A program made the position numbers and the translations under genes. From contig DAHUYQ010000001.1 in assembly GCA_027315115.1 (NCBI GenBank), forward strand, positions 1 to 64,000: DNA of 64,000 bases, in the 5' to 3' direction. The stretch is from Solirubrobacterales bacterium (GTDB lineage Bacteria > Actinomycetota > Thermoleophilia > Solirubrobacterales > Solirubrobacteraceae). Under the pieces are notes generated by a model. The model was not told the DNA's origin. It did not search any database and was given only the letters and a program-made list of their open reading frames with translations. Shown in pieces: positions 1 through 64,000 of the stretch (its first letter is position 1; every line of letters begins with the position of its first letter).

Positions 1-1
1 C

Positions 2-88
2 GCCAACGACCACCGCCTCCGCGAGCTCATCACAGCACTCGAGGCCATCGGCATCGCCCGCCTAGAAGCCGAACGCAGCCACGACTAA
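2..88 (+). CDS. C-terminal end of an unidentified protein (partial)
   Basis: An open frame enters from the left edge and stops at TAA 86-88. It encodes about 28 residues ending in EAERSHD, mostly helical and charged. No family can be named from so short a tail. It is followed by about 190 bases with no convincing gene before the next start at 276. Confidence 0.4.
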   Translation, partial: ANDHRLRELITALEAIGIARLEAERSHD

Positions 89-275
89 GACAGCTATCGG
101 TGTGGTCAAACCGCGCCTAACGTGTGGCCGCGGCGCGCGGCACCCTCAACAACCCGCACCACAGCGCGGGATCCCGCAAACGTGAACACCTCACTCAGAC
201 AACTGCCTGAGCAACGTGGATCTGGCTGGGACCGTAAGCAAGAGGCCCGTCCCAAACTGCGAGTAGGTTTGGCAC

Positions 276-569
276 GTGGCTACCGAGCTGATCAGCGATT
301 CCGACGGGCGCGCCGTTGTCTTTGACGCGGCTTCTCATCTCCATCTCGCCGAAGGCGGCCGTGGTTGGCTGCTGGAGCACATCGAGGAGATGCTGATCGC
401 GGTGCAGCGCCCCGATCATCACGAGAAGGACCCACGTCCGGGCCGCGAGCGCTTCCACCGCGAGAACGCGCTGCGACCCGGACGCTGGCTGCGGGTAGTC
501 GTAGACTTCAACGAAGACCCCGGCTGGATCGTCACGGCCTTGGTTCAGGACGACGATCCGCGGAGCTGA
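276..569 (+). CDS. Small DUF4258/RelE-like toxin candidate
   Basis: This 97-residue protein starts at GTG 276. Its second half (about residues 45-92) has the pattern PDHHEKDPRPGRERF followed by a basic strand, then RWLRVVVDFN and WIVTALVQDDDP. That is the layout of small DUF4258-type or RelE-fold nuclease-like proteins, which often act as toxins. The gene lies 5 bases upstream of a DUF2283 gene, a pairing found in type II toxin-antitoxin-like modules. The family call rests on motif memory and the neighbour. No catalytic residue could be assigned, and no strong ribosome binding site is visible. Confidence 0.5.
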   Translation: MATELISDSDGRAVVFDAASHLHLAEGGRGWLLEHIEEMLIAVQRPDHHEKDPRPGRERFHRENALRPGRWLRVVVDFNEDPGWIVTALVQDDDPRS

Positions 570-574
570 AATCA

Positions 575-856
575 ATGAGCGTCATCATCGCCGGCAACAG
601 CTTCTCGCAGCATCGCTACGATCCCCGTGGCGATGTGCTGTACCTCAGCGTTGACGGGTACGAAGGACCGCCCGCAAGCGCCTTCGCTACCACCGAGGGC
701 CACAACATCGAATATGACGCCAACGGCAGGGTGGTCGGCATGACGCTGGTCAACGTCCGCTGGCTTCTCGACCGAGACGGCAAGCTCACAATCACCTGGC
801 CCGCAGGCCAACTAAGCGCAGAAGAGCTTGCGCCCGCGCTGCAGACCGCTGCCTGA
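575..856 (+). CDS. DUF2283 family protein, probable antitoxin partner
   Basis: This 93-residue protein has the DUF2283 layout: RYDPRGDVLYLSV near the N terminus, then a strand pair around residues 42-60 (HNIEYDANGRVVGMTLVNV). DUF2283 proteins are small beta-rich proteins commonly coded next to DUF4258-like genes, where they are thought to be antitoxins. The ATG at 575 sits 5 bases after the upstream stop, so the two genes are probably cotranscribed. The 3' end overlaps a decayed HicA-like gene on the other strand, which suggests the module inserted into or eroded older accessory DNA. Confidence 0.6.
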   Translation: MSVIIAGNSFSQHRYDPRGDVLYLSVDGYEGPPASAFATTEGHNIEYDANGRVVGMTLVNVRWLLDRDGKLTITWPAGQLSAEELAPALQTAA

Positions 857-1010
857 CGCGGCAGCAGATGTAAGCGCGACGGTGGTTCTCCGGGAGCGTG
901 ATCGGGCGGCAGCCCGGCTTGCACATCTTGGTCTGGTGGTTGCCGCCGCGTTCGACGACCCAGCCGTCCTCTTCGAGGCGCTTGATCCACTGCTTCTGCG
1001 TCTCAGGCAT
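792..1010 (-). pseudogene. HicA-like mRNA interferase, C-terminally degraded
   Basis: From ATG 1010 the product begins MPETQKQWIKRLEEDGW and continues with VERGGNHQTKMCKPG and RPITLPENH. This matches HicA toxins of actinobacteria, including the His that lies in the dsRBD-like active site. After residue 45 the expected helix is replaced by an arginine-rich tail that overlaps the DUF2283 gene on the other strand, so the C-terminal part looks frameshifted or overwritten. No HicB antitoxin is adjacent. It is read as an inactive remnant; a short functional variant cannot be excluded. Confidence 0.5.
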
Positions 1011-1081
1011 CGAACGCAGCACCCCACAAACCACGTGCGGGCTTGAGGTGCGTGGCCCGGTGCGCGCGGCGGTGGGCGGCC

Positions 1082-1300
1082 CTACGTGATCGGCAGCGTC
1101 TCGTCATCGAAGACGGCGCGGATCTCGATGCGGCCGCCCAGAGCCTGCACGTAGCTCTTCAGCGTCGAGAGACGGATGTCGTTGCCGCGCTCGAACTGCG
1201 AGATGTTCGGCTGCGAGACATCGAGCCGCTCGGCGAGGGTGGCCTGGCTGACGTGCCGGTGCTTGCGCAGCTCAGCGAGCCGCAGCTCGGCGAGCATCAT
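1082..1300 (-). CDS. XRE-family antitoxin-like HTH protein
   Basis: The helix-turn-helix lies in LAELRKHRHVSQATLAERL and VSQPNISQFERG, followed by the tail STLKSYVQALGGRIEIRA that is typical of HigA-like antitoxins. The first ATG that keeps the whole domain is at 1300. Homologous-looking sequence (KIRDKRVGEDPERVE) continues upstream to about 1357 without a start codon and runs into a PIN-domain fragment in another frame. The native N terminus therefore seems to have been lost by fusion. A second, more decayed copy of the same C-terminal module lies at 7480-7620. Confidence 0.5.
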   Translation of the reverse strand: MMLAELRLAELRKHRHVSQATLAERLDVSQPNISQFERGNDIRLSTLKSYVQALGGRIEIRAVFDDETLPIT

Positions 1301-1361
1301 CTGCCGGGCATTCTCGACGCGCTCGGGGTCCTCGCCTACGCGCTTGTCGCGGATCTTGCTC

Positions 1362-1493
1362 CAACACCTCGAAGATGGTGATGGAAGTCGCCCAGACCGA
1401 CTCCGGGGGCTGACCATCAAGCCAAGCCACAACCGTCTGATCGGGCTCGCGCTGCATCAGCGCCCAGAGGACATTGGTGTCCAGCGCGATCAC
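1362..1493 (-). pseudogene. PIN-domain (VapC-like) toxin N-terminal fragment
   Basis: From GTG 1493 the frame reads VIALDTNVLWALMQRE and continues to ATSITIFEVL. This is the first half of a PIN domain, with the first catalytic Asp in LDTNV and the E of the IFEV strand. The second half, which should carry two more acidic residues, is missing: the reading runs into the XRE gene in a different frame. It abuts a Fic-like remnant upstream. This is a truncated, presumably inactive toxin. Confidence 0.55.
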
Positions 1494-1499
1494 GGCGCA

Positions 1500-1697
1500 C
1501 GGCCACGGAGGCGGGCGCATGCCTCCAGGGAACGCTCTGATGTCATGCTCGCGGAACGACCCTGGACGCTCGCTGTGGCTGGCACTCGGGTGAGGCTCCA
1601 CATCCCACGCGGCCGTGAGCGCGAGCCGGTGGATGTGGCGAAGCTCGGTCAGCGAGAGAAGCTTGCCGCTCGACCAGCCCCCGGCGCTCAGTGACAA
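1500..1697 (-). pseudogene. Fic/Doc-like protein N-terminal fragment
   Basis: Residues such as LLSLTELRHIHRLALTAAW, SERPGSFREHDI and FPGGMRPPPWP follow the N-terminal region of Fic-domain (AMP-transferase fold) proteins common in actinobacteria. The catalytic HPFxDGNGR part is absent, because the frame passes directly into a PIN fragment. Together with the neighbouring PIN and XRE pieces it forms a fused wreck of at least three toxin-antitoxin genes. The assignment is from motif pattern only. Confidence 0.45.
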
Positions 1698-1918
1698 TCG
1701 AACCGAGCCGCGCGGCCCACTCAGAACGCCGTCACCGGCCGCGACGGGAAGCGGCTCTTCTTGGACCAGTCCTCGTTGTAGAGACGCCGGCGCGCTGGCA
1801 CGCCGCTGACAGGCTAGAGCGTGCCTTGGGGCGCGCCGGCCCAGACAGGCTAACAGGGCGTTTGCACCTAGTGGCTTGCGCCCTGGACTTGACGCCCTAT
1901 AGCGGTCATGTTTCCTGC

Positions 1919-2161
1919 GTGCCGCCCTCCGACACCCCGGACCCGCGTCTTGCCGATGCGATCAAACGTCTGCGCAAGCGGCAAGGGCTCACACAGGAAG
2001 AGGTTGCGTCCCGGAGCGACATGAGCCTGAGCGCCTACACCCGTGTCGAGCGCGGCGCCTCCAACCCCACCTGGACGACCATTGTGCGCGTCGCCGGCGC
2101 GCTCGAAGTGGAGCTCGTCGCGCTCGCCGAGGCGATCAGCGACGGAGAGCCTCAGGCCTAG
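1919..2161 (+). CDS. XRE-family transcriptional regulator
   Basis: An 80-residue single-domain regulator. The HTH spans about residues 11-65 (LADAIKRLRKRQGLTQEEVA, then SLSAYTRVERGASNPTWTT). GTG 1919 was chosen because it gives the usual short N terminus; the frame stays open upstream but loses protein-like character. A TGAC...GTCA half-palindrome at about 1890-1908 lies just ahead of the start and could be an operator. Targets are unknown. Confidence 0.6.
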   Translation: MPPSDTPDPRLADAIKRLRKRQGLTQEEVASRSDMSLSAYTRVERGASNPTWTTIVRVAGALEVELVALAEAISDGEPQA

Positions 2162-2248
2162 ACGAGCGAAGAGCCGGCCGGCGTAGATCATCCGTCCACG
2201 CGGCGGGCGCCGGCATCGGGCGGGGACTCGTCGCGGCCCGATTTCACA

Positions 2249-4774
2249 ATGACGACAACTCATCTCTCGAGGAAGATGGTCCGGGTCAAGAGGAACCTCC
2301 GCCGCGCTGACGCCGCGGCCCAATCGACGCCACCGGCAGACGCCGCCGCCGAACCGCGGTCACGCCCCGGCCGGGTGCGGACGAGCGTCTTGGGAGCTCT
2401 GACGGTGCTGCTCGTCCTGGGAGGCATCGTCGCGGCGGTGCTCGGCGCGCGCGCCGTCGCCGGCTCGGAAGCCGAGAAAGCGCGGCTCGCGTTCCATCTC
2501 TCCTCGGCCGAGATCGCATCCGCGCTGAAGCTCGCGATCCAGCACGAGGAAGATCTCATCATCGACACGAGCGCGTTCGTCAAGGGCGACCCGACAGCGT
2601 CCCCCGTGACCTTCGACCACTGGATGGAAGCCACACGAGCGATGAGGCGCTACCCGGAGCTCGAGAACATCGGTCTCGTCTCGCTGGTCCCGGCGGCGCG
2701 CCTGCCGGCATTGAAGGCCCGCCTCGCCGCTCATCCGGTCCTGCCCTTCGGCGCGCGTTCGGGGGCCACGAAGGGGCCGATACAGATCCTGCCGGCCGGC
2801 AACAGGCCCTACTACTGCCTTGCGGTCGCCGGACTCGCCAGAAGCGCGGCGGCCTATCTTCCCGCGGGCGCCGACTACTGCGGGCTCTCGCCTCAACTGA
2901 TCACGGATCGCGCAACCGCGCTCGCGAGCTATGCGCCGGTGGCGATCGGCGCCACGACGCTGCTGGGAATCGAGACCCCGGTCTTCCGCGGACGCGCCAC
3001 GCCCCGCACCGCGGCGGCGCGCCGGCGCGCCTTCGTGGGGTGGATCGGCGAGCTGGTCGCGCCGAACGTCGTGCTGAAGAGCGCCCTCCAAGGCCACTCC
3101 GGCATCTCCATCACCCTCCGCTACGCATCGCGTTACTCCCATGTCGCCTTCACGATCGGCAGGTCCCCGGAGCGCGCGCAGACCACGACCATCCCTCTGC
3201 TGGTCGGACGAGCGGCCACCCTCGCCGGCTCGCACGAAGGATGGGCGGTGCAGACGTTCGGCCCGGCTGCGGGCGATGGAGTGTTCGGCGAGCCCCATGC
3301 GCTGATGCTGCTGATCGGCGGCATCCTTCTGAGCCTGCTCTTCGGAGTGCTGATGCTCGTGCTCGCGACAGGCCGCAGGCGGGCATGGTCGCTCGTGCAG
3401 GAGACGACCGGCGAGCTCTCAGACAAGAACCGCGAGCTCTCTCACCTCGCCCTGCACGATCCGCTGACCGGGCTGCCCAACCGCGCGCTCGTGCTCGACC
3501 GCGCCGAGCAGATGCTGCGGCGCGCGGCGCGCAAGCCGGGGACTCTGATCGGAGCCCTGTTCATCGACATCGACGACTTCAAGCGCATCAACGACAACGT
3601 CGGGCATGCCGCGGGCGATCAGTTCCTGAAGGTCGTCGCGGAACGGCTGCGGCACACGGTGCGCGCACAGGACACCGTCGGTCGGCTCAGCGGCGACGAG
3701 TTCGTCGTGCTGAGCGAGCCGCCGGCCGGCGAGACCACCCTCGACAAGCTCGCGGACCGGCTCACGCAGGTGGTGCGCCAACCCGTGCATCTCGACGACG
3801 GCCGGCATATCACGACCGCCACCGCCAGCATCGGCGTCGCTCTCGGGGCATATGCCACCCCAGACGCTCTGCTGCGCGACGCCGACCTCGCCCTGTACGC
3901 CGCGAAGGCCGAAGGAAAGAACCGTTACACGCTGTTCGATCCCAGCATGGGCGCGAACGTCGAGGGCCGGCGGGAGATGGAGAGCGAGATGGGCACCGCA
4001 GTGGCCGGCGAGCAGCTCTTCCTGCTCTACCAGCCGATCTTCGATCTGCGCACCCGGGAGATTCTGGGCGTCGAGGCCCTGGTCCGATGGCGCCACCCCA
4101 CGCTCGGCGTCGTGCCTCCTGACGATTTCATTGCGCTGGCCGAGGAAAACGGGCTGATCGTGCCGATCGGCCGCTGGGTTCTGGACCGCGCCTGCCGCCA
4201 GGCGGCGGAATGGGCCGCGGCGGGGCTGCGGATCGGCGTTTCGGTCAACGTGTCGGCATACCAGCTCGGGCGCGGCGACTTCGTGCAGGACATCCGCCGC
4301 GTGCTCGCCGAGTCCGCGATCGAGCCTTCCTCGCTGACACTCGAGCTGACCGAGACGGCGCTGATGCGCGACCCTCTGACGGCTCGCGACTACCTTCACC
4401 AGATCAAGGATCTCGGCGTCCGCATCGCGGTCGACGACTTCGGCACCGGGTATGCCTCCCTCGCCAACCTGCAGCGTCTGCCGGTCGACATCCTCAAGAT
4501 CGACAGGAGCTTCGTCGCGGCGCTGAACGAGCAGAGCTGGAGCCGCGAGCTGCTCCACGCCAGCGAGCTGCTGGAGGCCATACTGGGCGTCGCGCGAGCC
4601 CTCTCGCTGAGCGTGGTCGCCGAGGGGATAGAGGAGCAGCGCCAGATGAGCGTGCTCGAGGCGATGGGCTGCGAGATGGGGCAGGGCTTCTTGATGGCCA
4701 AGCCGAGCCCCCCAGACGCGATCCGCGCCATGCTCGGCGCCGGCGCGAGCGCCACCGAGTCGCCTGGTTCGTGA
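2249..4774 (+). CDS. Membrane CHASE-GGDEF-EAL cyclic-di-GMP protein
   Basis: This 841-residue protein would make and/or break cyclic di-GMP in response to an extracytoplasmic signal. A first membrane segment lies near residues 45-67 and a second near 350-372. Between them is a CHASE-like sensor domain. The diguanylate cyclase domain carries SGDEF near residue 481 instead of GGDEF, a variant often still active. The EAL domain keeps EALVRW (about 608), the Asn of NVSAYQL, ELTE, DDFGTGY (about 729), LKIDRSF and AEGIE, so the phosphodiesterase half looks complete. The gene stands alone. A nearby in-frame ATG at 2276 is an alternative start. Net activity cannot be told from sequence. Confidence 0.9.
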   Translation: MTTTHLSRKMVRVKRNLRRADAAAQSTPPADAAAEPRSRPGRVRTSVLGALTVLLVLGGIVAAVLGARAVAGSEAEKARLAFHLSSAEIASALKLAIQHEEDLIIDTSAFVKGDPTASPVTFDHWMEATRAMRRYPELENIGLVSLVPAARLPALKARLAAHPVLPFGARSGATKGPIQILPAGNRPYYCLAVAGLARSAAAYLPAGADYCGLSPQLITDRATALASYAPVAIGATTLLGIETPVFRGRATPRTAAARRRAFVGWIGELVAPNVVLKSALQGHSGISITLRYASRYSHVAFTIGRSPERAQTTTIPLLVGRAATLAGSHEGWAVQTFGPAAGDGVFGEPHALMLLIGGILLSLLFGVLMLVLATGRRRAWSLVQETTGELSDKNRELSHLALHDPLTGLPNRALVLDRAEQMLRRAARKPGTLIGALFIDIDDFKRINDNVGHAAGDQFLKVVAERLRHTVRAQDTVGRLSGDEFVVLSEPPAGETTLDKLADRLTQVVRQPVHLDDGRHITTATASIGVALGAYATPDALLRDADLALYAAKAEGKNRYTLFDPSMGANVEGRREMESEMGTAVAGEQLFLLYQPIFDLRTREILGVEALVRWRHPTLGVVPPDDFIALAEENGLIVPIGRWVLDRACRQAAEWAAAGLRIGVSVNVSAYQLGRGDFVQDIRRVLAESAIEPSSLTLELTETALMRDPLTARDYLHQIKDLGVRIAVDDFGTGYASLANLQRLPVDILKIDRSFVAALNEQSWSRELLHASELLEAILGVARALSLSVVAEGIEEQRQMSVLEAMGCEMGQGFLMAKPSPPDAIRAMLGAGASATESPGS

Positions 4775-4894
4775 CGTGGGAGCGCGCCTGGCGCAGGACG
4801 GCGCCGCATCAGGCGCGCCGGCGGCGTCGCGCGCGCCGCATGATCAACATCTGCGCCACAGTGCGTGGCGAGCATTCCGAGGTATGCTGCCGCG

Positions 4895-5257
4895 ATGGAG
4901 CTTGGTGAGCCTGTTTCGTACAAGGTGCTGACTCGCGGCACGCCGGTCTACAGTTCCGACGAGCAGCAGATCGGAAAGGTCTCCCATGTGCTCGCCGCCG
5001 CCGACGAGGACGTGTTCGACGGCATCATCATCGGCGAGCACATCTTTGGCGAGGAGCACCGTTTCGTCGACGCGGACGACGTACAGGAGATCTTCGAACA
5101 AGGCGTGCTACTCAAGCTCGACAGAGCTGCCTGCGAGCAGGCGCCGAAGCCATCGGCCAACCCGGCTGTGATGCACGCCGACCCGGCCGAGTCGAGCTCG
5201 GAGCTCCGCAATCAGAAGCTCCGTCGCGCCTGGGACCTGATCTCCGGCAACTACTGA
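4895..5257 (+). CDS. PRC-barrel-like small protein
   Basis: A 120-residue soluble protein. The N-terminal 75 residues (YKVLTRGTPVYSSDEQQIGK, then VFDGIIIGE and RFVDADDVQEIF) follow the PRC-barrel/DUF2171 pattern of a small beta-barrel ending in a helix. A charged linker and a short C-terminal helix follow. ATG 4895 was chosen over 4865 because the barrel begins directly after it and GAGG lies upstream. Such proteins are stress or RNA-related adaptors in other bacteria; no specific role can be given. Confidence 0.6.
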   Translation: MELGEPVSYKVLTRGTPVYSSDEQQIGKVSHVLAAADEDVFDGIIIGEHIFGEEHRFVDADDVQEIFEQGVLLKLDRAACEQAPKPSANPAVMHADPAESSSELRNQKLRRAWDLISGNY

Positions 5258-5395
5258 TCCTCCGCCGATCGTCGTCAGCGGACGTGCCGGCGTGGCGCGT
5301 TCATCGTCGGCGTCGTGAGCGCCAGGCGCGCCGGCCGCGGCGGGCGAGCAGCGGCGATAAGGAGACGCTCACGGCGACAAGCAGCACGGCGAGGA

Positions 5396-5857
5396 TCAGC
5401 ATGACGGTGTCTGCTGCACGTCGACGCCATCGTCGGCCGGCGGGAGCGCTGGCGGCTCGATGCTCGCGCCGACGCGGGCCGCTGCCTCCTCGATCTCCGC
5501 GATTGCCAGGGCGGCATCGTGGCGGCGGCCCATCGCCTCGCCCGCGGCTTCGTACTCGCCTGCGGCGCTTTCGCGGTCGATGACGCGCTCTTCGGCGAGG
5601 ATGAGCGCGCGCAGTGCTTCTCTGGCCGCCCAGCCGTGCTGCAGCGCGTCAATCGTGACCACAGCTTCTCCGTCGGGCGAACAGTCGATGCGCTCGAGCA
5701 ACGCCGCGATAGCTGCCGCACGCGCATGGTGCGCCAGCGCACATTCCAAGTCAAGACAGAGGCCCGCCGCTGCGGACGCATGGTCTGACTCGACCGCGAA
5801 CCATCGCCGCAGGTGCGGGCGCAGTGAGGCAGCGTCGATCATGACGGCCTGATTCAT
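5396..5857 (-). CDS. Hypothetical helical protein
   Basis: This 153-residue protein is read from ATG 5857, which has a strong AGGAGG nine bases upstream. It is rich in Ala, Glu and Arg and predicted helical, with repeated acidic helices around residues 60-135 and a Pro-rich tail. No family is recognised. It is divergent from an XRE regulator at 5961, and the shared 100-base spacer contains a perfect inverted repeat (5923-5940). It may therefore be regulated by that neighbour. Confidence 0.5.
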   Translation of the reverse strand: MNQAVMIDAASLRPHLRRWFAVESDHASAAAGLCLDLECALAHHARAAAIAALLERIDCSPDGEAVVTIDALQHGWAAREALRALILAEERVIDRESAAGEYEAAGEAMGRRHDAALAIAEIEEAAARVGASIEPPALPPADDGVDVQQTPSC

Positions 5858-5922
5858 CGCCACATCCCTCCTCAATGTCATGCAACGCGTCCCGGCACCA
5901 TACCCGTATTCATCGCCCCGTA

Positions 5923-5940
5923 TGAAACGGGGGCGTTTCA
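5923..5940. promoter_or_regulatory. Candidate operator: inverted repeat TGAAACG-4-CGTTTCA
   Basis: A perfect 7-base inverted repeat separated by GGGG lies between the divergent genes at 5857 (minus) and 5961 (plus). The plus-strand gene is an XRE protein. A palindrome of this size in a divergent spacer is the usual form of an XRE operator. The link to that regulator is inference. Confidence 0.45.
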
Positions 5941-5960
5941 AAGCATAGACTTTGCGGGGC

Positions 5961-6233
5961 ATGCTCGGCGATGCTTCGCTGGTCATGGCACGCAGCCGAG
6001 TTCCCCGCGACCACACGATCGGCGTGATCCTGCGCGCAGAGCGCGAGAAGCGCGGCGACTCCCAAGAAGCGATCGCCTTCCGCGCCGGCACGACCACCGG
6101 CACAGTCGCACGCGTCGAGCTGGGCCAATCAGAGCCGGAATGGTCCACGGTGATCGCCATCGCCGAAGCACTGGAGCTGAAGCTCAGCGAGCTCGGCGCC
6201 CGCGTCGAAGCGGCGCGCAATCCCGGCACGTAG
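5961..6233 (+). CDS. XRE-family transcriptional regulator
   Basis: About 90 residues with the HTH at IGVILRAEREKRGDSQEAIA and TVARVELGQSEPEWSTV. The second part is typical of the short XRE class in which a GLTQEELA-type helix is replaced by GDSQEAIAF. ATG 5961 and ATG 5985 are both possible starts and neither has a clear ribosome binding site, so transcription may start close to the codon. It probably controls itself and the divergent gene through the inverted repeat at 5923. Confidence 0.55.
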   Translation: MLGDASLVMARSRVPRDHTIGVILRAEREKRGDSQEAIAFRAGTTTGTVARVELGQSEPEWSTVIAIAEALELKLSELGARVEAARNPGT

Positions 6234-6404
6234 CAAACGGCTCCGCCCCTATCCAGCGCGCGGACGCCCGCCGCCGCAACGCGGCGTGCTCGCCTCCGTT
6301 GACGATCCCGCCTGGAGCCCCCGAGAAGATGGGCGCGCGAGCCCGTCTGGGGAGGTCCGCCGGCACCAAGCCTTCTCCAGCGTGCCTTGTAGTGTGATTC
6401 CGGC

Positions 6405-7079
6405 ATGACGTCGGCGCTGTGCCATCCCTCTGTTCAGTCGGTCCTGCAGCGTCTTCGGGCAGAGGGCGAGCAGCATGACGCGGACGCCCAACGCCGCCTT
6501 TCCGCATCCCGGCGTCGCGGCGGCTCCCCCGCCGGCGTGATGGAGCGCGCGGAGATGTGCGCGCAAGCGCCGATCTCCGTCAGCGACGAGGTGGGCCGGC
6601 TGCTGCACACCTTCGCTCGTGCTCGCAAGCCGCAGCTCAGTGTCGAGTTTGGCTGCTCGCTCGGGGCCTCGGCGATCTATCTCGCCGCCGCGCTGGCCGA
6701 CAACGGCGCCGGACGGCTGATCACCACCGAGATCCACCCAGGCAAGGCGCGTGCCGCGCGCGCGAACGTCACGCAAGCGGGTCTCGGCGATCTCGTGGAG
6801 ATCCGGGTCGGTGACGCGCTGCTGACCCTCGATCCCGTCGGCGAGCAGGTCGACCTTCTGGTGCTCGACGGGTGGAACGAGCTCTACCTGCCGGTGCTCG
6901 ACCTGCTCACGCCGCAGCTCGCGCCGAGCGCGCTCGTGATCGCCGACCTGTCCGCCGATGATCCTGACTTGCTGCCCTACCTTGAGCGCGTCCGCGCCAG
7001 CGACGATGGCTGGACCTCGCTCACCGTGCCCTTCGACGCCGGCGTCGAGATCTCGATCCGCGACGTCCCGTCCGGCTGA
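6405..7079 (+). CDS. O-methyltransferase-like class I SAM methyltransferase
   Basis: A 224-residue protein with the caffeoyl-CoA-type O-methyltransferase arrangement: an N-terminal helical cap (about 1-70), motif I as VEFGCSLGASAIYLA near residue 85, an acidic residue in TTEIHPGKA ending strand 2, VGDALL, and VDLLVLDGW near residue 150. The metal-binding aspartates of classic COMT enzymes are only partly recognisable, so the substrate is unknown. The following GNAT gene starts 4 bases after the stop, suggesting one transcript. Confidence 0.65.
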   Translation: MTSALCHPSVQSVLQRLRAEGEQHDADAQRRLSASRRRGGSPAGVMERAEMCAQAPISVSDEVGRLLHTFARARKPQLSVEFGCSLGASAIYLAAALADNGAGRLITTEIHPGKARAARANVTQAGLGDLVEIRVGDALLTLDPVGEQVDLLVLDGWNELYLPVLDLLTPQLAPSALVIADLSADDPDLLPYLERVRASDDGWTSLTVPFDAGVEISIRDVPSG

Positions 7080-7083
7080 GGCG

Positions 7084-7464
7084 ATGTGCAGGATCGCCAA
7101 GTTTGCCGTCGAGCAGCACCTGCCGGGTGTGATGGGACTGTTTGCCGCAGAGGGCTGGAGCTACGCCAGCGACGAGCAGCGCACCTCGCGGGCATTGTCT
7201 GCGCCCGGCTCGCTGACGCTCGTGGCGCTCGAATCCGACGAAGTGGTCGGCGTCGCGCAGACTCTGGGCGATGGCGAGTTCCAAGCGTTCCTCACGGTGC
7301 TGATCGTCGCCGAGTCACACCGTCGTGCAGGCATCGGTCGCAAGCTCCTGAAGGAGGCGATCGAGGGCACGCCCGGCGTGCATCTCGATCTGATCTCACG
7401 CGCCGACGGCTTCTATGAAGCGATCGGCTTCGAAGCGATGTCTGGGTTTCGCCTGCGCCGGTGA
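7084..7464 (+). CDS. GNAT family N-acetyltransferase
   Basis: A 126-residue single-domain acetyltransferase. The acetyl-CoA binding loop is RRAGIGRKLL at about residues 79-88, preceded by the strand AFLTVLIVAESH and followed by the C-terminal FYEAIGFEAMSGFRL. ATG 7084 was chosen because the frame before it encodes the upstream methyltransferase in another phase. It resembles the small GNATs that modify amino groups of metabolites or drugs; the acceptor is unknown. Confidence 0.7.
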   Translation: MCRIAKFAVEQHLPGVMGLFAAEGWSYASDEQRTSRALSAPGSLTLVALESDEVVGVAQTLGDGEFQAFLTVLIVAESHRRAGIGRKLLKEAIEGTPGVHLDLISRADGFYEAIGFEAMSGFRLRR

Positions 7465-7479
7465 TCCAGGCGCGGGTGA

Positions 7480-7695
7480 TCAGCCAATCGGCACGGTCTC
7501 GTCGTCAAAGATCGCGCGGATCTCGAGGCGGCCGCCGAGAGCCTTGATGTAGTTCTCCAAGGTGGAGAGCCGCATGTCGTCAGAGCGCTCGAACTGCGGA
7601 TTGCTCGATTGCGAGACGGAAAGCAGCGAAGACGAAGAGGATGCGTAGGTGGCCACCGATGCTGCGCACTCCTTCATGTTGTGGTGCGCCGCCAC
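7480..7695 (-). pseudogene. Decayed XRE antitoxin, C-terminal remnant
   Basis: Only the last 45 residues are recognisable (QFERSDDMRLSTLENYIKAL and GGRLEIRAIFDDETVPI). They align closely with the end of the XRE protein at 1082-1300, so the two are paralogous copies 6.4 kb apart. The N-terminal half, including the recognition helices, has been replaced by serine-rich nonsense. It ends just before the PadR gene and marks the edge of the eroded region. Confidence 0.55.
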
Positions 7696-7776
7696 ATCCC
7701 CCGTGGCGTATGACTCGTTTAGGCCCTATGATTCGTGTCCGTTGATTGTGGCGGGCCGGAGCAGAGGGGGTTCCTG

Positions 7777-8391
7777 ATGGCTGACGCGGGTTTCGATGCT
7801 GCGGATGCGCACTTCGAGGGCGGGTCCGCGCATGCTTGGCTTGTGCTCGGCTTGGTGATCGAGCGGCCGAGTCATGGCTATGAGATCGTGCAGCGCTACG
7901 ACGATCGGTTTGGCTGGCTATTACCGATCAGCAGCTCCGGCGTGTATGGGGACTTGGAACGGTTGCGTGGCGACGGCTTCTTGGAGGAGATAGCCGAGGA
8001 GCAGCCTGTTGGGGATGCTCGCAGCCGCAGCCGCCGATGTCTGCGTGCGACTCGGTTGGGCGCGCAGTCGTATCGTGGCTGGCTGGCGGGACGAATGAGA
8101 AACAATCCGCAGCGCTTCGAGCTGCTTGGTCGGCTTGCTTCCAGCGCGGCGTTGGGGGTGCGGGGCGCGATCGACGTGCTGGAGCGTTTTGAGAGCGAGT
8201 GCGTCCGTGAGCTGAAGGCGCTGCCGCTGCTGGACGAGCGTGTCGGTGCAGGGGAGTGCGATGCCGATGAGTTGGCGAAGTGGCTTGCGATCGACCGTCA
8301 GCGCCGGGCGCTGCGAGCTGACCTGGATTGGGTCAGCGACGCGATGCGGCTCTATGCCAAGCGGCGCGAGAAAGGGTCGGGTGCGTCCTGA
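7777..8391 (+). CDS. PadR-like transcriptional regulator
   Basis: A 204-residue regulator. The winged helix covers about residues 12-85: AWLVLGLVIERPSHGYEIVQ, then LLPISSSGVYGDLERLRGDGFLEE, the standard PadR N-terminal domain. A helical dimerisation tail follows (about 100-200). ATG 7777 is preceded by GAGGGGG at good spacing; GTG 7735 is an alternative. The next gene's ATG overlaps this stop (TGATG), so it heads the ABC transporter operon. PadR proteins usually repress efflux or membrane-lipid genes and are released by a small ligand, so it probably controls this operon. Confidence 0.8.
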   Translation: MADAGFDAADAHFEGGSAHAWLVLGLVIERPSHGYEIVQRYDDRFGWLLPISSSGVYGDLERLRGDGFLEEIAEEQPVGDARSRSRRCLRATRLGAQSYRGWLAGRMRNNPQRFELLGRLASSAALGVRGAIDVLERFESECVRELKALPLLDERVGAGECDADELAKWLAIDRQRRALRADLDWVSDAMRLYAKRREKGSGAS

Positions 8392-9116
8392 TGGGGCTAT
8401 TGATGATCGAGCATGTCAGCAAGCGTCATCGCCGGGGACGTCGGGAGTACGTCGCTCTGCGCGACGTGTCGATGAGCGTCGAGGCTGGAGAGGTGGTCGC
8501 GGTGCTGGGCTCGGGCAACTCGGGTCGCCGGACGCTACTGCGGGTCGCGGCGGGCATGGAGCAGCCAGACGAGGGTCGTGTGCTCTTCGAAGGCGAGGAG
8601 GTGGAGTCTGGCGCCGCGCTGATCGGCCGCCGGATCGCGTTTTGTCATACGTCGTTCAACGCGTTGGAGGGCGACCTGGTGGTGGACCATGTCGCGACCG
8701 GGCTGCTTGCCAAGGGCTTTTCGCCAACGCAAGCGCGGCGGACCGCGCATGACGCACTGGCGCGCTGCGGGGCTTCGGGCTGCGCGGATCTCGATCCGTA
8801 CGAGCTCGACAGTGTCGAGCGGGTGCGTGTGGCTTTGGCGCGAGCGCTGGTCAGCGCTCCCGCTCTGATCGTCGTCGATGAGCCGACGGCCGGTGTGGGG
8901 CTGCTGGAGTCCGATCCGCTGCTGCGGCTGATCCGCTCGTTTGCCAAGGACGGCATGGCGGTGCTGCTGGCGACCAGCGACGCGTCATCGCTTGCGGGCA
9001 TCGATCGTGTTGTGATGATCGCTAATGGCGTGGTGCGCGGAGAGACTCATCCTGGGCAGGCGGAGGTGCTGCCGTTCGTGCCGGCACGGCGGCAGGGTCG
9101 GGAGTTGCGCGCGTGA
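8391..9116 (+). CDS. Degenerate ABC transporter ATPase (pseudo-ATPase)
   Basis: A 241-residue ABC nucleotide-binding fold that has lost most catalytic motifs. Walker A reads GSGNSGRRT (about residues 40-48), with Arg in place of the phosphate-binding Lys. The Q-loop Gln is missing in AFCHTSFNAL. The LSGGQ signature is replaced by ELDSVERVRVALARAL. The H-loop His is replaced in LLATSD. Walker B (LIVVDEPTAG, about residue 160) is intact. The gene overlaps PadR by one base and the next ATPase by four (GTGA), so all are translated together. It probably pairs with the canonical ATPase at 9113 as a structural or regulatory half. Confidence 0.8.
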   Translation: MGLLMIEHVSKRHRRGRREYVALRDVSMSVEAGEVVAVLGSGNSGRRTLLRVAAGMEQPDEGRVLFEGEEVESGAALIGRRIAFCHTSFNALEGDLVVDHVATGLLAKGFSPTQARRTAHDALARCGASGCADLDPYELDSVERVRVALARALVSAPALIVVDEPTAGVGLLESDPLLRLIRSFAKDGMAVLLATSDASSLAGIDRVVMIANGVVRGETHPGQAEVLPFVPARRQGRELRA

Positions 9117-9847
9117 GCGTGCTGCAGATCGAGCGTCTGGTCAAGCATTACAGCGACGCGGAGGATCTGGTGCGCGCTGTCGATGGCGTCGATCTCAGCG
9201 TGCAGGCGGGCGAGGTGCTCGCGCTGTATGGGCCAAGCGGCTCGGGGAAGACGACGCTGCTGTTGCTGGCCGCGGGGTTGCTTATCGCCGATCACGGTCG
9301 GGTGCGATTCATGGGTAGGGATCTCGGCGAGATGTCGGCCGGGGAGCTTGCGGCCTATCAGCGCAGCGAGGTTGGCTTCATCTACCAGAGCGCCCATCTG
9401 ATCGGGGGCGTGCCGGCTGTCGAGAACGCGGCGGTGAAGCTGCTCGTGGATGGTGTGAAGCTGTCTGTGGCACGTGAGGTCGCGGCGGGCTGGCTTGCTC
9501 GCGTGGGGTTGGAGCATCGTCTTGATCACACGCCTGACCGGCTTTCGGGCGGCGAGCGGGCGCGCGTGGCGATCGCGCGGGCGTTGGTCAACGAGCCTCG
9601 GCTGATTCTTGCCGATGAGCCGACCGGCAGCCTGGACAGTCACCGTGGTCTGGAGGTGTTGCATCTGCTCTCGCAGATCGCGCGTGAGCGCGAGGCCGCG
9701 GTCGTGCTGGTCACGCATGACCCGCAGGCCGCGCATGTCGCCGACCGTGTGCTGGCGCTGCGCGACGGGATGCTTGCAGAGCCGGTGCAGGGGTTGGCGC
9801 CGGGCGTGCCTGGTGGCGTTCCGTCGTTGGGCCTTTCGCAGGAGTAG
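9113..9847 (+). CDS. ABC transporter ATPase, MacB/LolD type
   Basis: A 244-residue canonical nucleotide-binding subunit. Walker A is GPSGSGKTT (about residues 40-48), the Q-loop is FIYQSAHL, the signature is [15 protein letters not shown] (about 142), Walker B is [12 protein letters not shown] and the H-loop is LVTHD. This is the subclass that energises FtsX-type permeases, which the next gene encodes. It starts at GTG 9113 overlapping the degenerate ATPase. A Gly/Pro-rich tail of about 25 residues extends past the domain. Confidence 0.9.
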
Positions 9848-9853
9848 CCGACG

Positions 9854-12406
9854 GTGCGTTTTTCGACGCTGCTGTATCTGTATGGCCGCCGGCTGCGGAG
9901 CAGCTTGGTGCAGGAGCTGCTGGCGGGTTTGGGGATCGGAGTCGGGGTGGCGCTTGTGTTTGCGGTGCAGGTCGCCAACAGCAGCATCACGGCGGGCAGC
10001 GAACAGATCGAGAAGAGCTTGATCGGCCCGGCCACGCTGCAGATGCGTGCCCGCAGCGACCTGGGTTTCAGCGAACGGGTCGCCAAGCGGGTCTACGGTC
10101 TGCCGGGGGTGCGGCGGGCAGCGCCGGTGCTCGACCTGCCAGGCAGCGTGCAGACGGGCGGCCGGCATCTGGCTGTGCAGATAGCCGGGGCTGAACTGAC
10201 GCTTGCGGCGCTGGATGGCCTGGCCGGGCGTCTGCCGCTGGAACATCTGCAGCCGCGGGTGGTGATGCTCCCACAGGCCGCCGCGGAAGCGCTCGGCGTC
10301 TCCACGACGCTTGGGCCGGGGGTGGCCAGGCCGCTGCCAAACGTGATGCTGCGGGTGCGTGGCCGCTCGATGCAGGTGCGCGTCGCGGCTGTGCTCGGCA
10401 AGGAAACGGTCGGGCCGCTGGCCAACGCGATGACCGTGATCGTGCCGCTGGAACTGCTGCAGAGCGTCGCCGGCCTGCAGGGCCGGGTGACGCGGATGCT
10501 GGTCGATCCGCTGCCCGGCCAGAAGAGCAGGGTGCGTTCGGAGCTCCAGCAGGTGGCCGCGGGTCGCCTGACGGTGGGGCCCGCCAACGAAGACATCGCC
10601 CTGCTCGGTCAGGCGAGCACCCCCAACGCGCAGGCGACGGCGTTCTTCGCGTTCGTGAGCGCGCTGGTCGGGCTGCTTTTGGCGTTCAACGCGATGCTGT
10701 TGAGCGCGCCGGAGCGGCGGCGCATGATCGCCGACCTGCGCATCCAGGGCGCCCGCCCGATCTCTCTGGTCAACCTGATGCTCTTCCAGGCGCTCTGCCT
10801 GGGGCTGGTCGCGTCAGCGGTGGGTGTGCTCGCGGGCGATCTGCTTGCAAGCAGCGTGTTTCACCAGACGCCGGGGTATCTGGCGAGCGCGTTCATGCTG
10901 GGAGACCAGACCGTGATCGGCTGGCAGCCCGTCGTCTTCTCGATGCTCGGAGGCGTGGCAGCCACGTGCCTGGCTGCCGCCTCCCCGCTGCTGGATCTGC
11001 GTCGATCGCGCGCGATCGACGCTGTGCACCACGAGGTCGGGGAGCCCGGACAGGCGCTGCCAGCAAGAACGCAGACGCTGCTTTTCATCGCCTCGGTCGC
11101 GATCGTGGCGATCACCAGCGGCGCGCTGCTGATCGCTCCCTCTCAGGTTCTGCCGGCCACGCTCGGGCTTGCCGTCGCGACGCTGCTCGCGATCCCCTAC
11201 TGGTTCACGCTGCTGGTACGCCTGGTGCAGCATGCGACCGCGCGGTCCGGCCGCGCGAACATCCTGTTTCTCGCCGCCCGCGGCTGCAGGGCGAGCACTC
11301 TGCGCTCCCTGGCGCTGGCGGCGACCGGCGCGATCGCGGTCTTCGGCGCCGTCGTAGCCAACGGGTCGCACAGCGATCTGCTCAAAGGCCTCGACGGCGA
11401 CTACGCCGGCTACGTCTCCACCGCGAAGCTGTGGATCACAAACAAGGGCGACGAACTGGCGACCAACAGCATCGCCGCGTCCGGCCTGGCCGCACGGATC
11501 GACAGGATCCCGGGCGTCGCGGAAGCCCGCCCATACCAAGGCTCGTTTCTGAACCTCGACGGCCGTCGCGTCTGGGTGATAGCACGCTCCCCCCGAGTGA
11601 AAACCATGCTGCCGCCCTCCCAGATCACCGACGGGAGCCCGGCAGCCACGATGCGGCTGCTGCACGCCGGAGGATGGGTCACCATCTCCAAGCAGCTCGC
11701 CGAGGCAGCGCACACCCAACGGGGCGGGGATGTGAGCCTGCCCACCCCGAGCGGGCCTGTGAGCTATCGCGTCGCGGCGATCACGACCAACCTTGGATGG
11801 ACCTCAGGAGCGATCGTGATGAGCGACACCGACTACCGCCACGCATGGGCCACCGGCGCCCCGAGCGCGATCGAAATCAGCACACGCAGCCGCGTCGACC
11901 TGGCCGCGGTGCAGCGCGCGGTTGGCGTCGCCATCGCCGGGTATGCGGGACTGCGCGTGCAGACCAGCAGCCAACGCTCAGCCCAGGCAGACAACCTCGC
12001 CCGCGAAGGCCTCAGCCGCCTCAGCCAGATCTCACTGCTGCTGATCATCGCCGCGGCGCTGGCAATGGCCGCCGCGATGGGCGCCTCGGTCTGGCAGCGA
12101 CGCGCCTCCCTGGCATCGCTGAGGATCCAGAGCTTCAACCTCTGGCAGCTCCGCCGCCTGCTGCTATACGAGTCCGGCCTGATCCTCGCCGCCGGCTGCC
12201 TGATCGGAATGCTCGCCGGCATCTACGGGCATCTCCTCAGCGACAACTTCCTCAAGCTGACCACCGGCTTCCCAGCCCCATTCACGCTCGGCATCAGCCA
12301 GATGCTGCAAACCCTGACGATCGTCATCCTCGCCGCGCTACTGGTCCTACTCGCCCCAGGCTATGCAGCCGCGCAGGCGCCGCCGACGCTCGCGCTGCAA
12401 GAGTAG
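9854..12406 (+). CDS. FtsX/MacB-type ABC permease, 850 residues
   Basis: A large permease starting at GTG 9854, six bases after the ATPase gene. It has an N-terminal membrane helix (about 20-42) and a large extracytoplasmic domain. Three helices follow near 255-390, then further helices and a second extracytoplasmic domain, and finally a second FtsX core (about 725-845). This duplicated arrangement is that of single-chain exporters of the LolC/MacB superfamily, which move lipids or peptides out of the membrane rather than across it. With the two ATPases it would make an asymmetric transporter. The substrate may be a product of the terpene synthase downstream (inference). Confidence 0.85.
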   Translation: MRFSTLLYLYGRRLRSSLVQELLAGLGIGVGVALVFAVQVANSSITAGSEQIEKSLIGPATLQMRARSDLGFSERVAKRVYGLPGVRRAAPVLDLPGSVQTGGRHLAVQIAGAELTLAALDGLAGRLPLEHLQPRVVMLPQAAAEALGVSTTLGPGVARPLPNVMLRVRGRSMQVRVAAVLGKETVGPLANAMTVIVPLELLQSVAGLQGRVTRMLVDPLPGQKSRVRSELQQVAAGRLTVGPANEDIALLGQASTPNAQATAFFAFVSALVGLLLAFNAMLLSAPERRRMIADLRIQGARPISLVNLMLFQALCLGLVASAVGVLAGDLLASSVFHQTPGYLASAFMLGDQTVIGWQPVVFSMLGGVAATCLAAASPLLDLRRSRAIDAVHHEVGEPGQALPARTQTLLFIASVAIVAITSGALLIAPSQVLPATLGLAVATLLAIPYWFTLLVRLVQHATARSGRANILFLAARGCRASTLRSLALAATGAIAVFGAVVANGSHSDLLKGLDGDYAGYVSTAKLWITNKGDELATNSIAASGLAARIDRIPGVAEARPYQGSFLNLDGRRVWVIARSPRVKTMLPPSQITDGSPAATMRLLHAGGWVTISKQLAEAAHTQRGGDVSLPTPSGPVSYRVAAITTNLGWTSGAIVMSDTDYRHAWATGAPSAIEISTRSRVDLAAVQRAVGVAIAGYAGLRVQTSSQRSAQADNLAREGLSRLSQISLLLIIAAALAMAAAMGASVWQRRASLASLRIQSFNLWQLRRLLLYESGLILAAGCLIGMLAGIYGHLLSDNFLKLTTGFPAPFTLGISQMLQTLTIVILAALLVLLAPGYAAAQAPPTLALQE

Positions 12407-12485
12407 GAACGCCCGCTCCAGCCGCAACTCGGCCTGTCACTTAGCGCGTCTGGACGCAGACGCCGGTCTGCCGCAGCATTCGACT

Positions 12486-13571
12486 ATGCAACGTCTGACG
12501 GCACGCGAACTGCTTGCCAGCGGCATGCTCTACTGGACGGCGATATACCCTCGCGCACGAGCACAGCTCGCGCGCTGGCATCGCCGTGCCGCAAGCGCTC
12601 CAGACCCGACGCTGCGCGAGCTCGCGCTGCAGAAGCTGACCGCGGAGCGGCTGAATCCTGAGGCGGCAGCGCTTTTCGCATCCACCGGCCCGCACAGGGC
12701 GTGCAGCACGTCTCTGATCGCGTTGATCGTCGCCTACCAAGTGCTCTACGACTACCTCGACGCGGTCAACGAGATGCCCGGAAGCCAAGCGCTGAGCAAC
12801 GGCCTGCAACTGCATCGCGCGCTGACCGACGCATTGCGACCCGGCGAGCCGATCGCCGACCTCTACCGCGAGAACCCCCAGCGTCATGACGGCTCCTACG
12901 CCAAGACGCTGACCGCGACCTGCACGCATCTGCTCGCGACTCTGCCAAGCAGCGCAAGACTGGCTGAGAGCCTTTGCTGCGCCGCGGAGCGCTGCCGCCA
13001 GGCACAGGCCCGCAACCACGCCATCGCCGACGACGGGACGAGCGCCCTGCGTCAATGGTGCCGGGCTCAAGCGGTCGATGCCGAGATGCTGTGGTGGGAG
13101 ACCGCCGCCGCCGGAATCTCCTGCCTCGGCGTCCACGCCCTGCTGGCAAGAGCCGCAGACCCGCACAGCGTAAAGGCCGACGCGAGCGCAACAGATGCGG
13201 CGTACTTCCCAGGCGTGTGCGCGATCAGCGCGCTGCTTGACAGCCTCGCCGACCATCACACAGACCAGGCAACCGCCAACCACAGCTTCACAGCCCACTA
13301 CGACACGACCACCCATGCGGCCGCTCGGCTGATCGCCATCACCCGAGAAACTGCGAGCCGTCTCGATGGGCTCAGACGCGATCGTCGGCACGCCTTCATC
13401 TTGTGGGGCATCCTCGCCTTCTACCTCTCGGCGCCCACCCTGCACCCCTCCTTCTCAGCGCCCGTAGGCCAAGCCATGATCGACGCCTCGGGCCTGGCCA
13501 CCCGCTTTATGCGCGCCGCCATGCAGGTCCGGCGCCGCATCGCCACAAAAGATAGTCAGCCACCTGAATAA
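12486..13571 (+). CDS. DUF2600/YtpB-like large-terpene synthase
   Basis: This 361-residue all-helical protein belongs to the DUF2600 family, whose Bacillus member YtpB is tetraprenyl-beta-curcumene synthase (class IB). The first acidic motif is YDYLDAVNE at about residues 87-95, the position of the DYLD metal-binding motif. A second, LLDSLADHHTD (about 250), lies where YtpB has its other Asp-rich motif. The expected substrate is a C20-C35 linear prenyl diphosphate. ATG 12486 follows the permease stop by 79 bases on the same strand, so it probably belongs to the same operon. The variant acidic residues leave the exact reaction open. Confidence 0.75.
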   Translation: MQRLTARELLASGMLYWTAIYPRARAQLARWHRRAASAPDPTLRELALQKLTAERLNPEAAALFASTGPHRACSTSLIALIVAYQVLYDYLDAVNEMPGSQALSNGLQLHRALTDALRPGEPIADLYRENPQRHDGSYAKTLTATCTHLLATLPSSARLAESLCCAAERCRQAQARNHAIADDGTSALRQWCRAQAVDAEMLWWETAAAGISCLGVHALLARAADPHSVKADASATDAAYFPGVCAISALLDSLADHHTDQATANHSFTAHYDTTTHAAARLIAITRETASRLDGLRRDRRHAFILWGILAFYLSAPTLHPSFSAPVGQAMIDASGLATRFMRAAMQVRRRIATKDSQPPE

Positions 13572-14185
13572 TCAGCACGCGCGTTATGCGGCGACAGCGG
13601 CGATGCGACGATGCACATCGACGATGCCAGCAGTTGACATCGCCTGGACAACCCGCCGCAAGTGACCACACAGCCGCACCCCCACATAGATGCCTCCTTG
13701 CCGCCTTTGATGGCGCAGGCGCGTGATCGCCACGCCACACAGGGCGCGACCGGACATCACCAAGCTGCTCGTACGCGCTACGCCGGCTCGCTGCCGTCGA
13801 TGAGGGCAGCCTGTCAGCGCATACCCCACCCGAGGTATCACGAGACCCTCGTGTTGGCAGTGAGCCGGCGCAGCGCGTACGGCATCCCGGAGGCCACAGA
13901 AGGCCGGATCGCCCCCCAAGATGATGGGCGGGCATCCGGCCTGCTGCGTGCCACAGAGACACGACCTCGGACAGCGTGATGCTGGCCGTCACATATTCAC
14001 CCACCCGCAAGGCGAGCATCGTGACGCACTGGCGGCCAGCCAATCCGTCTGATGAACCGTCGAGGGCGCCCCGTCGAGCGAAGGCATCCGACGCTCTCGC
14101 GCAGTTCGTGCGGCCCTGGCTCTTCTGGATGCGAGCGCGGACCGGGTTCACGGCAAACCTCGCGACGCTCGACGGTGGTGAGCTG
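13572..14185. other. Intergenic stretch without convincing gene
   Basis: About 600 bases after the terpene synthase. Frames on both strands are open by virtue of high GC but their products are unlike proteins (mixed Arg, His and Cys, no motif). The frame of the next plus-strand gene stays open back to 13976, but sequence before ATG 14186 looks non-coding. Decayed coding sequence is possible; nothing can be named. Confidence 0.4.
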
Positions 14186-14611
14186 ATGTACACGGCATGG
14201 ATGCCGAGCAGGCTTGTCGGGCAGGTCGAACAGGCGGCTGCACGGCAGCCCGGGTGGTCGGCATCGGCGCATTCGCGTGCGGCGGGGTTGGCGTTGTTGG
14301 CGTATACGGCGGAGGGTGATTGGCCTGAGCGGACGCGTGGGTGGGCGTGCCGGGATCCAAAGCGGCATGCGCGGCTGCTTGGCGAGCTGGAGGAGGTTTG
14401 TGAGCGGCGTTATGCGGTTCGGCGTGATGCTGCTGGCGTTGGGGTTGCGGCCGCGGTGCTTGGTGTGAGCGAGGCGGTCGCGGCGGTGGAGCTCAGCGTC
14501 TTTGGCGAGCATGCTCGGGGAGCTGGTCTGCGTGGGCTGGCGGGTGTGGTTGTCGAGGCTGCCGGTGGGATCGCCGAGCAGCTTGAGGATGACAGTGGGA
14601 CGGTCGCATGA
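14186..14611 (+). CDS. Hypothetical protein preceding a PadR gene
   Basis: A 141-residue protein from ATG 14186, preceded by a weak GGTGG. It has an acidic/basic helical middle (ARLLGELEEVCERRYAVRRD) and an Ala/Val-rich C-terminal half. No family is recognised. Its stop overlaps an out-of-frame ATG, and the PadR gene begins one base later, so the two would be cotranscribed. Upstream extension to 13976 is possible but poorly supported. Confidence 0.4.
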   Translation: MYTAWMPSRLVGQVEQAAARQPGWSASAHSRAAGLALLAYTAEGDWPERTRGWACRDPKRHARLLGELEEVCERRYAVRRDAAGVGVAAAVLGVSEAVAAVELSVFGEHARGAGLRGLAGVVVEAAGGIAEQLEDDSGTVA

Positions 14612-14612
14612 G

Positions 14613-15302
14613 ATGCTGGCTGGTGAGCGGCGTGGCGGCGCAGCATCCGCTGATTTTGGATCGATGCCGGCGCGGCATGCGGTACGGCTGCTGGTGCGGG
14701 GGTTGTTGAGGGTGCCGCGGCAGAAGCGGTCTTCGGGCGGGTCGCCGGCTGTGGCTGGTGGTGCTGTGCAGCATTTGATGCTGGCGTTGTTGAGTGCGGC
14801 GCCTGGTCATCCGTATGAGCTTTATCGGCGTTATCGGCGGCGGTTTGGCGATCTGATACCGGTTTCCGGCACGACGGTTTACAGGATGCTGCCGATGCTT
14901 GCCGAGCGTGGGCAGGCGCAGGCCATTCCGCTTGCCGACCGGGCGGGTCTGAGACGGGTTTCTGAGCCGCAGGCCAGCTACAGGGTCACCGAGGCTGGGC
15001 GGCAGGCGGCGCGTGGATGGGTGCTCTCGCCGGTGCGTGCTGAGCGCTGGCGCCAGGAACTGCTTGCGCGGATGGACGCGGCGAGCATCCTCGGGGTAGA
15101 TGCGCTCTACGAGCTGCTCTCGCGGTATGAGCAGGCGCGCGGGGAGCAAGAGCGCGAGCTGCGAGGTCAGCTCGACGAGCTTCCCGAGAGCGAGGGGGTG
15201 CTTGGGCATCGCCTATCGCTGGAGGAGCGTGTTGGTGTGCTGGAGAGGCAGGGGCAATGGGTGCTGCTGGCTCGTGGACGGCTGGGAGAGCGTCGTCCAT
15301 GA
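14613..15302 (+). CDS. PadR-like transcriptional regulator (second)
   Basis: About 229 residues from ATG 14613. After a basic leader of about 50 residues the PadR winged helix follows: VQHLMLALLSAAPGHPYELY, then DLIPVSGTTVYRMLPMLAERG. It is the same fold as the PadR at 7777, with a similar length and the same P(I/V)S motif before the recognition helix. The C-terminal half is a helical, Glu-rich dimerisation region. It follows the terpene-synthase operon by about 1 kb and could answer to the same ligand (inference). Earlier in-frame starts exist from 14502. Confidence 0.65.
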   Translation: MLAGERRGGAASADFGSMPARHAVRLLVRGLLRVPRQKRSSGGSPAVAGGAVQHLMLALLSAAPGHPYELYRRYRRRFGDLIPVSGTTVYRMLPMLAERGQAQAIPLADRAGLRRVSEPQASYRVTEAGRQAARGWVLSPVRAERWRQELLARMDAASILGVDALYELLSRYEQARGEQERELRGQLDELPESEGVLGHRLSLEERVGVLERQGQWVLLARGRLGERRP

Positions 15303-15468
15303 GCCACAGACCGACCACATCATCTTCGGCCAGATGCTGGCCGAGGTCTCGATCGCGCGGTGCCGCTGGCCGCTATCGCGTTTCCCGACGCAGGCTGGCG
15401 GCCACACGGCGCTGCGCGGTCGAACAAAACCGCCCGGAGCAGACCATGTCCGTGACCGGCGTGGCAGC

Positions 15469-15687
15469 GTGCCCGTGAAGCCCGCAGGGTCATACCAGGC
15501 GCGAGCGCGCGAGATGCTGCGCCTACGCGACGAGGAGCACCTCACGCTGCGGGAGATCGGCGAGCGCTACGGCCTCAGCACCGAGCGCGTCCGACAGATC
15601 ACCAACCGCTGCCGATACACGCTGCAGAACTCAGATCACCCCCCGCAACGCGGCACTGCGCCGCGATCGGGGTCTACCGCCCCGTGA
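15469..15687 (+). CDS. Small sigma-70 region-4-like HTH protein
   Basis: A 72-residue protein starting at GTG 15469 or GTG 15475. Residues 8-50 (ARAREMLRLRDEEHLTLREI then GERYGLSTERVRQITNR) have the region 4.2 helix-turn-helix of sigma-70 factors, including the RVRQI recognition helix. There is no region 2, so it is not a sigma factor by itself. A truncated copy of the same stretch lies at about 16478-16550. The 3' end overlaps the RHH gene on the other strand by 14 bases. Confidence 0.5.
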   Translation: MPVKPAGSYQARAREMLRLRDEEHLTLREIGERYGLSTERVRQITNRCRYTLQNSDHPPQRGTAPRSGSTAP

Positions 15688-15973
15688 CTTCGACCGCGAG
15701 ATAAAACGTGGGACGAGGACTGCGGGGTCGATGACCCGGCGCTTCACGGCGCGCGGCGCGCATGGTGTGCAGCTCGCTGTAGGCGAGATCGAGCGCCTGC
15801 TCTTCGGTGAGGTCGCTCAGTGCCTGTGCGTCGTGCATCGCGTTGCGGCCCAGGTAGGTGAGCAGCCCGCGCTCGACGATCTCTGTGTCGGACGCGTCGC
15901 CCGGTGGGCGCATCGCCTTGCGCATCTGCTCGAGCAGTTCGGCGTCGACGTTGACTCGTCGGGCTGCTGCCAT
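15674..15973 (-). CDS. Ribbon-helix-helix antitoxin-like protein
   Basis: A 99-residue protein. Residues 1-40 (MAAARRVNVDAELLEQMRKA to DTEIVERGLLTYLGRNA) form an RHH/CopG-type DNA-binding unit. They are followed by the conserved tail ALSDLTEEQALDLAYSELHTMR seen in a widespread actinobacterial family often annotated as VapB-like. No toxin gene lies beside it: the upstream side is remnant DNA. It may be an orphan antitoxin. Confidence 0.6.
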   Translation of the reverse strand: MAAARRVNVDAELLEQMRKAMRPPGDASDTEIVERGLLTYLGRNAMHDAQALSDLTEEQALDLAYSELHTMRAARREAPGHRPRSPRPTFYLAVEVTGR

Positions 15974-16148
15974 GAGACTCCCTGTGTCAACCCCTGAGGC
16001 GAGATTTGTTTTGGGTGGGGGTGTGGTAGCGATGGCGGCCTTGCCGTCAAGCGCTTTGCGCTCTGCTCTGCGAGCAGCCTGCGGTGACGGCGGCGTTCGC
16101 CGTCGCTGCTTGGCAATGAGGTTGGGGATCGGAGATCCCCGACTGTGC
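15974..16148. other. Hairpin-rich non-coding stretch at the edge of remnant DNA
   Basis: No open frame has protein character. The stretch contains several short inverted repeats, such as GCTCTGCTCTGCGAGCAG and GGATCGGAGATCC. It lies directly downstream of the transposase-like tail at 16149 and may be the end region of a degraded insertion sequence. No defined terminal repeat could be matched. Confidence 0.3.
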
Positions 16149-16331
16149 TCAGGTGATGCTGGTCTGGGTGGCGAGCAGCTGTTGCAGTGCGGTGTGCCGG
16201 TTGGGGTCGTAGATGTCGTGGTCTTGCCAGATGCGCCAGATCACTGCGCACCAGGCGCGGCCGAGGATCCGGATCGCGTGTGGGTGGGGGCACCCCGACG
16301 GATCGCCGGGAGGCGCTGGTCTCATCGTGGC
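16149..16331 (-). pseudogene. C-terminal fragment of an IS110-like transposase
   Basis: The last 45 residues (HPHAIRILGRAWCAVIWRIW, then DPNRHTALQQL) resemble the C-terminal end of IS110/IS116-type transposases, which finish with an Arg-rich helix ending in a short H-A-L tail. Nothing of the catalytic domains is present: the frame upstream is unlike protein. It is a remnant left by decay or recombination. The family call is from memory of the C-terminal pattern and could be wrong. Confidence 0.4.
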
Positions 16332-16477
16332 CCTCTGCACGGGCAAGCTCGACTGGCGCTCTCCCGACGACCGTCGGCACCAGAAAGGATGACCAGTGAG
16401 CTCAAGGCTACCAGCGGCTGCGGGCATCGCGGCGTGCGCGCCAGCAGCTGGCAGGCAGGCCGCCGAGATGACGGGCA

Positions 16478-16555
16478 ACGACGCCAGAGCGCGAGACGCT
16501 GCGCCTCCGCGACGTAGAGCACCTCTCGCTGCGCGAGATCGGCGAGCACAAAACT
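16478..16555 (+). pseudogene. Duplicated fragment of the sigma-4-like HTH gene
   Basis: In one plus-strand frame this encodes ERETLRLRDVEHLSLREIGE, which is nearly the same as REMLRLRDEEHLTLREIGE in the gene at 15469, and the DNA is similar over about 65 bases. It breaks off exactly where the recognition helix should begin. It is a truncated copy about 1 kb from the complete one and indicates local duplication or an element carrying this gene. Confidence 0.55.
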
Positions 16556-16577
16556 CGCACCCACGCACCGCCGAGCC

Positions 16578-16890
16578 CATGAACCGACGATCCGCACGGG
16601 CGTGCCCTGCGGCAGGTGGTGGGCCATCCAGGTGATCGGGCCGTTGTCGACGCGGACGCAGCCGTGCGAGAGCGCGGAGCCGAGCGGGTCCAGCAGGCTT
16701 TCGGTGTCGCGGCCATGGATGCGATCCTGCCCGGCCCGCCTTCGAAGCTGTGCAGCACGCGCGAGAGCGCCGTCAAGGGCATGGCCCACGGCCCCAGGCG
16801 GTCGGGTCGGGCTGGGGGTCGATTTCGTAGATCGCGGCGAGTCCGGCGGGGGTGGGCGTCGATGGCTTGCCGACCACCGAGCGGAACCGG
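16578..16890 (-). pseudogene. Frameshifted L,D-transpeptidase (YkuD) gene
   Basis: Three reading frames are needed to read one YkuD domain. The first gives RFRSVVGKPSTPTPAGLAAI and YEIDPQPDP. The second gives GPWAMPLTALSRVLHSFEGG. The third gives IHGRDTESLLDPLGSALSHG, then CVRVDNGPITW and LPQGTPVRI. The catalytic Cys motif SHGCVR is still visible. L,D-transpeptidases crosslink peptidoglycan, but two frameshifts and the absence of an N-terminal signal make this a dead gene. Confidence 0.75.
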
Positions 16891-17004
16891 CACAAGCAAA
16901 CTGTTGTCGCGGTAGCCGCCGCTGCCGGCGGTGCCCGCCCGAGCGGTCACAGCCGGGACGCAGGGCCCGGGCAATAGACTGCGCAGACGGGCACACTTGC
17001 ATGC

Positions 17005-18135
17005 ATGGTCGATCCGCAGCCGCCGCTCGGCGTCTACATCCACGTGCCGTTCTGCGCCGCGCGCTGCGGCTACTGCGACTTCAACACTTACGTCCCGCAG
17101 GGTGAGGGCCAGCAGCTCGACTTCGTGGACGCCGCGCTGACGGAGCTGCGCCGCGCCCGCGCCGAGCTCGGGCAGCGGCCGGCGCAGACGGTCTTCGTGG
17201 GCGGCGGCACGCCGACCCTGCTGGGTGCCGACGCGCTGCTGCGCCTGCTGGAGGGCGTCGCCGAGTCCCTGGGACTCGCTCCCGGCGCCGAGGTGACCAC
17301 CGAGGCCAACCCGGAGTCGGTCGAGCCCGAGATGCTGCGCAGGCTGCGGCGCGGCGGCTTCACGCGCGTGTCGCTGGGGATGCAGTCGGCTTCTACGCAC
17401 GTCCTGCGGGCACTCGACCGGGTACACACGCCCGGACGAGCCGTGGCAGCGGCGCTGCAGGCTCGCGACGCAGGCTTCGAGCACGTCTCGCTCGATCTGA
17501 TCTACGGCACCCCGGGCGAGAGCGACGCCGACTGGGAGGAGAGCCTGGACGCGGCGCTCTCGGCGCAGCCCGATCACATCTCCGCCTACGCCTTGACCGT
17601 GGAGCCGGGGACGGCGCTGGCCGCCGCCATTCGCAAGGGCGCCTCGCCCGAGCCCGACGAAGACGCGCAGGCGCGGCGCTTCCTGATCGCCGACGAGCGT
17701 CTGCAGGCGGCCGGTCTGCGGTGGTACGAGCTCTGTAGCTGGGCATCCAGCGAGGTGGCGCGCTGCCGCCACAACATCGGCTACTGGCGCTCCCATGACT
17801 GGTGGGGGATCGGCCCGGGCGCGCACTCGCATGTGGCGGGCGTGCGCTGGTGGAACGTGCTCGCGCCCTCCACCTACGCCGAGCGACTGCGCGCCGGGCG
17901 CTCCCCGGCGGCCGGGCGCGAGATCCTCAGCGAGCAGGACCAGGCCGTCGAGGCGGTGATGCTGGGGATCCGTATGTCCGAGGGCCTGAAGCTCTCATCG
18001 CTCTCGGACGCTGGCGCCCGCATCGCCAGGGAGCATGTCGCGCGCGGCTGGGTGACGATCGCCGAGGACCGGCTGCGGCTCACGCGCCAGGGACGGCTAT
18101 TCGCGAGCGCCGTCGCGCGCGAGATCTCGGTCTGA
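17005..18135 (+). CDS. hemW: HemW-like radical SAM heme chaperone
   Basis: A 376-residue protein of the HemN/HemW family. The cluster motif is CAARCGYCDF (residues 17-26), with the HemW-type Phe after the third Cys spacing, followed by VFVGGGTPT (SAM binding) near residue 65 and SLGMQSAS near 125. The C-terminal HemW domain includes CRHNIGYWRSHDWWGIGPGA. HemW delivers heme to respiratory enzymes and is not coproporphyrinogen oxidase, which has a further Cys in CXXXCXXCXC; here that position is Phe. It is a single gene, and a strong hairpin follows its stop. Confidence 0.9.
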   Translation: MVDPQPPLGVYIHVPFCAARCGYCDFNTYVPQGEGQQLDFVDAALTELRRARAELGQRPAQTVFVGGGTPTLLGADALLRLLEGVAESLGLAPGAEVTTEANPESVEPEMLRRLRRGGFTRVSLGMQSASTHVLRALDRVHTPGRAVAAALQARDAGFEHVSLDLIYGTPGESDADWEESLDAALSAQPDHISAYALTVEPGTALAAAIRKGASPEPDEDAQARRFLIADERLQAAGLRWYELCSWASSEVARCRHNIGYWRSHDWWGIGPGAHSHVAGVRWWNVLAPSTYAERLRAGRSPAAGREILSEQDQAVEAVMLGIRMSEGLKLSSLSDAGARIAREHVARGWVTIAEDRLRLTRQGRLFASAVAREISV

Positions 18136-18147
18136 AAGCCGCTCTCA

Positions 18148-18171
18148 GCCGCCGGTGAGCCGACCGGCGGC
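18148..18171. terminator. Hairpin terminator between convergent genes
   Basis: A perfect 9-base stem, GCCGCCGGT paired with ACCGGCGGC around a six-base loop, starts 13 bases after the hemW stop. It also lies between convergent genes (the next one ends at 18202). There is no T-run. A bidirectional terminator is the likely role. Confidence 0.5.
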
Positions 18172-18201
18172 CGGCGTGACGGCTCGGCGGCAGGCCGCGA
18201 T

Positions 18202-19482
18202 CTACGCCAGAGGCCAGTCGACCCGCTTGACGGACCCGCTCCCGGCGGTCGCCCGCATCGAGCCGCGGGCCGGCTCGAAGTGCCCGAAGTCGAGCACGTA
18301 GAGACCTCCGTCGGGGCCGAAGCGGACGTCGATCGGACGGAACAGGCCCGGCGTCGGATGGTAGGTGGCCTGCCAGGTCTCGGGGTCGAGCACCGCCAGG
18401 TTGCGTCCCACGCGCGGACCGGAGGGCGCGGTCATCGGCACCTCGTCGCCGAACATCGCGATCGCGATCCGCCCGTCGGCCGCCTGATCGAGCTTGGTCG
18501 CCGCGACATGGGTGGTGAACTCCGCGAGCGGCAGCTCGGGCGCGGGCAGCTCGTCGTGGTTTTCAAGGATGAACGCTGGCGCCTGTCCGTCCTCGGGAGC
18601 GAAGCGGGGATCGCAGATCGGCACCCCTCCGACGAAGTCGGGCCACCCGTACCAGCGGCCATCGCGCACGTCGAAGAGCAGCTCCGGGCAGTTGCCGACC
18701 GGCCGGCTGCCGCGATCGTCGGCGCCCTGGTCGGTCGCGATCAGCCGTCCGTCGCGCAGGAACAGCAGCCCGAAGGCGTTGCGCAGGCCCCAGGCCACCA
18801 GCTCCAGGCTCCCGCCATCGGGATCGCAGCGCATCACCGCCGAGGTGCACGGAAGCTGCGCCGGGACCCGCGTGCCCTCCGGCAGGACCGTGCCGAAGTC
18901 GGCGAATGGGCCCGTGACCGCATGGCCGGTGCCACCCTCTCGCCGATCGTCGGTGGCAAACTCCGCGTGGCGGAGCACGATGTCGAGCCCCGGGGTGTCG
19001 TGCTCGTGCGGCAGCAGCTTCAGCCAGCCGAGGTCGTAGGCGTCCAGGCCGATCACGCCCGTGTTGGTCATCGCCCCCTGGCTGAAGTAAAGCTTGCCGT
19101 CGGGGCCGAAGGCGACCATGTTCACCTGGTAGTTCCCAGGACCGGGCAGACCGTCGACGATCGTCTCCTGGCGGCCGCTGCCAGGGTCCAGCCGCAGGAT
19201 CCGGCTCGGATGGCCGGCCTCGCTCACGTAGAGCATCCCGTCGTGGAAGGTGACGCCGTTGACCGGCGGGCGCAGGTCGCTCAGCAGCACCTGCTGCCGG
19301 CCGTTCTCGACGCGCAGGATGCGCCCGCCGCGGGGCGCGCCCCCGAACGGCAGCCCGGACTCGGAGACGTAGACCTCGCCGCGATCGCCGAACGTGAGAC
19401 CGGTGGGGAAGTTGAGCCCGTCGAGCACGGGCTCGAGCGCCGGCTCGCCCCCCGCGCGCTGCCCATCATCCGATGCAGCCAT
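18202..19482 (-). CDS. Sorbosone/glucose dehydrogenase-like beta-propeller protein
   Basis: A 426-residue six-bladed propeller with repeats such as PTGLTFGDRGEVYVSESG, VNGVTFHDGMLYVSEAG and PIDVRFGPDGGLYVLDFG. The middle part WGLRNAFGLLFLRDGRLIATDQG matches the PQQ-dependent aldose/sorbosone dehydrogenase family. There is no signal peptide, so a cytoplasmic or unusual location is implied, and PQQ use is not certain. GGGAGG lies ahead of ATG 19482. The FAD monooxygenase gene lies 90 bases upstream on the same strand. Confidence 0.75.
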   Translation of the reverse strand: MAASDDGQRAGGEPALEPVLDGLNFPTGLTFGDRGEVYVSESGLPFGGAPRGGRILRVENGRQQVLLSDLRPPVNGVTFHDGMLYVSEAGHPSRILRLDPGSGRQETIVDGLPGPGNYQVNMVAFGPDGKLYFSQGAMTNTGVIGLDAYDLGWLKLLPHEHDTPGLDIVLRHAEFATDDRREGGTGHAVTGPFADFGTVLPEGTRVPAQLPCTSAVMRCDPDGGSLELVAWGLRNAFGLLFLRDGRLIATDQGADDRGSRPVGNCPELLFDVRDGRWYGWPDFVGGVPICDPRFAPEDGQAPAFILENHDELPAPELPLAEFTTHVAATKLDQAADGRIAIAMFGDEVPMTAPSGPRVGRNLAVLDPETWQATYHPTPGLFRPIDVRFGPDGGLYVLDFGHFEPARGSMRATAGSGSVKRVDWPLA

Positions 19483-19572
19483 TTCGCCTCCCTGGAATGT
19501 GATCGTCTTTAGGAACCCGGCGACCTGGGAGCGTATCGAACGCGCCCCTGCAGGCGGCCACGCCCGCAGGAG

Positions 19573-21042
19573 CTACGGCCGCCCGAACCATGCCCCCAGC
19601 GCGTCGGCGAGCCCGGCGTCGGTCCCCTCCGCCTCTCCGACCCAGGCGACGTAGCCGTCCGGGCGCACCAGCACGGCGGCGGGGGCGTCGACCACGCCGA
19701 GCGCCGGCAGATCCCACTTCCCGTCATAGGTCGCCTCGACCAGACGAACGCGGTCCGCCCACGGCGCGATATCGCAGTAGCCCGGCCGGCCGAGGCGCAG
19801 CAGCAGCGGCCGCGCGTCGTGCAGCAGCTTGAACGTGCGCAGCGGTCCCTCGTCGGCGATCAGGTCGAGGTCGGGCATGCGGCGTCCGAGCAGCGGATGG
19901 CCCTCGCCAAGGTCGTAGTGGATGTCCAGCCCGGAGACGATCCCCGCGAGCCGCTTGCGCGGCTCGTCCATGACCGCGATCTCTGACACCACCTCCACGA
20001 GCGCTCCGATGCGCTCCTCTCCGCGCTGGAGAACGGTCTGCGCCATCGTGTGCCGCAGCGCGCGGGCGGCGACCGGGTGACGCTCGGCGTGGTAGGTGTC
20101 GAGCAGGCTCTCCGGGGAGATCCCCTTAACCACCTGCGCCAGCTTCCACCCCAGGTTCACCGCATCCTGCACGCCGAGGCTGAGACCCTGCCCGCCGGCC
20201 GGCGAATGCACGTGGGCCGCGTCGCCCGCCAGCAGCACGCGCCTGTCCCGATACGCCGCGGCGTGCCGGGTCATATCGGTGAACCTGGAGATCCAGGTGG
20301 GATTGTGCAGCCCGAAGTCGGTGCCGTAGACGGCGATCAGCGCCTCGCTCAGCTCGCTCGGCGTCGGGTCGCCGCCGGACCCGAGCTGCCGCTCGGTCAC
20401 CACTACGCGAACCGTCCTCCCATCCTCCATCCTATGAAGACCATGAACGCCGATCGCGTCGTGGCGAACGCCGCGCGGCGGGTCCTCGGTCATCTCGACC
20501 TCGGCGATCATGTTGCTCTTCGTCGGCTCCCAGCCGGGAAACTCGATGCCTGCCGCTTTGCGGACCACGCTGCGCCCGCCGTCGCAGCCGACGAGATACT
20601 GCGCCCGCAACGAGCTGCCGTCGGCCAGCGCGACGTCCACCCCGCGCTCGTCCTGCGCGAGGCCGGTCACCTCGGAGCCGTAGCAGACGCGCACCGGCAG
20701 CTCGGCGATCCAGTCGGCCATGATCCGCTCGATCTTGTTCTGCCAGATCCCCAGCGAGTAGGGGTGTCGCGTCGGGAAGTCGCTCATGTCCAACACGGTC
20801 CTGGCGAACATCGTCGCCTGCGCCACCTGGCCCTCGGCGAGGAAGCGATCGACCACCCCACGCTGGTCCAGCACCTCGATCGTGCGCGAGTGAAAGCCGC
20901 CGGCGCGCGAGCCGACGAGCACGTGGTCGGCCCGCCGCTCGAGGATCGCTACGTCAACCTCCGCCAGTGCCAGCTCGGCCGCCAGCATCATCCCTGCCGG
21001 ACCGCCGCCGGCGATCACCACCGCGTGTTCTTTGTTGCCCAT
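19573..21042 (-). CDS. FAD-dependent aromatic monooxygenase (PheA/TfdB family)
   Basis: A 489-residue flavoprotein hydroxylase. It has the FAD fold VVIAGGGPAGMMLAAELA at residues 9-26, the DG motif in LVGCDGGRSVVRKA (about 150), and GDAAHVHSPAGGQGL with SLGVQDAVNLGWKLA (about 275-305). A C-terminal thioredoxin-like domain of about 120 residues (AVLVRPDGYVAWVG) follows. This layout is shared by phenol and polyketide hydroxylases and by rifampicin monooxygenases, so a xenobiotic or phenolic substrate is likely, but none can be named. It shares orientation with the propeller protein downstream. Confidence 0.85.
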   Translation of the reverse strand: MGNKEHAVVIAGGGPAGMMLAAELALAEVDVAILERRADHVLVGSRAGGFHSRTIEVLDQRGVVDRFLAEGQVAQATMFARTVLDMSDFPTRHPYSLGIWQNKIERIMADWIAELPVRVCYGSEVTGLAQDERGVDVALADGSSLRAQYLVGCDGGRSVVRKAAGIEFPGWEPTKSNMIAEVEMTEDPPRGVRHDAIGVHGLHRMEDGRTVRVVVTERQLGSGGDPTPSELSEALIAVYGTDFGLHNPTWISRFTDMTRHAAAYRDRRVLLAGDAAHVHSPAGGQGLSLGVQDAVNLGWKLAQVVKGISPESLLDTYHAERHPVAARALRHTMAQTVLQRGEERIGALVEVVSEIAVMDEPRKRLAGIVSGLDIHYDLGEGHPLLGRRMPDLDLIADEGPLRTFKLLHDARPLLLRLGRPGYCDIAPWADRVRLVEATYDGKWDLPALGVVDAPAAVLVRPDGYVAWVGEAEGTDAGLADALGAWFGRP

Positions 21043-21186
21043 TCCGCTGCTCCTTTCCCATCTGAGACTGCTTGCGGCGGGCGATTATGCGGCAAAGATC
21101 AAGCGCTCATGAGGGGCTTGTTTAAGGTATAAATTGGAAGTGGAGATAAGGGGGTGGCGGCGTCCGCTTGGGCCGCCCGGCGCACG

Positions 21187-22158
21187 TCAAGGTCGCGCCG
21201 AGGCACGCGCCGCTTCCAGCGCAGCCTGGACCACCGGGCGCTGGTTGCCGATTTCCAGTCGACGTTCCAGGATCGGCACGGCAGCCGCCGGATCTCCGCC
21301 GAGCTGCAGCGAACGGCCCAGGTCGTAGAGCGCGTATGCGTAGGTCAGACAGGCTTCGCTTTCGGCCACGGCGCAGTTGGCCACGCTCTCGCCCGTCGCG
21401 GCGACGGCTTCTCTGAGCACGGGGGTCGCCTGGCTGTAGCTCCCGGCTTCGAGCAGGCTGTGCCCCTGGGACTCGAGCTCCGCGGCGTGGGCGGCCGACA
21501 CGGCGACCGGCGGCCGGCTTGGCTGCGAGGCGGATGTGCCTGAGCTCGCCGGCGCGCGGGCAGGCGCGTGCCGCGCCGGGGCGCTCACGGCGGGCGCATG
21601 GCTCGACCGCGCGCGGTGCGTGCCGGCGCCAGTCTCCGTCCGCGCCGAGGCGGCCGGCTTGCCGCCTCCGCCGAGCGTGGCGATCAGGATCGCGGCGAGC
21701 GCGGCGGCGCCGAGCAGCAGCAGCGCCGGCGCCGTGGCCGCCGGCAGGGCGCCGCGCCCCGAGCGCGCGAACGGCAGCTTCGGACGCGCGACGTAGATGC
21801 GGTGCGGAGGCTCGCGCGTGGCGGCCTGCGGGGGTGGGACGTCGGGCGCGGCGGGAGGATCGAGCCTCAGCGCCGGCACGCGCGCACGCCGTGCCGTCCC
21901 CTGCTCGACGCTGATTGAGCAATGCTCGATGCTGGTGCCGGCCAGCTCCAGCTCACAGGCGACACTCGCCGGAAACTCGATGCCCGCCTCCTGGAGCTCA
22001 GCGAAGCTAACAGGCGCGCCGTGCGCGCCGCGCAGCATGCGCAGCAGCGCGTCCTGCTGCTGCTCCAGCGCATCGGGCTCGACGTGCGCCCGTCTTCGCC
22101 CGCCGGCTGCGGAGCCGATGCGACGTGACCGTGGCGTGCTGGTGGCGTGAGATCCCAA
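21187..22158 (-). CDS. Membrane-anchored TPR-like protein
   Basis: A cytoplasmic N-terminal part of about 110 residues contains a short helical domain (DALLRMLRGAHGAPVSFAEL). One membrane helix follows (ATAPALLLLGAAALAAILIA), then an Ala/Pro-rich linker and TPR-like helices (GHSLLEAGSYSQATPVLREA, DLGRSLQLGGDPAAAVPILE). Thermoleophilia carry kinase-like relatives, but no kinase domain is present here. The frame is open to 22245. TTG 22158 is proposed because AAAGAGAG precedes it, but the start is uncertain. Function unknown. Confidence 0.55.
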   Translation of the reverse strand: MGSHATSTPRSRRIGSAAGGRRRAHVEPDALEQQQDALLRMLRGAHGAPVSFAELQEAGIEFPASVACELELAGTSIEHCSISVEQGTARRARVPALRLDPPAAPDVPPPQAATREPPHRIYVARPKLPFARSGRGALPAATAPALLLLGAAALAAILIATLGGGGKPAASARTETGAGTHRARSSHAPAVSAPARHAPARAPASSGTSASQPSRPPVAVSAAHAAELESQGHSLLEAGSYSQATPVLREAVAATGESVANCAVAESEACLTYAYALYDLGRSLQLGGDPAAAVPILERRLEIGNQRPVVQAALEAARASARP

Positions 22159-22279
22159 GTCGCTCTCTTTAGGACTTACCCAGTCTCGTCCCGTTTGCAG
22201 CGTCGCGACGGACGCCTGTGTCCAGGTCCAGCGCTGCGTGAGCACGGTCGGGGGCCGCAGCGGCCGGCGGTTGCCGGCG

Positions 22280-23341
22280 CTACACCAGCCCGCTCGGCAG
22301 CCGCCGCAGCTCGGGCGTGCTCAGCGACGGCGGCGTGTAGCCGCGATCGCCGTCGGCGAACGTCGTCCCGGGCGGGACGATCTCGTCGATCCGGTCGAGC
22401 ACGTCCTTGGAGAGCGTGAGATCGGCGGCGCCGAGCTGGCTCTCAAGCTGCTCCATGGTGCGCGGCCCGATGATCGGAGCGGTCACCGCGGGGTGGGCGA
22501 GCGTGAACGCGAGCGCCATGTGGATCAGGCTCATGTCAGCCTGCTCGGCGAGCTGCGCCAGCCGATCTGCCGCCTCCAGCTTGCGCTGGTTGCCGGGCAG
22601 CGAGAGGTCGAAGCGCGCCGGAAGCCGCTGCGCGCGCCTGCTCTGGGGCGCCTCCCTGCCCTTGCGCCAGGCGCCCGTCAGCCATCCGCCCGCCAGCGGG
22701 CTCCAGGGGATCACGCCCATCCCGTAGCGCTGCGCGACCGGCAGCACGTCGGCCTCGATGCCGCGCACGATCATCGAGTAGGGCGGCTGCTCGGTGGCGA
22801 AGCGGCCGAGCGCCCGGCGCTCGGCGGTCCAGTGCGCCTCCACCAGCTCCTCCGCCGGGAAGGTCGAGCAGCCGAACGCCCTGATCTTGCCCTGCGCGCG
22901 CAGATCGGTGAGGGCGGAGAGGGTCTCCTCGATGTCAGTGCCGGCTTCGGGGCGATGCACCTGGTAGAGGTCGATCCAGTCGGTCTGCAGGCGCTGCAGG
23001 CTCGCCTCCACCTCCTTGACGATCCAGCGGCGCGAGTTGCCGCGCCAGTTCGGGTCGCCGCCGGGCTCGCCCATCGCCACGTCCATCGGGGCGTGGAACT
23101 TGGTCGCAAGGATCACGTCCTGACGCCTGCCGCCCGCGAGCGCCTTGCCGACGATCTCCTCAGACTCCCCGCGGGAATAGACGTCCGCCGTGTCTATGAA
23201 GTTGACGCCTGCGTCGAGCGCGCGGTGGATGATGCGCACGCACTCCTGGTGGTCGGGCTCCCCCCAGGCGCCGAACATCATCGCCCCGAGACAGAGATTG
23301 CTGACCTGCATGCCGGTGCCGCCGAGTCCGCGATAGTCCAT
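22280..23341 (-). CDS. Aldo/keto reductase
   Basis: A 353-residue NADPH-dependent oxidoreductase of the AKR superfamily. The catalytic tetrad is visible: Asp in NFIDTADVYS (about 50), Tyr in the same motif, Lys in VILATKFHAPM (about 80) and His in DLYQVHRPE (about 125). The C-terminal cofactor loop is APIIGPRTMEQLESQL. It belongs to the YajO/general stress group of AKRs. It is divergent from an XRE regulator at 23559, which might control it. The substrate cannot be deduced. Confidence 0.9.
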   Translation of the reverse strand: MDYRGLGGTGMQVSNLCLGAMMFGAWGEPDHQECVRIIHRALDAGVNFIDTADVYSRGESEEIVGKALAGGRRQDVILATKFHAPMDVAMGEPGGDPNWRGNSRRWIVKEVEASLQRLQTDWIDLYQVHRPEAGTDIEETLSALTDLRAQGKIRAFGCSTFPAEELVEAHWTAERRALGRFATEQPPYSMIVRGIEADVLPVAQRYGMGVIPWSPLAGGWLTGAWRKGREAPQSRRAQRLPARFDLSLPGNQRKLEAADRLAQLAEQADMSLIHMALAFTLAHPAVTAPIIGPRTMEQLESQLGAADLTLSKDVLDRIDEIVPPGTTFADGDRGYTPPSLSTPELRRLPSGLV

Positions 23342-23497
23342 GGTGTTCTCCTTTGAGAAGAGGGAAGGCGAGCGCTCCGCGCCATCCTAGAAAGCGGCAG
23401 GCGTCGCGCGCAGGAGGGACGGCGAGACCGGTCGGGATTGAGGAGGCCTCCGGGCCCGCCGCGCCCCCCTGCCGCGAGGTGATACGCGACAAGACCA

Positions 23498-23511
23498 TAG
23501 CAGGTTTGCTA
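23498..23511. promoter_or_regulatory. Candidate operator TAGCA-4-TGCTA
   Basis: A perfect 5-base inverted repeat in the divergent spacer between the aldo/keto reductase and the XRE gene. Its position about 50 bases before the XRE start suggests a binding site for that regulator. The repeat is short, so support is modest. Confidence 0.3.
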
Positions 23512-23558
23512 CTGGAAAGACATTGAGGGTTGGCGCGCTGGCCGCGACGCTCCCGTCC

Positions 23559-23840
23559 ATGCCAGTTGCGCCGGTCTTTCAAACGGCCCTCGGTCAGGCC
23601 GTCAAAGCCAGGCGGCTGAGCCTCGGGCTGACACAGGAGGAGGTCGCGCTGCACTCCGACCTGCACCAGCGCTGGATCTCCAACGTCGAGACCGGCAAGC
23701 GCAACCCGAGCTACGCGAGCATGCGCCGTCTCGCCGCGGCGCTACGGCTGAGCACCTCTGAGCTGATCGCGCTCGCGGAGGACGCCGAGGCCAAGCTGAC
23801 ACAGCCGCGCCCCAACTCCAAGGTGGGCGCCGGCCGCTGA
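23559..23840 (+). CDS. XRE-family transcriptional regulator
   Basis: A 93-residue regulator with the HTH in LGQAVKARRLSLGLTQEEVA and LHQRWISNVETGKRNPSYAS, a classical GLTQEEVA XRE domain. The tail is short and charged. ATG 23559 gives the usual length; the frame is also open from TTG 23523. It is divergent from the aldo/keto reductase. Confidence 0.65.
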   Translation: MPVAPVFQTALGQAVKARRLSLGLTQEEVALHSDLHQRWISNVETGKRNPSYASMRRLAAALRLSTSELIALAEDAEAKLTQPRPNSKVGAGR

Positions 23841-23942
23841 GCGCGGCGGCGCGCCCAACTGCGCCGGCGGCCGCCGGGCGCCGCCGGCAGTCACGTCCGT
23901 TTTCCGCCAGACATCGACTCGTCTCTGTGCCATCTTGGGCGC

Positions 23943-25544
23943 ATGACGATCGACCCTGAGCGCCTGTGGCGCGCGATCGAGCTGGAAGACCCCCGCTTCG
24001 ACGGCTGGGTCTTCTGCGGCGTCACCTCGACGGGCATCTACTGCCGGCCGAGCTGCCCGGCGCGCACGCCCAAGCGCGAGAACGTGTGCTTCTTCCCGAC
24101 CGCCGCCGCCGCGCAGGAGGCGGGATTCCGGGCGTGCAAGCGCTGCCGCCCGGATGCCACGCCGGGCTCGCCCGAATGGGATCGCCGCGCAGACCTCGTG
24201 GGCGCCGCGATGCGGCTGATCGCGGACGGGGTCGTGGACCGCGAAGGCGTCACCGGGCTCGCGCGGAGCCTCGGCTACAGCGAGCGGCACGTGCACCGTG
24301 AGCTGGTGGCGGTGGCCGGAGCCGGTCCGCTCGCGCTGGCTCGGGCGGCGCGCGCGCAGACCGCACGGGTCCTGATGGAGACCACCTCGCTCTCGGCGAC
24401 CGAGGTCGCCTTCGCGGCGGGCTTTCAAAGCGTGCGCCAGTTCAACGACACCGTCAGAGCTGTGTTCGCGGCATCCCCCACCCAGCTTCGCGCGGGCAGC
24501 GGCAGGCAGCAGGCGCGCGCGGGCCGGGCGGCCGCGGGCCGGGCGACGCAGACCCGGACGGGCGCGGCGACGCCGACCCCGGCTGGCGAGGCGGCGTCGA
24601 CCAGCGCGATCGTGCTGCGCCTGCCGTTCCGCGCCCCGCTGGCGGCGCAGGAGCTGATCGCGTTCCTGAACGCCCGCGCGGTGCCCGGCGTGGAGCAGGC
24701 GCTGGGTCATGCCTACAGGCGCAGCCTGCGGCTGCCGCGCGGAGAGGGCGTCGTCGAGCTGGAGCCGCAGGCAGATCACGTGCGGGCGAGCTTCTGGCTG
24801 GATGACCTACGCGATCTCGGGCCGGCGACGCAGCGCTCGCGCGCGCTGCTCGACCTCGACGCCGACCCCTGCTCCGTGCTGGAGTGCCTGGGCGCAGACG
24901 AGCTGATCGGCGAGCTCGTGGCAGGCACGCCCGGCCGCCGCGTACCGGGCCACGTCGATGCTCACGAGCTCGCGATCAGGGCGGTGCTCGGCCAGCAGGT
25001 CTCGGTGGCCGGAGCAAGGACGCTGGCGGCGCGGCTCGTGCGCGCCTACGGCCACCCCCTGCAACGGCCGCTGGGCGAGATCACGCACACCTTCCCGTCC
25101 GCCCAGGCGCTGGCGGCCGCCGACCCCGAACTGCTTGCGATGCCGGCCTCCAGGAAGCGTGCGCTGCTCGGCCTCGCGGCCGCGCTCGCGAGCGGAGAGG
25201 TGAGGCTCGACGCCGGCGCCGATCGCGCCGATGCCCGCCAACAACTGCTTGGCCTGGCCGGAATCGGCGGCTGGACCGCCGAGTACATCGCGCTGCGAGC
25301 GCTGCGCGACCCGGACGCGTTCCTGGCGGGCGACCTGGGCGTGCGCCGCGGCCTTGAAGCGCTCGGCCATGACGGGCGTCCGGTCGCGGCGCAGCGTCTC
25401 TCGCAGCGCTGGCGGCCATACAGGGCCTACGCCGTGATGCATCTCTGGGCGCATCTCGGCGCCAACTCGCAGACGCGCGCCGGCGCCCGCGTCCAGGCGC
25501 CCCGACAGCAAGAGCCTGAGAGGATCGAAGCACTACTGACATGA
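23943..25544 (+). CDS. alkA: Ada-AlkA fusion: methyl-sensing activator and 3-methyladenine glycosylase
   Basis: A 533-residue fusion for alkylation damage. The Ada zinc domain holds four cysteines (residues ~20-70: CGVTSTGIYCRPSCPARTP, FRACKRCRPD); one would accept methyl groups from phosphotriesters. An AraC-type HTH follows (about 95-180). The rest is AlkA-like: an N-terminal beta domain (about 220-300), then the HhH-GPD glycosylase with LAGIGGWTAEYIALRAL and the catalytic Asp in LAGDLGVRR (about 460). The protein can thus sense damage, activate genes and excise bases. It overlaps ogt by four bases. A low-complexity Ala/Thr linker separates the two halves. Confidence 0.9.
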   Translation: MTIDPERLWRAIELEDPRFDGWVFCGVTSTGIYCRPSCPARTPKRENVCFFPTAAAAQEAGFRACKRCRPDATPGSPEWDRRADLVGAAMRLIADGVVDREGVTGLARSLGYSERHVHRELVAVAGAGPLALARAARAQTARVLMETTSLSATEVAFAAGFQSVRQFNDTVRAVFAASPTQLRAGSGRQQARAGRAAAGRATQTRTGAATPTPAGEAASTSAIVLRLPFRAPLAAQELIAFLNARAVPGVEQALGHAYRRSLRLPRGEGVVELEPQADHVRASFWLDDLRDLGPATQRSRALLDLDADPCSVLECLGADELIGELVAGTPGRRVPGHVDAHELAIRAVLGQQVSVAGARTLAARLVRAYGHPLQRPLGEITHTFPSAQALAAADPELLAMPASRKRALLGLAAALASGEVRLDAGADRADARQQLLGLAGIGGWTAEYIALRALRDPDAFLAGDLGVRRGLEALGHDGRPVAAQRLSQRWRPYRAYAVMHLWAHLGANSQTRAGARVQAPRQQEPERIEALLT

Positions 25545-26053
25545 GCACCACAAAGCCATCCCTTCTCTACACGAGCATTCCCAGCCCCGTCGGCGAGCTG
25601 CTGCTGGCCGGGGACGGCGCGTCGTTGCACTGCCTGTACATGCTGCAGGCGCCACGCCCGGCGCGGATCTCCCCCGCCTGGCGCAGAGAGCCGGGCGCGT
25701 TCGCCGAGGCGAAACGTCAGCTCGACGAGTACTTCGCCGGGCAGCGAACCACGTTTGATCTGCCGCTGATCATGCACGGCACGCCGTTCCAGCGCAGCGT
25801 CTGGTCCGCGCTGCGCCAGATCGGCTACGGGCAGACCGCGAGCTATGGCGAGATCGCACGGCGCGTCGGCCAGCCAGGCGCGGCGCGCGCCGTGGGCATA
25901 GCGAACGGGCGCAATCCGATCTCGATCGTCGTCCCCTGCCATCGCGTGATCGGGGCGGACGGCAGCCTGACCGGCTACGGCGGCGGCCTGGAGCGCAAGC
26001 GCTATCTGCTGGAGCTCGAGCGGGCAGGCACGCAGGGACGCCTGGACATTTGA
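25541..26053 (+). CDS. ogt: Methylated-DNA--protein-cysteine methyltransferase
   Basis: A 170-residue suicide methyltransferase that removes O6-methylguanine lesions. The active-site motif is PCHRV (about residue 132) preceded by NPISIVV, with the Asn hinge in GIANGRNP and the helix-turn-helix around QTASYGEIARRVGQPGAARA. ATG 25541 overlaps the Ada-AlkA stop, so the two are one adaptive-response operon. Confidence 0.93.
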   Translation: MSTTKPSLLYTSIPSPVGELLLAGDGASLHCLYMLQAPRPARISPAWRREPGAFAEAKRQLDEYFAGQRTTFDLPLIMHGTPFQRSVWSALRQIGYGQTASYGEIARRVGQPGAARAVGIANGRNPISIVVPCHRVIGADGSLTGYGGGLERKRYLLELERAGTQGRLDI

Positions 26054-26185
26054 CGGCGGGCGCCGTCAGGCGCGGGCGGGCACCGGGAAACGCCAGCGGG
26101 TTTCCCGGATGAGCCACTAGCATCCTGGGGGTGCAAGGCGAGCGCACTCTTTGGGCGCAGGGAGACTGACCGGGGCCGGGACGGA

Positions 26186-26758
26186 TTGGTGCAGGGCGCG
26201 ATCCGGTTCTTGCAACGCCTGAGCCCGGCGGGCAAGATCGCGCTCGCCGCGGGTGCGCTGGTCGCGTGCGTGGCCCTGCTCACGCTCGCGAGCGTGCTGG
26301 TCGGCGAAGAATCGGGGTCCAACCGGCCCGTCGGCAGCTCCGCTCCGCAGGCCGTGGACGACGGCGCGCTGCAAGGCGGCTGCACGCTGGCACGCGAAGA
26401 CGGCGCCCTGGAACAGATAACGCTCAGAGGCAAGCTGGTCTCCGGCTCGGTTTGCCAGGCATTCGCCGCCTACCTGGAAGAAAACGTCGGCGTGGAAGAA
26501 CACACCTGGATCGCGCGCAGGCCCGCGACGGCGATCGCCCGCGCGAACTGCTCATCGTCCTCCTGCCATGTGACGCCGGCATGCCGAGCGGGCATCGCGG
26601 GCGCCCGAGCGCCCAAGCGGCCGATCTCCTTCGTGGTCGAAGCCGAAGAAGCATTCGACGAGCTGCACTACGACACCGTCTACGCCCACAGCGTCTGCGA
26701 GCTGCTCGACGGCCGCATCGAAATCCGGCGCTTCATCGACCACTACCTGGCACGGTGA
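26186..26758 (+). CDS. Hypothetical single-pass membrane protein
   Basis: About 190 residues starting at TTG 26186 or GTG 26189. A basic N terminus is followed by one membrane helix (KIALAAGALVACVALLTLAS, about 17-36). The extracytoplasmic domain has several cysteines (ANCSSSSCHVTPAC, HSVCELL) that could form disulfides, and a C-terminal acidic/aromatic part. No family is recognised. Confidence 0.55.
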   Translation: MVQGAIRFLQRLSPAGKIALAAGALVACVALLTLASVLVGEESGSNRPVGSSAPQAVDDGALQGGCTLAREDGALEQITLRGKLVSGSVCQAFAAYLEENVGVEEHTWIARRPATAIARANCSSSSCHVTPACRAGIAGARAPKRPISFVVEAEEAFDELHYDTVYAHSVCELLDGRIEIRRFIDHYLAR

Positions 26759-26802
26759 GCAGGATCGGCGTGACTTGTCGAGACAGCTACTAACCTGCGC
26801 TC

Positions 26803-27261
26803 ATGCCTTACACCAGACAAGAGGGCCAGCAGCAGCTTCTCGACTCGATCGAGCGGGCAAGCCAGGAGATCGGCGTGGCGCTCGCCGCCGTCGGCGAGGC
26901 GCACGAGCAGCTCGACGAGCAGGCCGCCGATCGCCTGGAGGCACAGATGTTTCGTCCGCTGCAACGCGCCTATGCTCTTGCCCGCCGCACCCGCACCGAG
27001 TTCGCGGCTCGCAGCGGCCTGCTCGCCGGCGGGCTGGAGGCGCAGACCCGCGGCGCCCCCGCGAGAGGCGCGAAGGGCTTCGTCGAAGACGCGGTGCAGG
27101 CGGTGGAGGAGGCAGACGCCACGCTCGCGCAGCTTCAGGACTCGATGCTGCCCGTCGAGGTCGGCGACACGGATCTGCGCTCCGGTCTGAGCTCGGTGCG
27201 CGAGCTGATCGGCCAGGTGCCGCCCGCCGCGCGCGAGATGCTTCGCACGTTCGGGCGCTGA
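26803..27261 (+). CDS. Hypothetical helical protein
   Basis: A 152-residue soluble protein, almost wholly amphipathic helix, rich in Glu, Gln and Ala with heptad-like spacing (QQQLLDSIERASQEI, AVQAVEEADATLAQLQDSML). It is probably a coiled-coil bundle. No motif allows a functional call. It is convergent with the ABC exporter genes, with a hairpin between them. Confidence 0.55.
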   Translation: MPYTRQEGQQQLLDSIERASQEIGVALAAVGEAHEQLDEQAADRLEAQMFRPLQRAYALARRTRTEFAARSGLLAGGLEAQTRGAPARGAKGFVEDAVQAVEEADATLAQLQDSMLPVEVGDTDLRSGLSSVRELIGQVPPAAREMLRTFGR

Positions 27262-27265
27262 GGGG

Positions 27266-27295
27266 CGAGGGCGCGCACGGGCGCGCACGCCCTCG
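27266..27295. terminator. Hairpin between convergent genes
   Basis: An 8-base stem, CGAGGGCG paired with CGCCCTCG, encloses a loop that can itself fold, a few bases after the stop at 27261. It lies ahead of the convergent gene ending at 27380. No T-run; likely terminator. Confidence 0.4.
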
Positions 27296-27379
27296 GGCCG
27301 GGCCGGCCACCCGGGACCGCGCGGAGCGCCGGGGAACGGGCGGGCCGCGCGCGGCCCATCAGGCCATGACGCGTGACCC

Positions 27380-28189
27380 TCAGTCGATCGCGCGGCGATA
27401 GAAGCCGCGCACCCCGATGCTCATCAGCACCGCCAGCGCGCCGGCTAGCACGAGCAGGCAGATCCAGGGTTCGATATGCGGCACCGAGGGCACGAGCGCG
27501 GCCCGCATCGCCTCGCTGACATAGGTCATCGGGTTGGCCGCGGTGACGTACTGAAACCACGGCAGACGCGAGAGCGAGGGCCATGGGTACTGGCTGCAGC
27601 CGGTGAACAGCAGCGGCGTGAAAACCAGCGAGAAGACGATGTTGATCCTGTTGGGGACCACGAGCGTGCCCATCACCAGCCCAAGCCCCGCCCCCAGGAG
27701 GCTCCCGAGCACGAGCACCACCACCAGCAGCGGCACGCCGCTCCAGCGCCACGGGATCGAGCCCAGCACCAGGATCCCGACGGGGATCATGATCGAGGTG
27801 GCGATAATCGCCCGCATCGTGGCGAACAGCACCTTCTCGGCGGCCACAAGGCCCGTGGCCATCGGCGCCAGCAGCCTGTCCTCGATCTCCTTGGTCCAGC
27901 CGAACTCGACCACCAATGGGAAGGCCAGCGTCTGCATGCCGGTGATAACCGCCGTCAGCGCGAGCAGCCCTGGGAAGAGCAGGTCCGAATAGCCGTTCTG
28001 GGTGTAGCCGAGGCTGCTGAGCACCTTGCCGAAGACGAACAGCAGGAACAGCGGCTGCAGGATCACCTGCGCCAGGAAGACGGGCAGCTCCGACCAGGTC
28101 ACGTAGACGTCGCGGCGCAGCACCGCGAAGAACGTGCGCGCCTGGCCGCCGGAGGCGCCCGCGGGCGCCGTTTCCGCGACCGCGCTCAT
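27380..28189 (-). CDS. ABC-2 type exporter permease (DrrB-like)
   Basis: A 269-residue protein with six predicted membrane helices and the ABC-2 signature region around FPLVVEFGWTKEIEDRLLAP and LGAGLGLVMGTLVVPNRINI. Such permeases pair with DrrA-type ATPases to expel drugs or lipids. Its start overlaps the stop of the ATPase gene upstream by four bases. Confidence 0.88.
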   Translation of the reverse strand: MSAVAETAPAGASGGQARTFFAVLRRDVYVTWSELPVFLAQVILQPLFLLFVFGKVLSSLGYTQNGYSDLLFPGLLALTAVITGMQTLAFPLVVEFGWTKEIEDRLLAPMATGLVAAEKVLFATMRAIIATSIMIPVGILVLGSIPWRWSGVPLLVVVLVLGSLLGAGLGLVMGTLVVPNRINIVFSLVFTPLLFTGCSQYPWPSLSRLPWFQYVTAANPMTYVSEAMRAALVPSVPHIEPWICLLVLAGALAVLMSIGVRGFYRRAID

Positions 28190-29244
28190 CGCAGCTTGCG
28201 CCCGGTCAGGTGGATGAACACGTCCTCCAGCGTCGGCGTGCCGATCTCCACGGCGCTGAGCTGCAGCCCGTGCCGCTCGAGCACCGCGGCCGCGGGCGCG
28301 AGCAGGGCCGGCGCCGGGCCGCCGAGGTAGAGCCGCAGCCGCAGCTCCGGGCCCTGCCCCGAGTCTTCTCCGACCGACTCGACGCGCTGCACGTCCGGCA
28401 GCGCGCCCAGCGCATCCAGCAGGCCCTCGGGAGCTCCGGCGCCCTCCGGCGCGTGCGCGCTGAGCTCCAGCGTCGTGCTGCCGGGCAGCGAGTGGATCAG
28501 CGCCTGCGGCGTGTCGAGCGCCAGGATGCGACCGTGGTCCATGATCGCGACCCGGTCGGAGAGCTCGGCGGCCTCGTGCATGTCGTGGGTGGTCAGCATC
28601 AGCGTCACGCCGCGCTCCTTCAGCTCTCTCAGACGATCCCAGACGAACAGCCGCGCCGCGGGGTCCAGGCCGGTCGAGGGCTCGTCCAGGAACAGCACCT
28701 GCGGCCGGTGCATCAGCGCGCGGGCGATCATCACCCGCTGCGCCTGGCCCCCTGAGAAGAGATCCGGCTTGACGCCGGCGCGCTCGCCGAGCCCGAACTG
28801 TGCCAGCAACTCGTCCGCGCGTGCCCGCGCCTCGGCCTTGCCGACACCGTGGTAGGCGGCGTGGAAGACGAGGTTGTCGCGGATCGAGAGCGAGCGGTCG
28901 AGGTTGCTGCGCTGTGGCACGACCGCGAGCTTCGACCGCGCCTCCACCGGGTTGCGCGCCACGTCGAGCCCGTCGATCGCCGCCGTGCCGGAGGTGGGAC
29001 GCACGCGCGTGGTGAGCATCCCGACGGTCGTGGTCTTGCCCGCGCCGTTGGGGCCGAGCAGCGCGAAGACCTCGCCCCGGCGGACCTCGAAGGAGACCCC
29101 GTCGACGGCGTTGACCGGGGACTTCGGATAGCGCTTGACGAGGCTCTGCACCAGGACGGCGGGCAGGGCGGGCGCGGCGATTGGGACGGGCGCCGGCGTG
29201 GAGCCCGTGGCCGCTTGCTCATCTGGGAGGGACGCGCGCTCCAC
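28186..29244 (-). CDS. ABC exporter ATPase (DrrA-like)
   Basis: A 352-residue ATPase: Walker A GPNGAGKTT (about 62-70), the signature as FSGGQAQRVMIARAL (about 165), Walker B VLFLDEPSTGLD and H-loop LTTHD. The C-terminal extension of about 90 residues (VQRVESV and following) is the DrrA-type domain that contacts the permease. It forms a two-gene exporter with 27380-28189. The substrate is unknown. Confidence 0.9.
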   Translation of the reverse strand: MERASLPDEQAATGSTPAPVPIAAPALPAVLVQSLVKRYPKSPVNAVDGVSFEVRRGEVFALLGPNGAGKTTTVGMLTTRVRPTSGTAAIDGLDVARNPVEARSKLAVVPQRSNLDRSLSIRDNLVFHAAYHGVGKAEARARADELLAQFGLGERAGVKPDLFSGGQAQRVMIARALMHRPQVLFLDEPSTGLDPAARLFVWDRLRELKERGVTLMLTTHDMHEAAELSDRVAIMDHGRILALDTPQALIHSLPGSTTLELSAHAPEGAGAPEGLLDALGALPDVQRVESVGEDSGQGPELRLRLYLGGPAPALLAPAAAVLERHGLQLSAVEIGTPTLEDVFIHLTGRKLR

Positions 29245-29292
29245 CCCAAGCAGGCTAATGAGAACCTGCGGCGACCGCCCGGCGGTCCCCGC

Positions 29293-30147
29293 TCAGCGCT
29301 TGTGCCTGGCGGCGCGGCCGTGCCGGCGCGGTCCGCGTCTGCGGGCGCCTCGCTCCACGGCGGCCTGCTTCTTGGCCGCCGAGGCCGAGAGCGCGGTGTT
29401 GTAGGCCGCGAGCAGGTTGGCCTGCGATTCGCCGGAGGTCTGACCGAAGGCGGGCAGATCCTGCGCGTTGGTGGCGCCGAGCGGCAGCATGCCGAGCTCC
29501 AGGTGGGGCGCCGAGGAGATGCCGACAGATCCGCAGCCGACGTCGGCGATCGGCTCGCCGGCGCTCACCTTGGCGCCCACCGGCACGAGGTCGGGCGCGG
29601 CGTGCCCGTAGTAGACGTAGCGTCCGGCGAGCTCGCCGCTTTCGATGCGCAGGACCGGGGCGTAGGGCCCGAAGCCGCCGATGCCCTCGTGCACGATCGT
29701 GCCGCTCGCCACCGCGAGCTCGACCAGATGGCCCCCGCACTGGTTGGCATTGCCGCCCAGGTCGACGCCCTGGTCGAGCGTCCACCACCGCTTGGGCGCG
29801 ACGGCCTTCAGCGGGTAGAGCGGAAACACCCAGCCGGCCTTGTCCAGCGGGTATGGGCTGTGTGCGTAGAGAGAGGCGGTCTGGCCGCTGCCGCTGACGG
29901 GCGCCGTGCCGCCGGACGCATCGGCGGAGCCGCCGGCTTCGCCTTCGCCGGAGCTGGCCGTGCCGCTGGGCGGAGCGCTGGCCGGCGGAGCCTGCGTGCT
30001 CGCCACCGCGCCGCCGGTGCTGCTCATGCTCGTCTGCGTGGCCAGCGCCACGGACACGGGTCCCGCGAGCGCAAGAGCGAGCATCGCCGATGCCCACGCG
30101 ACGCCGGATCTGGATATGGGCGCAAGGCGGCGCCTTCTCCGCTTCAT
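29293..30147 (-). CDS. LytM/M23-like protein with lost zinc ligands
   Basis: A 284-residue secreted protein: a basic start, a signal peptide (about 15-36), a Ser/Gly/Pro-rich linker and a LytM fold (about 95-230), then a basic tail. In M23 endopeptidases the ligands are HxxxD and HxH. Here the first motif reads DQGVD, with Asp in place of His. The last reads PHLEL, with Glu in place of the second His. YGHA is kept. It therefore probably binds rather than cuts peptidoglycan, like EnvC-type activators. ATG 30147 starts directly downstream of a c-di-AMP riboswitch, consistent with wall-remodelling control. Confidence 0.75.
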
Positions 30148-30159
30148 CTCTCTCTTCTC

Positions 30160-30290
30160 GTCGGCCGGCGGGGTTAGCTGACGGGCTGGCGACGTGCGCC
30201 TCCCACGGAACACCGTGGAACTCGCCCCAACAACTTGGTTCCCCCACTCCCAGGCGGGGCCTGGGATTAGGCGGCTGCAAGCCTACTGGA
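30160..30290 (-). ncRNA. ydaO/yuaA-type cyclic-di-AMP riboswitch
   Basis: The minus strand upstream of the LytM-like gene carries the conserved elements of the ydaO class in order: GCCTAATCC, a short GC hairpin, GTGGGGGAACCA, TTGGGGCGAGTTCC, AGGCGCACG, then GCCCGTCAGCTAACCCCG near the 3' end. The last element is the most distinctive block of this riboswitch. In actinobacteria it commonly sits before cell-wall hydrolase genes, where c-di-AMP binding reduces expression. It ends about 15 bases before the ATG. Confidence 0.8.
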
Positions 30291-30360
30291 TTGCACGGCG
30301 GATTGCAGAACGTGCAGGATCTCGTACTGCGCGGCGTCCGCGGCGCGCCTCGGGGAGTGC

Positions 30361-30453
30361 GCGCATCTGGGCGCCCGCGCGCATCTGGGCGCCCGCGCGC
30401 ATCTGGGCGCCCGCGCGCCTCGCAGCGCCGCCCGCGCGCATCTGGGCGCCCGC
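30361..30453. repeat. Tandem 18-base repeat
   Basis: Three perfect copies of GCGCATCTGGGCGCCCGC (30361-30414) are followed by a degenerate 21-base unit and a fourth copy (30436-30453). Each unit contains the self-complementary GGGCGCCC. The array lies between the stop of the NlpC/P60 gene and the riboswitch. Confidence 0.85.
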
Positions 30454-30458
30454 GCGCC

Positions 30459-31490
30459 TCAGAGCACCCGGCGCGCCCAGGCGAAGCTTTCGCGCAGCCA
30501 GCCCACCGTCAGCGGAAGGACGTAGACGCCCTGTTCTGAGGAGTGGATCACCCATCCGTTCCCAAGCGCGAGCCCCTCGTGGATCACGTTGGACTCGGTC
30601 GCCTTGGAGTTGAAGTGGGCGCTGCCGAAGAACAGCAGGTCGCCCGGCTGCACGTCTTCCATCCTGATCCGCTGCGAGTTGGGGATTTCGCCGGCCTGTT
30701 CCGCAGCCGTGCGGCCGAGGATGTTCGCGCCCCAAGGCAGACCCGAGACCTTGTAGACGCGCCAGATGAACCCGGAGCAGTCGTAGCCGCCGTGTTCCAG
30801 GCCGTCTTCGGTGCCGTCGGTCGTGCCGCCCCACACGTAGGGCATCCCGATCTTGGAGACGGCGATCCGCAGCACCTCGAGCTGGTCAGGCGTGTAGGTC
30901 GGCAGCGAGAAGGTGGAGAGCTCTTCCTTCGCGGACTGGATCTCCCAGACCGAGAGCCCCAGCGCGACCGCGAATGAGTGCGCGGCTTCGGCGCGCGTGA
31001 TCAGATTCCAGGGGTATAGCTCCAGGCGGTCTTCGCCGGCAGGGTGGTCGTAGCGCAGGCCGAGGTAGCGCGCGACCACCTCGGTGCCGAAGTAGCCGGG
31101 CGGCTGAAGGCGCGCTTCTTCGGCGACCTTCTGGACCGACCGCGCGACTTCGGCCAGGCCGAGCTGCTTGACCAGCAGCGCATCGAAGCGAACCAGCGTC
31201 AGCGGCTGGCCGGCCGGGGCCACGACCACAGGCGGGGCTTCCTCGCGCGCGCCAAGCGCGGCCAGCGCGGCGTCATCGGCGGCGGCGGAGAGCGGCTTTG
31301 CGCCCTGAAAGCCCGTCGAGCCGAGCGGCCCCATCAGGCCCGCGCTCACCACCTGCCGCTGCTGCGTGAAGTCCCAGTCGCCCGCCGTGTAGGGACGACG
31401 CGGGCCCGGCTGGGCATGGTGCGGGGCCGAATGGGCGTTGCGTCGGGCCGAATGGCCGTTGCGCTGCGCGCCGAGAGCGCCCTGCGCCAT
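30459..31490 (-). CDS. NlpC/P60 family peptidoglycan hydrolase
   Basis: The C-terminal domain (about residues 205-340) is NlpC/P60: PYVWGGT, the catalytic Cys in GGYDCSGF, and the catalytic His in NVIHEGLALGNG with a third polar His in WVIHSS. Such enzymes cut D-Glu/mDAP-type bonds in peptidoglycan. The N-terminal 200 residues include a RARE-like segment (LITRAEAAHSFAVALGLS) similar to SLH-type modules. ATG 31490 lies inside a longer open frame: just upstream, in frame, is a hydrophobic signal-like stretch (LGAATIACLTLALP) with no normal start codon. The true start may therefore be unusual. Confidence 0.85.
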   Translation of the reverse strand: MAQGALGAQRNGHSARRNAHSAPHHAQPGPRRPYTAGDWDFTQQRQVVSAGLMGPLGSTGFQGAKPLSAAADDAALAALGAREEAPPVVVAPAGQPLTLVRFDALLVKQLGLAEVARSVQKVAEEARLQPPGYFGTEVVARYLGLRYDHPAGEDRLELYPWNLITRAEAAHSFAVALGLSVWEIQSAKEELSTFSLPTYTPDQLEVLRIAVSKIGMPYVWGGTTDGTEDGLEHGGYDCSGFIWRVYKVSGLPWGANILGRTAAEQAGEIPNSQRIRMEDVQPGDLLFFGSAHFNSKATESNVIHEGLALGNGWVIHSSEQGVYVLPLTVGWLRESFAWARRVL

Positions 31491-31719
31491 CGGGAGCGCG
31501 AGCGTCAGGCAGGCGATCGTGGCTGCGCCCAGAGCGCGAAGTGAAGCGGTGGCAGCGATGCATGATCATCGGCCAGCGGAACGGACCGCATGAGCGGCGC
31601 GCCTGCCGTCTGGACCGCCGCAAGCGCGCTTTCACCCGGCCCCCGCCCGCGCCCGCCGCCTGGGCGTGCAGTGCGTCACAGACGCGGCGTCACCGGGCGT
31701 TGAGCCGCGCGCGTGGGCT

Positions 31720-32655
31720 TCAGCCCGCAGGCGCGAGCGGCGGCGCCGGATACGGCAGCGCCTGCCCCGCCAGCCCCGCGATCAGGTTCTCCACCGCGCG
31801 CTGCGCCATCGCCTCGCGGGCGGCACGGGTGGCGCTGCCGATGTGAGGCAGCACGATCAGGTTGGGCGCCTGGAAGAGTGGATCCTCGACGGGCAGCGGC
31901 TCGGGATCGGTGACGTCGAGCCCGGCGCCGGCGATCCAGCCCTCTTGCAGCGCTCGACGCAGCGCAACCTGGTCCACGAGCCCGCCGCGACCGGTGTTGA
32001 TCAGGATCGCGGAGGGCTTCATCGCCTTCAGCGCCGCCTCGTCGACCAGGCGATAGGTCTCGGGCGTCTGCGGCACGTGCAGCGAGACGACGTCCGCCTG
32101 CGCGAGCTCGGCGCGCAGGTCGAAGCCGCGGCCCAGCAGCCGCACCTGCATCCCGAATGCCCGCGCGCGCTCGCCCACTGCCGACCCGATCCGGCCGGCC
32201 CCGATCACCGCGAGCACGGCGCCGCGCAACTCCAGGCCAAGCCAGCCCGAAGGCTCCCATGTGCGCCAGCGTCCCTCACGCGCCGCGCGCTGCGCCTCGG
32301 GCAGGTGCCGCGCGACGGCGAGCAGCAGCGCCATCGTCAGGTCCGCGGTCGCGTCGGTGAGCACGTCGGGAGTCCGCCCCACGCCTACGCCCCGTGCCGC
32401 GGCGGCCCCGAGATCGACGTTGTCGGTTCCGACGGCATAGTTGGAGATGACCCGCAGCCTGGGCGCCGCCGAGATCAGCTCCGCGTCGATCCGGTCTGAG
32501 AGCATGCACAGCAGCCCCTCGACCTCGCCGATCCGCCGCATCAGCCACTCGCGCTCCACCGGCAGCTCGCCGGGCCACACCTCGACCTCGTGCCGCCCAC
32601 GCAATCGATCCAGCGCCTCGCCGGGCAGCGCACGTGTCACCAGGCAACGGGCCAT
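31720..32655 (-). CDS. D-isomer 2-hydroxyacid dehydrogenase
   Basis: A 311-residue NAD(P)-dependent oxidoreductase of the glyoxylate/hydroxypyruvate reductase or D-glycerate dehydrogenase type. It has the substrate-domain SNYAVGTDNVDL, the nucleotide motif VIGAGRIGSAVGERARAF (about 145), Arg in NTGRGGLVDQ (about 230), Glu in DVTDPEP, and His in LPHIGSAT (about 278). The gene stands alone. ATG 32664 is an alternative start. Confidence 0.88.
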   Translation of the reverse strand: MARCLVTRALPGEALDRLRGRHEVEVWPGELPVEREWLMRRIGEVEGLLCMLSDRIDAELISAAPRLRVISNYAVGTDNVDLGAAAARGVGVGRTPDVLTDATADLTMALLLAVARHLPEAQRAAREGRWRTWEPSGWLGLELRGAVLAVIGAGRIGSAVGERARAFGMQVRLLGRGFDLRAELAQADVVSLHVPQTPETYRLVDEAALKAMKPSAILINTGRGGLVDQVALRRALQEGWIAGAGLDVTDPEPLPVEDPLFQAPNLIVLPHIGSATRAAREAMAQRAVENLIAGLAGQALPYPAPPLAPAG

Positions 32656-32795
32656 GGCCGGCACGATAGCCCGCCGGCGGAGGGCCGGCCGCGCGCCGAG
32701 GGCCGCGCTCAGCGGTGGTCGCCGGGCGGCCGCGAGGCCGGCTCGTGATCGCTCCCCTGGAGCGTGCGATTTCAGCGCTGTACGATGTAGGCCGC

Positions 32796-32868
32796 GCCGA
32801 CGTAGCTCAGCCGGTAGAGCACCTCCATGGTAAGGAGGGGGTCAGGGGTTCGAGTCCCCTCGTCGGCT
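32796..32868 (+). tRNA. tRNA-Thr (GGT)
   Basis: A full cloverleaf. The acceptor GCCGACG pairs with CGTCGGC. The anticodon stem CCTCC/GGAGG encloses loop ATGGTAA with anticodon GGT. The T arm is AGGGG-TTCGAGT-CCCCT. The discriminator base is T and no CCA is encoded. Confidence 0.95.
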
Positions 32869-32941
32869 TGCGTAGGCACTGCTCTGCGAAGCCAAAGCAG
32901 GCCATCCATTCGATCCCGGATGCGTCAGTCTCGCGCACTGG

Positions 32942-33559
32942 TCAGCGCCGACGGGCTGCATCCTGACGCAGGTGCCGACCAGACGGCGTGAACCCCTTCA
33001 CGCGCGGCGCGTCGCGAAAGCCGAGCTGCCGCAGGACGGCAATCGCCTCAGGACGATTGGCAGCGTCCATGTCGACGTATCCACCACGCTGAGTGCGCTC
33101 GCTGATCACGTGTGCGTACTGCTTGAGCAGCCGCGCCACAGCGAGGCTTCTCGCATAGAGCTCTGGGCCGCCACCGGCATCGACTCGTGTGCCAAGGGCA
33201 GTGATGAGCAGCGGTCGGCCGGGACCGTCATGCAAGTGATAGCTGAGCACGGCGATCACCTGCTGACTCGCCAACTCGATCGCGTATATCCGGCGCCCCC
33301 CGCTCGCCGGAAGCTCGATTGACCACCTCGCGCACCGCCCGGTCGAAGTGCGCCCGCGGCAGGAACTGCTCGCGCGTCCAGATGCGGTGACCGCAGGTCC
33401 GCCTCGCCCCGGCACGGGCAAGCGGTGGTCGATGCGAACCGTCGTCCGCTCGCCGAACCCTGTGCCCTTCGACCTGATCGTCACCGCGCCCTCAATGCTC
33501 ATAGCAGGCCCGGCGTGAATCTCCGCGCACACGCGGTCTCGAAGATAGTTGTCGCTCAC
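32942..33559 (-). CDS. Hypothetical protein, GNAT-like C terminus, possibly frameshifted
   Basis: The 205-residue frame has a protein-like C-terminal half (YAIELASQQVIAVLSYH, then RPEAIAVLRQLGFRDAPRVK) that resembles a GNAT acetyltransferase end. In the middle the annotated frame turns into Ser/Arg-rich sequence, while another frame there encodes RIWTREQFLPRAHFDRAVRE. Two compensating frameshifts are therefore likely. Either the gene is damaged or the window holds sequence errors. It lies between tRNA-Thr and the ribonucleotide reductase gene. Confidence 0.45.
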   Translation of the reverse strand: MSDNYLRDRVCAEIHAGPAMSIEGAVTIRSKGTGFGERTTVRIDHRLPVPGRGGPAVTASGRASSSCRGRTSTGRCARWSIELPASGGRRIYAIELASQQVIAVLSYHLHDGPGRPLLITALGTRVDAGGGPELYARSLAVARLLKQYAHVISERTQRGGYVDMDAANRPEAIAVLRQLGFRDAPRVKGFTPSGRHLRQDAARRR

Positions 33560-33756
33560 TGCACGACGATGCTACGCACGGTCCCGGTTGCGCTAGCGCT
33601 CTGAAGCCTCCTGGCAAGCGCAACCGACACATGGGCGCAGACGCTTCTCCGGCTGGAGCCAACCCACGCCCGCCCACGACCCCCATCTCCGTAGTTTCCA
33701 GCCCCCGCCTCCGAGCCTGCTACCGATGAGCCGCGCGGGCGCTTGCTCGACGATCG

Positions 33757-35856
33757 TTGCTCATGTCCGACCACATCGGCGTCGCCCCGCTGATCGAGCG
33801 ATGGCTCACCGCGCCCGGGGGCGGCCGCAGCGAGGATCCGTTTGCGCTGGTCGGATGGAGCACGCGCCGGGTCTCGCTGCCCGGGCAGGAGGACCGGGCC
33901 GCGACACAGCGGGACGTCGAAGCGCCGGACTCCTGGTCGCAGGCGGCAGTGGCGACCGTCGCCGGCCGCTACCTCGGCCGTCTCCCTGACGGCTCTCAGG
34001 AGCGCTCGATCAGGTCGCTCGTCGAGCGCGTGGTGGGCACGATCGGCGAATGGGCGCAGGCGTCCGGGCACGCGGCGGGGGCGCATGAGCGCACGACGTT
34101 GATGGCCGAGCTCGCCGCGCTAGTGCTCACGCAGCGCGCCACGTTCGCCACGCCGGTGTGGCTGAACGTCGGCCTGGAGCCGCAGCCGTTCACCTCGGCC
34201 TGCTTCATCCTCGAAGCCGAGGACTCGATCCGCTCTCTGCTGGACTGGAACTCACGCGAGGGCCTGATCTTCCAGCAGGGCGGAGGGTCTGGCATCAACC
34301 TATCCAAGGTGCGCTCGTCGCACGAGCCGGTCTCGCGCGGCGGATTCGCGAGCGGGCCCGTGTCGTTCATGCGCGCCACCGACGCGTGGGCCGCCACGAT
34401 CCGCTCGGGTGGGCGGGCGCGCCGCGGCGCCAAGATGGTGGTGCTGGACGCCGAGCACCCCGACGTGCTCGACTTCATCTCCTGCAAGGCGCGTGAGGAG
34501 GAGCGCGGCCTGGCGCTGGTGGCGGCGGGCTACGACCCGCAGGAGGTCGTGCGCTCGCTGGCCTTCCAGAACGCGACGCATGCGGTGCGCGTCAGCGACG
34601 GCTTCATGCACGCAGCCGAGACCGGCGGCGATTGGAGCCTGCGGGCCGTGAGAACCGGCGAGGCGCTCGACACTCTGCCCGCCCGGGAGCTGCTGGCAGC
34701 CTGCGCCAAGGCCGCATGGCGCTGCGGCGACCCGGGACTGCAGTTCGCCGAGACGATCGAACGCTGGCACACCTGTCCCCGCTCGGGGCCGATCGTCGCG
34801 TCCAACCCGTGCGGCGAGTTCCTGCACGTCGGCGAGTCGGCATGCAACCTCGCGACCCTGAACCTGCTCGCCTTCCTCACCAGGCACGGCACGTTCGACA
34901 CGAGCTCGTTCGTCCGCGCGGTGGAGCTGCTCGTGCTGGCCCAGGACGCGATCGTCGACGGCTCCGCCTACCCCACCGAGCGCATCGCCACGGGCGCGCG
35001 ACGCTTTCGCCCGCTTGGACTCGGATACGCGAACCTCGCCGCGCTGCTGCTGACGCTGGGGGTCGCCTACGACTCCGATCGGGCGCGCGGATGGGCGGCC
35101 GCGATAACCGCGCTGATGAGCGCCGTCGCCTACCGTCGCTCCGCTCAGCTCGCGGCGGCGCTCGGCCCCTTCGAGGAGTTCGAGGCCAACCGCGAGCCGA
35201 TGCTGGACGTGCTCGCCCGCCACCGCGACGCCGCTGCGGCGATCGGGGCCGACGCGCCCGCCGCTGTGCTCGCGGTGGCCCGCGCAGAATGGGAGCAGGC
35301 GCTCGCGCAGGCACAGGCTCACGGCCTGCGCAACTCGCAGACGACGCTCATACCGCCGACCGGCACGGTCAGCCTGATGCTCGACTGCGAGACCACGGGC
35401 GTCGAGCCCTACTACGCGCTCTCCGGGCGCAAGCATCTCGCCGACGGCGGCGAGCTCCACTTCCAGAGCCGAGCGGTAGCCGACGCTCTGCTCGCGCTCG
35501 GCTACTCCACGCACGCCGTGGAGGAGCTCGGCGAGTACGCGCTGGACCACGGGCATCTCGCCGGCGCCCCTGCGCTGCGCCCCGGCGACGGGCCCGTCTT
35601 TCAAACCGCCGGCGGCCCCGACCCGCTCCCGATCGCCGCGCACCTGCGCATGGTCGCGGCCGTGCAGCCGTTGGTCAGCGGCGGCGTATCCAAGACGGTC
35701 AACCTGCCACACGACGCCTCGCCGCAGGCGATCGAGCAGGTCTTCCTCGACGCCTGGCGCCTGCGCCTGAAGTCGATCTCCGTGTACCGCCAGGGGTCGA
35801 AGGTCGAACAGCCGCTGGAGGCGGAGCAGAGTCCCGAACGGGCTCATGCCGGATGA
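33757..35856 (+). CDS. nrdZ: Short class II (B12-dependent) ribonucleotide reductase
   Basis: A 699-residue reductase making deoxynucleotides with adenosylcobalamin. The three core cysteines are present: TSACFI (about 146), the thiyl-radical Cys in NPCGE (about 352) and GESACNL. The nucleotide-binding QGGGSGINLSKVR and the late PPTGTVS and SVYRQGSK blocks are also visible. It ends right after the last block and lacks the C-terminal tail with the CXXC redox pair found in long NrdJ enzymes, as in mycobacterial NrdZ (about 690 residues). No B12 riboswitch was recognised upstream, and no partner subunit is needed. Confidence 0.88.
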   Translation: MLMSDHIGVAPLIERWLTAPGGGRSEDPFALVGWSTRRVSLPGQEDRAATQRDVEAPDSWSQAAVATVAGRYLGRLPDGSQERSIRSLVERVVGTIGEWAQASGHAAGAHERTTLMAELAALVLTQRATFATPVWLNVGLEPQPFTSACFILEAEDSIRSLLDWNSREGLIFQQGGGSGINLSKVRSSHEPVSRGGFASGPVSFMRATDAWAATIRSGGRARRGAKMVVLDAEHPDVLDFISCKAREEERGLALVAAGYDPQEVVRSLAFQNATHAVRVSDGFMHAAETGGDWSLRAVRTGEALDTLPARELLAACAKAAWRCGDPGLQFAETIERWHTCPRSGPIVASNPCGEFLHVGESACNLATLNLLAFLTRHGTFDTSSFVRAVELLVLAQDAIVDGSAYPTERIATGARRFRPLGLGYANLAALLLTLGVAYDSDRARGWAAAITALMSAVAYRRSAQLAAALGPFEEFEANREPMLDVLARHRDAAAAIGADAPAAVLAVARAEWEQALAQAQAHGLRNSQTTLIPPTGTVSLMLDCETTGVEPYYALSGRKHLADGGELHFQSRAVADALLALGYSTHAVEELGEYALDHGHLAGAPALRPGDGPVFQTAGGPDPLPIAAHLRMVAAVQPLVSGGVSKTVNLPHDASPQAIEQVFLDAWRLRLKSISVYRQGSKVEQPLEAEQSPERAHAG

Positions 35857-36040
35857 GCCGCACCGGATGGGCTGGGCCGGCTGACCCGCGCCGACCCACA
35901 GGGCGCACGCACGCCCCGACCCGCGCGGAGCGCGCCGCGGACTTTCACGGACGCGCTTGGGGGTGCATTCACGATGAGAGGCCGACTGCGGCGGCGGTAC
36001 GGTCGCAGTACCTGGCCGGATCGAGCACAAAGGAGTCCAG

Positions 36041-36418
36041 ATGCCAGCTGCCAAGACACCACAGCCACGTCCTTCGGCGGCAGCCGCCGCCCGGGCTCGC
36101 GCAGAGGACGATCAACGCCAACTCGACCACGTGATGCAGTCGCTGGAAGCGGCCCAGAAGGATCTCGCCTCGATCGGAGGCAGCGTGGGCACAGGCGTGC
36201 GCGATCTGCGTCGCGACGTCAACAAGCTGATTCGCGACGCGCGTAGAGACGTCGTGAAGATGCGCCGGGCCGTGCAGCGCGACCTCGTGCGCCTGCAGAA
36301 GGACCTGAGCAAGGCAGCCACGGCCAAGCCATCGGCCTCACGTCGCCGAGCGACCACGGCCACCTCCAGGACCGCGGGGCGGCGCAGCGCCGCAAGCTCG
36401 CATCAGCCCGGTAGATGA
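36041..36418 (+). CDS. Basic coiled-coil, histone-like tail protein
   Basis: A 125-residue protein. The middle (about 22-92) is a long amphipathic helix (QLDHVMQSLEAAQKDLASIG, RDVNKLIRDARRDVVKMRRA, DLVRLQKDLSKAA). The last 35 residues are a Lys/Arg/Ser/Thr-rich tail like histone H1-type or nucleoid proteins. Its TGA overlaps an ATG at 36415 that opens the frame of the Lon-like gene. Binding to DNA or to the cell envelope is possible; nothing decides it. Confidence 0.55.
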   Translation: MPAAKTPQPRPSAAAAARARAEDDQRQLDHVMQSLEAAQKDLASIGGSVGTGVRDLRRDVNKLIRDARRDVVKMRRAVQRDLVRLQKDLSKAATAKPSASRRRATTATSRTAGRRSAASSHQPGR

Positions 36419-36489
36419 CGGGCGACATACGGCGCTCACAGCGGGCCGCGGGCGACGCCGGCTCGGCCACCGTGAGCAGACGGTGGCCG

Positions 36490-38955
36490 ATGAGCGACCG
36501 CGAGCGACTGCGGCTCGACGCGGAGCAGTTGCGCCGCCGCTGCGACCCGGCCACGCTCCCCTTCGCGACGACGGCGGAGGTCGAGCCGTCGGACGGCGCG
36601 ACCGGCCAGCAGCGCGCGGTGCGCGCCATCGACTTCGCCGTGCGGGCGCCGCAGCTCGGCTACAACGTGTTCGCGACCGGGCCGGCCGGAGTGAGCAAGC
36701 GCGAGACGATCGAGACGCAGCTTCGCGCCCACGCGCGAACCCAGCCCGCGCCCGAGGACGTGGTGTTCCTGTTCAACTTCGAGGAGCCGAGCAGGCCGCT
36801 GTGCGTGACGCTGCCCGCGCGGCAGGGCCGCCGCCTGGCGCGCATGATGGCGGCGTTCGTCGCGCAGGCCTCGCGGGAGATACCACATGCGTTCGAGAGC
36901 GAGAGCTATCGTCGCCGCCGCTCGGAGGTGACGGAGCCCTTCGAACGCGAACGCGAGGACACGCTGGAGCAGATACGGTCGTTCGCACGCTCGCGCGGAC
37001 TGGATCTGGAGGTCACGCCGGCCGGCGTCGCGTCGATCCCGCTCGTGCACGGGCGACCTGTCACCCCGAGCGAGTTCCAGCAGCTACCCGAGCAGACGCG
37101 TAAGCAGCTCAGCGCCGCCGGCCACGAGGTCGAGCTGCGCATGAACACCGTCGTGCCGGCGCTGCGAGAGATCGAATCGCGTGCGCGCGAGCGGATGCGC
37201 GCGCTCGACCGCGAGGTCGTGCTGTTCGCCGTCGGACATCTGATCGAGGAGATCAAGCGCGAGTACGCCGACTCGCAGACGCTCTGCTCGTGGCTGGAAC
37301 GCGCCCGCGAGGACGTGGTCGATAACTACGGAGGCTTCCTCGCCAATGCCGAGCAGGCGCAGATGGCGGCGCCGATGCGCGCCGTGCTGGGGAGGGGAAT
37401 GGAGGCGTTTCACGCGCGCTACGAAGTCAACGCGTTCGTCGCCGGCGAGCAGGACGGCGCGCCGGTCGTGGTCGAGCGCAACCCGACGTTCGCGCGTCTG
37501 TTCGGGCGGATCGAGTTCGAGACGACGCTCGGCCTCGCCAGCACCGACCATCGCCACATCAAGGCGGGCTCGATCCATGAAGCCGCCGGCGGCTACATGA
37601 TCCTGCGCGCCGAGGACGTGCTGCGTCAACCGTTCGTGTGGGATCGGCTGAAGGAGATCCTGCGCACCGGACAGGCGCGCGTCGAGAACCTCGGCGAGCA
37701 GTTCACGCTCTTCCCCATGGCGACGCTCACCCCCAATCCGGTGCCGGTGCGGGTGAAGATCGTGCTCACCGGGTCGCTGCAGCTCTACGAGCTGATGCAC
37801 GCGCTCGACGAGGATCTTGCCGACCTGTTCCGAGTGAGAGCCGACTTCGACGTGCAGATGCCCTGGACCGAGGAGGAGCCCGCACGGTATGCCGCGTTCG
37901 TCAGCGCGCTCGTCGCGCGCGAGGGGCTGCTGCACTTCGACGCCGGCGCGATCGCGCGCATCGTCGAGGACGGCGCGCGCCGCGCCGCCCACCAGGGCCG
38001 GCTCTCGACCCGCTACGAGCAGATCAGCGACCTGGTCATCGAGTCAAGTCACTGGGCGGCGGCGGGCGGCGCCGAGCTGGTGGGCGGCGTGCACGTCGAG
38101 CAGGCGCTGCGCGAGCACCGCCAACGCTGCGACCTGATCGAGCAGCATCTGGCGGAGATGGTCGACGAAGGCGTGCTGCATGTCGAGCTGACCGGCGGTG
38201 CCCTGGGACAGATCAACGGGCTGGCGGTGCTCGGCCTCGGCGACTACGCCTTCGCTCACCCGGCCCGCATCACGGCCACGACCGCGATCGGGAGCGGCGA
38301 GGTGCTCAGCATCGACCGCGAGAGCAAGCTCACCGGCAAGATCCACGACAAGGGCTTTCTGTCGCTGCGCGGATACCTGGAGCAGCGCTACGGCGGGCAG
38401 CGACCGCTCGCGCTTTCGGCAAGCCTCACCTTCGAGCAGTCGTACAGCGGCCTGGACGGCGACTCGGCGTCCAGCGCCGAGCTCTACGCGCTGCTGTCGA
38501 GCCTCGCCGAGGCGCCCCTCGACCAGGGGATCGCGGTCACCGGCTCGGTCGACCAGCACGGGCGCGTGCAGGCGGTCGGCGGGGTGACCGAGAAGGTCGA
38601 GGGCTTCTTCGACGCCTGCGACCGCGCCGGCCTAACCGGCGGGCAGGGCGTGATCGTTCCCGCCAGCAACGTCAAGCACCTGATGCTCGGCGACCGCGTC
38701 ATCTCGGCGGTTCGCGAGGGCCGCTTTCACGTCTGGGCGATCGAGCGCGTCGAGCAGGGGATGGAGCTTCTCACCGGCCTGCCGGCAGGCGAGCTCGCGG
38801 CCGACGGCACATATCCGGAGGGCAGCCTGCACCGTCGCGTCCAGGACCGCCTGCTGAGCATGGCGCGAGCGGCGCAGGAGTGGAGCGGCAGGCGTCCGCC
38901 TCGCGACGCCGGCTCTGCGCCCGCGCCAGGCGCGAACGGGTCCAGCGCGCAGTAG
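36490..38955 (+). CDS. Lon-like protease with degenerate AAA module
   Basis: About 821 residues of the non-canonical Lon family that begins LDAEQLRRRCDPATLPFATT. The nucleotide loop is GPAGVSKRET: the second glycine before Lys is Ser and the following residue is Arg, so ATP binding may be weak. The C-terminal Lon proteolytic domain keeps the Ser of GDSASSAELYALLSSLAEAP (about 659) and the Lys of GGVTEKVEGF (about 701). MSDRERLRL at 36490 was preferred because it matches the family N terminus; ATG 36415 overlapping the upstream stop is possible. It is probably an ATP-independent or weakly ATP-dependent protease. Confidence 0.85.
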   Translation: MSDRERLRLDAEQLRRRCDPATLPFATTAEVEPSDGATGQQRAVRAIDFAVRAPQLGYNVFATGPAGVSKRETIETQLRAHARTQPAPEDVVFLFNFEEPSRPLCVTLPARQGRRLARMMAAFVAQASREIPHAFESESYRRRRSEVTEPFEREREDTLEQIRSFARSRGLDLEVTPAGVASIPLVHGRPVTPSEFQQLPEQTRKQLSAAGHEVELRMNTVVPALREIESRARERMRALDREVVLFAVGHLIEEIKREYADSQTLCSWLERAREDVVDNYGGFLANAEQAQMAAPMRAVLGRGMEAFHARYEVNAFVAGEQDGAPVVVERNPTFARLFGRIEFETTLGLASTDHRHIKAGSIHEAAGGYMILRAEDVLRQPFVWDRLKEILRTGQARVENLGEQFTLFPMATLTPNPVPVRVKIVLTGSLQLYELMHALDEDLADLFRVRADFDVQMPWTEEEPARYAAFVSALVAREGLLHFDAGAIARIVEDGARRAAHQGRLSTRYEQISDLVIESSHWAAAGGAELVGGVHVEQALREHRQRCDLIEQHLAEMVDEGVLHVELTGGALGQINGLAVLGLGDYAFAHPARITATTAIGSGEVLSIDRESKLTGKIHDKGFLSLRGYLEQRYGGQRPLALSASLTFEQSYSGLDGDSASSAELYALLSSLAEAPLDQGIAVTGSVDQHGRVQAVGGVTEKVEGFFDACDRAGLTGGQGVIVPASNVKHLMLGDRVISAVREGRFHVWAIERVEQGMELLTGLPAGELAADGTYPEGSLHRRVQDRLLSMARAAQEWSGRRPPRDAGSAPAPGANGSSAQ

Positions 38956-39122
38956 CGCTCCCGGTAGCGCTCCAGGCTCCTGTGCAGGTCGGCGCGCGCG
39001 GTCGTGCTCGCGCTCGAGAACACGATCTCGCCGGTGAGCTTCTCGAGGCGGTTGTCCACCGTGTAGAAGAGACCGAGCGACGCCGCGCTTATGCGCATCA
39101 GCGATGCCAGGGCGTGAGCCAT
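38940..39122 (-). pseudogene. Possible N-terminal fragment of a regulator
   Basis: About 60 residues (MAHALASLMRISAASLGLFY, then LHRSLERYRERYCALDPFAP) look like the start of a GAF- or autoinducer-type domain of a LuxR regulator. The frame then runs into the end of the Lon-like gene on the opposite strand and loses protein character. It is presumably truncated. Confidence 0.3.
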
Positions 39123-39581
39123 CAGGCTACTAACGGGCTCAGCGCCTGTACTACGCTGGCGCGCCGGCGCTAAAGACGGCGCCCTGCGGCATCCGCTGCA
39201 GGTCTTCGCGGCCGCCGGGCGGGTCGGCGCTGCGCCGGGTGGACCGAAGCCTCACCCGGCTTGCGCCCGATCATAGATCGCCGCTTACTTCATACGTCCC
39301 AGGACTGTGTGTCTGCCTGGGCGGCGTGACACTCCCGACACCTGGACAGGCCGCTGGACCGGACTTGCCCATCCAACGCGTAGCCACGGCTGGGCCTCGA
39401 AGGGCCATTGTCGAGTTGGCGATCCGCCGGACCACGAAGGGTAGAGCATCCGCGCACGCGGGTAGCGTTCTCGTGGGCTGACGGGCTTCCCCAGAGGACA
39501 AGCGAAGGGAGGCAGCTCTCTGACCCGGTGGACAAACGGTGGGCAGCCCGGGTTCAGCCCTGTCCTGACTGTCCAGCAAAG
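39123..39581. other. Non-coding or decayed stretch upstream of a broken DUF4143 gene
   Basis: Several frames are open but give Pro/Arg/Ser-rich sequence without motifs. No RNA gene or clear repeat was seen. It probably belongs to the remnant of an element inserted near tRNA-Lys. Confidence 0.35.
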
Positions 39582-39797
39582 CCCGTCCTCATCGTCGAAC
39601 GCCCCGACGCAGCCATAGTCGCGATCGAGACCAAGCTCAGCGACACCGTCACCGACGCCGACGTCGCGCACATCCTGTGGCTGCGCCGCCAGATCGGCGG
39701 CCGCCTGCTCGACGCGATCGTCGTCTACACCGGAACGCTCGCCTACCGCCGCAGAGACGACATCGGCGTCGTGCCACTCGCCCTGCTCGGCCCATAA
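39582..39797 (+). pseudogene. C-terminal fragment of a DUF4143/AAA ATPase
   Basis: The last 70 residues (VLIVERPDAAIVAIETKLSD, WLRRQIGGRLLDAIVVYTGT, DDIGVVPLALLG) match the PD-(D/E)XK-like C-terminal end of AAA proteins with a DUF4143 domain. The ExK pair in ETK is retained. The AAA part is gone and the upstream frame is noise. It lies 165 bases from the 3' end of tRNA-Lys, a usual site for integrated elements. Confidence 0.6.
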
Positions 39798-39932
39798 CCA
39801 CGCGATCATGCCGTACAGATCACAAGAACGCCCCGGGTTCGCTCAACGTCAGTGAGATGCCCGCGATCATGCCCTGGATCCGGCTTCCCAAAGCCAGATC
39901 TGGCATCAGTGGAGAGAACCAGACGTTGGGCG

Positions 39933-39955
39933 AACCCAGCGTTTTTGGCTGGGTT
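39933..39955. terminator. Hairpin after tRNA-Lys
   Basis: A perfect 8-base stem, AACCCAGC paired with GCTGGGTT around a 7-base loop, lies 7 bases past the 3' end of the minus-strand tRNA-Lys. It is a likely processing or termination hairpin; no T-run follows on the tRNA strand. Confidence 0.45.
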
Positions 39956-39961
39956 AGCCTA

Positions 39962-40034
39962 TGGGCCGTGCAGGAATCGAACCTGCAACCTTGGGCTTAA
40001 GAGGCCCCTGCTCTGCCAATTGAGCTAACGGCCC
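39962..40034 (-). tRNA. tRNA-Lys (CTT)
   Basis: On the minus strand the acceptor GGGCCGT pairs with ACGGCCC, and the anticodon loop CTCTTAA gives anticodon CTT. The T arm is TGCAG-GTTCGAT-CTGCA-like, and the discriminator is A. The top pair of the anticodon stem (G-A) is mismatched. No CCA is encoded. Confidence 0.93.
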
Positions 40035-40167
40035 GAGGGGGTGGCCTGCGACAGGCCGGCTCAGAGCTCATTCTACCTGCCCGCGACGATCGAGGCTCGC
40101 CCGGCCGCCCGGCTGGCTGCCACGCACCGCCGCTGGCGGCCCGCTCACCTCCCGGGCGGCCGCGGGC

Positions 40168-41091
40168 CTACCCCTGGAAGACGATCGTGCGGGCTCCGTC
40201 GACGATCACGCGGTCATCGAGGTGCAGCGCGACCGCGCGGGCGAGGACCACGCGCTCGATGTCCCTGCCGACGCGTTCGAGCTCCGTGGCGCTCTGGCTG
40301 TGCTGGACCCGCTCGACGTCCTGCTCGATGATCGGGCCGCCGTCGAGCTCGGCGGTCACGTAGTGGGCGGTGGCGCCAATCAGCTTCACGCCCCGCTCGC
40401 GCGCGCGGCGGTAGGGGTCGGCGCCGGCGAACGCGGGCAGGAAGGAGTGGTGGATGTTGATCACGGGCACGCCGAGCCGCTCCAGGAAGTCGCCGCTGAG
40501 GATCTGCATGTAGCGCGCGAGCACCACCACGTCCACCTCGCCGCGCAGCAGGTCGAGCATCGCCTGCTCGGCCTCCGGCTTGCGTCCCTGCTCGACCGGC
40601 ACGTGGTGGTAGGTCACGCCGGCGGGCTCGACCTCCGCCCGCAGGTCGTCGTGGTTTGAGACCACGGCCACGATCTCCGCCTCCAGCTCGCCCCGGCGCC
40701 AGCGCCAGAGCAGGTCGACCAGGCAGTGGTCGTAGCGGGAGACGAGGATCGCCATCCGCTGGCGCTCGCCGTAGCGGCGGATCTCGAAGTCCATCTGAAA
40801 GCGGCCGCCAACCTGCGCGGCGAAGCTCTGCTCGAGCTCGGCCGCGCGCTCCGGCATCCCGTCCATCACGAACTCGGTGCGCAGGAAGAAGCGTCCGCCG
40901 ACGGCGTCGGATGAGTACTGGTGCGAGGAGACGATGTTCGCGCCCTGCTCGAAGAGGAACCCCGAGACGGCCGCGACGATTCCGGGCCGGTCGGGACAGC
41001 CGATCAGCAGCCGTGCGGAATACGGCGGCGGCTCGGGCGCGCCGGCCGGCTGGGCGCCCAGCGGGTAGGTGATCTCCCCTGAGCCGGCCAC
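40168..41091 (-). CDS. purU: Formyltetrahydrofolate deformylase
   Basis: A 307-residue enzyme that hydrolyses 10-formyl-THF to formate and THF, supplying formate for purine synthesis. An N-terminal ACT domain (RLLIGCPDRPGIVAAVSGFL, about 24-100) precedes the formyltransferase fold. The catalytic Asn-His-Asp set is visible in VINIHHSFLP, GATAHYVT and DGGPIIEQD. GTG 41091 was chosen because the ACT domain begins soon after and the upstream frame overlaps the TPR gene. That TPR gene ends 11 bases before it. Confidence 0.92.
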   Translation of the reverse strand: MAGSGEITYPLGAQPAGAPEPPPYSARLLIGCPDRPGIVAAVSGFLFEQGANIVSSHQYSSDAVGGRFFLRTEFVMDGMPERAAELEQSFAAQVGGRFQMDFEIRRYGERQRMAILVSRYDHCLVDLLWRWRRGELEAEIVAVVSNHDDLRAEVEPAGVTYHHVPVEQGRKPEAEQAMLDLLRGEVDVVVLARYMQILSGDFLERLGVPVINIHHSFLPAFAGADPYRRARERGVKLIGATAHYVTAELDGGPIIEQDVERVQHSQSATELERVGRDIERVVLARAVALHLDDRVIVDGARTIVFQG

Positions 41092-41102
41092 GCCTGCACG
41101 CG

Positions 41103-41876
41103 CTATTTCTTCTTGCTGGCCGAGGATGACGAGGACGTGGCGCTCGTCGTGCTCTTGGCGCTCGTCGCGCTCGTCGTACCGGCGCTGCTCGTACCGGCGC
41201 CGGCTGCCGCCGTGCTCGACGCCGTCTTTTCCTTGACGCTGCGCTTGACTCTTTCGAGTTCCGATTCCAGCAGCAGGCGCTTGGACTTGGGCGCCAGCGC
41301 GACCGCCTTCTTGGCGGCCAGGTCGCCCTGGCTTTCGTTGTGCGCCAGATAGGCGTACTCGGCAAGCTGCGAGTAGAGCGAAGCGCTCGGCGGTTCGGCG
41401 GCTATCACGATCTGAAGCGCCGCGACGGCGTTGGGGGGTTCGTTCAGCGCCGTGGTGCTGAAGATGTTCGCCACCTCTCTGGCCAGTTTGACGCTCGGCG
41501 GGCTCGGGTTGAGCGCGAGATAGTGGTTCCAGGAACTGGCGGCCTTGCGTAGCTGCTGCCTGCCCTTGGCGGTATAGCTTTCGGTGGTCGAGTTGTAGTC
41601 TTCGGCCCCGGTCGCTTCGTGGAGCTGCGCTTCGGTCAGCGCGACCCATGCCGCGGCATTGCTCGGGTCCTTGGCGATCTGCTTCTTGGCAGCGGTGATC
41701 TTGGCCGCGTAGGTGCTGCCGCCGCCGCCTTCCCTGCCGACGCTTTCGAAGATGCTGCCACCACCGACGCTGCCCACGCCGAATCCGATCAGGCCCACCC
41801 CGAGCAGCAGCGCAAGACCGGTGTAGATCACCTTCACGGAGCGGCGACGGCCGCGAGACCTCAGATCGAAGAGCAT
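41103..41876 (-). CDS. Membrane-anchored TPR protein
   Basis: A 257-residue protein: a basic start, one membrane helix (VIYTGLALLLGVGLIGFGVG, about 16-36), a Gly/Ser linker and four TPR-like helical pairs (about 60-210: NAAAWVALTEAQLHEATG, NEPPNAVAALQIVIAAEPPS). A Thr/Ser/Ala-rich tail ending in three Lys follows. It is a scaffold-type protein facing outward or inward; the partner is unknown. It is cotranscribed with purU downstream, and tatC lies just upstream. Confidence 0.65.
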   Translation of the reverse strand: MLFDLRSRGRRRSVKVIYTGLALLLGVGLIGFGVGSVGGGSIFESVGREGGGGSTYAAKITAAKKQIAKDPSNAAAWVALTEAQLHEATGAEDYNSTTESYTAKGRQQLRKAASSWNHYLALNPSPPSVKLAREVANIFSTTALNEPPNAVAALQIVIAAEPPSASLYSQLAEYAYLAHNESQGDLAAKKAVALAPKSKRLLLESELERVKRSVKEKTASSTAAAGAGTSSAGTTSATSAKSTTSATSSSSSASKKK

Positions 41877-41930
41877 CTACTTGATTTTAGAGGCGCGAGG
41901 CCTGGTTGACCACGAAGAGGCTCGCAAGCC

Positions 41931-43046
41931 TCAGTTGTGCAGGTCGGGATCGATGTGGTCGAGCATCTCGCGCACCTGCGGATCGATCCGCTCCGGCGCG
42001 ACGCCCGGCGTGCCCGCGGCCGGCGACGACGTGCCTCCCGAGCCCGGCGCGGCAGCGGCGACCGCAAAGGCGGGGGTCGCCGTGGCCGCCTGCCGCTCCC
42101 GGACCGCACGCCGCCTGGCCAGCAGCGCCGCGAGCGCCACGCTCAGCTCGTAGAGCAGGTAGAGCGGCACTGTCTCCAACACCATCGTCGTCACGTCGCC
42201 GGGCAGGATCGCGGCGACCAGCGCGCAGAACACGAGCGCGTAGCGCCTTCCTTTGCGTAGCTGCCTCGGCGTGAGGATGCCGGCCTGGGTGACGCCCAGC
42301 ACCGCGACCGGGACCTGGAAGATCAGGCCCATCGCGATCAGCATCATCGCCGCGAATTTGTAGTAGGAGCTGCCCTGGACCAGGACGTTGAACTCGCCGC
42401 TGTTGAAGTTCTGGAAGAAGTGGACGGCCGCCGGCAGCACGACGAAGTAGCCGAACGCGACCCCGACGACGAACAGGAACGGGACGGCCGCCAGCAGCGG
42501 CATCGCCACGCGCCGCTCGGACGGGCTGAACGCCGGCAGGATGAAGCCGTAGAGCTCGAACAGCAGCACCGGCAGCGAGAGCAGCAGCGCGAAGTAGAGC
42601 GTGACCGTGATCGTCGCCGTGAACGGTTCGCCGAAGCCGATCGTGGTCGGGTTGTAGCCTTCCGGCCTGCTCGGGATGCCGGCGACGCTGGCTTTCAGGG
42701 CGGGGATCTGAGCGGCAAGCTGCGCGCGCGTGGTGGGCGAGACCCCACTACCCGGCTCGCTGAGGATCTTGACGATCGTTTCGGTCTCGTGCGCGACCCT
42801 GTGAACCCCCCGCTCGACCATCCACGTCTTGCCGTTGGGGCCTTCGCCTCTCTGGACCTGCGTGCGCGTCTGCTGCTCCAGCGGCGTGTTGATGACGTGC
42901 AGCAGCGTGCCGTTCTGCCAGAAGCACAGCCCGAAGGCGACGACGAACGCGAGCCCGGCGACGATCAGGCGAGTGCGCAACTCGTCCAGGTGATCCACGA
43001 GGCTCAGTCGATCCTCGTGGCGGATCATGCGGATTGCAGTAGCCAT
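41931..43046 (-). CDS. tatC: Twin-arginine translocase subunit TatC, extended
   Basis: A 371-residue version of the Tat receptor/channel subunit, longer than the usual 240-300. The N terminus RLSLVDHLDELRTRLIV has the conserved Glu for signal-peptide contact. The second-loop region GFILPAFSPSERR and the conserved Glu region follow. Six membrane helices are predicted. Extra length lies in the first external loop (about residues 55-135) and in a Pro/Ala-rich cytoplasmic tail (about 320-371). It probably exports the twin-arginine Rieske protein coded 4 kb away. Confidence 0.9.
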   Translation of the reverse strand: MATAIRMIRHEDRLSLVDHLDELRTRLIVAGLAFVVAFGLCFWQNGTLLHVINTPLEQQTRTQVQRGEGPNGKTWMVERGVHRVAHETETIVKILSEPGSGVSPTTRAQLAAQIPALKASVAGIPSRPEGYNPTTIGFGEPFTATITVTLYFALLLSLPVLLFELYGFILPAFSPSERRVAMPLLAAVPFLFVVGVAFGYFVVLPAAVHFFQNFNSGEFNVLVQGSSYYKFAAMMLIAMGLIFQVPVAVLGVTQAGILTPRQLRKGRRYALVFCALVAAILPGDVTTMVLETVPLYLLYELSVALAALLARRRAVRERQAATATPAFAVAAAAPGSGGTSSPAAGTPGVAPERIDPQVREMLDHIDPDLHN

Positions 43047-43105
43047 TCTCGCCGCGGCCCCTCTCCACTCCCAGCGGAGGACGAGGCCCTGTCCAGGTTA
43101 TCCAA

Positions 43106-43129
43106 GTCCCGCCAACCCCGAGGCGGGAC
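43106..43129. promoter_or_regulatory. Inverted repeat upstream of tatC
   Basis: A perfect 8-base stem, GTCCCGCC paired with GGCGGGAC, lies in the divergent spacer between tatC and the gene at 43199. It could be an operator or an RNA hairpin in the tatC leader; nothing decides between them. Confidence 0.3.
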
Positions 43130-43198
43130 GTTCACGGCTCGCCGCCGGCGGCTAAAGCGGCCCGTCCAACCGGTCGATGACGGGGACAGGAAGTCGAT

Positions 43199-43618
43199 AT
43201 GCGACCGGAAGAGAGCCACAGGATCCATCACCACGTCAGGCTGCCCGACGGCAGGGACATCGAGGTCGTCTACCTCGAGCAGGGCCTGCGCGGCGCCGAT
43301 GGCGCACCGCAGCCAAGCGGCCTGGCGCTGCATGTCTGCTTCCACTGCAACAGCGAGCTCGTCCACCCCCTCGACTGGACAGACGAAGGCGGCGGCCACT
43401 GGCGTCTGCTGCTGCGCTGCCCGGAGTGCGAGGCGACCCGCGAGGGCGTCTTCGCCAAAGAGGAGATCGAGCTGATGGAGGAGGAGCTCGACCGCGGCAT
43501 CGGCTCGCTGCTCAGCGATCTGCGCCGGATGACGCACACCAACATGTGCGAGGAGATCGAATTCTTCGTGCGCGCGCTGGAGGCAGACGTGATCGTGCCT
43601 TCAGACTTCGGTCGCTGA
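43199..43618 (+). CDS. Hypothetical CxxC zinc-ribbon-like protein
   Basis: A 139-residue protein with CFHCNSELVHPLDWT (about 49) and LRCPECEATREGVF (about 80). The four cysteines are spaced like a zinc ribbon. A helical acidic C-terminal half follows (EEIELMEEELDRGIGSLLSD). It starts at ATG 43199 on the plus strand opposite tatC. No family is recognised. Confidence 0.6.
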   Translation: MRPEESHRIHHHVRLPDGRDIEVVYLEQGLRGADGAPQPSGLALHVCFHCNSELVHPLDWTDEGGGHWRLLLRCPECEATREGVFAKEEIELMEEELDRGIGSLLSDLRRMTHTNMCEEIEFFVRALEADVIVPSDFGR

Positions 43619-43748
43619 CGGGCCGCGCAGCCGCGTCGAGGGCTGCCCCGCCGGTACCTTCCCGCCGAGGGATCGCCTCGGGAGCGCCCGCCCCGGGACC
43701 GCTCGGCCCAGCGCCCGCCCGCCCGGGGACCGCTCGCCCGGGCACGCG

Positions 43749-44828
43749 TCAGCTAAAACGCTCGACGACCGCGTCCGCGACCAGCTCCAGCAGTGCCGAG
43801 CGGCCGCCGGGCAGGGACTCCGGCAGCGCCTGCTTGGCCTGCGCGACGATCTCGAAGGCGTGCTTGCGAGAGTCCTGCAGCGCGCCGGTCGCGGCGATCC
43901 GGTCGCACAGGGCCTCGGCCTCCTGCGCCCCCCGCAGCCTGGAGAGGTCTTCCATCGCGAGCCGCGCGTCGCGCTGGCGGGCGAGGATCAGCGGCAGCGT
44001 CACGGTGCCGTCGAGCAGATCGGTGCCGCGCGGCTTGCCGGTGCGCTCGACCGGCCCGGAGACGTCGAGCACGTCGTCCAGAAGCTGGAACGCCAGGCCG
44101 ATGCGGCGGGCGAAGGCGCCGAGCGCGTCGGCGAGCGTGGCTGAGCCCTCGACGGCGACCAGCGCGCCCAGACGGCAGGCCGCCTCGAACAGCGCCGCCG
44201 TCTTTAGCTCGCAGCGCAGCATGTAGCGCTTCACCGGCACCTCGGCCGCGTAGGCGTCCTCGCGCTGCAGCAGCTCGCCGGCCGCCAGCGAGGAGCTCGC
44301 GTCGGAGAGCGCGCGCAGCTGCAGCACGTCGTCGTTGCGAGCGAGCTCGGCGAAGGCTCGGGAGAACAGCAGGTCGCCGGTGGCGACCGCGACGTCGCGT
44401 CCGGCGACCTCGGCCACCGTGGGGCGCCCGCGGCGAAGCTGCGCTCCGTCGATCACGTCGTCGTGCACGAGGGTCGCCGAGTGGACGAGCTCGACGGCGC
44501 CGGCGGCGCGCACCAGCGCGCTCTCTCCCGCCGGGGCGCCTGGCGGGCCTCCCGCGGATTCGGCCGCCAGCACGACCAGCAGCGGCCTCAGCCGCTTGCC
44601 TCCCGCCGCGATCGTCGCGCGCGCATGGGCGCCGAGCGGCGCTCCCGCCTGAGCGCTGACCTGGCGCAGGTGCTGCTCGATGCTGCCCATGCGCTGCGAG
44701 AGCCGCTCGCCGCCGCGCGCGACGATCGCGGCGAGGCCCTGCGCCGCCGCGCTATCGAGATCTGCCGGCCCCTCGACGTCCAGCGCCGGGACGGCGGCGC
44801 CGGCGCTCGATCCCGCGGGGATCCGCAT
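43749..44828 (-). CDS. Long-chain polyprenyl diphosphate synthase
   Basis: A 359-residue trans-prenyltransferase of the heptaprenyl/octaprenyl type. The first Asp-rich motif is LVHDDVIDGAQLRRG (about 120-135) and the second is QLLDDVLDVSG (about 252-262). They sit with the Lys/Arg of GGKRLRPLL and the Lys of ERTGKPRGTDLLDG. Its product is probably the menaquinone side chain, since the menaquinone methyltransferase gene ends 8 bases away. It may equally supply the DUF2600-type synthase elsewhere in the window (inference). Confidence 0.85.
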   Translation of the reverse strand: MRIPAGSSAGAAVPALDVEGPADLDSAAAQGLAAIVARGGERLSQRMGSIEQHLRQVSAQAGAPLGAHARATIAAGGKRLRPLLVVLAAESAGGPPGAPAGESALVRAAGAVELVHSATLVHDDVIDGAQLRRGRPTVAEVAGRDVAVATGDLLFSRAFAELARNDDVLQLRALSDASSSLAAGELLQREDAYAAEVPVKRYMLRCELKTAALFEAACRLGALVAVEGSATLADALGAFARRIGLAFQLLDDVLDVSGPVERTGKPRGTDLLDGTVTLPLILARQRDARLAMEDLSRLRGAQEAEALCDRIAATGALQDSRKHAFEIVAQAKQALPESLPGGRSALLELVADAVVERFS

Positions 44829-44835
44829 CGGCCGG

Positions 44836-45648
44836 CTAGCCCTTCACCGTGCCGGCGTGGATGGCGATGATGCCGCCGGCCGTCAGGATCCACCGCACGT
44901 CGTCGAGCCCGGCGGCCTGCATCTCGGCGGCCAGCGCCGGCGGCGACGGGAAGCGCTTGACGGAGTTGGGCAGGTAGGTGTACGCGTCGGCGATGCTCGC
45001 ATGATCCCCTACCTCGCCCGGATGCGCATCTGCCTGGAGCGGCCGCCGCCGTGGGGCCGACTTCGCCAGCCTGCCCGCGAGCCGTCCGAGCCAGGGGACC
45101 GCGCGATCGAACCAGAGCCGGTAGAAGATCGACAGCGGTGGCTTGGTGGGCGTGGTGATCTCCAGCACCACCACTCTGCCACCGGGCCGCACCACGCGCG
45201 CCATCTCGGCTATCCCGCGTTGCAGGTCGCTGAAGTTGCGGGCGCCGAAGCCGACCGTCGCGGCGTCGAAGCTGGCGTCCGCGTAGGGCAGCGCGGTCGC
45301 GTCGGCCCACTCGAAGCGCAGCGCGCCGAGGTCGGCGCGGCTCGCCTTTGCCTGCGCCAGCGCGAGCATCGCCTCGGAGAAGTCGCTGCCGACCACCTGC
45401 CCGTCGCCGCCGACGCGCCGCGCCAACTCCAGGGCCAGGTCTCCGGTGCCGGTGGCCACGTCGAGGACCGTCGCGCCAGGCCCGACCTGGGCCATGTCGG
45501 CCGCGCGGGAGCGCCAGCGGTGGTGGAGCCCCGCGGTCATGACGCTGTTGAGCAGGTCGTAGATGCCGGCGATGCGGTCGAACATCGCGCGCACCTGGCC
45601 CGCCTCCATGCGGCCCGCCGCCGCGGTTGGGTGGTTGGTCGTGGACAT
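44836..45648 (-). CDS. menG: Demethylmenaquinone methyltransferase
   Basis: A 270-residue UbiE/MenG-type enzyme performing the last step of menaquinone synthesis. Motif I is VLDVATGTGDLALELA (about 60-75) and the family blocks FDRIAGIYDLLNSVMTAGLH, FGARNFSDLQRGIAEMARV and YTYLPNSVKRFP are intact. About 15 residues (RRRPLQADAHPGEVGD) are inserted before YTYLP relative to most homologues. It lies between qcrC and the prenyl synthase, joining quinone supply to the complex that oxidises it. Confidence 0.93.
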   Translation of the reverse strand: MSTTNHPTAAAGRMEAGQVRAMFDRIAGIYDLLNSVMTAGLHHRWRSRAADMAQVGPGATVLDVATGTGDLALELARRVGGDGQVVGSDFSEAMLALAQAKASRADLGALRFEWADATALPYADASFDAATVGFGARNFSDLQRGIAEMARVVRPGGRVVVLEITTPTKPPLSIFYRLWFDRAVPWLGRLAGRLAKSAPRRRPLQADAHPGEVGDHASIADAYTYLPNSVKRFPSPPALAAEMQAAGLDDVRWILTAGGIIAIHAGTVKG

Positions 45649-45722
45649 CCGTGCAGCCTATCCCGCAAGCGCACCAGGCGCCCGGTGACTCACGGACGCC
45701 TGCAATGCAAGGACTCGACCTG

Positions 45723-46457
45723 TTACTTCAGGTGAGAGAGGAAGAAGACGATGTCTTCGAACTTCTTCGCCGGCAGTCCCTTGAAGGATGGCATCGGCGC
45801 GGTCGGATTGACCAGCGTGCGCGCAATGCCTTCGGCTGGGATCCTCGCCCCGATTTCGGTCAGCGGCGGCCCCGGGCCGGGGTTGCCGTTTTCACCGATT
45901 TTGTGGCAGGCCTCGCAGCCCGTCGAGGCGATCGCCTTCCTGCCGGCTTCGAACTTCGCCACCGCCGCCGGCCCGGCTTTGATCACCGCGTTCGGCGTTT
46001 TCCATTCCAGGGCGTATGGCGAGCCGGCATGAGCGCCGCTCCAGGTCAGGTAGAACATCGCGCCGATCACGAATATGCCCGTGAGCGTCGCGATCGGACG
46101 CCGCTCGGGACGCCGCTCGGGCCCGCGGTCGTAGAACGGCAGCAGGAAGAGCAGGATCATGCAGAGCGTCGGGATGCCGATCGTCGCCAGCGGCACGACG
46201 CTCGGCGGCTTGATGACGCGCAGGAGCTCGAAGAGGAAGAAGAAGTACCACTCGGGGCGAGGCTCGTAGCTGGTGGTCGCCGGGTTGGCCTTCGCGCCGA
46301 GCTCCACGCCCAGCGTCAGCGAGGCGAGGATGATCACCAGCATCACGATGCAGGCCATCAGCGAGTCCTTCGCCACCGCGTAGGGGAAGAAGGGCTTGCC
46401 TTCGGACTTCAGGATGCCGTACTCGCGGAGGTACTCCTCCTTCTGGCGTTGATTCAT
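45723..46457 (-). CDS. qcrC: Menaquinol:cytochrome c reductase subunit IV fused to cytochrome c
   Basis: A 244-residue fusion. The N-terminal part has three membrane helices and the b6f subunit IV motif RPEWYFFFLFELLRVI (quinol site). The C-terminal part is a class I cytochrome c with CEACH (about 178) and a Met ligand in NPTAPMPSF. It is the architecture of Bacillus QcrC. A putative loop between the two parts holds an Arg-rich stretch (RGPERRPERRP). It is the last gene of qcrA-qcrB-qcrC. Confidence 0.9.
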   Translation of the reverse strand: MNQRQKEEYLREYGILKSEGKPFFPYAVAKDSLMACIVMLVIILASLTLGVELGAKANPATTSYEPRPEWYFFFLFELLRVIKPPSVVPLATIGIPTLCMILLFLLPFYDRGPERRPERRPIATLTGIFVIGAMFYLTWSGAHAGSPYALEWKTPNAVIKAGPAAVAKFEAGRKAIASTGCEACHKIGENGNPGPGPPLTEIGARIPAEGIARTLVNPTAPMPSFKGLPAKKFEDIVFFLSHLK

Positions 46458-46464
46458 CTCGCCC

Positions 46465-47268
46465 TCACGCCTCTGTCTTCTTGAGCTCTGGGTCTTGTTT
46501 GGCTTTGAGCCAAGGCGGCGCGGTGGTGCCGAGCTTGGCGACCAGGTAGAGATGGGCGCCGATCAGCGCGGCGATCAGGCCGGGGACGAGCATCATGTGG
46601 ATCGCATAGAAGCGCGAGAGCGTGGTCGCCCCGAATTCGGGCCCGGCGCGCAGGAAGTCGCTCAGGTACGGCCCGATCAGCGGCCCGGTGCCGTTGATGT
46701 TGACGCCCACGATCGTGGCCCAGTAGGCCCGCTCGTCGAAGGGCAGCAGGTAGCCGGTGAACGACATCGTCATCGTCAGGATCAGCAGCACCACGCCGAT
46801 CACCCAGTTGAGCTCGCGCGGGTACTTGTAGGCGCCGAAGAAGAAGGTCCTGCCCATGTGCAGGAAGACCAGCACGACCATCACGCTGGCGCCCCACTTG
46901 TGCATGCCGCGGACGAAGGAGCCGAGGAACACGTCGTTGGTGACGTAGCGGATCGATTCGTAGGCGCCGCCGCTGACGTCCGGCCGGTAGTACATCGCCA
47001 GGAAGACGCCCGTGATCGCCTGGCTGAGGAAGGCGAACATCGTCGCAGAGCCCAGCGTGTAGAACCAGTTGGTGCCCTTGGGCACCTTGCGGAACATCAT
47101 CCAGCGCACCGCTCCGGAGAGCGAGGTGCGCTCGTCCACCCAGTTGACGACGCTCGTGCCTGCTTCGGCCGCCGTGTCGAGCGGGGTGAGCTTCCCGTTG
47201 CCCTCCTCGGGCCGCTTGGGCGGGGGCTTGAGCGCGGGCGGGATGGGTGGCGGTGGCAGCTTCGGCAT
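46465..47268 (-). CDS. qcrB: Cytochrome b6-type subunit
   Basis: A 267-residue membrane protein with four helices carrying the two heme b. The His pairs are seen as GMHKWGASVMVVLVFLHMGR and FYAIHMMLVP with IGAHLYLV. The N-terminal extension is Pro-rich (about 25 residues) and cytoplasmic. It lies seven bases upstream of qcrC and 18 bases downstream of the Rieske gene. Confidence 0.93.
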   Translation of the reverse strand: MPKLPPPPIPPALKPPPKRPEEGNGKLTPLDTAAEAGTSVVNWVDERTSLSGAVRWMMFRKVPKGTNWFYTLGSATMFAFLSQAITGVFLAMYYRPDVSGGAYESIRYVTNDVFLGSFVRGMHKWGASVMVVLVFLHMGRTFFFGAYKYPRELNWVIGVVLLILTMTMSFTGYLLPFDERAYWATIVGVNINGTGPLIGPYLSDFLRAGPEFGATTLSRFYAIHMMLVPGLIAALIGAHLYLVAKLGTTAPPWLKAKQDPELKKTEA

Positions 47269-47286
47269 TCTCGGCGTGCTTTCGGG

Positions 47287-47964
47287 CTAGATCCGAACCG
47301 AGGGACGGGACGGATACAGGTACTGGCCGATGCCGTCGATCGGCTCGCCGGGATCGCGCGGCGAGAAGCGGCGCAGTTCGCTGTTGACGCTGAAGCGGGG
47401 ACCGATTTCGACCAGGCCCTCTTTGTTCACGCGCGTGAAGAAGCGGTCCAGCGGGCGGACCGGCGGACCGGCCACGCGCTCGCCGAGCAGGTTGTAGACG
47501 CCGCCGTGGCACGGGCAGATGAAGCGCTTGGCGGCATCGACCCAGCGCACCGAGCAGCCGAGGTGCGCGCAGCGGCTGGTGATCGCGATGTAGGGCGTGT
47601 TCTCGTCGTACTTGTCGGTGTCGATCTTGTCGTTGTGCTTGCGCACGTAGATCGTCGTGCGGCCGATCTCGCCGATGCCCGGAGTGACGGTCACGTCGAC
47701 GGGCACGTAGTTGTATTCGTTGAAGAGGTCCTGCGGGCCGGCGACCTCCCAGCGATGCTCGGTTTCTTTGAAGATCGGCCCGATCGCGAAGGCGAGCGTC
47801 GGCAGGACGAAGGACGCGGCGGCGATCGCGCCGGCCGCGTGGGCGGTGCCGGTCATGAAACGCCGGCGGGTGACGGTCTCGCCCTCGAAGGCGCCTGGGA
47901 TCAGGCGATCGGCGGTGTAGCGCGACTGCGGGCTCTTGGGCTGGCTTGCCATGGGCGGGAACAA
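47287..47964 (-). CDS. qcrA: Rieske iron-sulfur protein with Tat signal
   Basis: A 225-residue protein. The twin-arginine motif TRRRFMTG and a hydrophobic stretch (about 30-60) anchor it by the Tat route. The [2Fe-2S] ligands are in CAHLGCSVRWV (about 137) and CPCHGGVYN (about 155). It is the first gene of the qcr set and follows the hem genes at a 35-base gap. It accepts electrons from menaquinol and needs TatC, coded nearby. Confidence 0.93.
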   Translation of the reverse strand: MFPPMASQPKSPQSRYTADRLIPGAFEGETVTRRRFMTGTAHAAGAIAAASFVLPTLAFAIGPIFKETEHRWEVAGPQDLFNEYNYVPVDVTVTPGIGEIGRTTIYVRKHNDKIDTDKYDENTPYIAITSRCAHLGCSVRWVDAAKRFICPCHGGVYNLLGERVAGPPVRPLDRFFTRVNKEGLVEIGPRFSVNSELRRFSPRDPGEPIDGIGQYLYPSRPSVRI

Positions 47965-47999
47965 TATCGCCTGGCTCGCGACGGTGGCGCGGAGCGTGC

Positions 48000-48578
48000 T
48001 CAGCGAGCGCCAGCGGCAGCCGCCCGCATGGCCGCCAACGCCTCGGAGGAGCCCTCCCTGGCGAGCTCCTTGGCGCGCTGGTGAGCCGCGGTCGCGCCCC
48101 AGCCGATGGCGTAGGCGCCCGCCGCCCAGACCGCCTCGGCGAGCTCCGGCGCGCCTGCCCCATGGGCCAGCGCGCAGAGCGTGATCACATCCGCCAGCTC
48201 GCCGACGGCCGGCACGTCGCCAAGCCCCACCAGGCGCGCGAGGCCGAGCGCGTAGAGCTGATCGCCGGCCAGCAGCGCGAGGTCGGCTTCGGGCACGCGC
48301 AGCAGCCGGGGAGCGCCGTAGTGGAGCAGGTAGCCCTCGTAGATCGCCTCGACCAGCAGCTCGTACTCGGCGGGATCGGCGCTCGCGCGCGGTCCCGCGG
48401 CGGCAAGCTGCGCGGGGCCCTCCGCGGGGCCCCCCGCCGGCGCCCCGCCTCCGCGGAGCTGCTCGCCGCGCTCGCCGCCCTCCTCGCCCTCCTCGGGGAG
48501 CAACGTGGCCATCAGGCCGCCGCGCTCCCGCAGCAGCGCGGCGAGCCGCGGCAGGACGTCAGACTCGGCGGCGCTCAT
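48000..48578 (-). CDS. Unknown helical protein of the hem-qcr operon
   Basis: A 192-residue protein starting at ATG 48578, which overlaps the hemL stop by four bases. After a low-complexity Glu/Gly/Ala-rich stretch (about 30-62), a helical domain follows: EYELLVEAIYEGYLLHYGAP, DLALLAGDQLYALGLARLVG, AVGELADVITLCALAHGAG. LLAGDQLYA recalls the helix before the second Asp-rich motif of prenyltransferases, but no Asp-rich motif is present. Its tight coupling to hemL and qcrA suggests a helper for heme or the bc complex. Function unknown. Confidence 0.6.
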   Translation of the reverse strand: MSAAESDVLPRLAALLRERGGLMATLLPEEGEEGGERGEQLRGGGAPAGGPAEGPAQLAAAGPRASADPAEYELLVEAIYEGYLLHYGAPRLLRVPEADLALLAGDQLYALGLARLVGLGDVPAVGELADVITLCALAHGAGAPELAEAVWAAGAYAIGWGATAAHQRAKELAREGSSEALAAMRAAAAGAR

Positions 48579-49870
48579 CGCAGCTCCTCGAATGCCTCGG
48601 CGGCGGCCTGCGCGGTGCGCTGAAGCTGATCGTCGGTGTGCGCCAGCGAGGGGAACCACGCCTCGAACTGCGAGGGCGGCGGATAGACGCCCCTTGCCAG
48701 CAGCCCTCTGCACCATGCTCCGTACGCGGCCAGGTCGCATGCCGCGGCGTCGGCGAAGCTCTGCACCGGGCTCTCGCTGAAGAAGACGGTCAGCAGCCCC
48801 GGCACGCTGGCCACCTGCACGCGCTCGCGCGCTCCCGCGCTTGCCGCCGCCTGCGCCAGCAGGCTCGCGAGGCGCTCGGTGATGCCGGCAAGCCGCGCGT
48901 AGGCCGCCTCGTCGAGCATCCTCAGGCTCGCCAGTCCCGCCGCCACCGCCAGCGGGTTGCCCGAGAGCGTGCCCGCCTGGTAGACCTCGCCGGCCGGGGC
49001 GAGCATCTCCATCAGCCGCGCCGGGCCGCCGAGCGCGCCCGCGGGCAGCCCGCCGCCCATCACCTTGCCCATCACCGTGAGGTCGGCGCGCACGCTCAGC
49101 AGCTCCTGCGCGCCGCCGCGCGCGACGCGAAACCCGCTGATCACCTCGTCCAGCACCAGCAGCGCCCCGCTGCGATCGGCGATCTGGCGCAGCGCCTCGA
49201 TCATCCCCTCCCGTGGCGCCACCAGGCCCATGTTCGCGGGCAGCGGCTCGGCGATGATCGCCGCGGGCGGATCCGCCTCCACCGCCGCGCTCAGCGCCCG
49301 CAGGTCGTTCCAGGGCACGATCGTGGTCTCGGCGGCCGCGGCCGCGCTCACGCCGGGGCTGGAGGGTCGCGCGCTGCCGCCGGCGCCGGTCGCCACGCCG
49401 GAGCCGGCTTCCGCGAGCAGGCCGTCGACGTGGCCGTGGTAGGCGCCGGCGAACTTCACGATCCGCGTGCGTCCGGTCGCCGCCCTGGCCAGGCGGATCG
49501 CGGTCATGCTCGCCTCGGTGCCCGAGCTGGTGGTGCGGACCATCTCCACCGAGCCGATGCGATCGGCGATCTCCTCCGCCAGCTCGATCTCGCCCTCGGT
49601 CGGCGCGCCGAAGCTGGTCCCGCGCGCGGCGGCCTGCGAGATCGCCGCCAGCACCCGCGGGTGGGCGTGGCCGTGGATCAGCGGCCCCCAGGAGCAGACG
49701 TAGTCGACGTAGCGATTGCCGTCGACGTCGAGGATCTCCGCTCCCTCTCCACGCTGCAGGAAGATCGGGTCGCGCCCGATCGAGCGCATCGCGCGCACGG
49801 GCGAGTTGACGCCACCCGGAATGCTCTTTGCGGCGCGAGCGTAGAGCTCGCGCGAACGGGCCTCGCTCAC
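48575..49870 (-). CDS. hemL: Glutamate-1-semialdehyde 2,1-aminomutase
   Basis: A 431-residue PLP enzyme making 5-aminolevulinate in the C5 pathway. SIPGGVNSPVRAM near the start and DYVCSWGPLIHGHAHP are family blocks. The PLP lysine is in LTVMGKVMGGGLPAGA (about 266), preceded by VLDEVISGFR. GTG 49870 overlaps the stop of the AhbAB-like gene (GTGA) and was preferred to ATG 49900, implying coupled translation. Confidence 0.93.
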   Translation of the reverse strand: MSEARSRELYARAAKSIPGGVNSPVRAMRSIGRDPIFLQRGEGAEILDVDGNRYVDYVCSWGPLIHGHAHPRVLAAISQAAARGTSFGAPTEGEIELAEEIADRIGSVEMVRTTSSGTEASMTAIRLARAATGRTRIVKFAGAYHGHVDGLLAEAGSGVATGAGGSARPSSPGVSAAAAAETTIVPWNDLRALSAAVEADPPAAIIAEPLPANMGLVAPREGMIEALRQIADRSGALLVLDEVISGFRVARGGAQELLSVRADLTVMGKVMGGGLPAGALGGPARLMEMLAPAGEVYQAGTLSGNPLAVAAGLASLRMLDEAAYARLAGITERLASLLAQAAASAGARERVQVASVPGLLTVFFSESPVQSFADAAACDLAAYGAWCRGLLARGVYPPPSQFEAWFPSLAHTDDQLQRTAQAAAEAFEELR

Positions 49871-51015
49871 CCGCCCACGCCCGCGTGCTCGGCTTCCCAC
49901 CGCTTGAACTCATCGGTGAAGTAGAGCAGCCGGATCTTCTTGAACTCGGTCGAGGAGTAGAGCGTCGCGCGCTCGCTGATCCCGGTCGACTCCGCGATCG
50001 AGTCGAGGATCGCGTCGCACTCCTCCTTGCTGCGACCATGGGCCATCGTGAAGACCGAGTAGGGCCAGTCGGCGTAGGTGGGGCGCTGGTAGCAGTGGGA
50101 GATGCCGCGCACCGCCGCCATCGCCTTGCCGGTCTCCATGATCTCCTCCTCGGGCACCTTCCAGACGCCCATGCCGTTGGCCGAGAAGCCGGCGCGGCGG
50201 TGGTAGAGGATCGCCGCCACGCGGCGCAGCAGGTTGCGCTCCTGCATGCACTGCAGGTGGGCGAGCAGGCTCTCCTGGCTCATGCCGAGCTCCTTGGCCG
50301 CCGGCGCGTATGGCTCGCTGACCACGGGCATGTCGCCCTGCAGCGCGCGGATCACCGCGATGTCGAGATCGTCGTAGGGCTGGCGCTCGAGCTCCACCGG
50401 CTCGCTGGCCTGCGCCGCGGCCGCCAGCGCCTGCGTGTCGCCCTCCATCTCCAGGTCCATCCTGATCTTGAAGAGCTTCAAGGTCGGAAGCTGGCGCACC
50501 GAGGTCGCGCCGGACTCCCTGGCCAGCACCTCCAAGGTGCCTTCCAGCCCGAGCGGCGAATCCGGCTCGACGGCGATCGTGAACCACAGGTTGAAGTCGT
50601 GGTTGCGCAGGTAGTTGTGGGAGACGCCGGGGTGCGCGTTTATGACCTTCGCCGCGCGGTGGGGAACCTCGGGGTCGACCTTGGCCGCCACGAGCATCGA
50701 GGAGTAGCCCAGCGCGCGCGTGTCGAAGATCGGCGTCACCTGGCGGATGATGCGCTTGGCCAGCAGCTCGCTCACGCGCGCCATCGCCTCCTGCTCTGTC
50801 ATCCCCGCCTTCTCGGCGACGCGCAGATACGGGCGCGGCTCGATCGGGAAGCTGCCCTGCATCAGGTTCAGCAGCCTGCGGTCCTGGTCGTCGAGCGGGA
50901 TCGCGGCGCCCTGGGCACGGCTGCGCAGCTTGGGGATGGGCGCCTTGCCCGCGCTCTTAGTCGCCGCGGCGTCGGCCGCGTCGGCCGCGGCGGCCGCTAC
51001 CTCTCCGAGAGCCAT
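49867..51015 (-). CDS. Fused AhbA-AhbB siroheme decarboxylase-like protein
   Basis: A 382-residue protein with two Lrp/AsnC-like units (about 40-190 and 215-375). Each has a winged helix plus a ligand domain, but it is not a plain regulator. The first half holds PGVSHNYLRNHDFNLWFTI, the AhbA signature. The second holds GISHCYQRPTYADWPYSVFT, the AhbB signature. AhbA/AhbB decarboxylate siroheme toward heme; NirD/L/G/H relatives do so for heme d1. It overlaps hemB by 19 bases and hemL by four, placing it in tetrapyrrole synthesis. Here the two subunits are one chain, and about 30 Ala-rich residues precede the first domain. Confidence 0.82.
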   Translation of the reverse strand: MALGEVAAAAADAADAAATKSAGKAPIPKLRSRAQGAAIPLDDQDRRLLNLMQGSFPIEPRPYLRVAEKAGMTEQEAMARVSELLAKRIIRQVTPIFDTRALGYSSMLVAAKVDPEVPHRAAKVINAHPGVSHNYLRNHDFNLWFTIAVEPDSPLGLEGTLEVLARESGATSVRQLPTLKLFKIRMDLEMEGDTQALAAAAQASEPVELERQPYDDLDIAVIRALQGDMPVVSEPYAPAAKELGMSQESLLAHLQCMQERNLLRRVAAILYHRRAGFSANGMGVWKVPEEEIMETGKAMAAVRGISHCYQRPTYADWPYSVFTMAHGRSKEECDAILDSIAESTGISERATLYSSTEFKKIRLLYFTDEFKRWEAEHAGVGG

Positions 51016-51986
51016 TTCGCGGCCTCCTTGGCGTGATAGGTGATGAGGATGTCGGCGCCGCCGCGGCGCAGCGAGGTGAGGATCTCAAGCACCGTGGCGC
51101 GCTCGTCGATGTAGCCGGCGGCCGCGGCGGCCTTCACCATCGCGTACTCGCCGGAGACGTTGTAGGCGGCCAGCGGCAGCCGGCTCTGGTCCTTGATCTC
51201 GCGGATCAGGTCCCCGTAGGCCAGCGCGGGCTTGACCATCAACATGTCCGCGCCCTCCTGCTCGTCCAGCAGCGCCTCGCGCAGCGCCTGCCGGCGGTTG
51301 GCGGGGTCCATCTGGTAGCCGCGGCGGTCGCCGAAGGCCGGGGCCGAGCCGGCCGCCTCGCGGAAGGGGCCGTAGAAGGCGGATGCGAACTTCGCCGAGT
51401 AGGCCATGATCGGCGTGTCGCTGTGGCCCTCCTCGTCCAGGTGCGCGCGGATCGCGCCCACGCGGCCGTCCATCATGTCGCTCGGGGCCACGATGTCCGC
51501 TCCGGCGCGGGCGTGGCTGATCGCGGTGCGGGCCAGCAGCTCCAGCGTCGCGTCGTTCTCGACGGTCATGCCACGCGGTCCCTCGCGCAGCACCCCGCAG
51601 TGCCCGTGGTCGGTGTACTCGCACAGGCACACGTCGGTGATCACCAGCAGCTCCGGCGCCGCCTGCTTGATCGCGCGGGTCGCAAGCTGCACCGCGCCGT
51701 CATCGTCGAAGGCGCCCGAGCCTTCCGCGTCCTTCTCGCTGGGTATCCCGAACAGCAGCACGCCCGCGATGCCAAGCGCCGCGGCCTGCGCCGCCTCGGC
51801 GGCCGCCTCTGAGATCGAGAGCCGTTCCACGCCCGGCATCGCCTCGATCGGCGCGCGCGGCGGGCCGGACTCGCTGACCAACAGCGGCAGCACGAGCTGA
51901 TCCGCGCCGAGGCTGGTCTCGCGCACCAGGCCGCGCAGCGCGGCGGATGCGCGCAGTCGTCGCATGCGCGTCTGTGGGAAGGCCAT
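50997..51986 (-). CDS. hemB: Porphobilinogen synthase
   Basis: A 329-residue enzyme condensing two 5-aminolevulinate. The Zn-site cysteines are in DVCLCEYTDHGHCG (about 118-131). The Schiff-base lysines are in MAYSAKFAS (about 199) and MLMVKPALAY (about 249). The allosteric-type region near RRGYQMDPANRRQA is conserved. It is the first gene of the hemB-ahbAB-hemL group. The upstream gene on this strand starts 40 bases away and is unrelated. Confidence 0.95.
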   Translation of the reverse strand: MAFPQTRMRRLRASAALRGLVRETSLGADQLVLPLLVSESGPPRAPIEAMPGVERLSISEAAAEAAQAAALGIAGVLLFGIPSEKDAEGSGAFDDDGAVQLATRAIKQAAPELLVITDVCLCEYTDHGHCGVLREGPRGMTVENDATLELLARTAISHARAGADIVAPSDMMDGRVGAIRAHLDEEGHSDTPIMAYSAKFASAFYGPFREAAGSAPAFGDRRGYQMDPANRRQALREALLDEQEGADMLMVKPALAYGDLIREIKDQSRLPLAAYNVSGEYAMVKAAAAAGYIDERATVLEILTSLRRGGADILITYHAKEAAKWLSER

Positions 51987-52026
51987 CGGCTTTCAGGTTA
52001 GGGCACGCGCCGCTTGGCGCGTGCCC

Positions 52027-53376
52027 TCACTCGGCTCGGCGCAGGCTCAAGCGCGCGAGCGCCGCGAAGCAGAGCGCGAGCACGAGCACATGCGCCACCG
52101 AGATCGCGATCCCCGGCGTGGAGCCGTTGACGGCGGCGTCCAGCGCCTGCAACGCCGCCTTGTAGGGGAAGGCGAACGAGATCACCGAGATCACGGCGTA
52201 GAGGCCGCCCGCCACCGCGCCCGAGGGCACGAGCGCCAGCAGGGCGAGCGGCAGCGAGAGCAGGAAGGCCAGCAGGCTCGCGGCCCGCACCTCGCGCGCC
52301 AGCGCCCCGATCGCCACGCCGAGCGCCGCGAAGGAGAGCGCGCCGGCCGCCAACGCGAGCAGCCACAGCGGCAGGCGGCTCCAGTCCAGCGCCACGAATG
52401 CCCCGATCGCGCAGAGCATCGCGGCCGACAGCACGAATGCGCAGGTCGCGGCCAGCGTCACCTTCTCGGCGATCAGCGCGGTGCGCGAGAGCAGCGCCGG
52501 CCTGCGTCCAGAGCCGCGCGTGAGGCGCCCGAGCGCGTGCTCCTCGCGCTCCAGGGCAAGGCCGCCGGAGGCCAGCAGCACGCACACGAACATCAGCGAG
52601 ATCGCGACCGCCACCACCACCGCGAAGCTGTCGAGCGGCGTGCGTCTGCCGTGCAGCAGCTTCTGCTTGACGGCGATCGGCTGGCTCACGGTTCTCAGCA
52701 CGTCCTTGCTGATGCCGAGGTTGGTGGCGGCGAAGGCGGCGAAGGCGGCGATCTGATCGAGCCGGCGCCGATCGGCGGGGGAGCTCTGCCGCGCGGCGAT
52801 GCCGCGCAGGGCGCCGGGAATGTGAGACAGGCCGATCAGCGACTGCGGGGCGCTGAGGATCCCCAGTTCGCCGCCCTTGAGCAGCACGTCGATGTCGCGC
52901 ACCGCGACGTCCCTGATCTGCTTGGAGAGCGCGAGGTTCGCTTCCGCCAGCGCCGAGCCGATGCCCGCCTTGGCGACCGACTGCTGCAGCGCGTCGCCGT
53001 TGTAGATCACTTCGACCTGCGCCTGGCTGATCCCGGAGGAGATCTTGGCGACCACGTCGCGCGGGATCACCACGGCGGCCAGCACCTTGCCGGAGGCGAC
53101 CTGCGCCGCCGCGGCCGCGCGGGTGGGCTCCTTGACCGCGTCGACCTGGCTGAACAGCTCGCTGGCGTACTGCTGCACGCTGAGCGTGCGGCCGGCCAGT
53201 TCGACGGACTGCCCGGCGGGCGTGAGGTTCACGATCGCCACCTTCGGCTTGGCGGGGCTGCGCGAGATCGCAAGGCCGATCAGCAGCGCGATCGCCACCG
53301 GGTACACGACGAGGATGCCCACCAGCAGCCGCGATCGCGCGAGGATCCGCAGGTCCTTGCCGAGCAGCCATCTCAT
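52027..53376 (-). CDS. ABC-2 type permease with large extracytoplasmic domain
   Basis: A 449-residue permease: one membrane helix at residues 17-36 and an external domain of about 200 residues. Five helices follow (about 245-440: AVVVAVAISLMFVCVLLASG and others), the layout of NatB/YhaP-type and drug exporters. Its ATG overlaps the ATPase stop by four bases. The substrate is unknown. Confidence 0.82.
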   Translation of the reverse strand: MRWLLGKDLRILARSRLLVGILVVYPVAIALLIGLAISRSPAKPKVAIVNLTPAGQSVELAGRTLSVQQYASELFSQVDAVKEPTRAAAAAQVASGKVLAAVVIPRDVVAKISSGISQAQVEVIYNGDALQQSVAKAGIGSALAEANLALSKQIRDVAVRDIDVLLKGGELGILSAPQSLIGLSHIPGALRGIAARQSSPADRRRLDQIAAFAAFAATNLGISKDVLRTVSQPIAVKQKLLHGRRTPLDSFAVVVAVAISLMFVCVLLASGGLALEREEHALGRLTRGSGRRPALLSRTALIAEKVTLAATCAFVLSAAMLCAIGAFVALDWSRLPLWLLALAAGALSFAALGVAIGALAREVRAASLLAFLLSLPLALLALVPSGAVAGGLYAVISVISFAFPYKAALQALDAAVNGSTPGIAISVAHVLVLALCFAALARLSLRRAE

Positions 53377-54089
53377 CGCTGTGCCTGCGCCAGAAACGAG
53401 ACGAAGGCGCTTTCGAAGTCCCGGCAGCCGGGCTGGCTCGCGGCGAGCTCCGCGGGAGCGCCGAAGAACCGTCTGCGACCGGCGTCCAGCACCAGCACCC
53501 GGTCGGCGTAGCGTTGCGCCTCCTCGACGATGTGGGTGGAGAAGACGATCGCGCTGCCGCGCGCGGCGATCGTGGAGATGAACGACCACAGTCGCGCGCG
53601 CTGGGTCGGATCGAGCGCTGTGGAGGGCTCGTCAAGGACGACCACGGGCGGGTCGGAGAGCAGCCCCACCGCGATGTTGACGCGCTGGCGGTTGCCGGCG
53701 GATAGCTCCTGCAGCAAGTCGTCTGCGCGGTCGCGCAGGCCGGTCTGCGCGAGCATCCGCTGCACGGCGCCATCGACGTCCCCCACCTTCTCCAGACGCG
53801 CGAACAGCCTCAGGTTCTCGGCCACGGAGAGCTTGGAGTAGACCGCCGGCTGCTGGGGCACCCAGCCGACTTCGCTTGCCTGCCGGCTGACCGTGCCGCC
53901 GCTCGCGCCCTGCACCCCGGCCACGATCGAGAGCAGCGTCGTCTTGCCCGCTCCGTTTGGCCCGATCACGGCGAGCATCTCGCCGGGCCTGGCCTCGAAG
54001 TCCACGTCCCGCAGCGCCACGCGCTGCCCGAATCGCTTGCGCAGCGCGCGAACCGACAGAGACGGCTCGCCCGCCGCGAGGACGCTCAC
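53373..54089 (-). CDS. ABC exporter ATPase
   Basis: A 238-residue ATPase: Walker A GPNGAGKTT (about 40), the signature as ELSAGNRQRVNIAVGL (LSAGN in place of LSGGQ), Walker B VVVLDEPSTALD and the H-loop FSTHI. It pairs with the permease downstream. It overlaps the AI-2E-type gene by four bases, so the three genes are one transcript. Confidence 0.87.
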   Translation of the reverse strand: MSVLAAGEPSLSVRALRKRFGQRVALRDVDFEARPGEMLAVIGPNGAGKTTLLSIVAGVQGASGGTVSRQASEVGWVPQQPAVYSKLSVAENLRLFARLEKVGDVDGAVQRMLAQTGLRDRADDLLQELSAGNRQRVNIAVGLLSDPPVVVLDEPSTALDPTQRARLWSFISTIAARGSAIVFSTHIVEEAQRYADRVLVLDAGRRRFFGAPAELAASQPGCRDFESAFVSFLAQAQR

Positions 54090-55294
54090 AGCGCCCCGTC
54101 GCCGGAGTCCCTCCAGGGCTCCAGCTCCAGATGGCGGCTCAGGTAGATCACCGTCTCGCGCAGCACGGCGAGGATCGGGAGGGCGACCAGCGCTCCGATC
54201 ACGCCCCAGATCTGGTCGCCGACCAGCAGGCCGAAGATCACGATCAGCGGGTTGATCCGCAGCGTGTGCCCGAAGATCTGCGGCGCCACGAAGTGGCCCT
54301 CGAGCTGCTGGATGCCCACGAACAGCAGCGCGACCCAGACGGCGCTGATCGGATCGGTGAAGAAGGCGACGAGCACCGGCGGCACCGCGCCGAGGACCGG
54401 GCCCAGATAGGGGATCAGCTCCATGAAGCCCAGGAAGGCGCCGAAGGCGACCGCGTAGGTGCGGCCGTCCGGGAAGATGCCGAGCACGCCGTAGATGTAG
54501 AGCGCCAGCCCGGCGGTCGTGCCCATGATCACGCTGAAGAGAAGCTGCCCGCCGACGTACCGGGACACCGCGCGCTGCACCAGGCTCGGATAGTCATCGG
54601 CCCTGGTGCCGTCGCCAGGCGGCATCGCGCGTCGCACGAGCACGCCGATGTGCTTGCCGTAGAGCAGCACGTAGACCGAGAGCACGAACACCAGCACGAC
54701 GTCGACGATCGCGGCCGCCGCTTCGCTGAGCACGCTGCCGGCGGTGGAGACCAGCGAGGTCGCGCTTTTCTCGATCGTGTCCTTCAGCGTCTGCAGCGCG
54801 GTCTTGCCGTGACCCACCAGTTTGACGTGCAGACCCGCTTTGTCGAGCGTGCTCTGGAGGCCCGCCAGCGCGTGTTCGCCTTCCTTGATCAGATGGGGCA
54901 CGTGGTGGGCGAACGCTTCGACCTGGTTTGATACCGGATTGGCCAGCAGGAGCCCTATGCCAGCCAACGCCAGGAAGAACGCGAGATACACGGTGAGCAC
55001 CGCCAGCCCGCGCGGCAGACGCCCACGACGCTGCAACACATCCACGGCAGGATTGAGGATCAGGCCGATCAGCGCAGCGACGATGAAGATCAGCAGGATC
55101 TTGCCCGCGGCGCGCGCCAGCAGGAATGCCGCGACGATCGCCAGCGGCAGCATGACGAGCTGCACCCAGCGGGGCACCATGGTGCGCGGCGGCCGCGGCG
55201 GCTCGCTACCCTGCTGCGCGGATTCATCGGCCAACTTTCGCTCCTGCCGCGTCGGCGGGCTCGAGCTTGGAGCGCCATTGCTCACCTTCTCCAC
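54086..55294 (-). CDS. AI-2E family transporter
   Basis: A 402-residue membrane protein of the PerM/TqsA type with eight predicted helices. Family blocks include IGLILNPAVDVLQRRGRLPR, PYLGPVLGAVPPVLVA, and LEGHFVAPQIFGHTLRINPL. A soluble helical loop of about 120 residues follows the third helix. Members are antiporter or efflux proteins; AI-2 itself is proven only for some. An N-terminal Ser/Pro/Arg-rich tail of 40 residues is disordered. Confidence 0.85.
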   Translation of the reverse strand: MEKVSNGAPSSSPPTRQERKLADESAQQGSEPPRPPRTMVPRWVQLVMLPLAIVAAFLLARAAGKILLIFIVAALIGLILNPAVDVLQRRGRLPRGLAVLTVYLAFFLALAGIGLLLANPVSNQVEAFAHHVPHLIKEGEHALAGLQSTLDKAGLHVKLVGHGKTALQTLKDTIEKSATSLVSTAGSVLSEAAAAIVDVVLVFVLSVYVLLYGKHIGVLVRRAMPPGDGTRADDYPSLVQRAVSRYVGGQLLFSVIMGTTAGLALYIYGVLGIFPDGRTYAVAFGAFLGFMELIPYLGPVLGAVPPVLVAFFTDPISAVWVALLFVGIQQLEGHFVAPQIFGHTLRINPLIVIFGLLVGDQIWGVIGALVALPILAVLRETVIYLSRHLELEPWRDSGDGAL

Positions 55295-55317
55295 ACGCCT
55301 CCCATCGTCGGCAGAGT

Positions 55318-56148
55318 ATGGCTGAGCCGCAGGCGGCCGCGCCTGAGGCCGAAGTCAGCATCCTGTTCGTCGGGGACATCGTCGGCGGGATCGGCAGGCA
55401 CACCCTTATCGACTGCCTGCAGGCCCTGCGGGAGCGCCACCAGCTCACGTTCGTGGTGGTCAACGGCGAGAACGCCGCCGGCGGCCTGGGCATCACGCCC
55501 AAGATCGCGCGCAGCATCTTCGCGGCCGGCGTCGACGTGATCACGCTTGGCAACCATGCCTACCATCGCCGTGAGGTCTACCCCTATCTGGACGAGGAGC
55601 CGCGCATCCTGCGGCCGGCCAACTACCTGCGCTGCCAGCCGGGGCACGGCGCCTGCGTGGTGGAGAGCGCCTCCGGGGTCAAGCTGGGCGTGGTCAACCT
55701 CTCCGGAAACATCTTCGTATCGGCCGGCAAGCCGGCCTTCATCGAGATCGAGAGCGCGCTGCGCGAGATCGAGGGGGCCGACCACATCCTCGTGGACATG
55801 CACGCCGAGGCCACCAGCGAGAAGGTCGGGCTGGGATGGCACCTCGACGGCCGCGTCACAGCCGTGGTCGGCACCCATACCCACATCCCCACGGCGGACG
55901 GAAGGGTGCTGCCGAACGGCACCGCCTACATCACCGACGTCGGCATGACAGGCCCGCGCGGCGGCGTGATCGGGGTGCGCCGGGAGCAGGCGATCGAGTC
56001 GATGCGCACGCAGATGCCGACGCGGTTCGAGACCTCCGATGTGGACCCGTGGATGAACGCGGTCCTGATTCGCTGCTCGCAGCGGCTGAAGGCCGACTCG
56101 ATCGAGCAGATCCTGATGCCCCGACCCCCGCGGCCGCCGCAGGTGTAG
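55318..56148 (+). CDS. YmdB-like calcineurin-type phosphoesterase
   Basis: A 276-residue member of the TIGR00282 family (YmdB), which hydrolyses 2',3'-cyclic nucleotides in Bacillus. The metal ligands are in LFVGDIVGGIGR (Asp), VVNGENAAGG (Asn), LGNHAYHRREVY (His), LVDMHAEATSEK, and VVGTHTHIPTAD (two His). Start ATG 55318 leaves the signature 12 residues from the N terminus. It is divergent from the AI-2E gene. Confidence 0.88.
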   Translation: MAEPQAAAPEAEVSILFVGDIVGGIGRHTLIDCLQALRERHQLTFVVVNGENAAGGLGITPKIARSIFAAGVDVITLGNHAYHRREVYPYLDEEPRILRPANYLRCQPGHGACVVESASGVKLGVVNLSGNIFVSAGKPAFIEIESALREIEGADHILVDMHAEATSEKVGLGWHLDGRVTAVVGTHTHIPTADGRVLPNGTAYITDVGMTGPRGGVIGVRREQAIESMRTQMPTRFETSDVDPWMNAVLIRCSQRLKADSIEQILMPRPPRPPQV

Positions 56149-56175
56149 CGACGCGGGCCCGCGCGCGGCGCCCGC

Positions 56176-57648
56176 TCAGGCCACGCCGAAGAAGTCGGCG
56201 ATGACCGGCGCCACGTCCTTGATGCTCCAGGGGCCCTGACGCGAGCCGGCGTCCAGCCCGCAGAAGATCAGCGGCGCCAGCGAGTCCTCGGCCCGCAGCG
56301 ATCCGTGGCTGCCGCCGCCGACATGAGCCTGGCCGCCCCAGTCGGAGAACTCATAGCCCTCCATCGTCGAGAGCAGCACGTCGCCGGAGGTCGGGCAGGA
56401 CAGCGCCTCCATCATCCGGCCAAGCGCGTCGGGGTGGGACTCGCTGAGAATCAGGCCGTCGCGGACGCTCGCCCCGACCACGCCGAGATCTCCCTCGACG
56501 CTCCAGGAGCGCCCGCGGGCGTCAAGCAGCTCGCCGCCGGCCGCGAACCGCAGCTCGCCGGCCGCGGAGCGGATCGCCCCCTCCCGCGGCGCGCCGCCGG
56601 CGTCGCGCTCCATCCAGGCCGCCAGCTCCACGCCGTCCATCGCCAGCGCCTCGCGCACGATCGCCGGTCGCAGCGCGTCGCGCTCCTCCTCGTCGATCAC
56701 GTAGACCATCGCGGCGCGCTGGGAGGGGCAGAACGCCACCAGCGGGCGGCCCTCGGCCGCGCGCGCGTCGGGGCCGAGCACGTGCACGCCCGGCAGCTCG
56801 GCAGGCAGCGGGATCGCGGCGCTCATCGGCGCCTGGGAGTGGTCGGCCATCACGATCACCGCGTGGTCCTCCAGGAAGCGCTCCACGCCGCCGGCGGGGG
56901 CCATCATCCGCGCGAGCTGCTGGTCCGCGGCGGCGATCGAGCGGATCTGCGCTTCCGGCCCGTACTTGTGAGAGACCCAGTCGTTGTCGGGCAGCGAGAA
57001 GAGCATGAAGTCGAAGAGGTCGTGCTCCACCATGTGAGCGCCCACGCAGCCGCTGTGGCGGTCGCGCACGCCGGGCATCCCCAGCCCGGAGCGGCACGGC
57101 GTGCGGCGGCTGGCGAAGACGTCCGCGTAGAAGAGCTCGCGCGGGCCCATCACCGGGTGGCGCATGAGCGTGCTGGCGGCGATCTTGGCGAGCGTCCCCT
57201 CACGCTGCGGCTCGTGCCGGTAGCGGCCGCGGTACATCAGATAGGTGGTGCCGGCGGTGCGGACGCCCGCGTCGTCCAGGCGCTCGAAGATCGTCTCCGG
57301 CTTGCTCGCCAGATGCGCCCTGTTCATGTTGTAGACCGTGTCGGTGAGCTGACGCGCGATCCCGAAGCGTTGGGCCGAGCGGAAGCTCGACCCGTATTCG
57401 ACGTAGCGCCCCTCCTGGCGGTGGTACCAGTTCATCCCCGGGATGTGGTGCTGCTCCTGCCCCGCCCCGGTCACGATCGAGGCCGCGCACACGGGCGTCA
57501 CCGACGGGAAGGCCGAGACGCAGTCGCCGATGTACTCGCCGCGCTCCAACAGCGTGCCGAGCACCGGCGCCCCGCCATCCGCGACGGTGCGCTCCAGCAT
57601 CGCCGGCGCCATCGCATCGATCACGCAGAGGACGAGCTTGGAAGGCAT
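56176..57648 (-). CDS. Alkaline-phosphatase-superfamily phosphodiesterase
   Basis: A 490-residue protein of the nucleotide pyrophosphatase/phosphodiesterase group. The N-terminal metal Asp is in VLCVIDAMAP, the nucleophile region is CVSAFPSVTPVCAASIVTGA (Thr or Ser), and further ligands are in DNDWVSHKYGPE, VIVMADHSQAPM and GGSHGSLRAED (His). There is no signal peptide, so it acts in the cytoplasm. The substrate cannot be stated. Confidence 0.82.
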   Translation of the reverse strand: MPSKLVLCVIDAMAPAMLERTVADGGAPVLGTLLERGEYIGDCVSAFPSVTPVCAASIVTGAGQEQHHIPGMNWYHRQEGRYVEYGSSFRSAQRFGIARQLTDTVYNMNRAHLASKPETIFERLDDAGVRTAGTTYLMYRGRYRHEPQREGTLAKIAASTLMRHPVMGPRELFYADVFASRRTPCRSGLGMPGVRDRHSGCVGAHMVEHDLFDFMLFSLPDNDWVSHKYGPEAQIRSIAAADQQLARMMAPAGGVERFLEDHAVIVMADHSQAPMSAAIPLPAELPGVHVLGPDARAAEGRPLVAFCPSQRAAMVYVIDEEERDALRPAIVREALAMDGVELAAWMERDAGGAPREGAIRSAAGELRFAAGGELLDARGRSWSVEGDLGVVGASVRDGLILSESHPDALGRMMEALSCPTSGDVLLSTMEGYEFSDWGGQAHVGGGSHGSLRAEDSLAPLIFCGLDAGSRQGPWSIKDVAPVIADFFGVA

Positions 57649-57678
57649 CTTGCTAGGCGATGCCCCGTGCGCGCACGG

Positions 57679-58290
57679 CTACCTGCCGAGGATCCGCAGG
57701 CCCGCGTAGCGGCCGCTCTCCCCGCGGCGCCAGCGCACGAAGGCAAGCCAGGCGAACAGCAGCACCGCCACGTACCCGAGCGGGTGCAGCAGGCAAACCA
57801 GCGCCGCGAGCAGCAGCGCCGCGAGATCGAGGTAGACGGTCAGCGCCTGCCGGGCGGTCCTGTCGCTGAGGCGGCCGCGGGCGCCGGAGACGATCGGGCG
57901 CGCGACGGACTGCGCCAGCAGCGCCGCGGCCGCGCCGCCGATCAGGCCGGGCCAGGCGGTCTTGCCGTGCGCGCACAGCGTGCCCGCGAACAGCAGCGCG
58001 CCGACGCCGATGCCGATGCCGGCGAGCGCCGCGCCGGGAGCGCCCGCATCGAAGCGCTCGGCGCCCAGGCGCAACTGGATCACGTAGACGATCAGCAGGG
58101 CCGCGGCGGCGGCGACCATCCACCAGCCGGCCTGCAGGAAGCTGTAGCTGCCCGGAGCGAGCTTCACCCCGAGCGCGCCGGCCGAGCCCAGGGCGCCCGC
58201 CAGCAGGGCGGGCAGGAAGGGACGCAGGCCCGCGGCGATGCCGAGACCCAGGCCGAGGCCGATCATGAATACGAGGCTGTCGTTGTTCAA
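57679..58290 (-). CDS. DUF4126 family membrane protein
   Basis: A 203-residue protein with five or six hydrophobic helices, starting FMIGLGLGLGIAAGLRPFLP, the DUF4126 pattern (glycine-rich first helix followed by RPF/LP). Its function is unknown in the family. It lies between the phosphodiesterase gene and the divergent aminotransferase gene. Confidence 0.7.
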   Translation of the reverse strand: MNNDSLVFMIGLGLGLGIAAGLRPFLPALLAGALGSAGALGVKLAPGSYSFLQAGWWMVAAAAALLIVYVIQLRLGAERFDAGAPGAALAGIGIGVGALLFAGTLCAHGKTAWPGLIGGAAAALLAQSVARPIVSGARGRLSDRTARQALTVYLDLAALLLAALVCLLHPLGYVAVLLFAWLAFVRWRRGESGRYAGLRILGR

Positions 58291-58385
58291 GGGGGCTGCT
58301 CGCTTTCAAAGCGTTGGGCGCTTTGCTTGCAATGCCGACGCGTGCTTGCCCGCCCGCTGGGGCGTGCGCTACGGTGGCAGGCGCC

Positions 58386-59822
58386 ATGACGATAGACGAC
58401 CGCTCAGGGAGACGAGTGCCCGCCCACCCCGAGCGCGCCCGGCCGGCCACCCACGAGCTCGAGCGCTACAAGAGCCTGTTCGCGGCCAGAACGCAGGGGA
58501 TGCGCTCCTCGGCGATGAGAGACATGATGTCGCTGACCGAGCGCCCCGATGTGATCTCGCTGGCCGGCGGCCTGCCCGACACCAAGACCTTCGCGCCCGA
58601 GCTCTACGCGAAGCTGATGTCGCGCGTGGCGGCGGAGCAGACCGCCAAGGCGCTGCAGTACGGCCCCACGGAGGGCCTGGCCGCGACCGTCCGGTGCATC
58701 GTGGAGGTGATGGCGGCCGAGCAGACGCTGGTCGATCCCGACGAAGTGCTCGTCACGACCGGCGGCCAGCAGGTGATCGACCTGGTCTGCAAGGCGCTGC
58801 TGGACCCCGGGGACGTGATCGTCGCCGAGGCCCCCACCTACCCGGGCGCCGTGCCGACCTTCGGCGCCTACCAGGCCGACGTGGCGCAGATCGAGATGGA
58901 CTCCGACGGGATGCCGATCGACGAGCTGGAGGCCACGCTGGATCGCCTGGCGGCCGAAGGCAGGCGCCCGAAGTTCATCTACACGATCCCCAACTTCCAG
59001 AACCCCGGCGGCGTGACGATGTCGCTGCCGCGCCGGCGCCGTCTGGTCGAGGTCGCGCGCGAGCGGGAGATCCTGGTGCTGGAGGACAACCCCTACGGGC
59101 TGCTGCGCTACGAGGGCGACCCGCTGCCCACCCTCTATTCGCTCGACGCCGCCCTGGCGGGTCGCGGCGGAGCATCCGACTTCGTGATCTACCTGGGCAC
59201 CTTCTCCAAGATCCTCTCGCCGGGCGTGCGCCTGGGCTGGGCGGTGGCGCCGGCGCCGGTGCTGGAGAAGCTCAACCTCGGCAAGCAGGGCGCCGACCTC
59301 TGCTCATCGCCGGTGACCCAGCTATTCGTGGCGGCGTACTTCGGCGAGCACGACTGGCGGGCCTATCTGGAGACGCTGAAGGCGCTCTACCGCAAGCGCC
59401 GCGACGCGATGCTCGGCGCGCTGGAGGCGCATTTCGGCCCCGACGCGCGCTGGACCCGCCCGCAGGGAGGCATGTTCGTCTGGGCCACGCTGCCCGACTA
59501 CATCGACACGACCGACCTGCTCGCGCGCGCGCTGGAGACCGAGGCGGTCGCGTTCGTGCCGGGGCGGGCGGCCTACGTGGACGGCCGCGGCGCCTCCTGC
59601 ATGCGCATGAACTTCGCAGGCGTGGCCGAGGAGGACATCGTGGAGGGGATCAAGCGGATCGGCCGCGTGATCGCCGAGCAGGTCGGCCTGTTCGGGACCC
59701 TGACCGGCGGCGCGCCGCGCGCCGCCCAGCAGCCCGAGCCCGCCGCGGAGGCGGAGCCGATGGCCGACGTCGTGCAGCTTCGCCGGCGCGAGCAGCGCGA
59801 GAGCAAGCAGCGCAGCAACTGA
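58386..59822 (+). CDS. PLP aminotransferase, MocR/2-aminoadipate type
   Basis: A 478-residue fold-type I aminotransferase. It has SLAGGLPDTKTFAPEL near the start, ALQYGPTEGLAATV (about 80), TGGQQVIDLVCKALL, the Asn of IPNFQNPGG, and the PLP lysine in GTFSKILSPGVRLGW (about 280). The Arg for the substrate carboxylate is in CMRMNFAG. There is no HTH, so it is an enzyme and not a MocR regulator. ATG 58386 was chosen since the frame upstream has no protein character. A Glu/Ala/Arg-rich tail follows the domain. Confidence 0.88.
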   Translation: MTIDDRSGRRVPAHPERARPATHELERYKSLFAARTQGMRSSAMRDMMSLTERPDVISLAGGLPDTKTFAPELYAKLMSRVAAEQTAKALQYGPTEGLAATVRCIVEVMAAEQTLVDPDEVLVTTGGQQVIDLVCKALLDPGDVIVAEAPTYPGAVPTFGAYQADVAQIEMDSDGMPIDELEATLDRLAAEGRRPKFIYTIPNFQNPGGVTMSLPRRRRLVEVAREREILVLEDNPYGLLRYEGDPLPTLYSLDAALAGRGGASDFVIYLGTFSKILSPGVRLGWAVAPAPVLEKLNLGKQGADLCSSPVTQLFVAAYFGEHDWRAYLETLKALYRKRRDAMLGALEAHFGPDARWTRPQGGMFVWATLPDYIDTTDLLARALETEAVAFVPGRAAYVDGRGASCMRMNFAGVAEEDIVEGIKRIGRVIAEQVGLFGTLTGGAPRAAQQPEPAAEAEPMADVVQLRRREQRESKQRSN

Positions 59823-59833
59823 GCGGGAGCGGG

Positions 59834-59906
59834 GGACCGGCCGCATGCGGCCGGTCCTTGAGAGCGCGCATGCGCGCTCTCACCAGACGGCGCATGCGCC
59901 GTCTGG
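59834..59906. repeat. Three back-to-back 24-base palindromes, each centred on GCATGC
   Basis: Perfect palindromes lie at 59834-59857 (arm GGACCGGCC), 59859-59882 (arm TGAGAGCGC) and 59883-59906 (arm CCAGACGGC), separated by one or no bases. The arms differ but each centre is GCATGC. They fill the gap between convergent genes ending at 59822 and 59908. They probably act as a bidirectional terminator; a protein-binding role is also possible. Confidence 0.9.
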
Positions 59907-59907
59907 A

Positions 59908-60399
59908 TCAGGAGTCGCCGGCGGCGAAATCCTCGGGCGTCACCTCGTCCAGGAACGCCTTGAACTTCTCGACCACGTCCTCGCTCTCCTCCTCGCTCTG
60001 CTCGAACTCGATCGCCGACTCGGCGATCACCTCCTCGGCGGCGAAGATCGGCGCGCCGGAGCGAACCGCCAGGGCGATCGCATCGGAGGGGCGGGAGTCG
60101 ATTTCCAGCTCGCGCCCGTTGACCGAGAGCGTGATCGAGGCGAAGAAGGTGTTGTCGCGCAGCTCGGTGACCGCGACCTGGGTGCACTTGACCTCCAGCT
60201 CGCCGAGCATGTCGCAGAGCAGGTCGTGGGTCATCGGCCGCGGCGTGGAGGCGCCCTGCAGCTTCATCAGGATCGAGGCGGCCTCGGGATGGCCGATCCA
60301 GATCGGCAGGAAGCGGTTTCCGTCGACGGTCTTCAGCAAGACGATCGGCTGCTTGCCGACCATGTCGAAACTGACGCCGTAGATGACCATCTCCTGCAC
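59908..60399 (-). CDS. Bifunctional nuclease-domain protein (DUF151)
   Basis: A 163-residue protein of the BFN/DUF151 family: LKTVDGNRFLPIWIGHPEAA, MTHDLLCDMLGELEV, FFASITLSVNGRELEIDSRP and SDAIALAVRSGAPI. Plant and bacterial members have nuclease activity or serve in stress response; the exact role in this lineage is not established. An acidic tail of 25 residues (EQSEEESEDVVEKF) follows. Confidence 0.88.
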   Translation of the reverse strand: MQEMVIYGVSFDMVGKQPIVLLKTVDGNRFLPIWIGHPEAASILMKLQGASTPRPMTHDLLCDMLGELEVKCTQVAVTELRDNTFFASITLSVNGRELEIDSRPSDAIALAVRSGAPIFAAEEVIAESAIEFEQSEEESEDVVEKFKAFLDEVTPEDFAAGDS

Positions 60400-60519
60400 G
60401 AGAGTCCTCCGAAGGGAGATCGAGTCCAGAGTATAGGTGCCGCCAGGCGCCCATCCCAGAGCGCTACGCGCGCTTCCTGAGCGAGACAGGATGCCGCGCG
60501 CGGCGGCGTGCCCTGGACG

Positions 60520-61023
60520 TCAGCCTTTGGGCCTAAAGCTCCAGAGCTTGTTGCCAAGGAAGTTGAGCGGCGTGGAGGCCAGAACGGCCACCGCCTCCGC
60601 GGGCATCTTCGCGAAGCCGCCGGCCTCGACCATCAGCGCCAGCAGGCCGGCGCCGACGGCCGCCGCGATCGTGCTGACGACAAAGAAGCGCAGCGCCTGG
60701 AAGTGGATCCGGCTGGATCTCGCGTGCTCGTTGAACGTCCAGCGCCGGTTCAGCACGAAGTTGTTGGTGACCGCGACCAGCCAGGCGATCGCGTAGGCGA
60801 TCAGGTATGGCAGGCCGATCGCCTTCTGGCAGAGGGCGAAGACGGCGAGGTTGATGACGAACCCCAGCCCGCCGACGAGGCCGAACTGGATGAGCTGCAC
60901 CCAGTTGGCCGGATGCCTCATGCCGTGCCACAGGCGCATGTGGGGCCGCAGCGGCGCGGCCGCCCCGGCAACGCCGGCCACTTTTGCCCGAGAAATCTCC
61001 ACGGCGCTCGCTTCGTCGCTCAT
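60520..61023 (-). CDS. GtrA family membrane protein
   Basis: A 167-residue protein with four membrane helices and the GtrA signature: LIQFGLVGGLGFVINLAVFA, AYAIAWLVAVTNNFVLNRRW and LNFLGNKLWSF. GtrA proteins flip or present prenyl-linked sugars for cell-surface polysaccharide. A short cytoplasmic N terminus of 40 residues precedes the first helix. No glycosyltransferase gene lies beside it in this window. Confidence 0.88.
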   Translation of the reverse strand: MSDEASAVEISRAKVAGVAGAAAPLRPHMRLWHGMRHPANWVQLIQFGLVGGLGFVINLAVFALCQKAIGLPYLIAYAIAWLVAVTNNFVLNRRWTFNEHARSSRIHFQALRFFVVSTIAAAVGAGLLALMVEAGGFAKMPAEAVAVLASTPLNFLGNKLWSFRPKG

Positions 61024-61081
61024 CCGCCCAGCCTAGCGGCAGCAGGCGCGGGATGCCCGCGCTAGCGCTAGCCTTTGACCG

Positions 61082-62032
61082 GTGAGCACGTGGAGGGACG
61101 GGGATGTGGCGCCGTCGTCTGGGACCACACGGCGGCTGCCCTCGCGCATGGCGGTACTCGCGGGCTTCGGCTTGGGAGCGATCGCCCTCGGCCTGGCGGC
61201 GGTCGTGATGCTGCTCGTCAGGCCGCCGCACAGCCACGGCGCCGCCGCCGCGACCCACAGGTCGCAGAGCGCCCGGAGCGCGTCCACCGGCTCCTCGCGG
61301 GCCGGCGCGGCCGCGGCGAGGCGGCACACCTCGACCGCAGGCGCCACCACCGGCAAAGCCTCCTCGGCGACGGCGACCGGCGCCGGCACGCATCGCCTGG
61401 TGGCCGAGACTCGCGACCCCGAAGAATCGAAAAGCTTCCCGGCGCCCGCCACCGTGCAGCACAGCGCCGCCAAGACTCCGCGGGTCGCCGGGGAACTGCA
61501 CGTCGCCGCCGGAGCCGCCTCCGATGCGGAAATCCGCAGCGAGCTCGCGCGGATGAAGCAGCTCGAAAGCGCCGCCAGCAGCCCGGCCAAGATGGCCACC
61601 GTGCCCGGCGGAAACTCGATCGTCGGAAACGACGGGGCGATCGCGATCCCGACCGCCGTGCCGGAAGTCGTGCAGCGAGTGATCGCGGGCGCGAACGCGA
61701 TCGCCAACTTCCCCTACGTCTACGGCGGCGGCCACGCCTCCTTCGTGGACAACGCCTACGACTGCTCAGGCTCGGTCAGCTACGCGCTGGCGGCCGGCGG
61801 CCTGCTCAGCGCACCCGAGACCTCCGGGCAACTGGAGAGCTGGGGCGCTCCGGGACCGGGGAAGTGGATCACGGTCTATGCCAACGCCGGCCACACCTAC
61901 ATGTACGTGAACATCGGCGGCGCCTGGATGCTCTACGACACGGCGGGGCGCAGCGGCGTCTTCGCCTCCCGCTGGCAGCCCTACCCGGTCGACAACGAAG
62001 GCTACGTCGTCCGTCACTGGCCCGGCCTCTAG
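61082..62032 (+). CDS. Membrane-anchored NlpC/P60-like protein
   Basis: A 316-residue protein starting at GTG 61082: one membrane helix (about 24-45), an Ala/Ser/Thr-rich linker of about 100 residues, and a C-terminal NlpC/P60-like domain with PYVYGGGHASF, NAYDCSGSVSYAL (Cys, about 227) and GHTYMYVNIGG (His, about 270). It probably cuts or modifies peptidoglycan outside the membrane. It differs from the NlpC/P60 gene at 30459 in being anchored. Confidence 0.8.
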   Translation: MSTWRDGDVAPSSGTTRRLPSRMAVLAGFGLGAIALGLAAVVMLLVRPPHSHGAAAATHRSQSARSASTGSSRAGAAAARRHTSTAGATTGKASSATATGAGTHRLVAETRDPEESKSFPAPATVQHSAAKTPRVAGELHVAAGAASDAEIRSELARMKQLESAASSPAKMATVPGGNSIVGNDGAIAIPTAVPEVVQRVIAGANAIANFPYVYGGGHASFVDNAYDCSGSVSYALAAGGLLSAPETSGQLESWGAPGPGKWITVYANAGHTYMYVNIGGAWMLYDTAGRSGVFASRWQPYPVDNEGYVVRHWPGL

Positions 62033-62618
62033 CCAGGCTCGACGGCGCGCGGCCCGCCGCTCCTCCGCCGACCACCGCCCCGCCCGCTGCTCAGTCGGTG
62101 TGCCTGCGCGGCTGGCGGCAGGGCCGCAGCGTGGCCACGGTGTGGCCACGACCGTAGAGGCACCATTGCCGCTCCGGGCGCACCTGCACCAGCCAGTGCA
62201 GGTCGTGCCTGCTGTGCGAGCGGCGATACGGCCAGCGCGGGTGCAGCGCCCTGCCCATCCGAGGCTTGTGACATTCGGTGTGTCTCATCCCACTGCTTCT
62301 CCTACCCGGAACCTCGCGCCCCGCCAGTGCACCCGACGCGCACGCCGGTGGGGGCGAAATGCACCCTCCACACGACAAATAGCATCTTCTCTACAGAAAC
62401 CTTGGACCATCCTTGCGACACAGGCGCTTGCGCGCGCTCCCGCGCCCCACTTGGCGACCGCTTGATTTGACTCGCCAGATCCCGTCGTTTTGAATTACCT
62501 TTGCTCCTAAGAGACCCGCCGATGTAGACTGACCGACGGGAGCGCGTCGTTGCGCTTGCCACAACCATCATATAAATCAGGTTTTACGCAGCCTGTCAAC
62601 ATGTAACCAGCAGGAGCG
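62033..62618. other. Long AT-enriched spacer before the double TetR gene
   Basis: About 580 bases between the NlpC/P60-like gene and the TetR gene. Its right half (about 62470-62610) is clearly less GC-rich than the rest of the window and contains TATAAA near 62570, compatible with a promoter. The left half holds a possible small gene on the minus strand (62091-62288). Nothing else was found. Confidence 0.4.
62091..62288 (-). CDS. Possible small basic protein (65 residues)
   Basis: An ATG at 62288 preceded by AGGAG ten bases upstream opens a 65-residue frame rich in Arg, His and Trp (WPYRRSHSRHDLHWLVQVRP, CLYGRGHTVATLRPCRQ). No family is recognised. The ribosome binding site is the only support beyond the open frame. 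Confidence 0.3.
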   Translation of the reverse strand: MRHTECHKPRMGRALHPRWPYRRSHSRHDLHWLVQVRPERQWCLYGRGHTVATLRPCRQPRRHTD

Positions 62619-64000
62619 ATGGCAAGACCACGAGCAGCCGATCACGCAGGCAGTGCCACCCCGCGTCGCGCAGGCGCCTCCCCCGGCCTGCCCCGCGGCC
62701 CGCAGGCGCTCCCGCGCAGCGAGGTGGCCGCCCACCAGCGCGAGCGCCTGTACGCGGCGATGGTCAAGGCCGTGGACGAGCGCGGCTTCGTCGCGACCAC
62801 GATCTCCGACCTGGTGGAGCACGCCGGCGTCTCGCGTCGCACCTTCTACGAGCACTTCGAGAACAAGGAGCAATGCCTGCTCTGCACCTACGACATGCTC
62901 GTGGAGACCCTGACCGCTCGATTGGCCGAAGTGGATGCCTCCGCCGGCCAGGGCATCGAAAGGCTGCAGGCGACGCTGAAGGCGCTCTTCGAGGCCACCG
63001 CACAACGGCCCGACGCGGCTCGACTGGTGTGCGTCGAGCTGGCCGCGGCAGGCCCACCGGGGGTGCAGCGCTGGGCGCAGGACAGCGAGCGCCTCGCGCG
63101 CTTCATCGGCGCAGTCTTCGCGGAAGCCGACGGGCCGGGCAGCATCCCGGAGCCGGTCGCGAGAGCGATGGTCGGCGCGCTGCGCAAGATCCTCTACTCG
63201 CTGGTCAGGCGCAAGCGATCGAGCAGAGCGCTGCGCGCGGAGCTCAACAAGCTCCTGCCGGATCTGATGGCCTGGATCTCCAGCTACTACCCCTCCCCCG
63301 CCGCCGTGCCCGCTCGACCGCAGACGCGCGACCATCGAAAGCTGCCATCCGGCAGAGCGCCCGGCTCGCTCACGCTGGCGCCCGGGTGGAGCTCGCGGGG
63401 GCTTCCGCCCGGCGAACACAACCTGCCGCGCGGCTTCGTCTCGCACAACCAGCGCGAGCGCATCTTCGACGCGATCGCCAAGGCGACAGCGGAGCGGGGA
63501 TACCCGGACCTGGGCCTCGAGGACATCGCGGCGGGCGCGAGCATCTCCCTGCAGACCTTCTACCAGCACTTCGCCAACAAGGAGGAGGCATTCCTGGCCA
63601 CCTACGAGGTCGGCCACGCGAAGGCCGTCGCGGTGGTCAGCCGCACCCTGGACCTGCGTCTAGACTGGGAGCGCAACGTGAAGATCGGCGCGCGGGCGCT
63701 GCTGGAGTTCCTCGCTTCCGAGCCGGCATACGCCCACCTCGCCTGCGTCGACGTGCTGATCGCCTACCCGCACGTGGCGCGCCGGATCGACGAGGCCAAC
63801 CACTCCTACGCCGAACTGCTCGACTTCAGGCTCGACGCCTCGGCGCCTTCGCGGATGCCCAGCCCGGTCGTCGGCGAGGCGATCGTGGGCGGCATCTTCG
63901 AGCTGCTCCACGATGCGATCCTGCACGACAGGACGGCGCACCTGCCGGATCTCACAGAGCACGTCTGCTACATCGCGCTCGCGCCGTTCATCGGGGCCGA
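62619..64000 (+). CDS. Double TetR-type regulator (3' end outside window)
   Basis: From ATG 62619, preceded by AGCAGGAG, the frame is open to the window edge: 460 codons without a stop. It holds two TetR units in one chain. The first HTH (about 35-85) has QRERLYAAMVKAVDERGFVA and VSRRTFYEHFENKEQCL. The second (about 265-320) has QRERIFDAIAKATAERGYPD and ISLQTFYQHFANKEEAF. Each is followed by a helical ligand-binding region of about 130-140 residues. A linker of about 50 residues joins them. A fused pair would bind two adjacent operators or fold as an internal pseudo-dimer. The AT-rich spacer upstream likely carries its own operator. Confidence 0.85.
   Translation, partial: MARPRAADHAGSATPRRAGASPGLPRGPQALPRSEVAAHQRERLYAAMVKAVDERGFVATTISDLVEHAGVSRRTFYEHFENKEQCLLCTYDMLVETLTARLAEVDASAGQGIERLQATLKALFEATAQRPDAARLVCVELAAAGPPGVQRWAQDSERLARFIGAVFAEADGPGSIPEPVARAMVGALRKILYSLVRRKRSSRALRAELNKLLPDLMAWISSYYPSPAAVPARPQTRDHRKLPSGRAPGSLTLAPGWSSRGLPPGEHNLPRGFVSHNQRERIFDAIAKATAERGYPDLGLEDIAAGASISLQTFYQHFANKEEAFLATYEVGHAKAVAVVSRTLDLRLDWERNVKIGARALLEFLASEPAYAHLACVDVLIAYPHVARRIDEANHSYAELLDFRLDASAPSRMPSPVVGEAIVGGIFELLHDAILHDRTAHLPDLTEHVCYIALAPFIGA

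What the first reader, a model, noticed from the sequence alone, without database searches (positions are those of the whole stretch)
7777..13571. PadR, pseudo-ATPase, ATPase, FtsX permease and DUF2600 terpene synthase in one operon
Four genes overlap or abut and the terpene synthase follows on the same strand after 79 bases. A class IB large-terpene synthase next to a MacB/Lol-type exporter with a PadR switch suggests one system: a cyclic long-chain terpenoid is made and moved through the membrane, with a lipophilic ligand sensed by PadR. I know of no described pathway with this set, so it is the best candidate here for a new system.
Basis: partly seen in the sequence, partly recalled or inferred. 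Interest (0 to 1): 0.8.

Follow-up and report, generated by a model that had tools for sequence, protein, structure and literature searches.

The report
Terpene synthase paired with lipid transporter
Soil actinobacteria of one lineage carry many copies of a gene set that pairs an enzyme predicted to make large ring-shaped terpenes with its own ATP-driven membrane transporter, which points to an undescribed way of making and exporting such lipids.

Summary
Confirmed, and stronger than reported. PadR, a degenerate ATPase, an ATPase, an 850-aa FtsX permease and DUF2600 form one tight block (7777-13571). This genome has nine DUF2600 genes, all nine beside a related permease. Of 92 DUF2600 genes in the neighbourhoods I fetched from the class, 79 have the permease within 3.5 kb; 9 of the other 13 lie near contig ends. 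DUF2600 is a class IB terpene synthase by sequence, motifs and predicted fold. The permease has the layout of the Type VII transporter YbbP. The first ATPase is degenerate: 0 of 61 keep the H-loop histidine, against 68 of 68 of the second, though some cassettes hold only one ATPase. Cis-prenyltransferases, P450s and a pair of secreted-looking proteins recur beside the cassettes; in three loci of one genome a cis-prenyltransferase takes DUF2600's place. Best reading: a dedicated isoprenoid production-and-export cassette whose ABC complex lifts the product out of the membrane. Product, transport and the PadR ligand are inferred. Main rival: lipid-carrier protection of BceAB type. My searches of open-licence papers listed no description of the set.

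The parts
7777..8391 (+). PadR-family regulator, first gene of the block
   Evidence: PF03551 E 1.6e-8; PF10400 22.1 bits, just under its cut-off of 22.4; purine-rich stretch before the ATG
8391..9116 (+). NBDa: degenerate ABC ATPase (Walker A K to R, signature ELDSVE, no H-loop His)
   Evidence: PF00005 E 4e-19; alignment A2; 0 of 61 relatives keep the His
9113..9847 (+). NBDb: ABC ATPase with canonical motifs, LolD/YbbA/MacB-like
   Evidence: PF00005 E 4e-30; below the NCBIfam cut-offs of LolD, MacB and YbbA
9854..12406 (+). 850-aa permease with two FtsX domains and two large outer domains, YbbP-like layout
   Evidence: PF02687; model pLDDT 78.6, pTM 0.70; best PDB match YbbP 9ge6, TM 0.61/0.64
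12486..13571 (+). DUF2600, class IB (large-)terpene synthase; an alternative start at 12363 would overlap the permease
   Evidence: PF10776 E 3.4e-67; D89, D92, E96 and D252, D256, D260 invariant in nine paralogues; model pLDDT 87.5 matches 6loo/5yo8 at TM 0.85
13976..14611 (+). IclR_C-like ORF just downstream; neighbour, membership of the unit uncertain
   Evidence: PF01614 23.2 bits, just under its cut-off of 24; IclR-like genes near the cassette in 23 loci, not tested against a genome background
14589..15302 (+). second PadR-like gene (start uncertain); neighbour, membership uncertain
   Evidence: PF03551 26 bits, just under its cut-off of 27; an 80 percent identical copy beside the C14 cassette (L033)
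15349..15423 (+). long hairpin (arms of about 35 bases) within a repeat of about 110 bases; all four copies found in this genome lie within 2 kb of a cassette gene

Best explanation
A dedicated isoprenoid production-and-export cassette. DUF2600 ionises and cyclises a prenyl diphosphate to a lipophilic (probably C20-C35) terpene that dissolves in the membrane. The neighbouring ABC complex (one double-length FtsX permease with an asymmetric pair of ATPases, only NBDb with a complete canonical set of motifs) uses ATP to pull that product out of the outer leaflet, as Type VII systems do, and passes it to the cell surface or, in many cassettes, to secreted partner proteins. PadR switches the block, probably in answer to a lipophilic ligand. 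Cassettes were multiplied and diverged as units, so each probably serves its own product. Shown: gene layout, linkage, enzyme family, motifs, predicted folds, broad agreement of the gene trees. Inferred: catalysis, product, direction and substrate of transport, role of the secreted proteins, PadR ligand.
For: Linkage: 9 of 9 in this genome; 79 of 92 in the survey, in three orientations (64 same strand with the synthase downstream, 8 opposite, 7 synthase upstream). Synthase and permease trees agree broadly over 51 complete cassettes (distance r 0.78; highest of 300 permutations 0.125; 20 of 48 splits shared). Enzyme: profile match to BalTS 5yo8 at E 1.5e-77, model TM 0.85 to 6loo/5yo8, acidic residues of both motifs kept in 74 of 90. 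Other isoprenoid enzymes at the same cassettes: of 19 cis-prenyltransferase genes in 13 genomes searched, 10 lie within 4 kb of a cassette gene and the other 9 are one remote copy in each of nine genomes; in L169-L171 the cis-prenyltransferase takes DUF2600's place; in L116 and L118 eight genes run one way as PadR-a-b-permease-DUF2600-cis-prenyltransferase-SEC2-SEC1. P450 directly behind DUF2600 in L009, L011, L065, L099. [quoted passage not shown]
Against: No biochemical data. 14 of 90 synthases have N for the first motif Asp and 2 have E for the first Asp of the second motif. The permease family also occurs without DUF2600 in all 20 loci I fetched for that reason. The window's own cassette has no cis-prenyltransferase, P450 or secreted pair in the 64 kb. 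Some cassettes hold a single ATPase: five DUF2600 loci NBDb only, one (L015, this genome) NBDa only, and six permeases in the other set NBDa only, so the asymmetric pair is not universal. Type VII systems also serve signalling and resistance. Shared descent of neighbouring genes alone gives tree agreement.
Confidence: 0.6

Rival explanations
1. Envelope-defence module. The PadR-controlled Type VII ABC protects polyprenyl-phosphate lipid carriers (or removes pyrophosphate-binding antibiotics), and DUF2600 or the cis-prenyltransferase adjusts the pool of polyprenyl diphosphates.
For: BceAB is a Type VII relative and appears among the structural matches (TM 0.30-0.38). In B. subtilis loss of the DUF2600 enzyme YtpB raises heptaprenyl diphosphate and sensitises cells to bacitracin, as cited in PMC7038271 (passages). 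Cis-prenyltransferases, which make the wall's lipid carrier, sit at 12 loci.
Against: PMC7038271 found that heptaprenyl diphosphate accumulation does not inhibit BceAB. The permease has two outer domains like YbbP, whereas BceB has one (legend passage of PMC12646458). No sensor kinase or undecaprenyl-diphosphate phosphatase was noticed among the recurrent neighbours, though that clustering was not annotated in full. P450s behind the synthase fit tailoring better.
Confidence: 0.2
2. The cassette makes and places a structural membrane or cell-wall terpenoid (a hopanoid- or sporulene-like lipid) rather than a released metabolite; the ABC moves it within the envelope.
For: Known DUF2600 products in B. 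subtilis are spore-surface lipids (PMC11708026, abstract and passages). MMPL-family transporters lie near DUF2600 in L010, L158, L163 and L164; that MMPL/RND proteins move hopanoids and wall lipids is recalled.
Against: Nine diverged copies in one genome and frequent loss (9 of 24 genus genomes have no DUF2600; some of these are incomplete) do not look like one structural lipid.
Confidence: 0.1
3. ABC set and synthase are separate functions that travel together because the loci duplicate as blocks.
For: Blocks are duplicated locally: 1.55 kb downstream of the window cassette recurs at C14 with 82 percent identity. The ABC set exists without DUF2600.
Against: Linkage persists although order and orientation changed several times, and different isoprenoid enzymes are recruited to the same cassette.
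Confidence: 0.07

Closest known systems
YbbAP-TesA of E. coli (Type VII ABC with an enzyme partner)
   Same: One double-length permease with two outer domains and ten long helices in the model; an ABC exporter set encoded beside an enzyme that acts on hydrophobic compounds.
   Different: YbbAP uses two copies of one ATPase and an outer hydrolase. Here two different ATPases, one degenerate, and a terpene synthase without any export signal noticed (not tested). PadR control.
Class IB (large-)terpene synthases: YtpB of B. subtilis, BalTS (5yo8, 6loo)
   Same: Family, fold and aspartate positions; motifs DYLDNLxD and DY(F,L,W)IDxxED as given in PMC7839719 (passages).
   Different: The second motif here is mostly DSxxDxxxD. 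The one Bacillus-type neighbourhood I looked at (Anoxybacillus plasmid) has no ABC genes within 8 kb. Many copies per genome.
BceAB-type resistance transporters
   Same: Type VII ABC with a long permease; a functional link to heptaprenyl diphosphate and YtpB has been discussed (PMC7038271, passages).
   Different: BceB has one outer domain; those systems have a two-component partner (recalled); here PadR and a synthase.
MacB and LolCDE
   Same: FtsX-type permease with MacB/Lol-like outer domains; NBDb closest to LolD models.
   Different: Below all curated cut-offs of those families.

Membership tests
Class IB terpene synthase (DUF2600, PF10776) | profile match over the curated cut-off | tested here: met
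   227.1 bits against a cut-off of 25
Class IB terpene synthase (DUF2600, PF10776) | two acidic metal-binding motifs | tested here: met
   window DYLDAVNE and DSLADHHTD; invariant acidic positions in nine paralogues; 74 of 90 relatives keep all of them
Class IB terpene synthase (DUF2600, PF10776) | class IB fold | tested here: met
   predicted model TM 0.85/0.89 to 6loo, 27 percent identity
Class IB terpene synthase (DUF2600, PF10776) | cyclises a long prenyl diphosphate | not testable with these tools
   needs an assay
Type VII ABC system | FtsX-fold permease with outer domain(s) | tested here: met
   PF02687; best fold match YbbP, then LolE, BceB, MacB; model confidence moderate (pLDDT 78.6)
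Type VII ABC system | ATPase subunit of the LolD/MacB/YbbA group | tested here: met
   best NCBIfam matches LolD, DevA, MacB, YbbA, all below their equivalog cut-offs
Type VII ABC system | mechanical work on the outer side of the membrane | not testable with these tools
   needs reconstitution
YbbAP-TesA | two identical ATPases | tested here: not met
   NBDa and NBDb differ consistently
YbbAP-TesA | TesA-type outer hydrolase partner | tested here: inconclusive
   none of the recurrent neighbour families I annotated is a hydrolase; not searched for by model
BceAB-type resistance module | permease with a single large outer domain | tested here: not met
   model shows two outer regions, residues about 62-243 and 526-704; the single domain of BceB is from a legend passage
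BceAB-type resistance module | protects against wall-active peptides | not testable with these tools
   needs susceptibility tests

The most novel reading that the evidence does not exclude
A new kind of lipid-secretion island: an asymmetric Type VII ABC machine (one degenerate, one canonical ATPase on a double-length permease) that accepts isoprenoid products from exchangeable prenyl enzymes (class IB terpene synthase or cis-prenyltransferase, sometimes with a P450) and hands them to a secreted pair of acceptor proteins, multiplied into many product-specific cassettes within one genome.
Probability: 0.35. Interest if true: 0.85.

Novelty: new variant of a known kind. Interest (0 to 1): 0.7.

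Why it matters
How bacteria export very hydrophobic terpenes is largely open. This lineage offers dozens of natural cassettes in which synthase and transporter are physically linked, so product and transporter can be tested together. It also supplies a consistently asymmetric ATPase pair in the Type VII fold, which I have not seen described (my searches for this: listing only), a secreted protein pair as possible lipid acceptors, and a large unexplored set of class IB synthases. Conexibacter sp. CPCC 205762 (named record) carries such cassettes and is listed as a strain, not a metagenome bin.

Tried and rejected
Defence system: PADLOC gives only generic ATPase and weak permease matches; rejected. 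Operator or promoter: aligning the DNA upstream of PadR in the window and four nearest relatives gave no convincing motif; dropped. SEC2 as a known family: no PDB relative (best E 0.02 to designed trefoils); weak Dirigent matches in 3 of 24 members (best E 0.0035); left as a hint only. SEC1: nothing in PDB or Pfam. IclR-like neighbours: recurrent (23 loci) but not tested against a genome background, so not built on. SEC1 in L163 and L164 is weak (42 bits) and away from any ABC cassette. Rows dropped or merged before the count of 92: duplicates L069, L073, L074, L076, L077; L068 (a bin named Sorangium, perhaps contaminated); fragment pairs merged; two tiny contig-end fragments (G022:C117, G023:C221) were not fetched; the class search scored at most five candidates per genome, so some genomes have further copies. 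The count of 37 SEC2 genes uses nine genus genomes; 8 further matches in four other genomes were left out because their permeases were not all listed.
Full report
What is there. The genome, unnamed by the tools, holds 3.33 Mb in 65 contigs. Genus mates with matching contigs are Solirubrobacterales metagenome bins (for example the palsa_744 bin, L064, which has the length and match position of G007:C247). That the class is Thermoleophilia is recalled.

Copies in the genome. PF10776 finds nine DUF2600 genes. The permease finds 12 close relatives plus two distant ones. All nine DUF2600 genes have a related permease directly beside them, with gaps from about -35 to 102 bases. Around them in this genome: NBDb next to eight of nine; NBDa-type next to seven (two cassettes are cut by contig ends); L015 has only an NBDa-type ATPase. 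Three relatives of the permease have no DUF2600: a tandem pair on C14 and one on C27 (and locus L034).

Survey. DUF2600 occurs in 15 of 24 genomes of the genus and in 0 of the 17 other genomes of that call, in 25 of 399 sampled genomes of the class (8 of 128 genera), and in 1 of 396 of the phylum, that one being this genome. The permease profile reaches E 1e-60 in 4 of 396 phylum genomes, but only two candidates per genome were scored. I fetched neighbourhoods (and named loci). Of 92 DUF2600 genes, 79 have the permease within 3.5 kb (64 downstream on the same strand, 8 opposite, 7 upstream); one more (L097) has it at 3.6 kb; 9 lie near contig ends; L163, L164 and L167 have none. Outside the genus it is 26 of 32; four of the six others there belong to one genus of another family (L158, L163-L165). 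Complete five-gene sets: 51 of 90 synthases longer than 900 bases; this number is lowered by contig ends. Named records with the set include Conexibacter sp. CPCC 205762 and a Patulibacter bin. One complete genome of 6,359,369 bases (G579) has the size that I recall for Conexibacter woesei DSM 14684.

The enzyme. The nine paralogues share D89, D92, E96 and D252, S253, D256, D260 in window numbering. Their profile matches one solved protein, tetraprenyl-beta-curcumene synthase 5yo8 (also 6loo, 6lop), at E 1.5e-77. The predicted model (pLDDT 87.5, pTM 0.89) matches 6loo and 5yo8 at TM 0.85, 27 percent identity; the next match is far weaker. In 90 relatives both acidic motifs are complete in 74; 14 have N for the first Asp and 2 have E for the first Asp of the second motif.

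The transporter. The model (pLDDT 78.6, pTM 0.70) has ten long helices with outer domains after the first and the seventh, which is the layout given for YbbP in PMC12646458 (passages); the best fold matches are YbbP 9ge6 (TM 0.61/0.64) and 9ge7, then LolE, BceB and MacB. NBDb keeps its motifs (Walker A Lys 66 of 68 with 2 gaps, catalytic Glu and H-loop His 68 of 68). NBDa does not: His 0 of 61, catalytic Glu 29 of 61, Lys 41 of 61, second signature Gly 15 of 61 (single alignment columns). Both ATPases stand before 59 of 73 full-length permeases in DUF2600 loci; 7 of the other 14 are at contig edges, 5 have NBDb only, and 1 (L015) NBDa only; 2 entries have none. In the 22 loci without DUF2600 it is 11 of 25, with six NBDa-only (L147 and L188 hold a second permease each). 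NBDa-only cassettes are unexplained: the lone ATPase lacks the His too, so a canonical partner would have to come from elsewhere.

Neighbours. A cluster analysis of ORFs within 6 kb and models built from it give, among 91 DUF2600 loci and 22 without: cis-prenyltransferase (PF01255, E 9e-67 for one member; catalytic residues kept) in 9 and 3; P450 (PF00067) in 5 and 0; SEC1 in 26 and 14; SEC2 in 22 and 14. The three loci in which the cis-prenyltransferase follows the permease without DUF2600 (L169-L171) are all from one genome, G017. Background for cis-prenyltransferase: 19 genes in 13 genomes (three incomplete genomes had none), 10 within 4 kb of a cassette gene, the other 9 one each in nine genomes; in G003 all three copies are at cassettes. 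Background for SEC2: 28 of 37 copies in nine genus genomes lie within 4 kb of a permease or DUF2600 gene, where at most 2.8 percent of the genome lies. SEC1 and SEC2 start with signal-peptide-like stretches by eye. In L116 and L118 the eight genes PadR, NBDa, NBDb, permease, DUF2600, cis-prenyltransferase, SEC2, SEC1 run one way. The window's own cassette has none of these extras.

Evolution. Over 51 complete cassettes, synthase and permease distances correlate at 0.78 (highest of 300 permutations 0.125) and 20 of 48 splits are shared; the ABC genes agree better among themselves (for example permease with NBDa 0.87) than with the synthase. So the synthase is inherited with the cassette for the most part, with some exchange. 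The permutations ignore relatedness.

Mechanism. Class IB enzymes make hydrocarbons from prenyl diphosphates (YtpB, PMC7839719 passages; products on spores, PMC11708026). A Primer on YbbAP says that Type VII systems do not pass molecules through the membrane but work outside it, YbbAP pulling hydrophobic compounds from it (PMC12654888, text part 1 of 2). Together with linkage and recruitment of other isoprenoid enzymes, the most likely mechanism is synthesis into the membrane and ATP-driven extraction at the outer face. Every step after gene layout and fold is inference. The chief rival is lipid-carrier protection, in view of the YtpB-bacitracin link cited in PMC7038271; that paper itself found that heptaprenyl diphosphate accumulation does not inhibit BceAB (passages).

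Literature. Ten searches were made. Those bearing on the set are 16 (term DUF2600: one unrelated paper), 17, 44, 63, 64, 74 and 107; I saw listings of at most 20 papers each and none describes the set. Only open-licence papers are held, so this is weak evidence of absence. Two papers on YtpB and BalTS were not held.

Noticed in passing
window 15349-15423 (in the repeat 15310-15430): Hairpin with arms of about 35 bases in a 110-base repeat. Four copies found in this genome (C7, C14, C24, C27), all within 2 kb of a cassette gene; no full copy in 23 other genus genomes, only two short partial matches (not all first-look candidates were scored).
   Followed up: partly
window 14089-15643 and L033 9870-11406: Block with IclR-like ORF, second PadR and hairpin is duplicated between the window and the C14 cassette locus, 82 percent identical.
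   Followed up: partly
L033 11712-14586 (C14 about 33711-36585): CRISPR-like array: 39 copies found of a 36-base repeat with 71-75 base spacing, running to near the contig end, close to a cassette. cas genes not looked for.
   Followed up: no
window 15500-15628: A second short repeat, in an ORF that looks like a sigma region 4-type helix-turn-helix (by eye), recurs near other cassettes (L011, L012, L033, L034).
   Followed up: no
window 30148-30283 (-): c-di-AMP riboswitch (57.1 bits against a gathering score of 38); tRNAs at 32796-32868 and 39962-40034.
   Followed up: no
L015, L173, L174, L178, L183, L184, L188: Permeases with only a degenerate NBDa-type ATPase beside them; which canonical ATPase, if any, they use is unknown.
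   Followed up: partly
L010 124-2493, L163 11661-14756, L164 4237-7326, L158 12433-13761: MMPL-family transporters near DUF2600; in L010 one directly precedes the ABC set (the Pfam match was run on the L034 member).
   Followed up: partly
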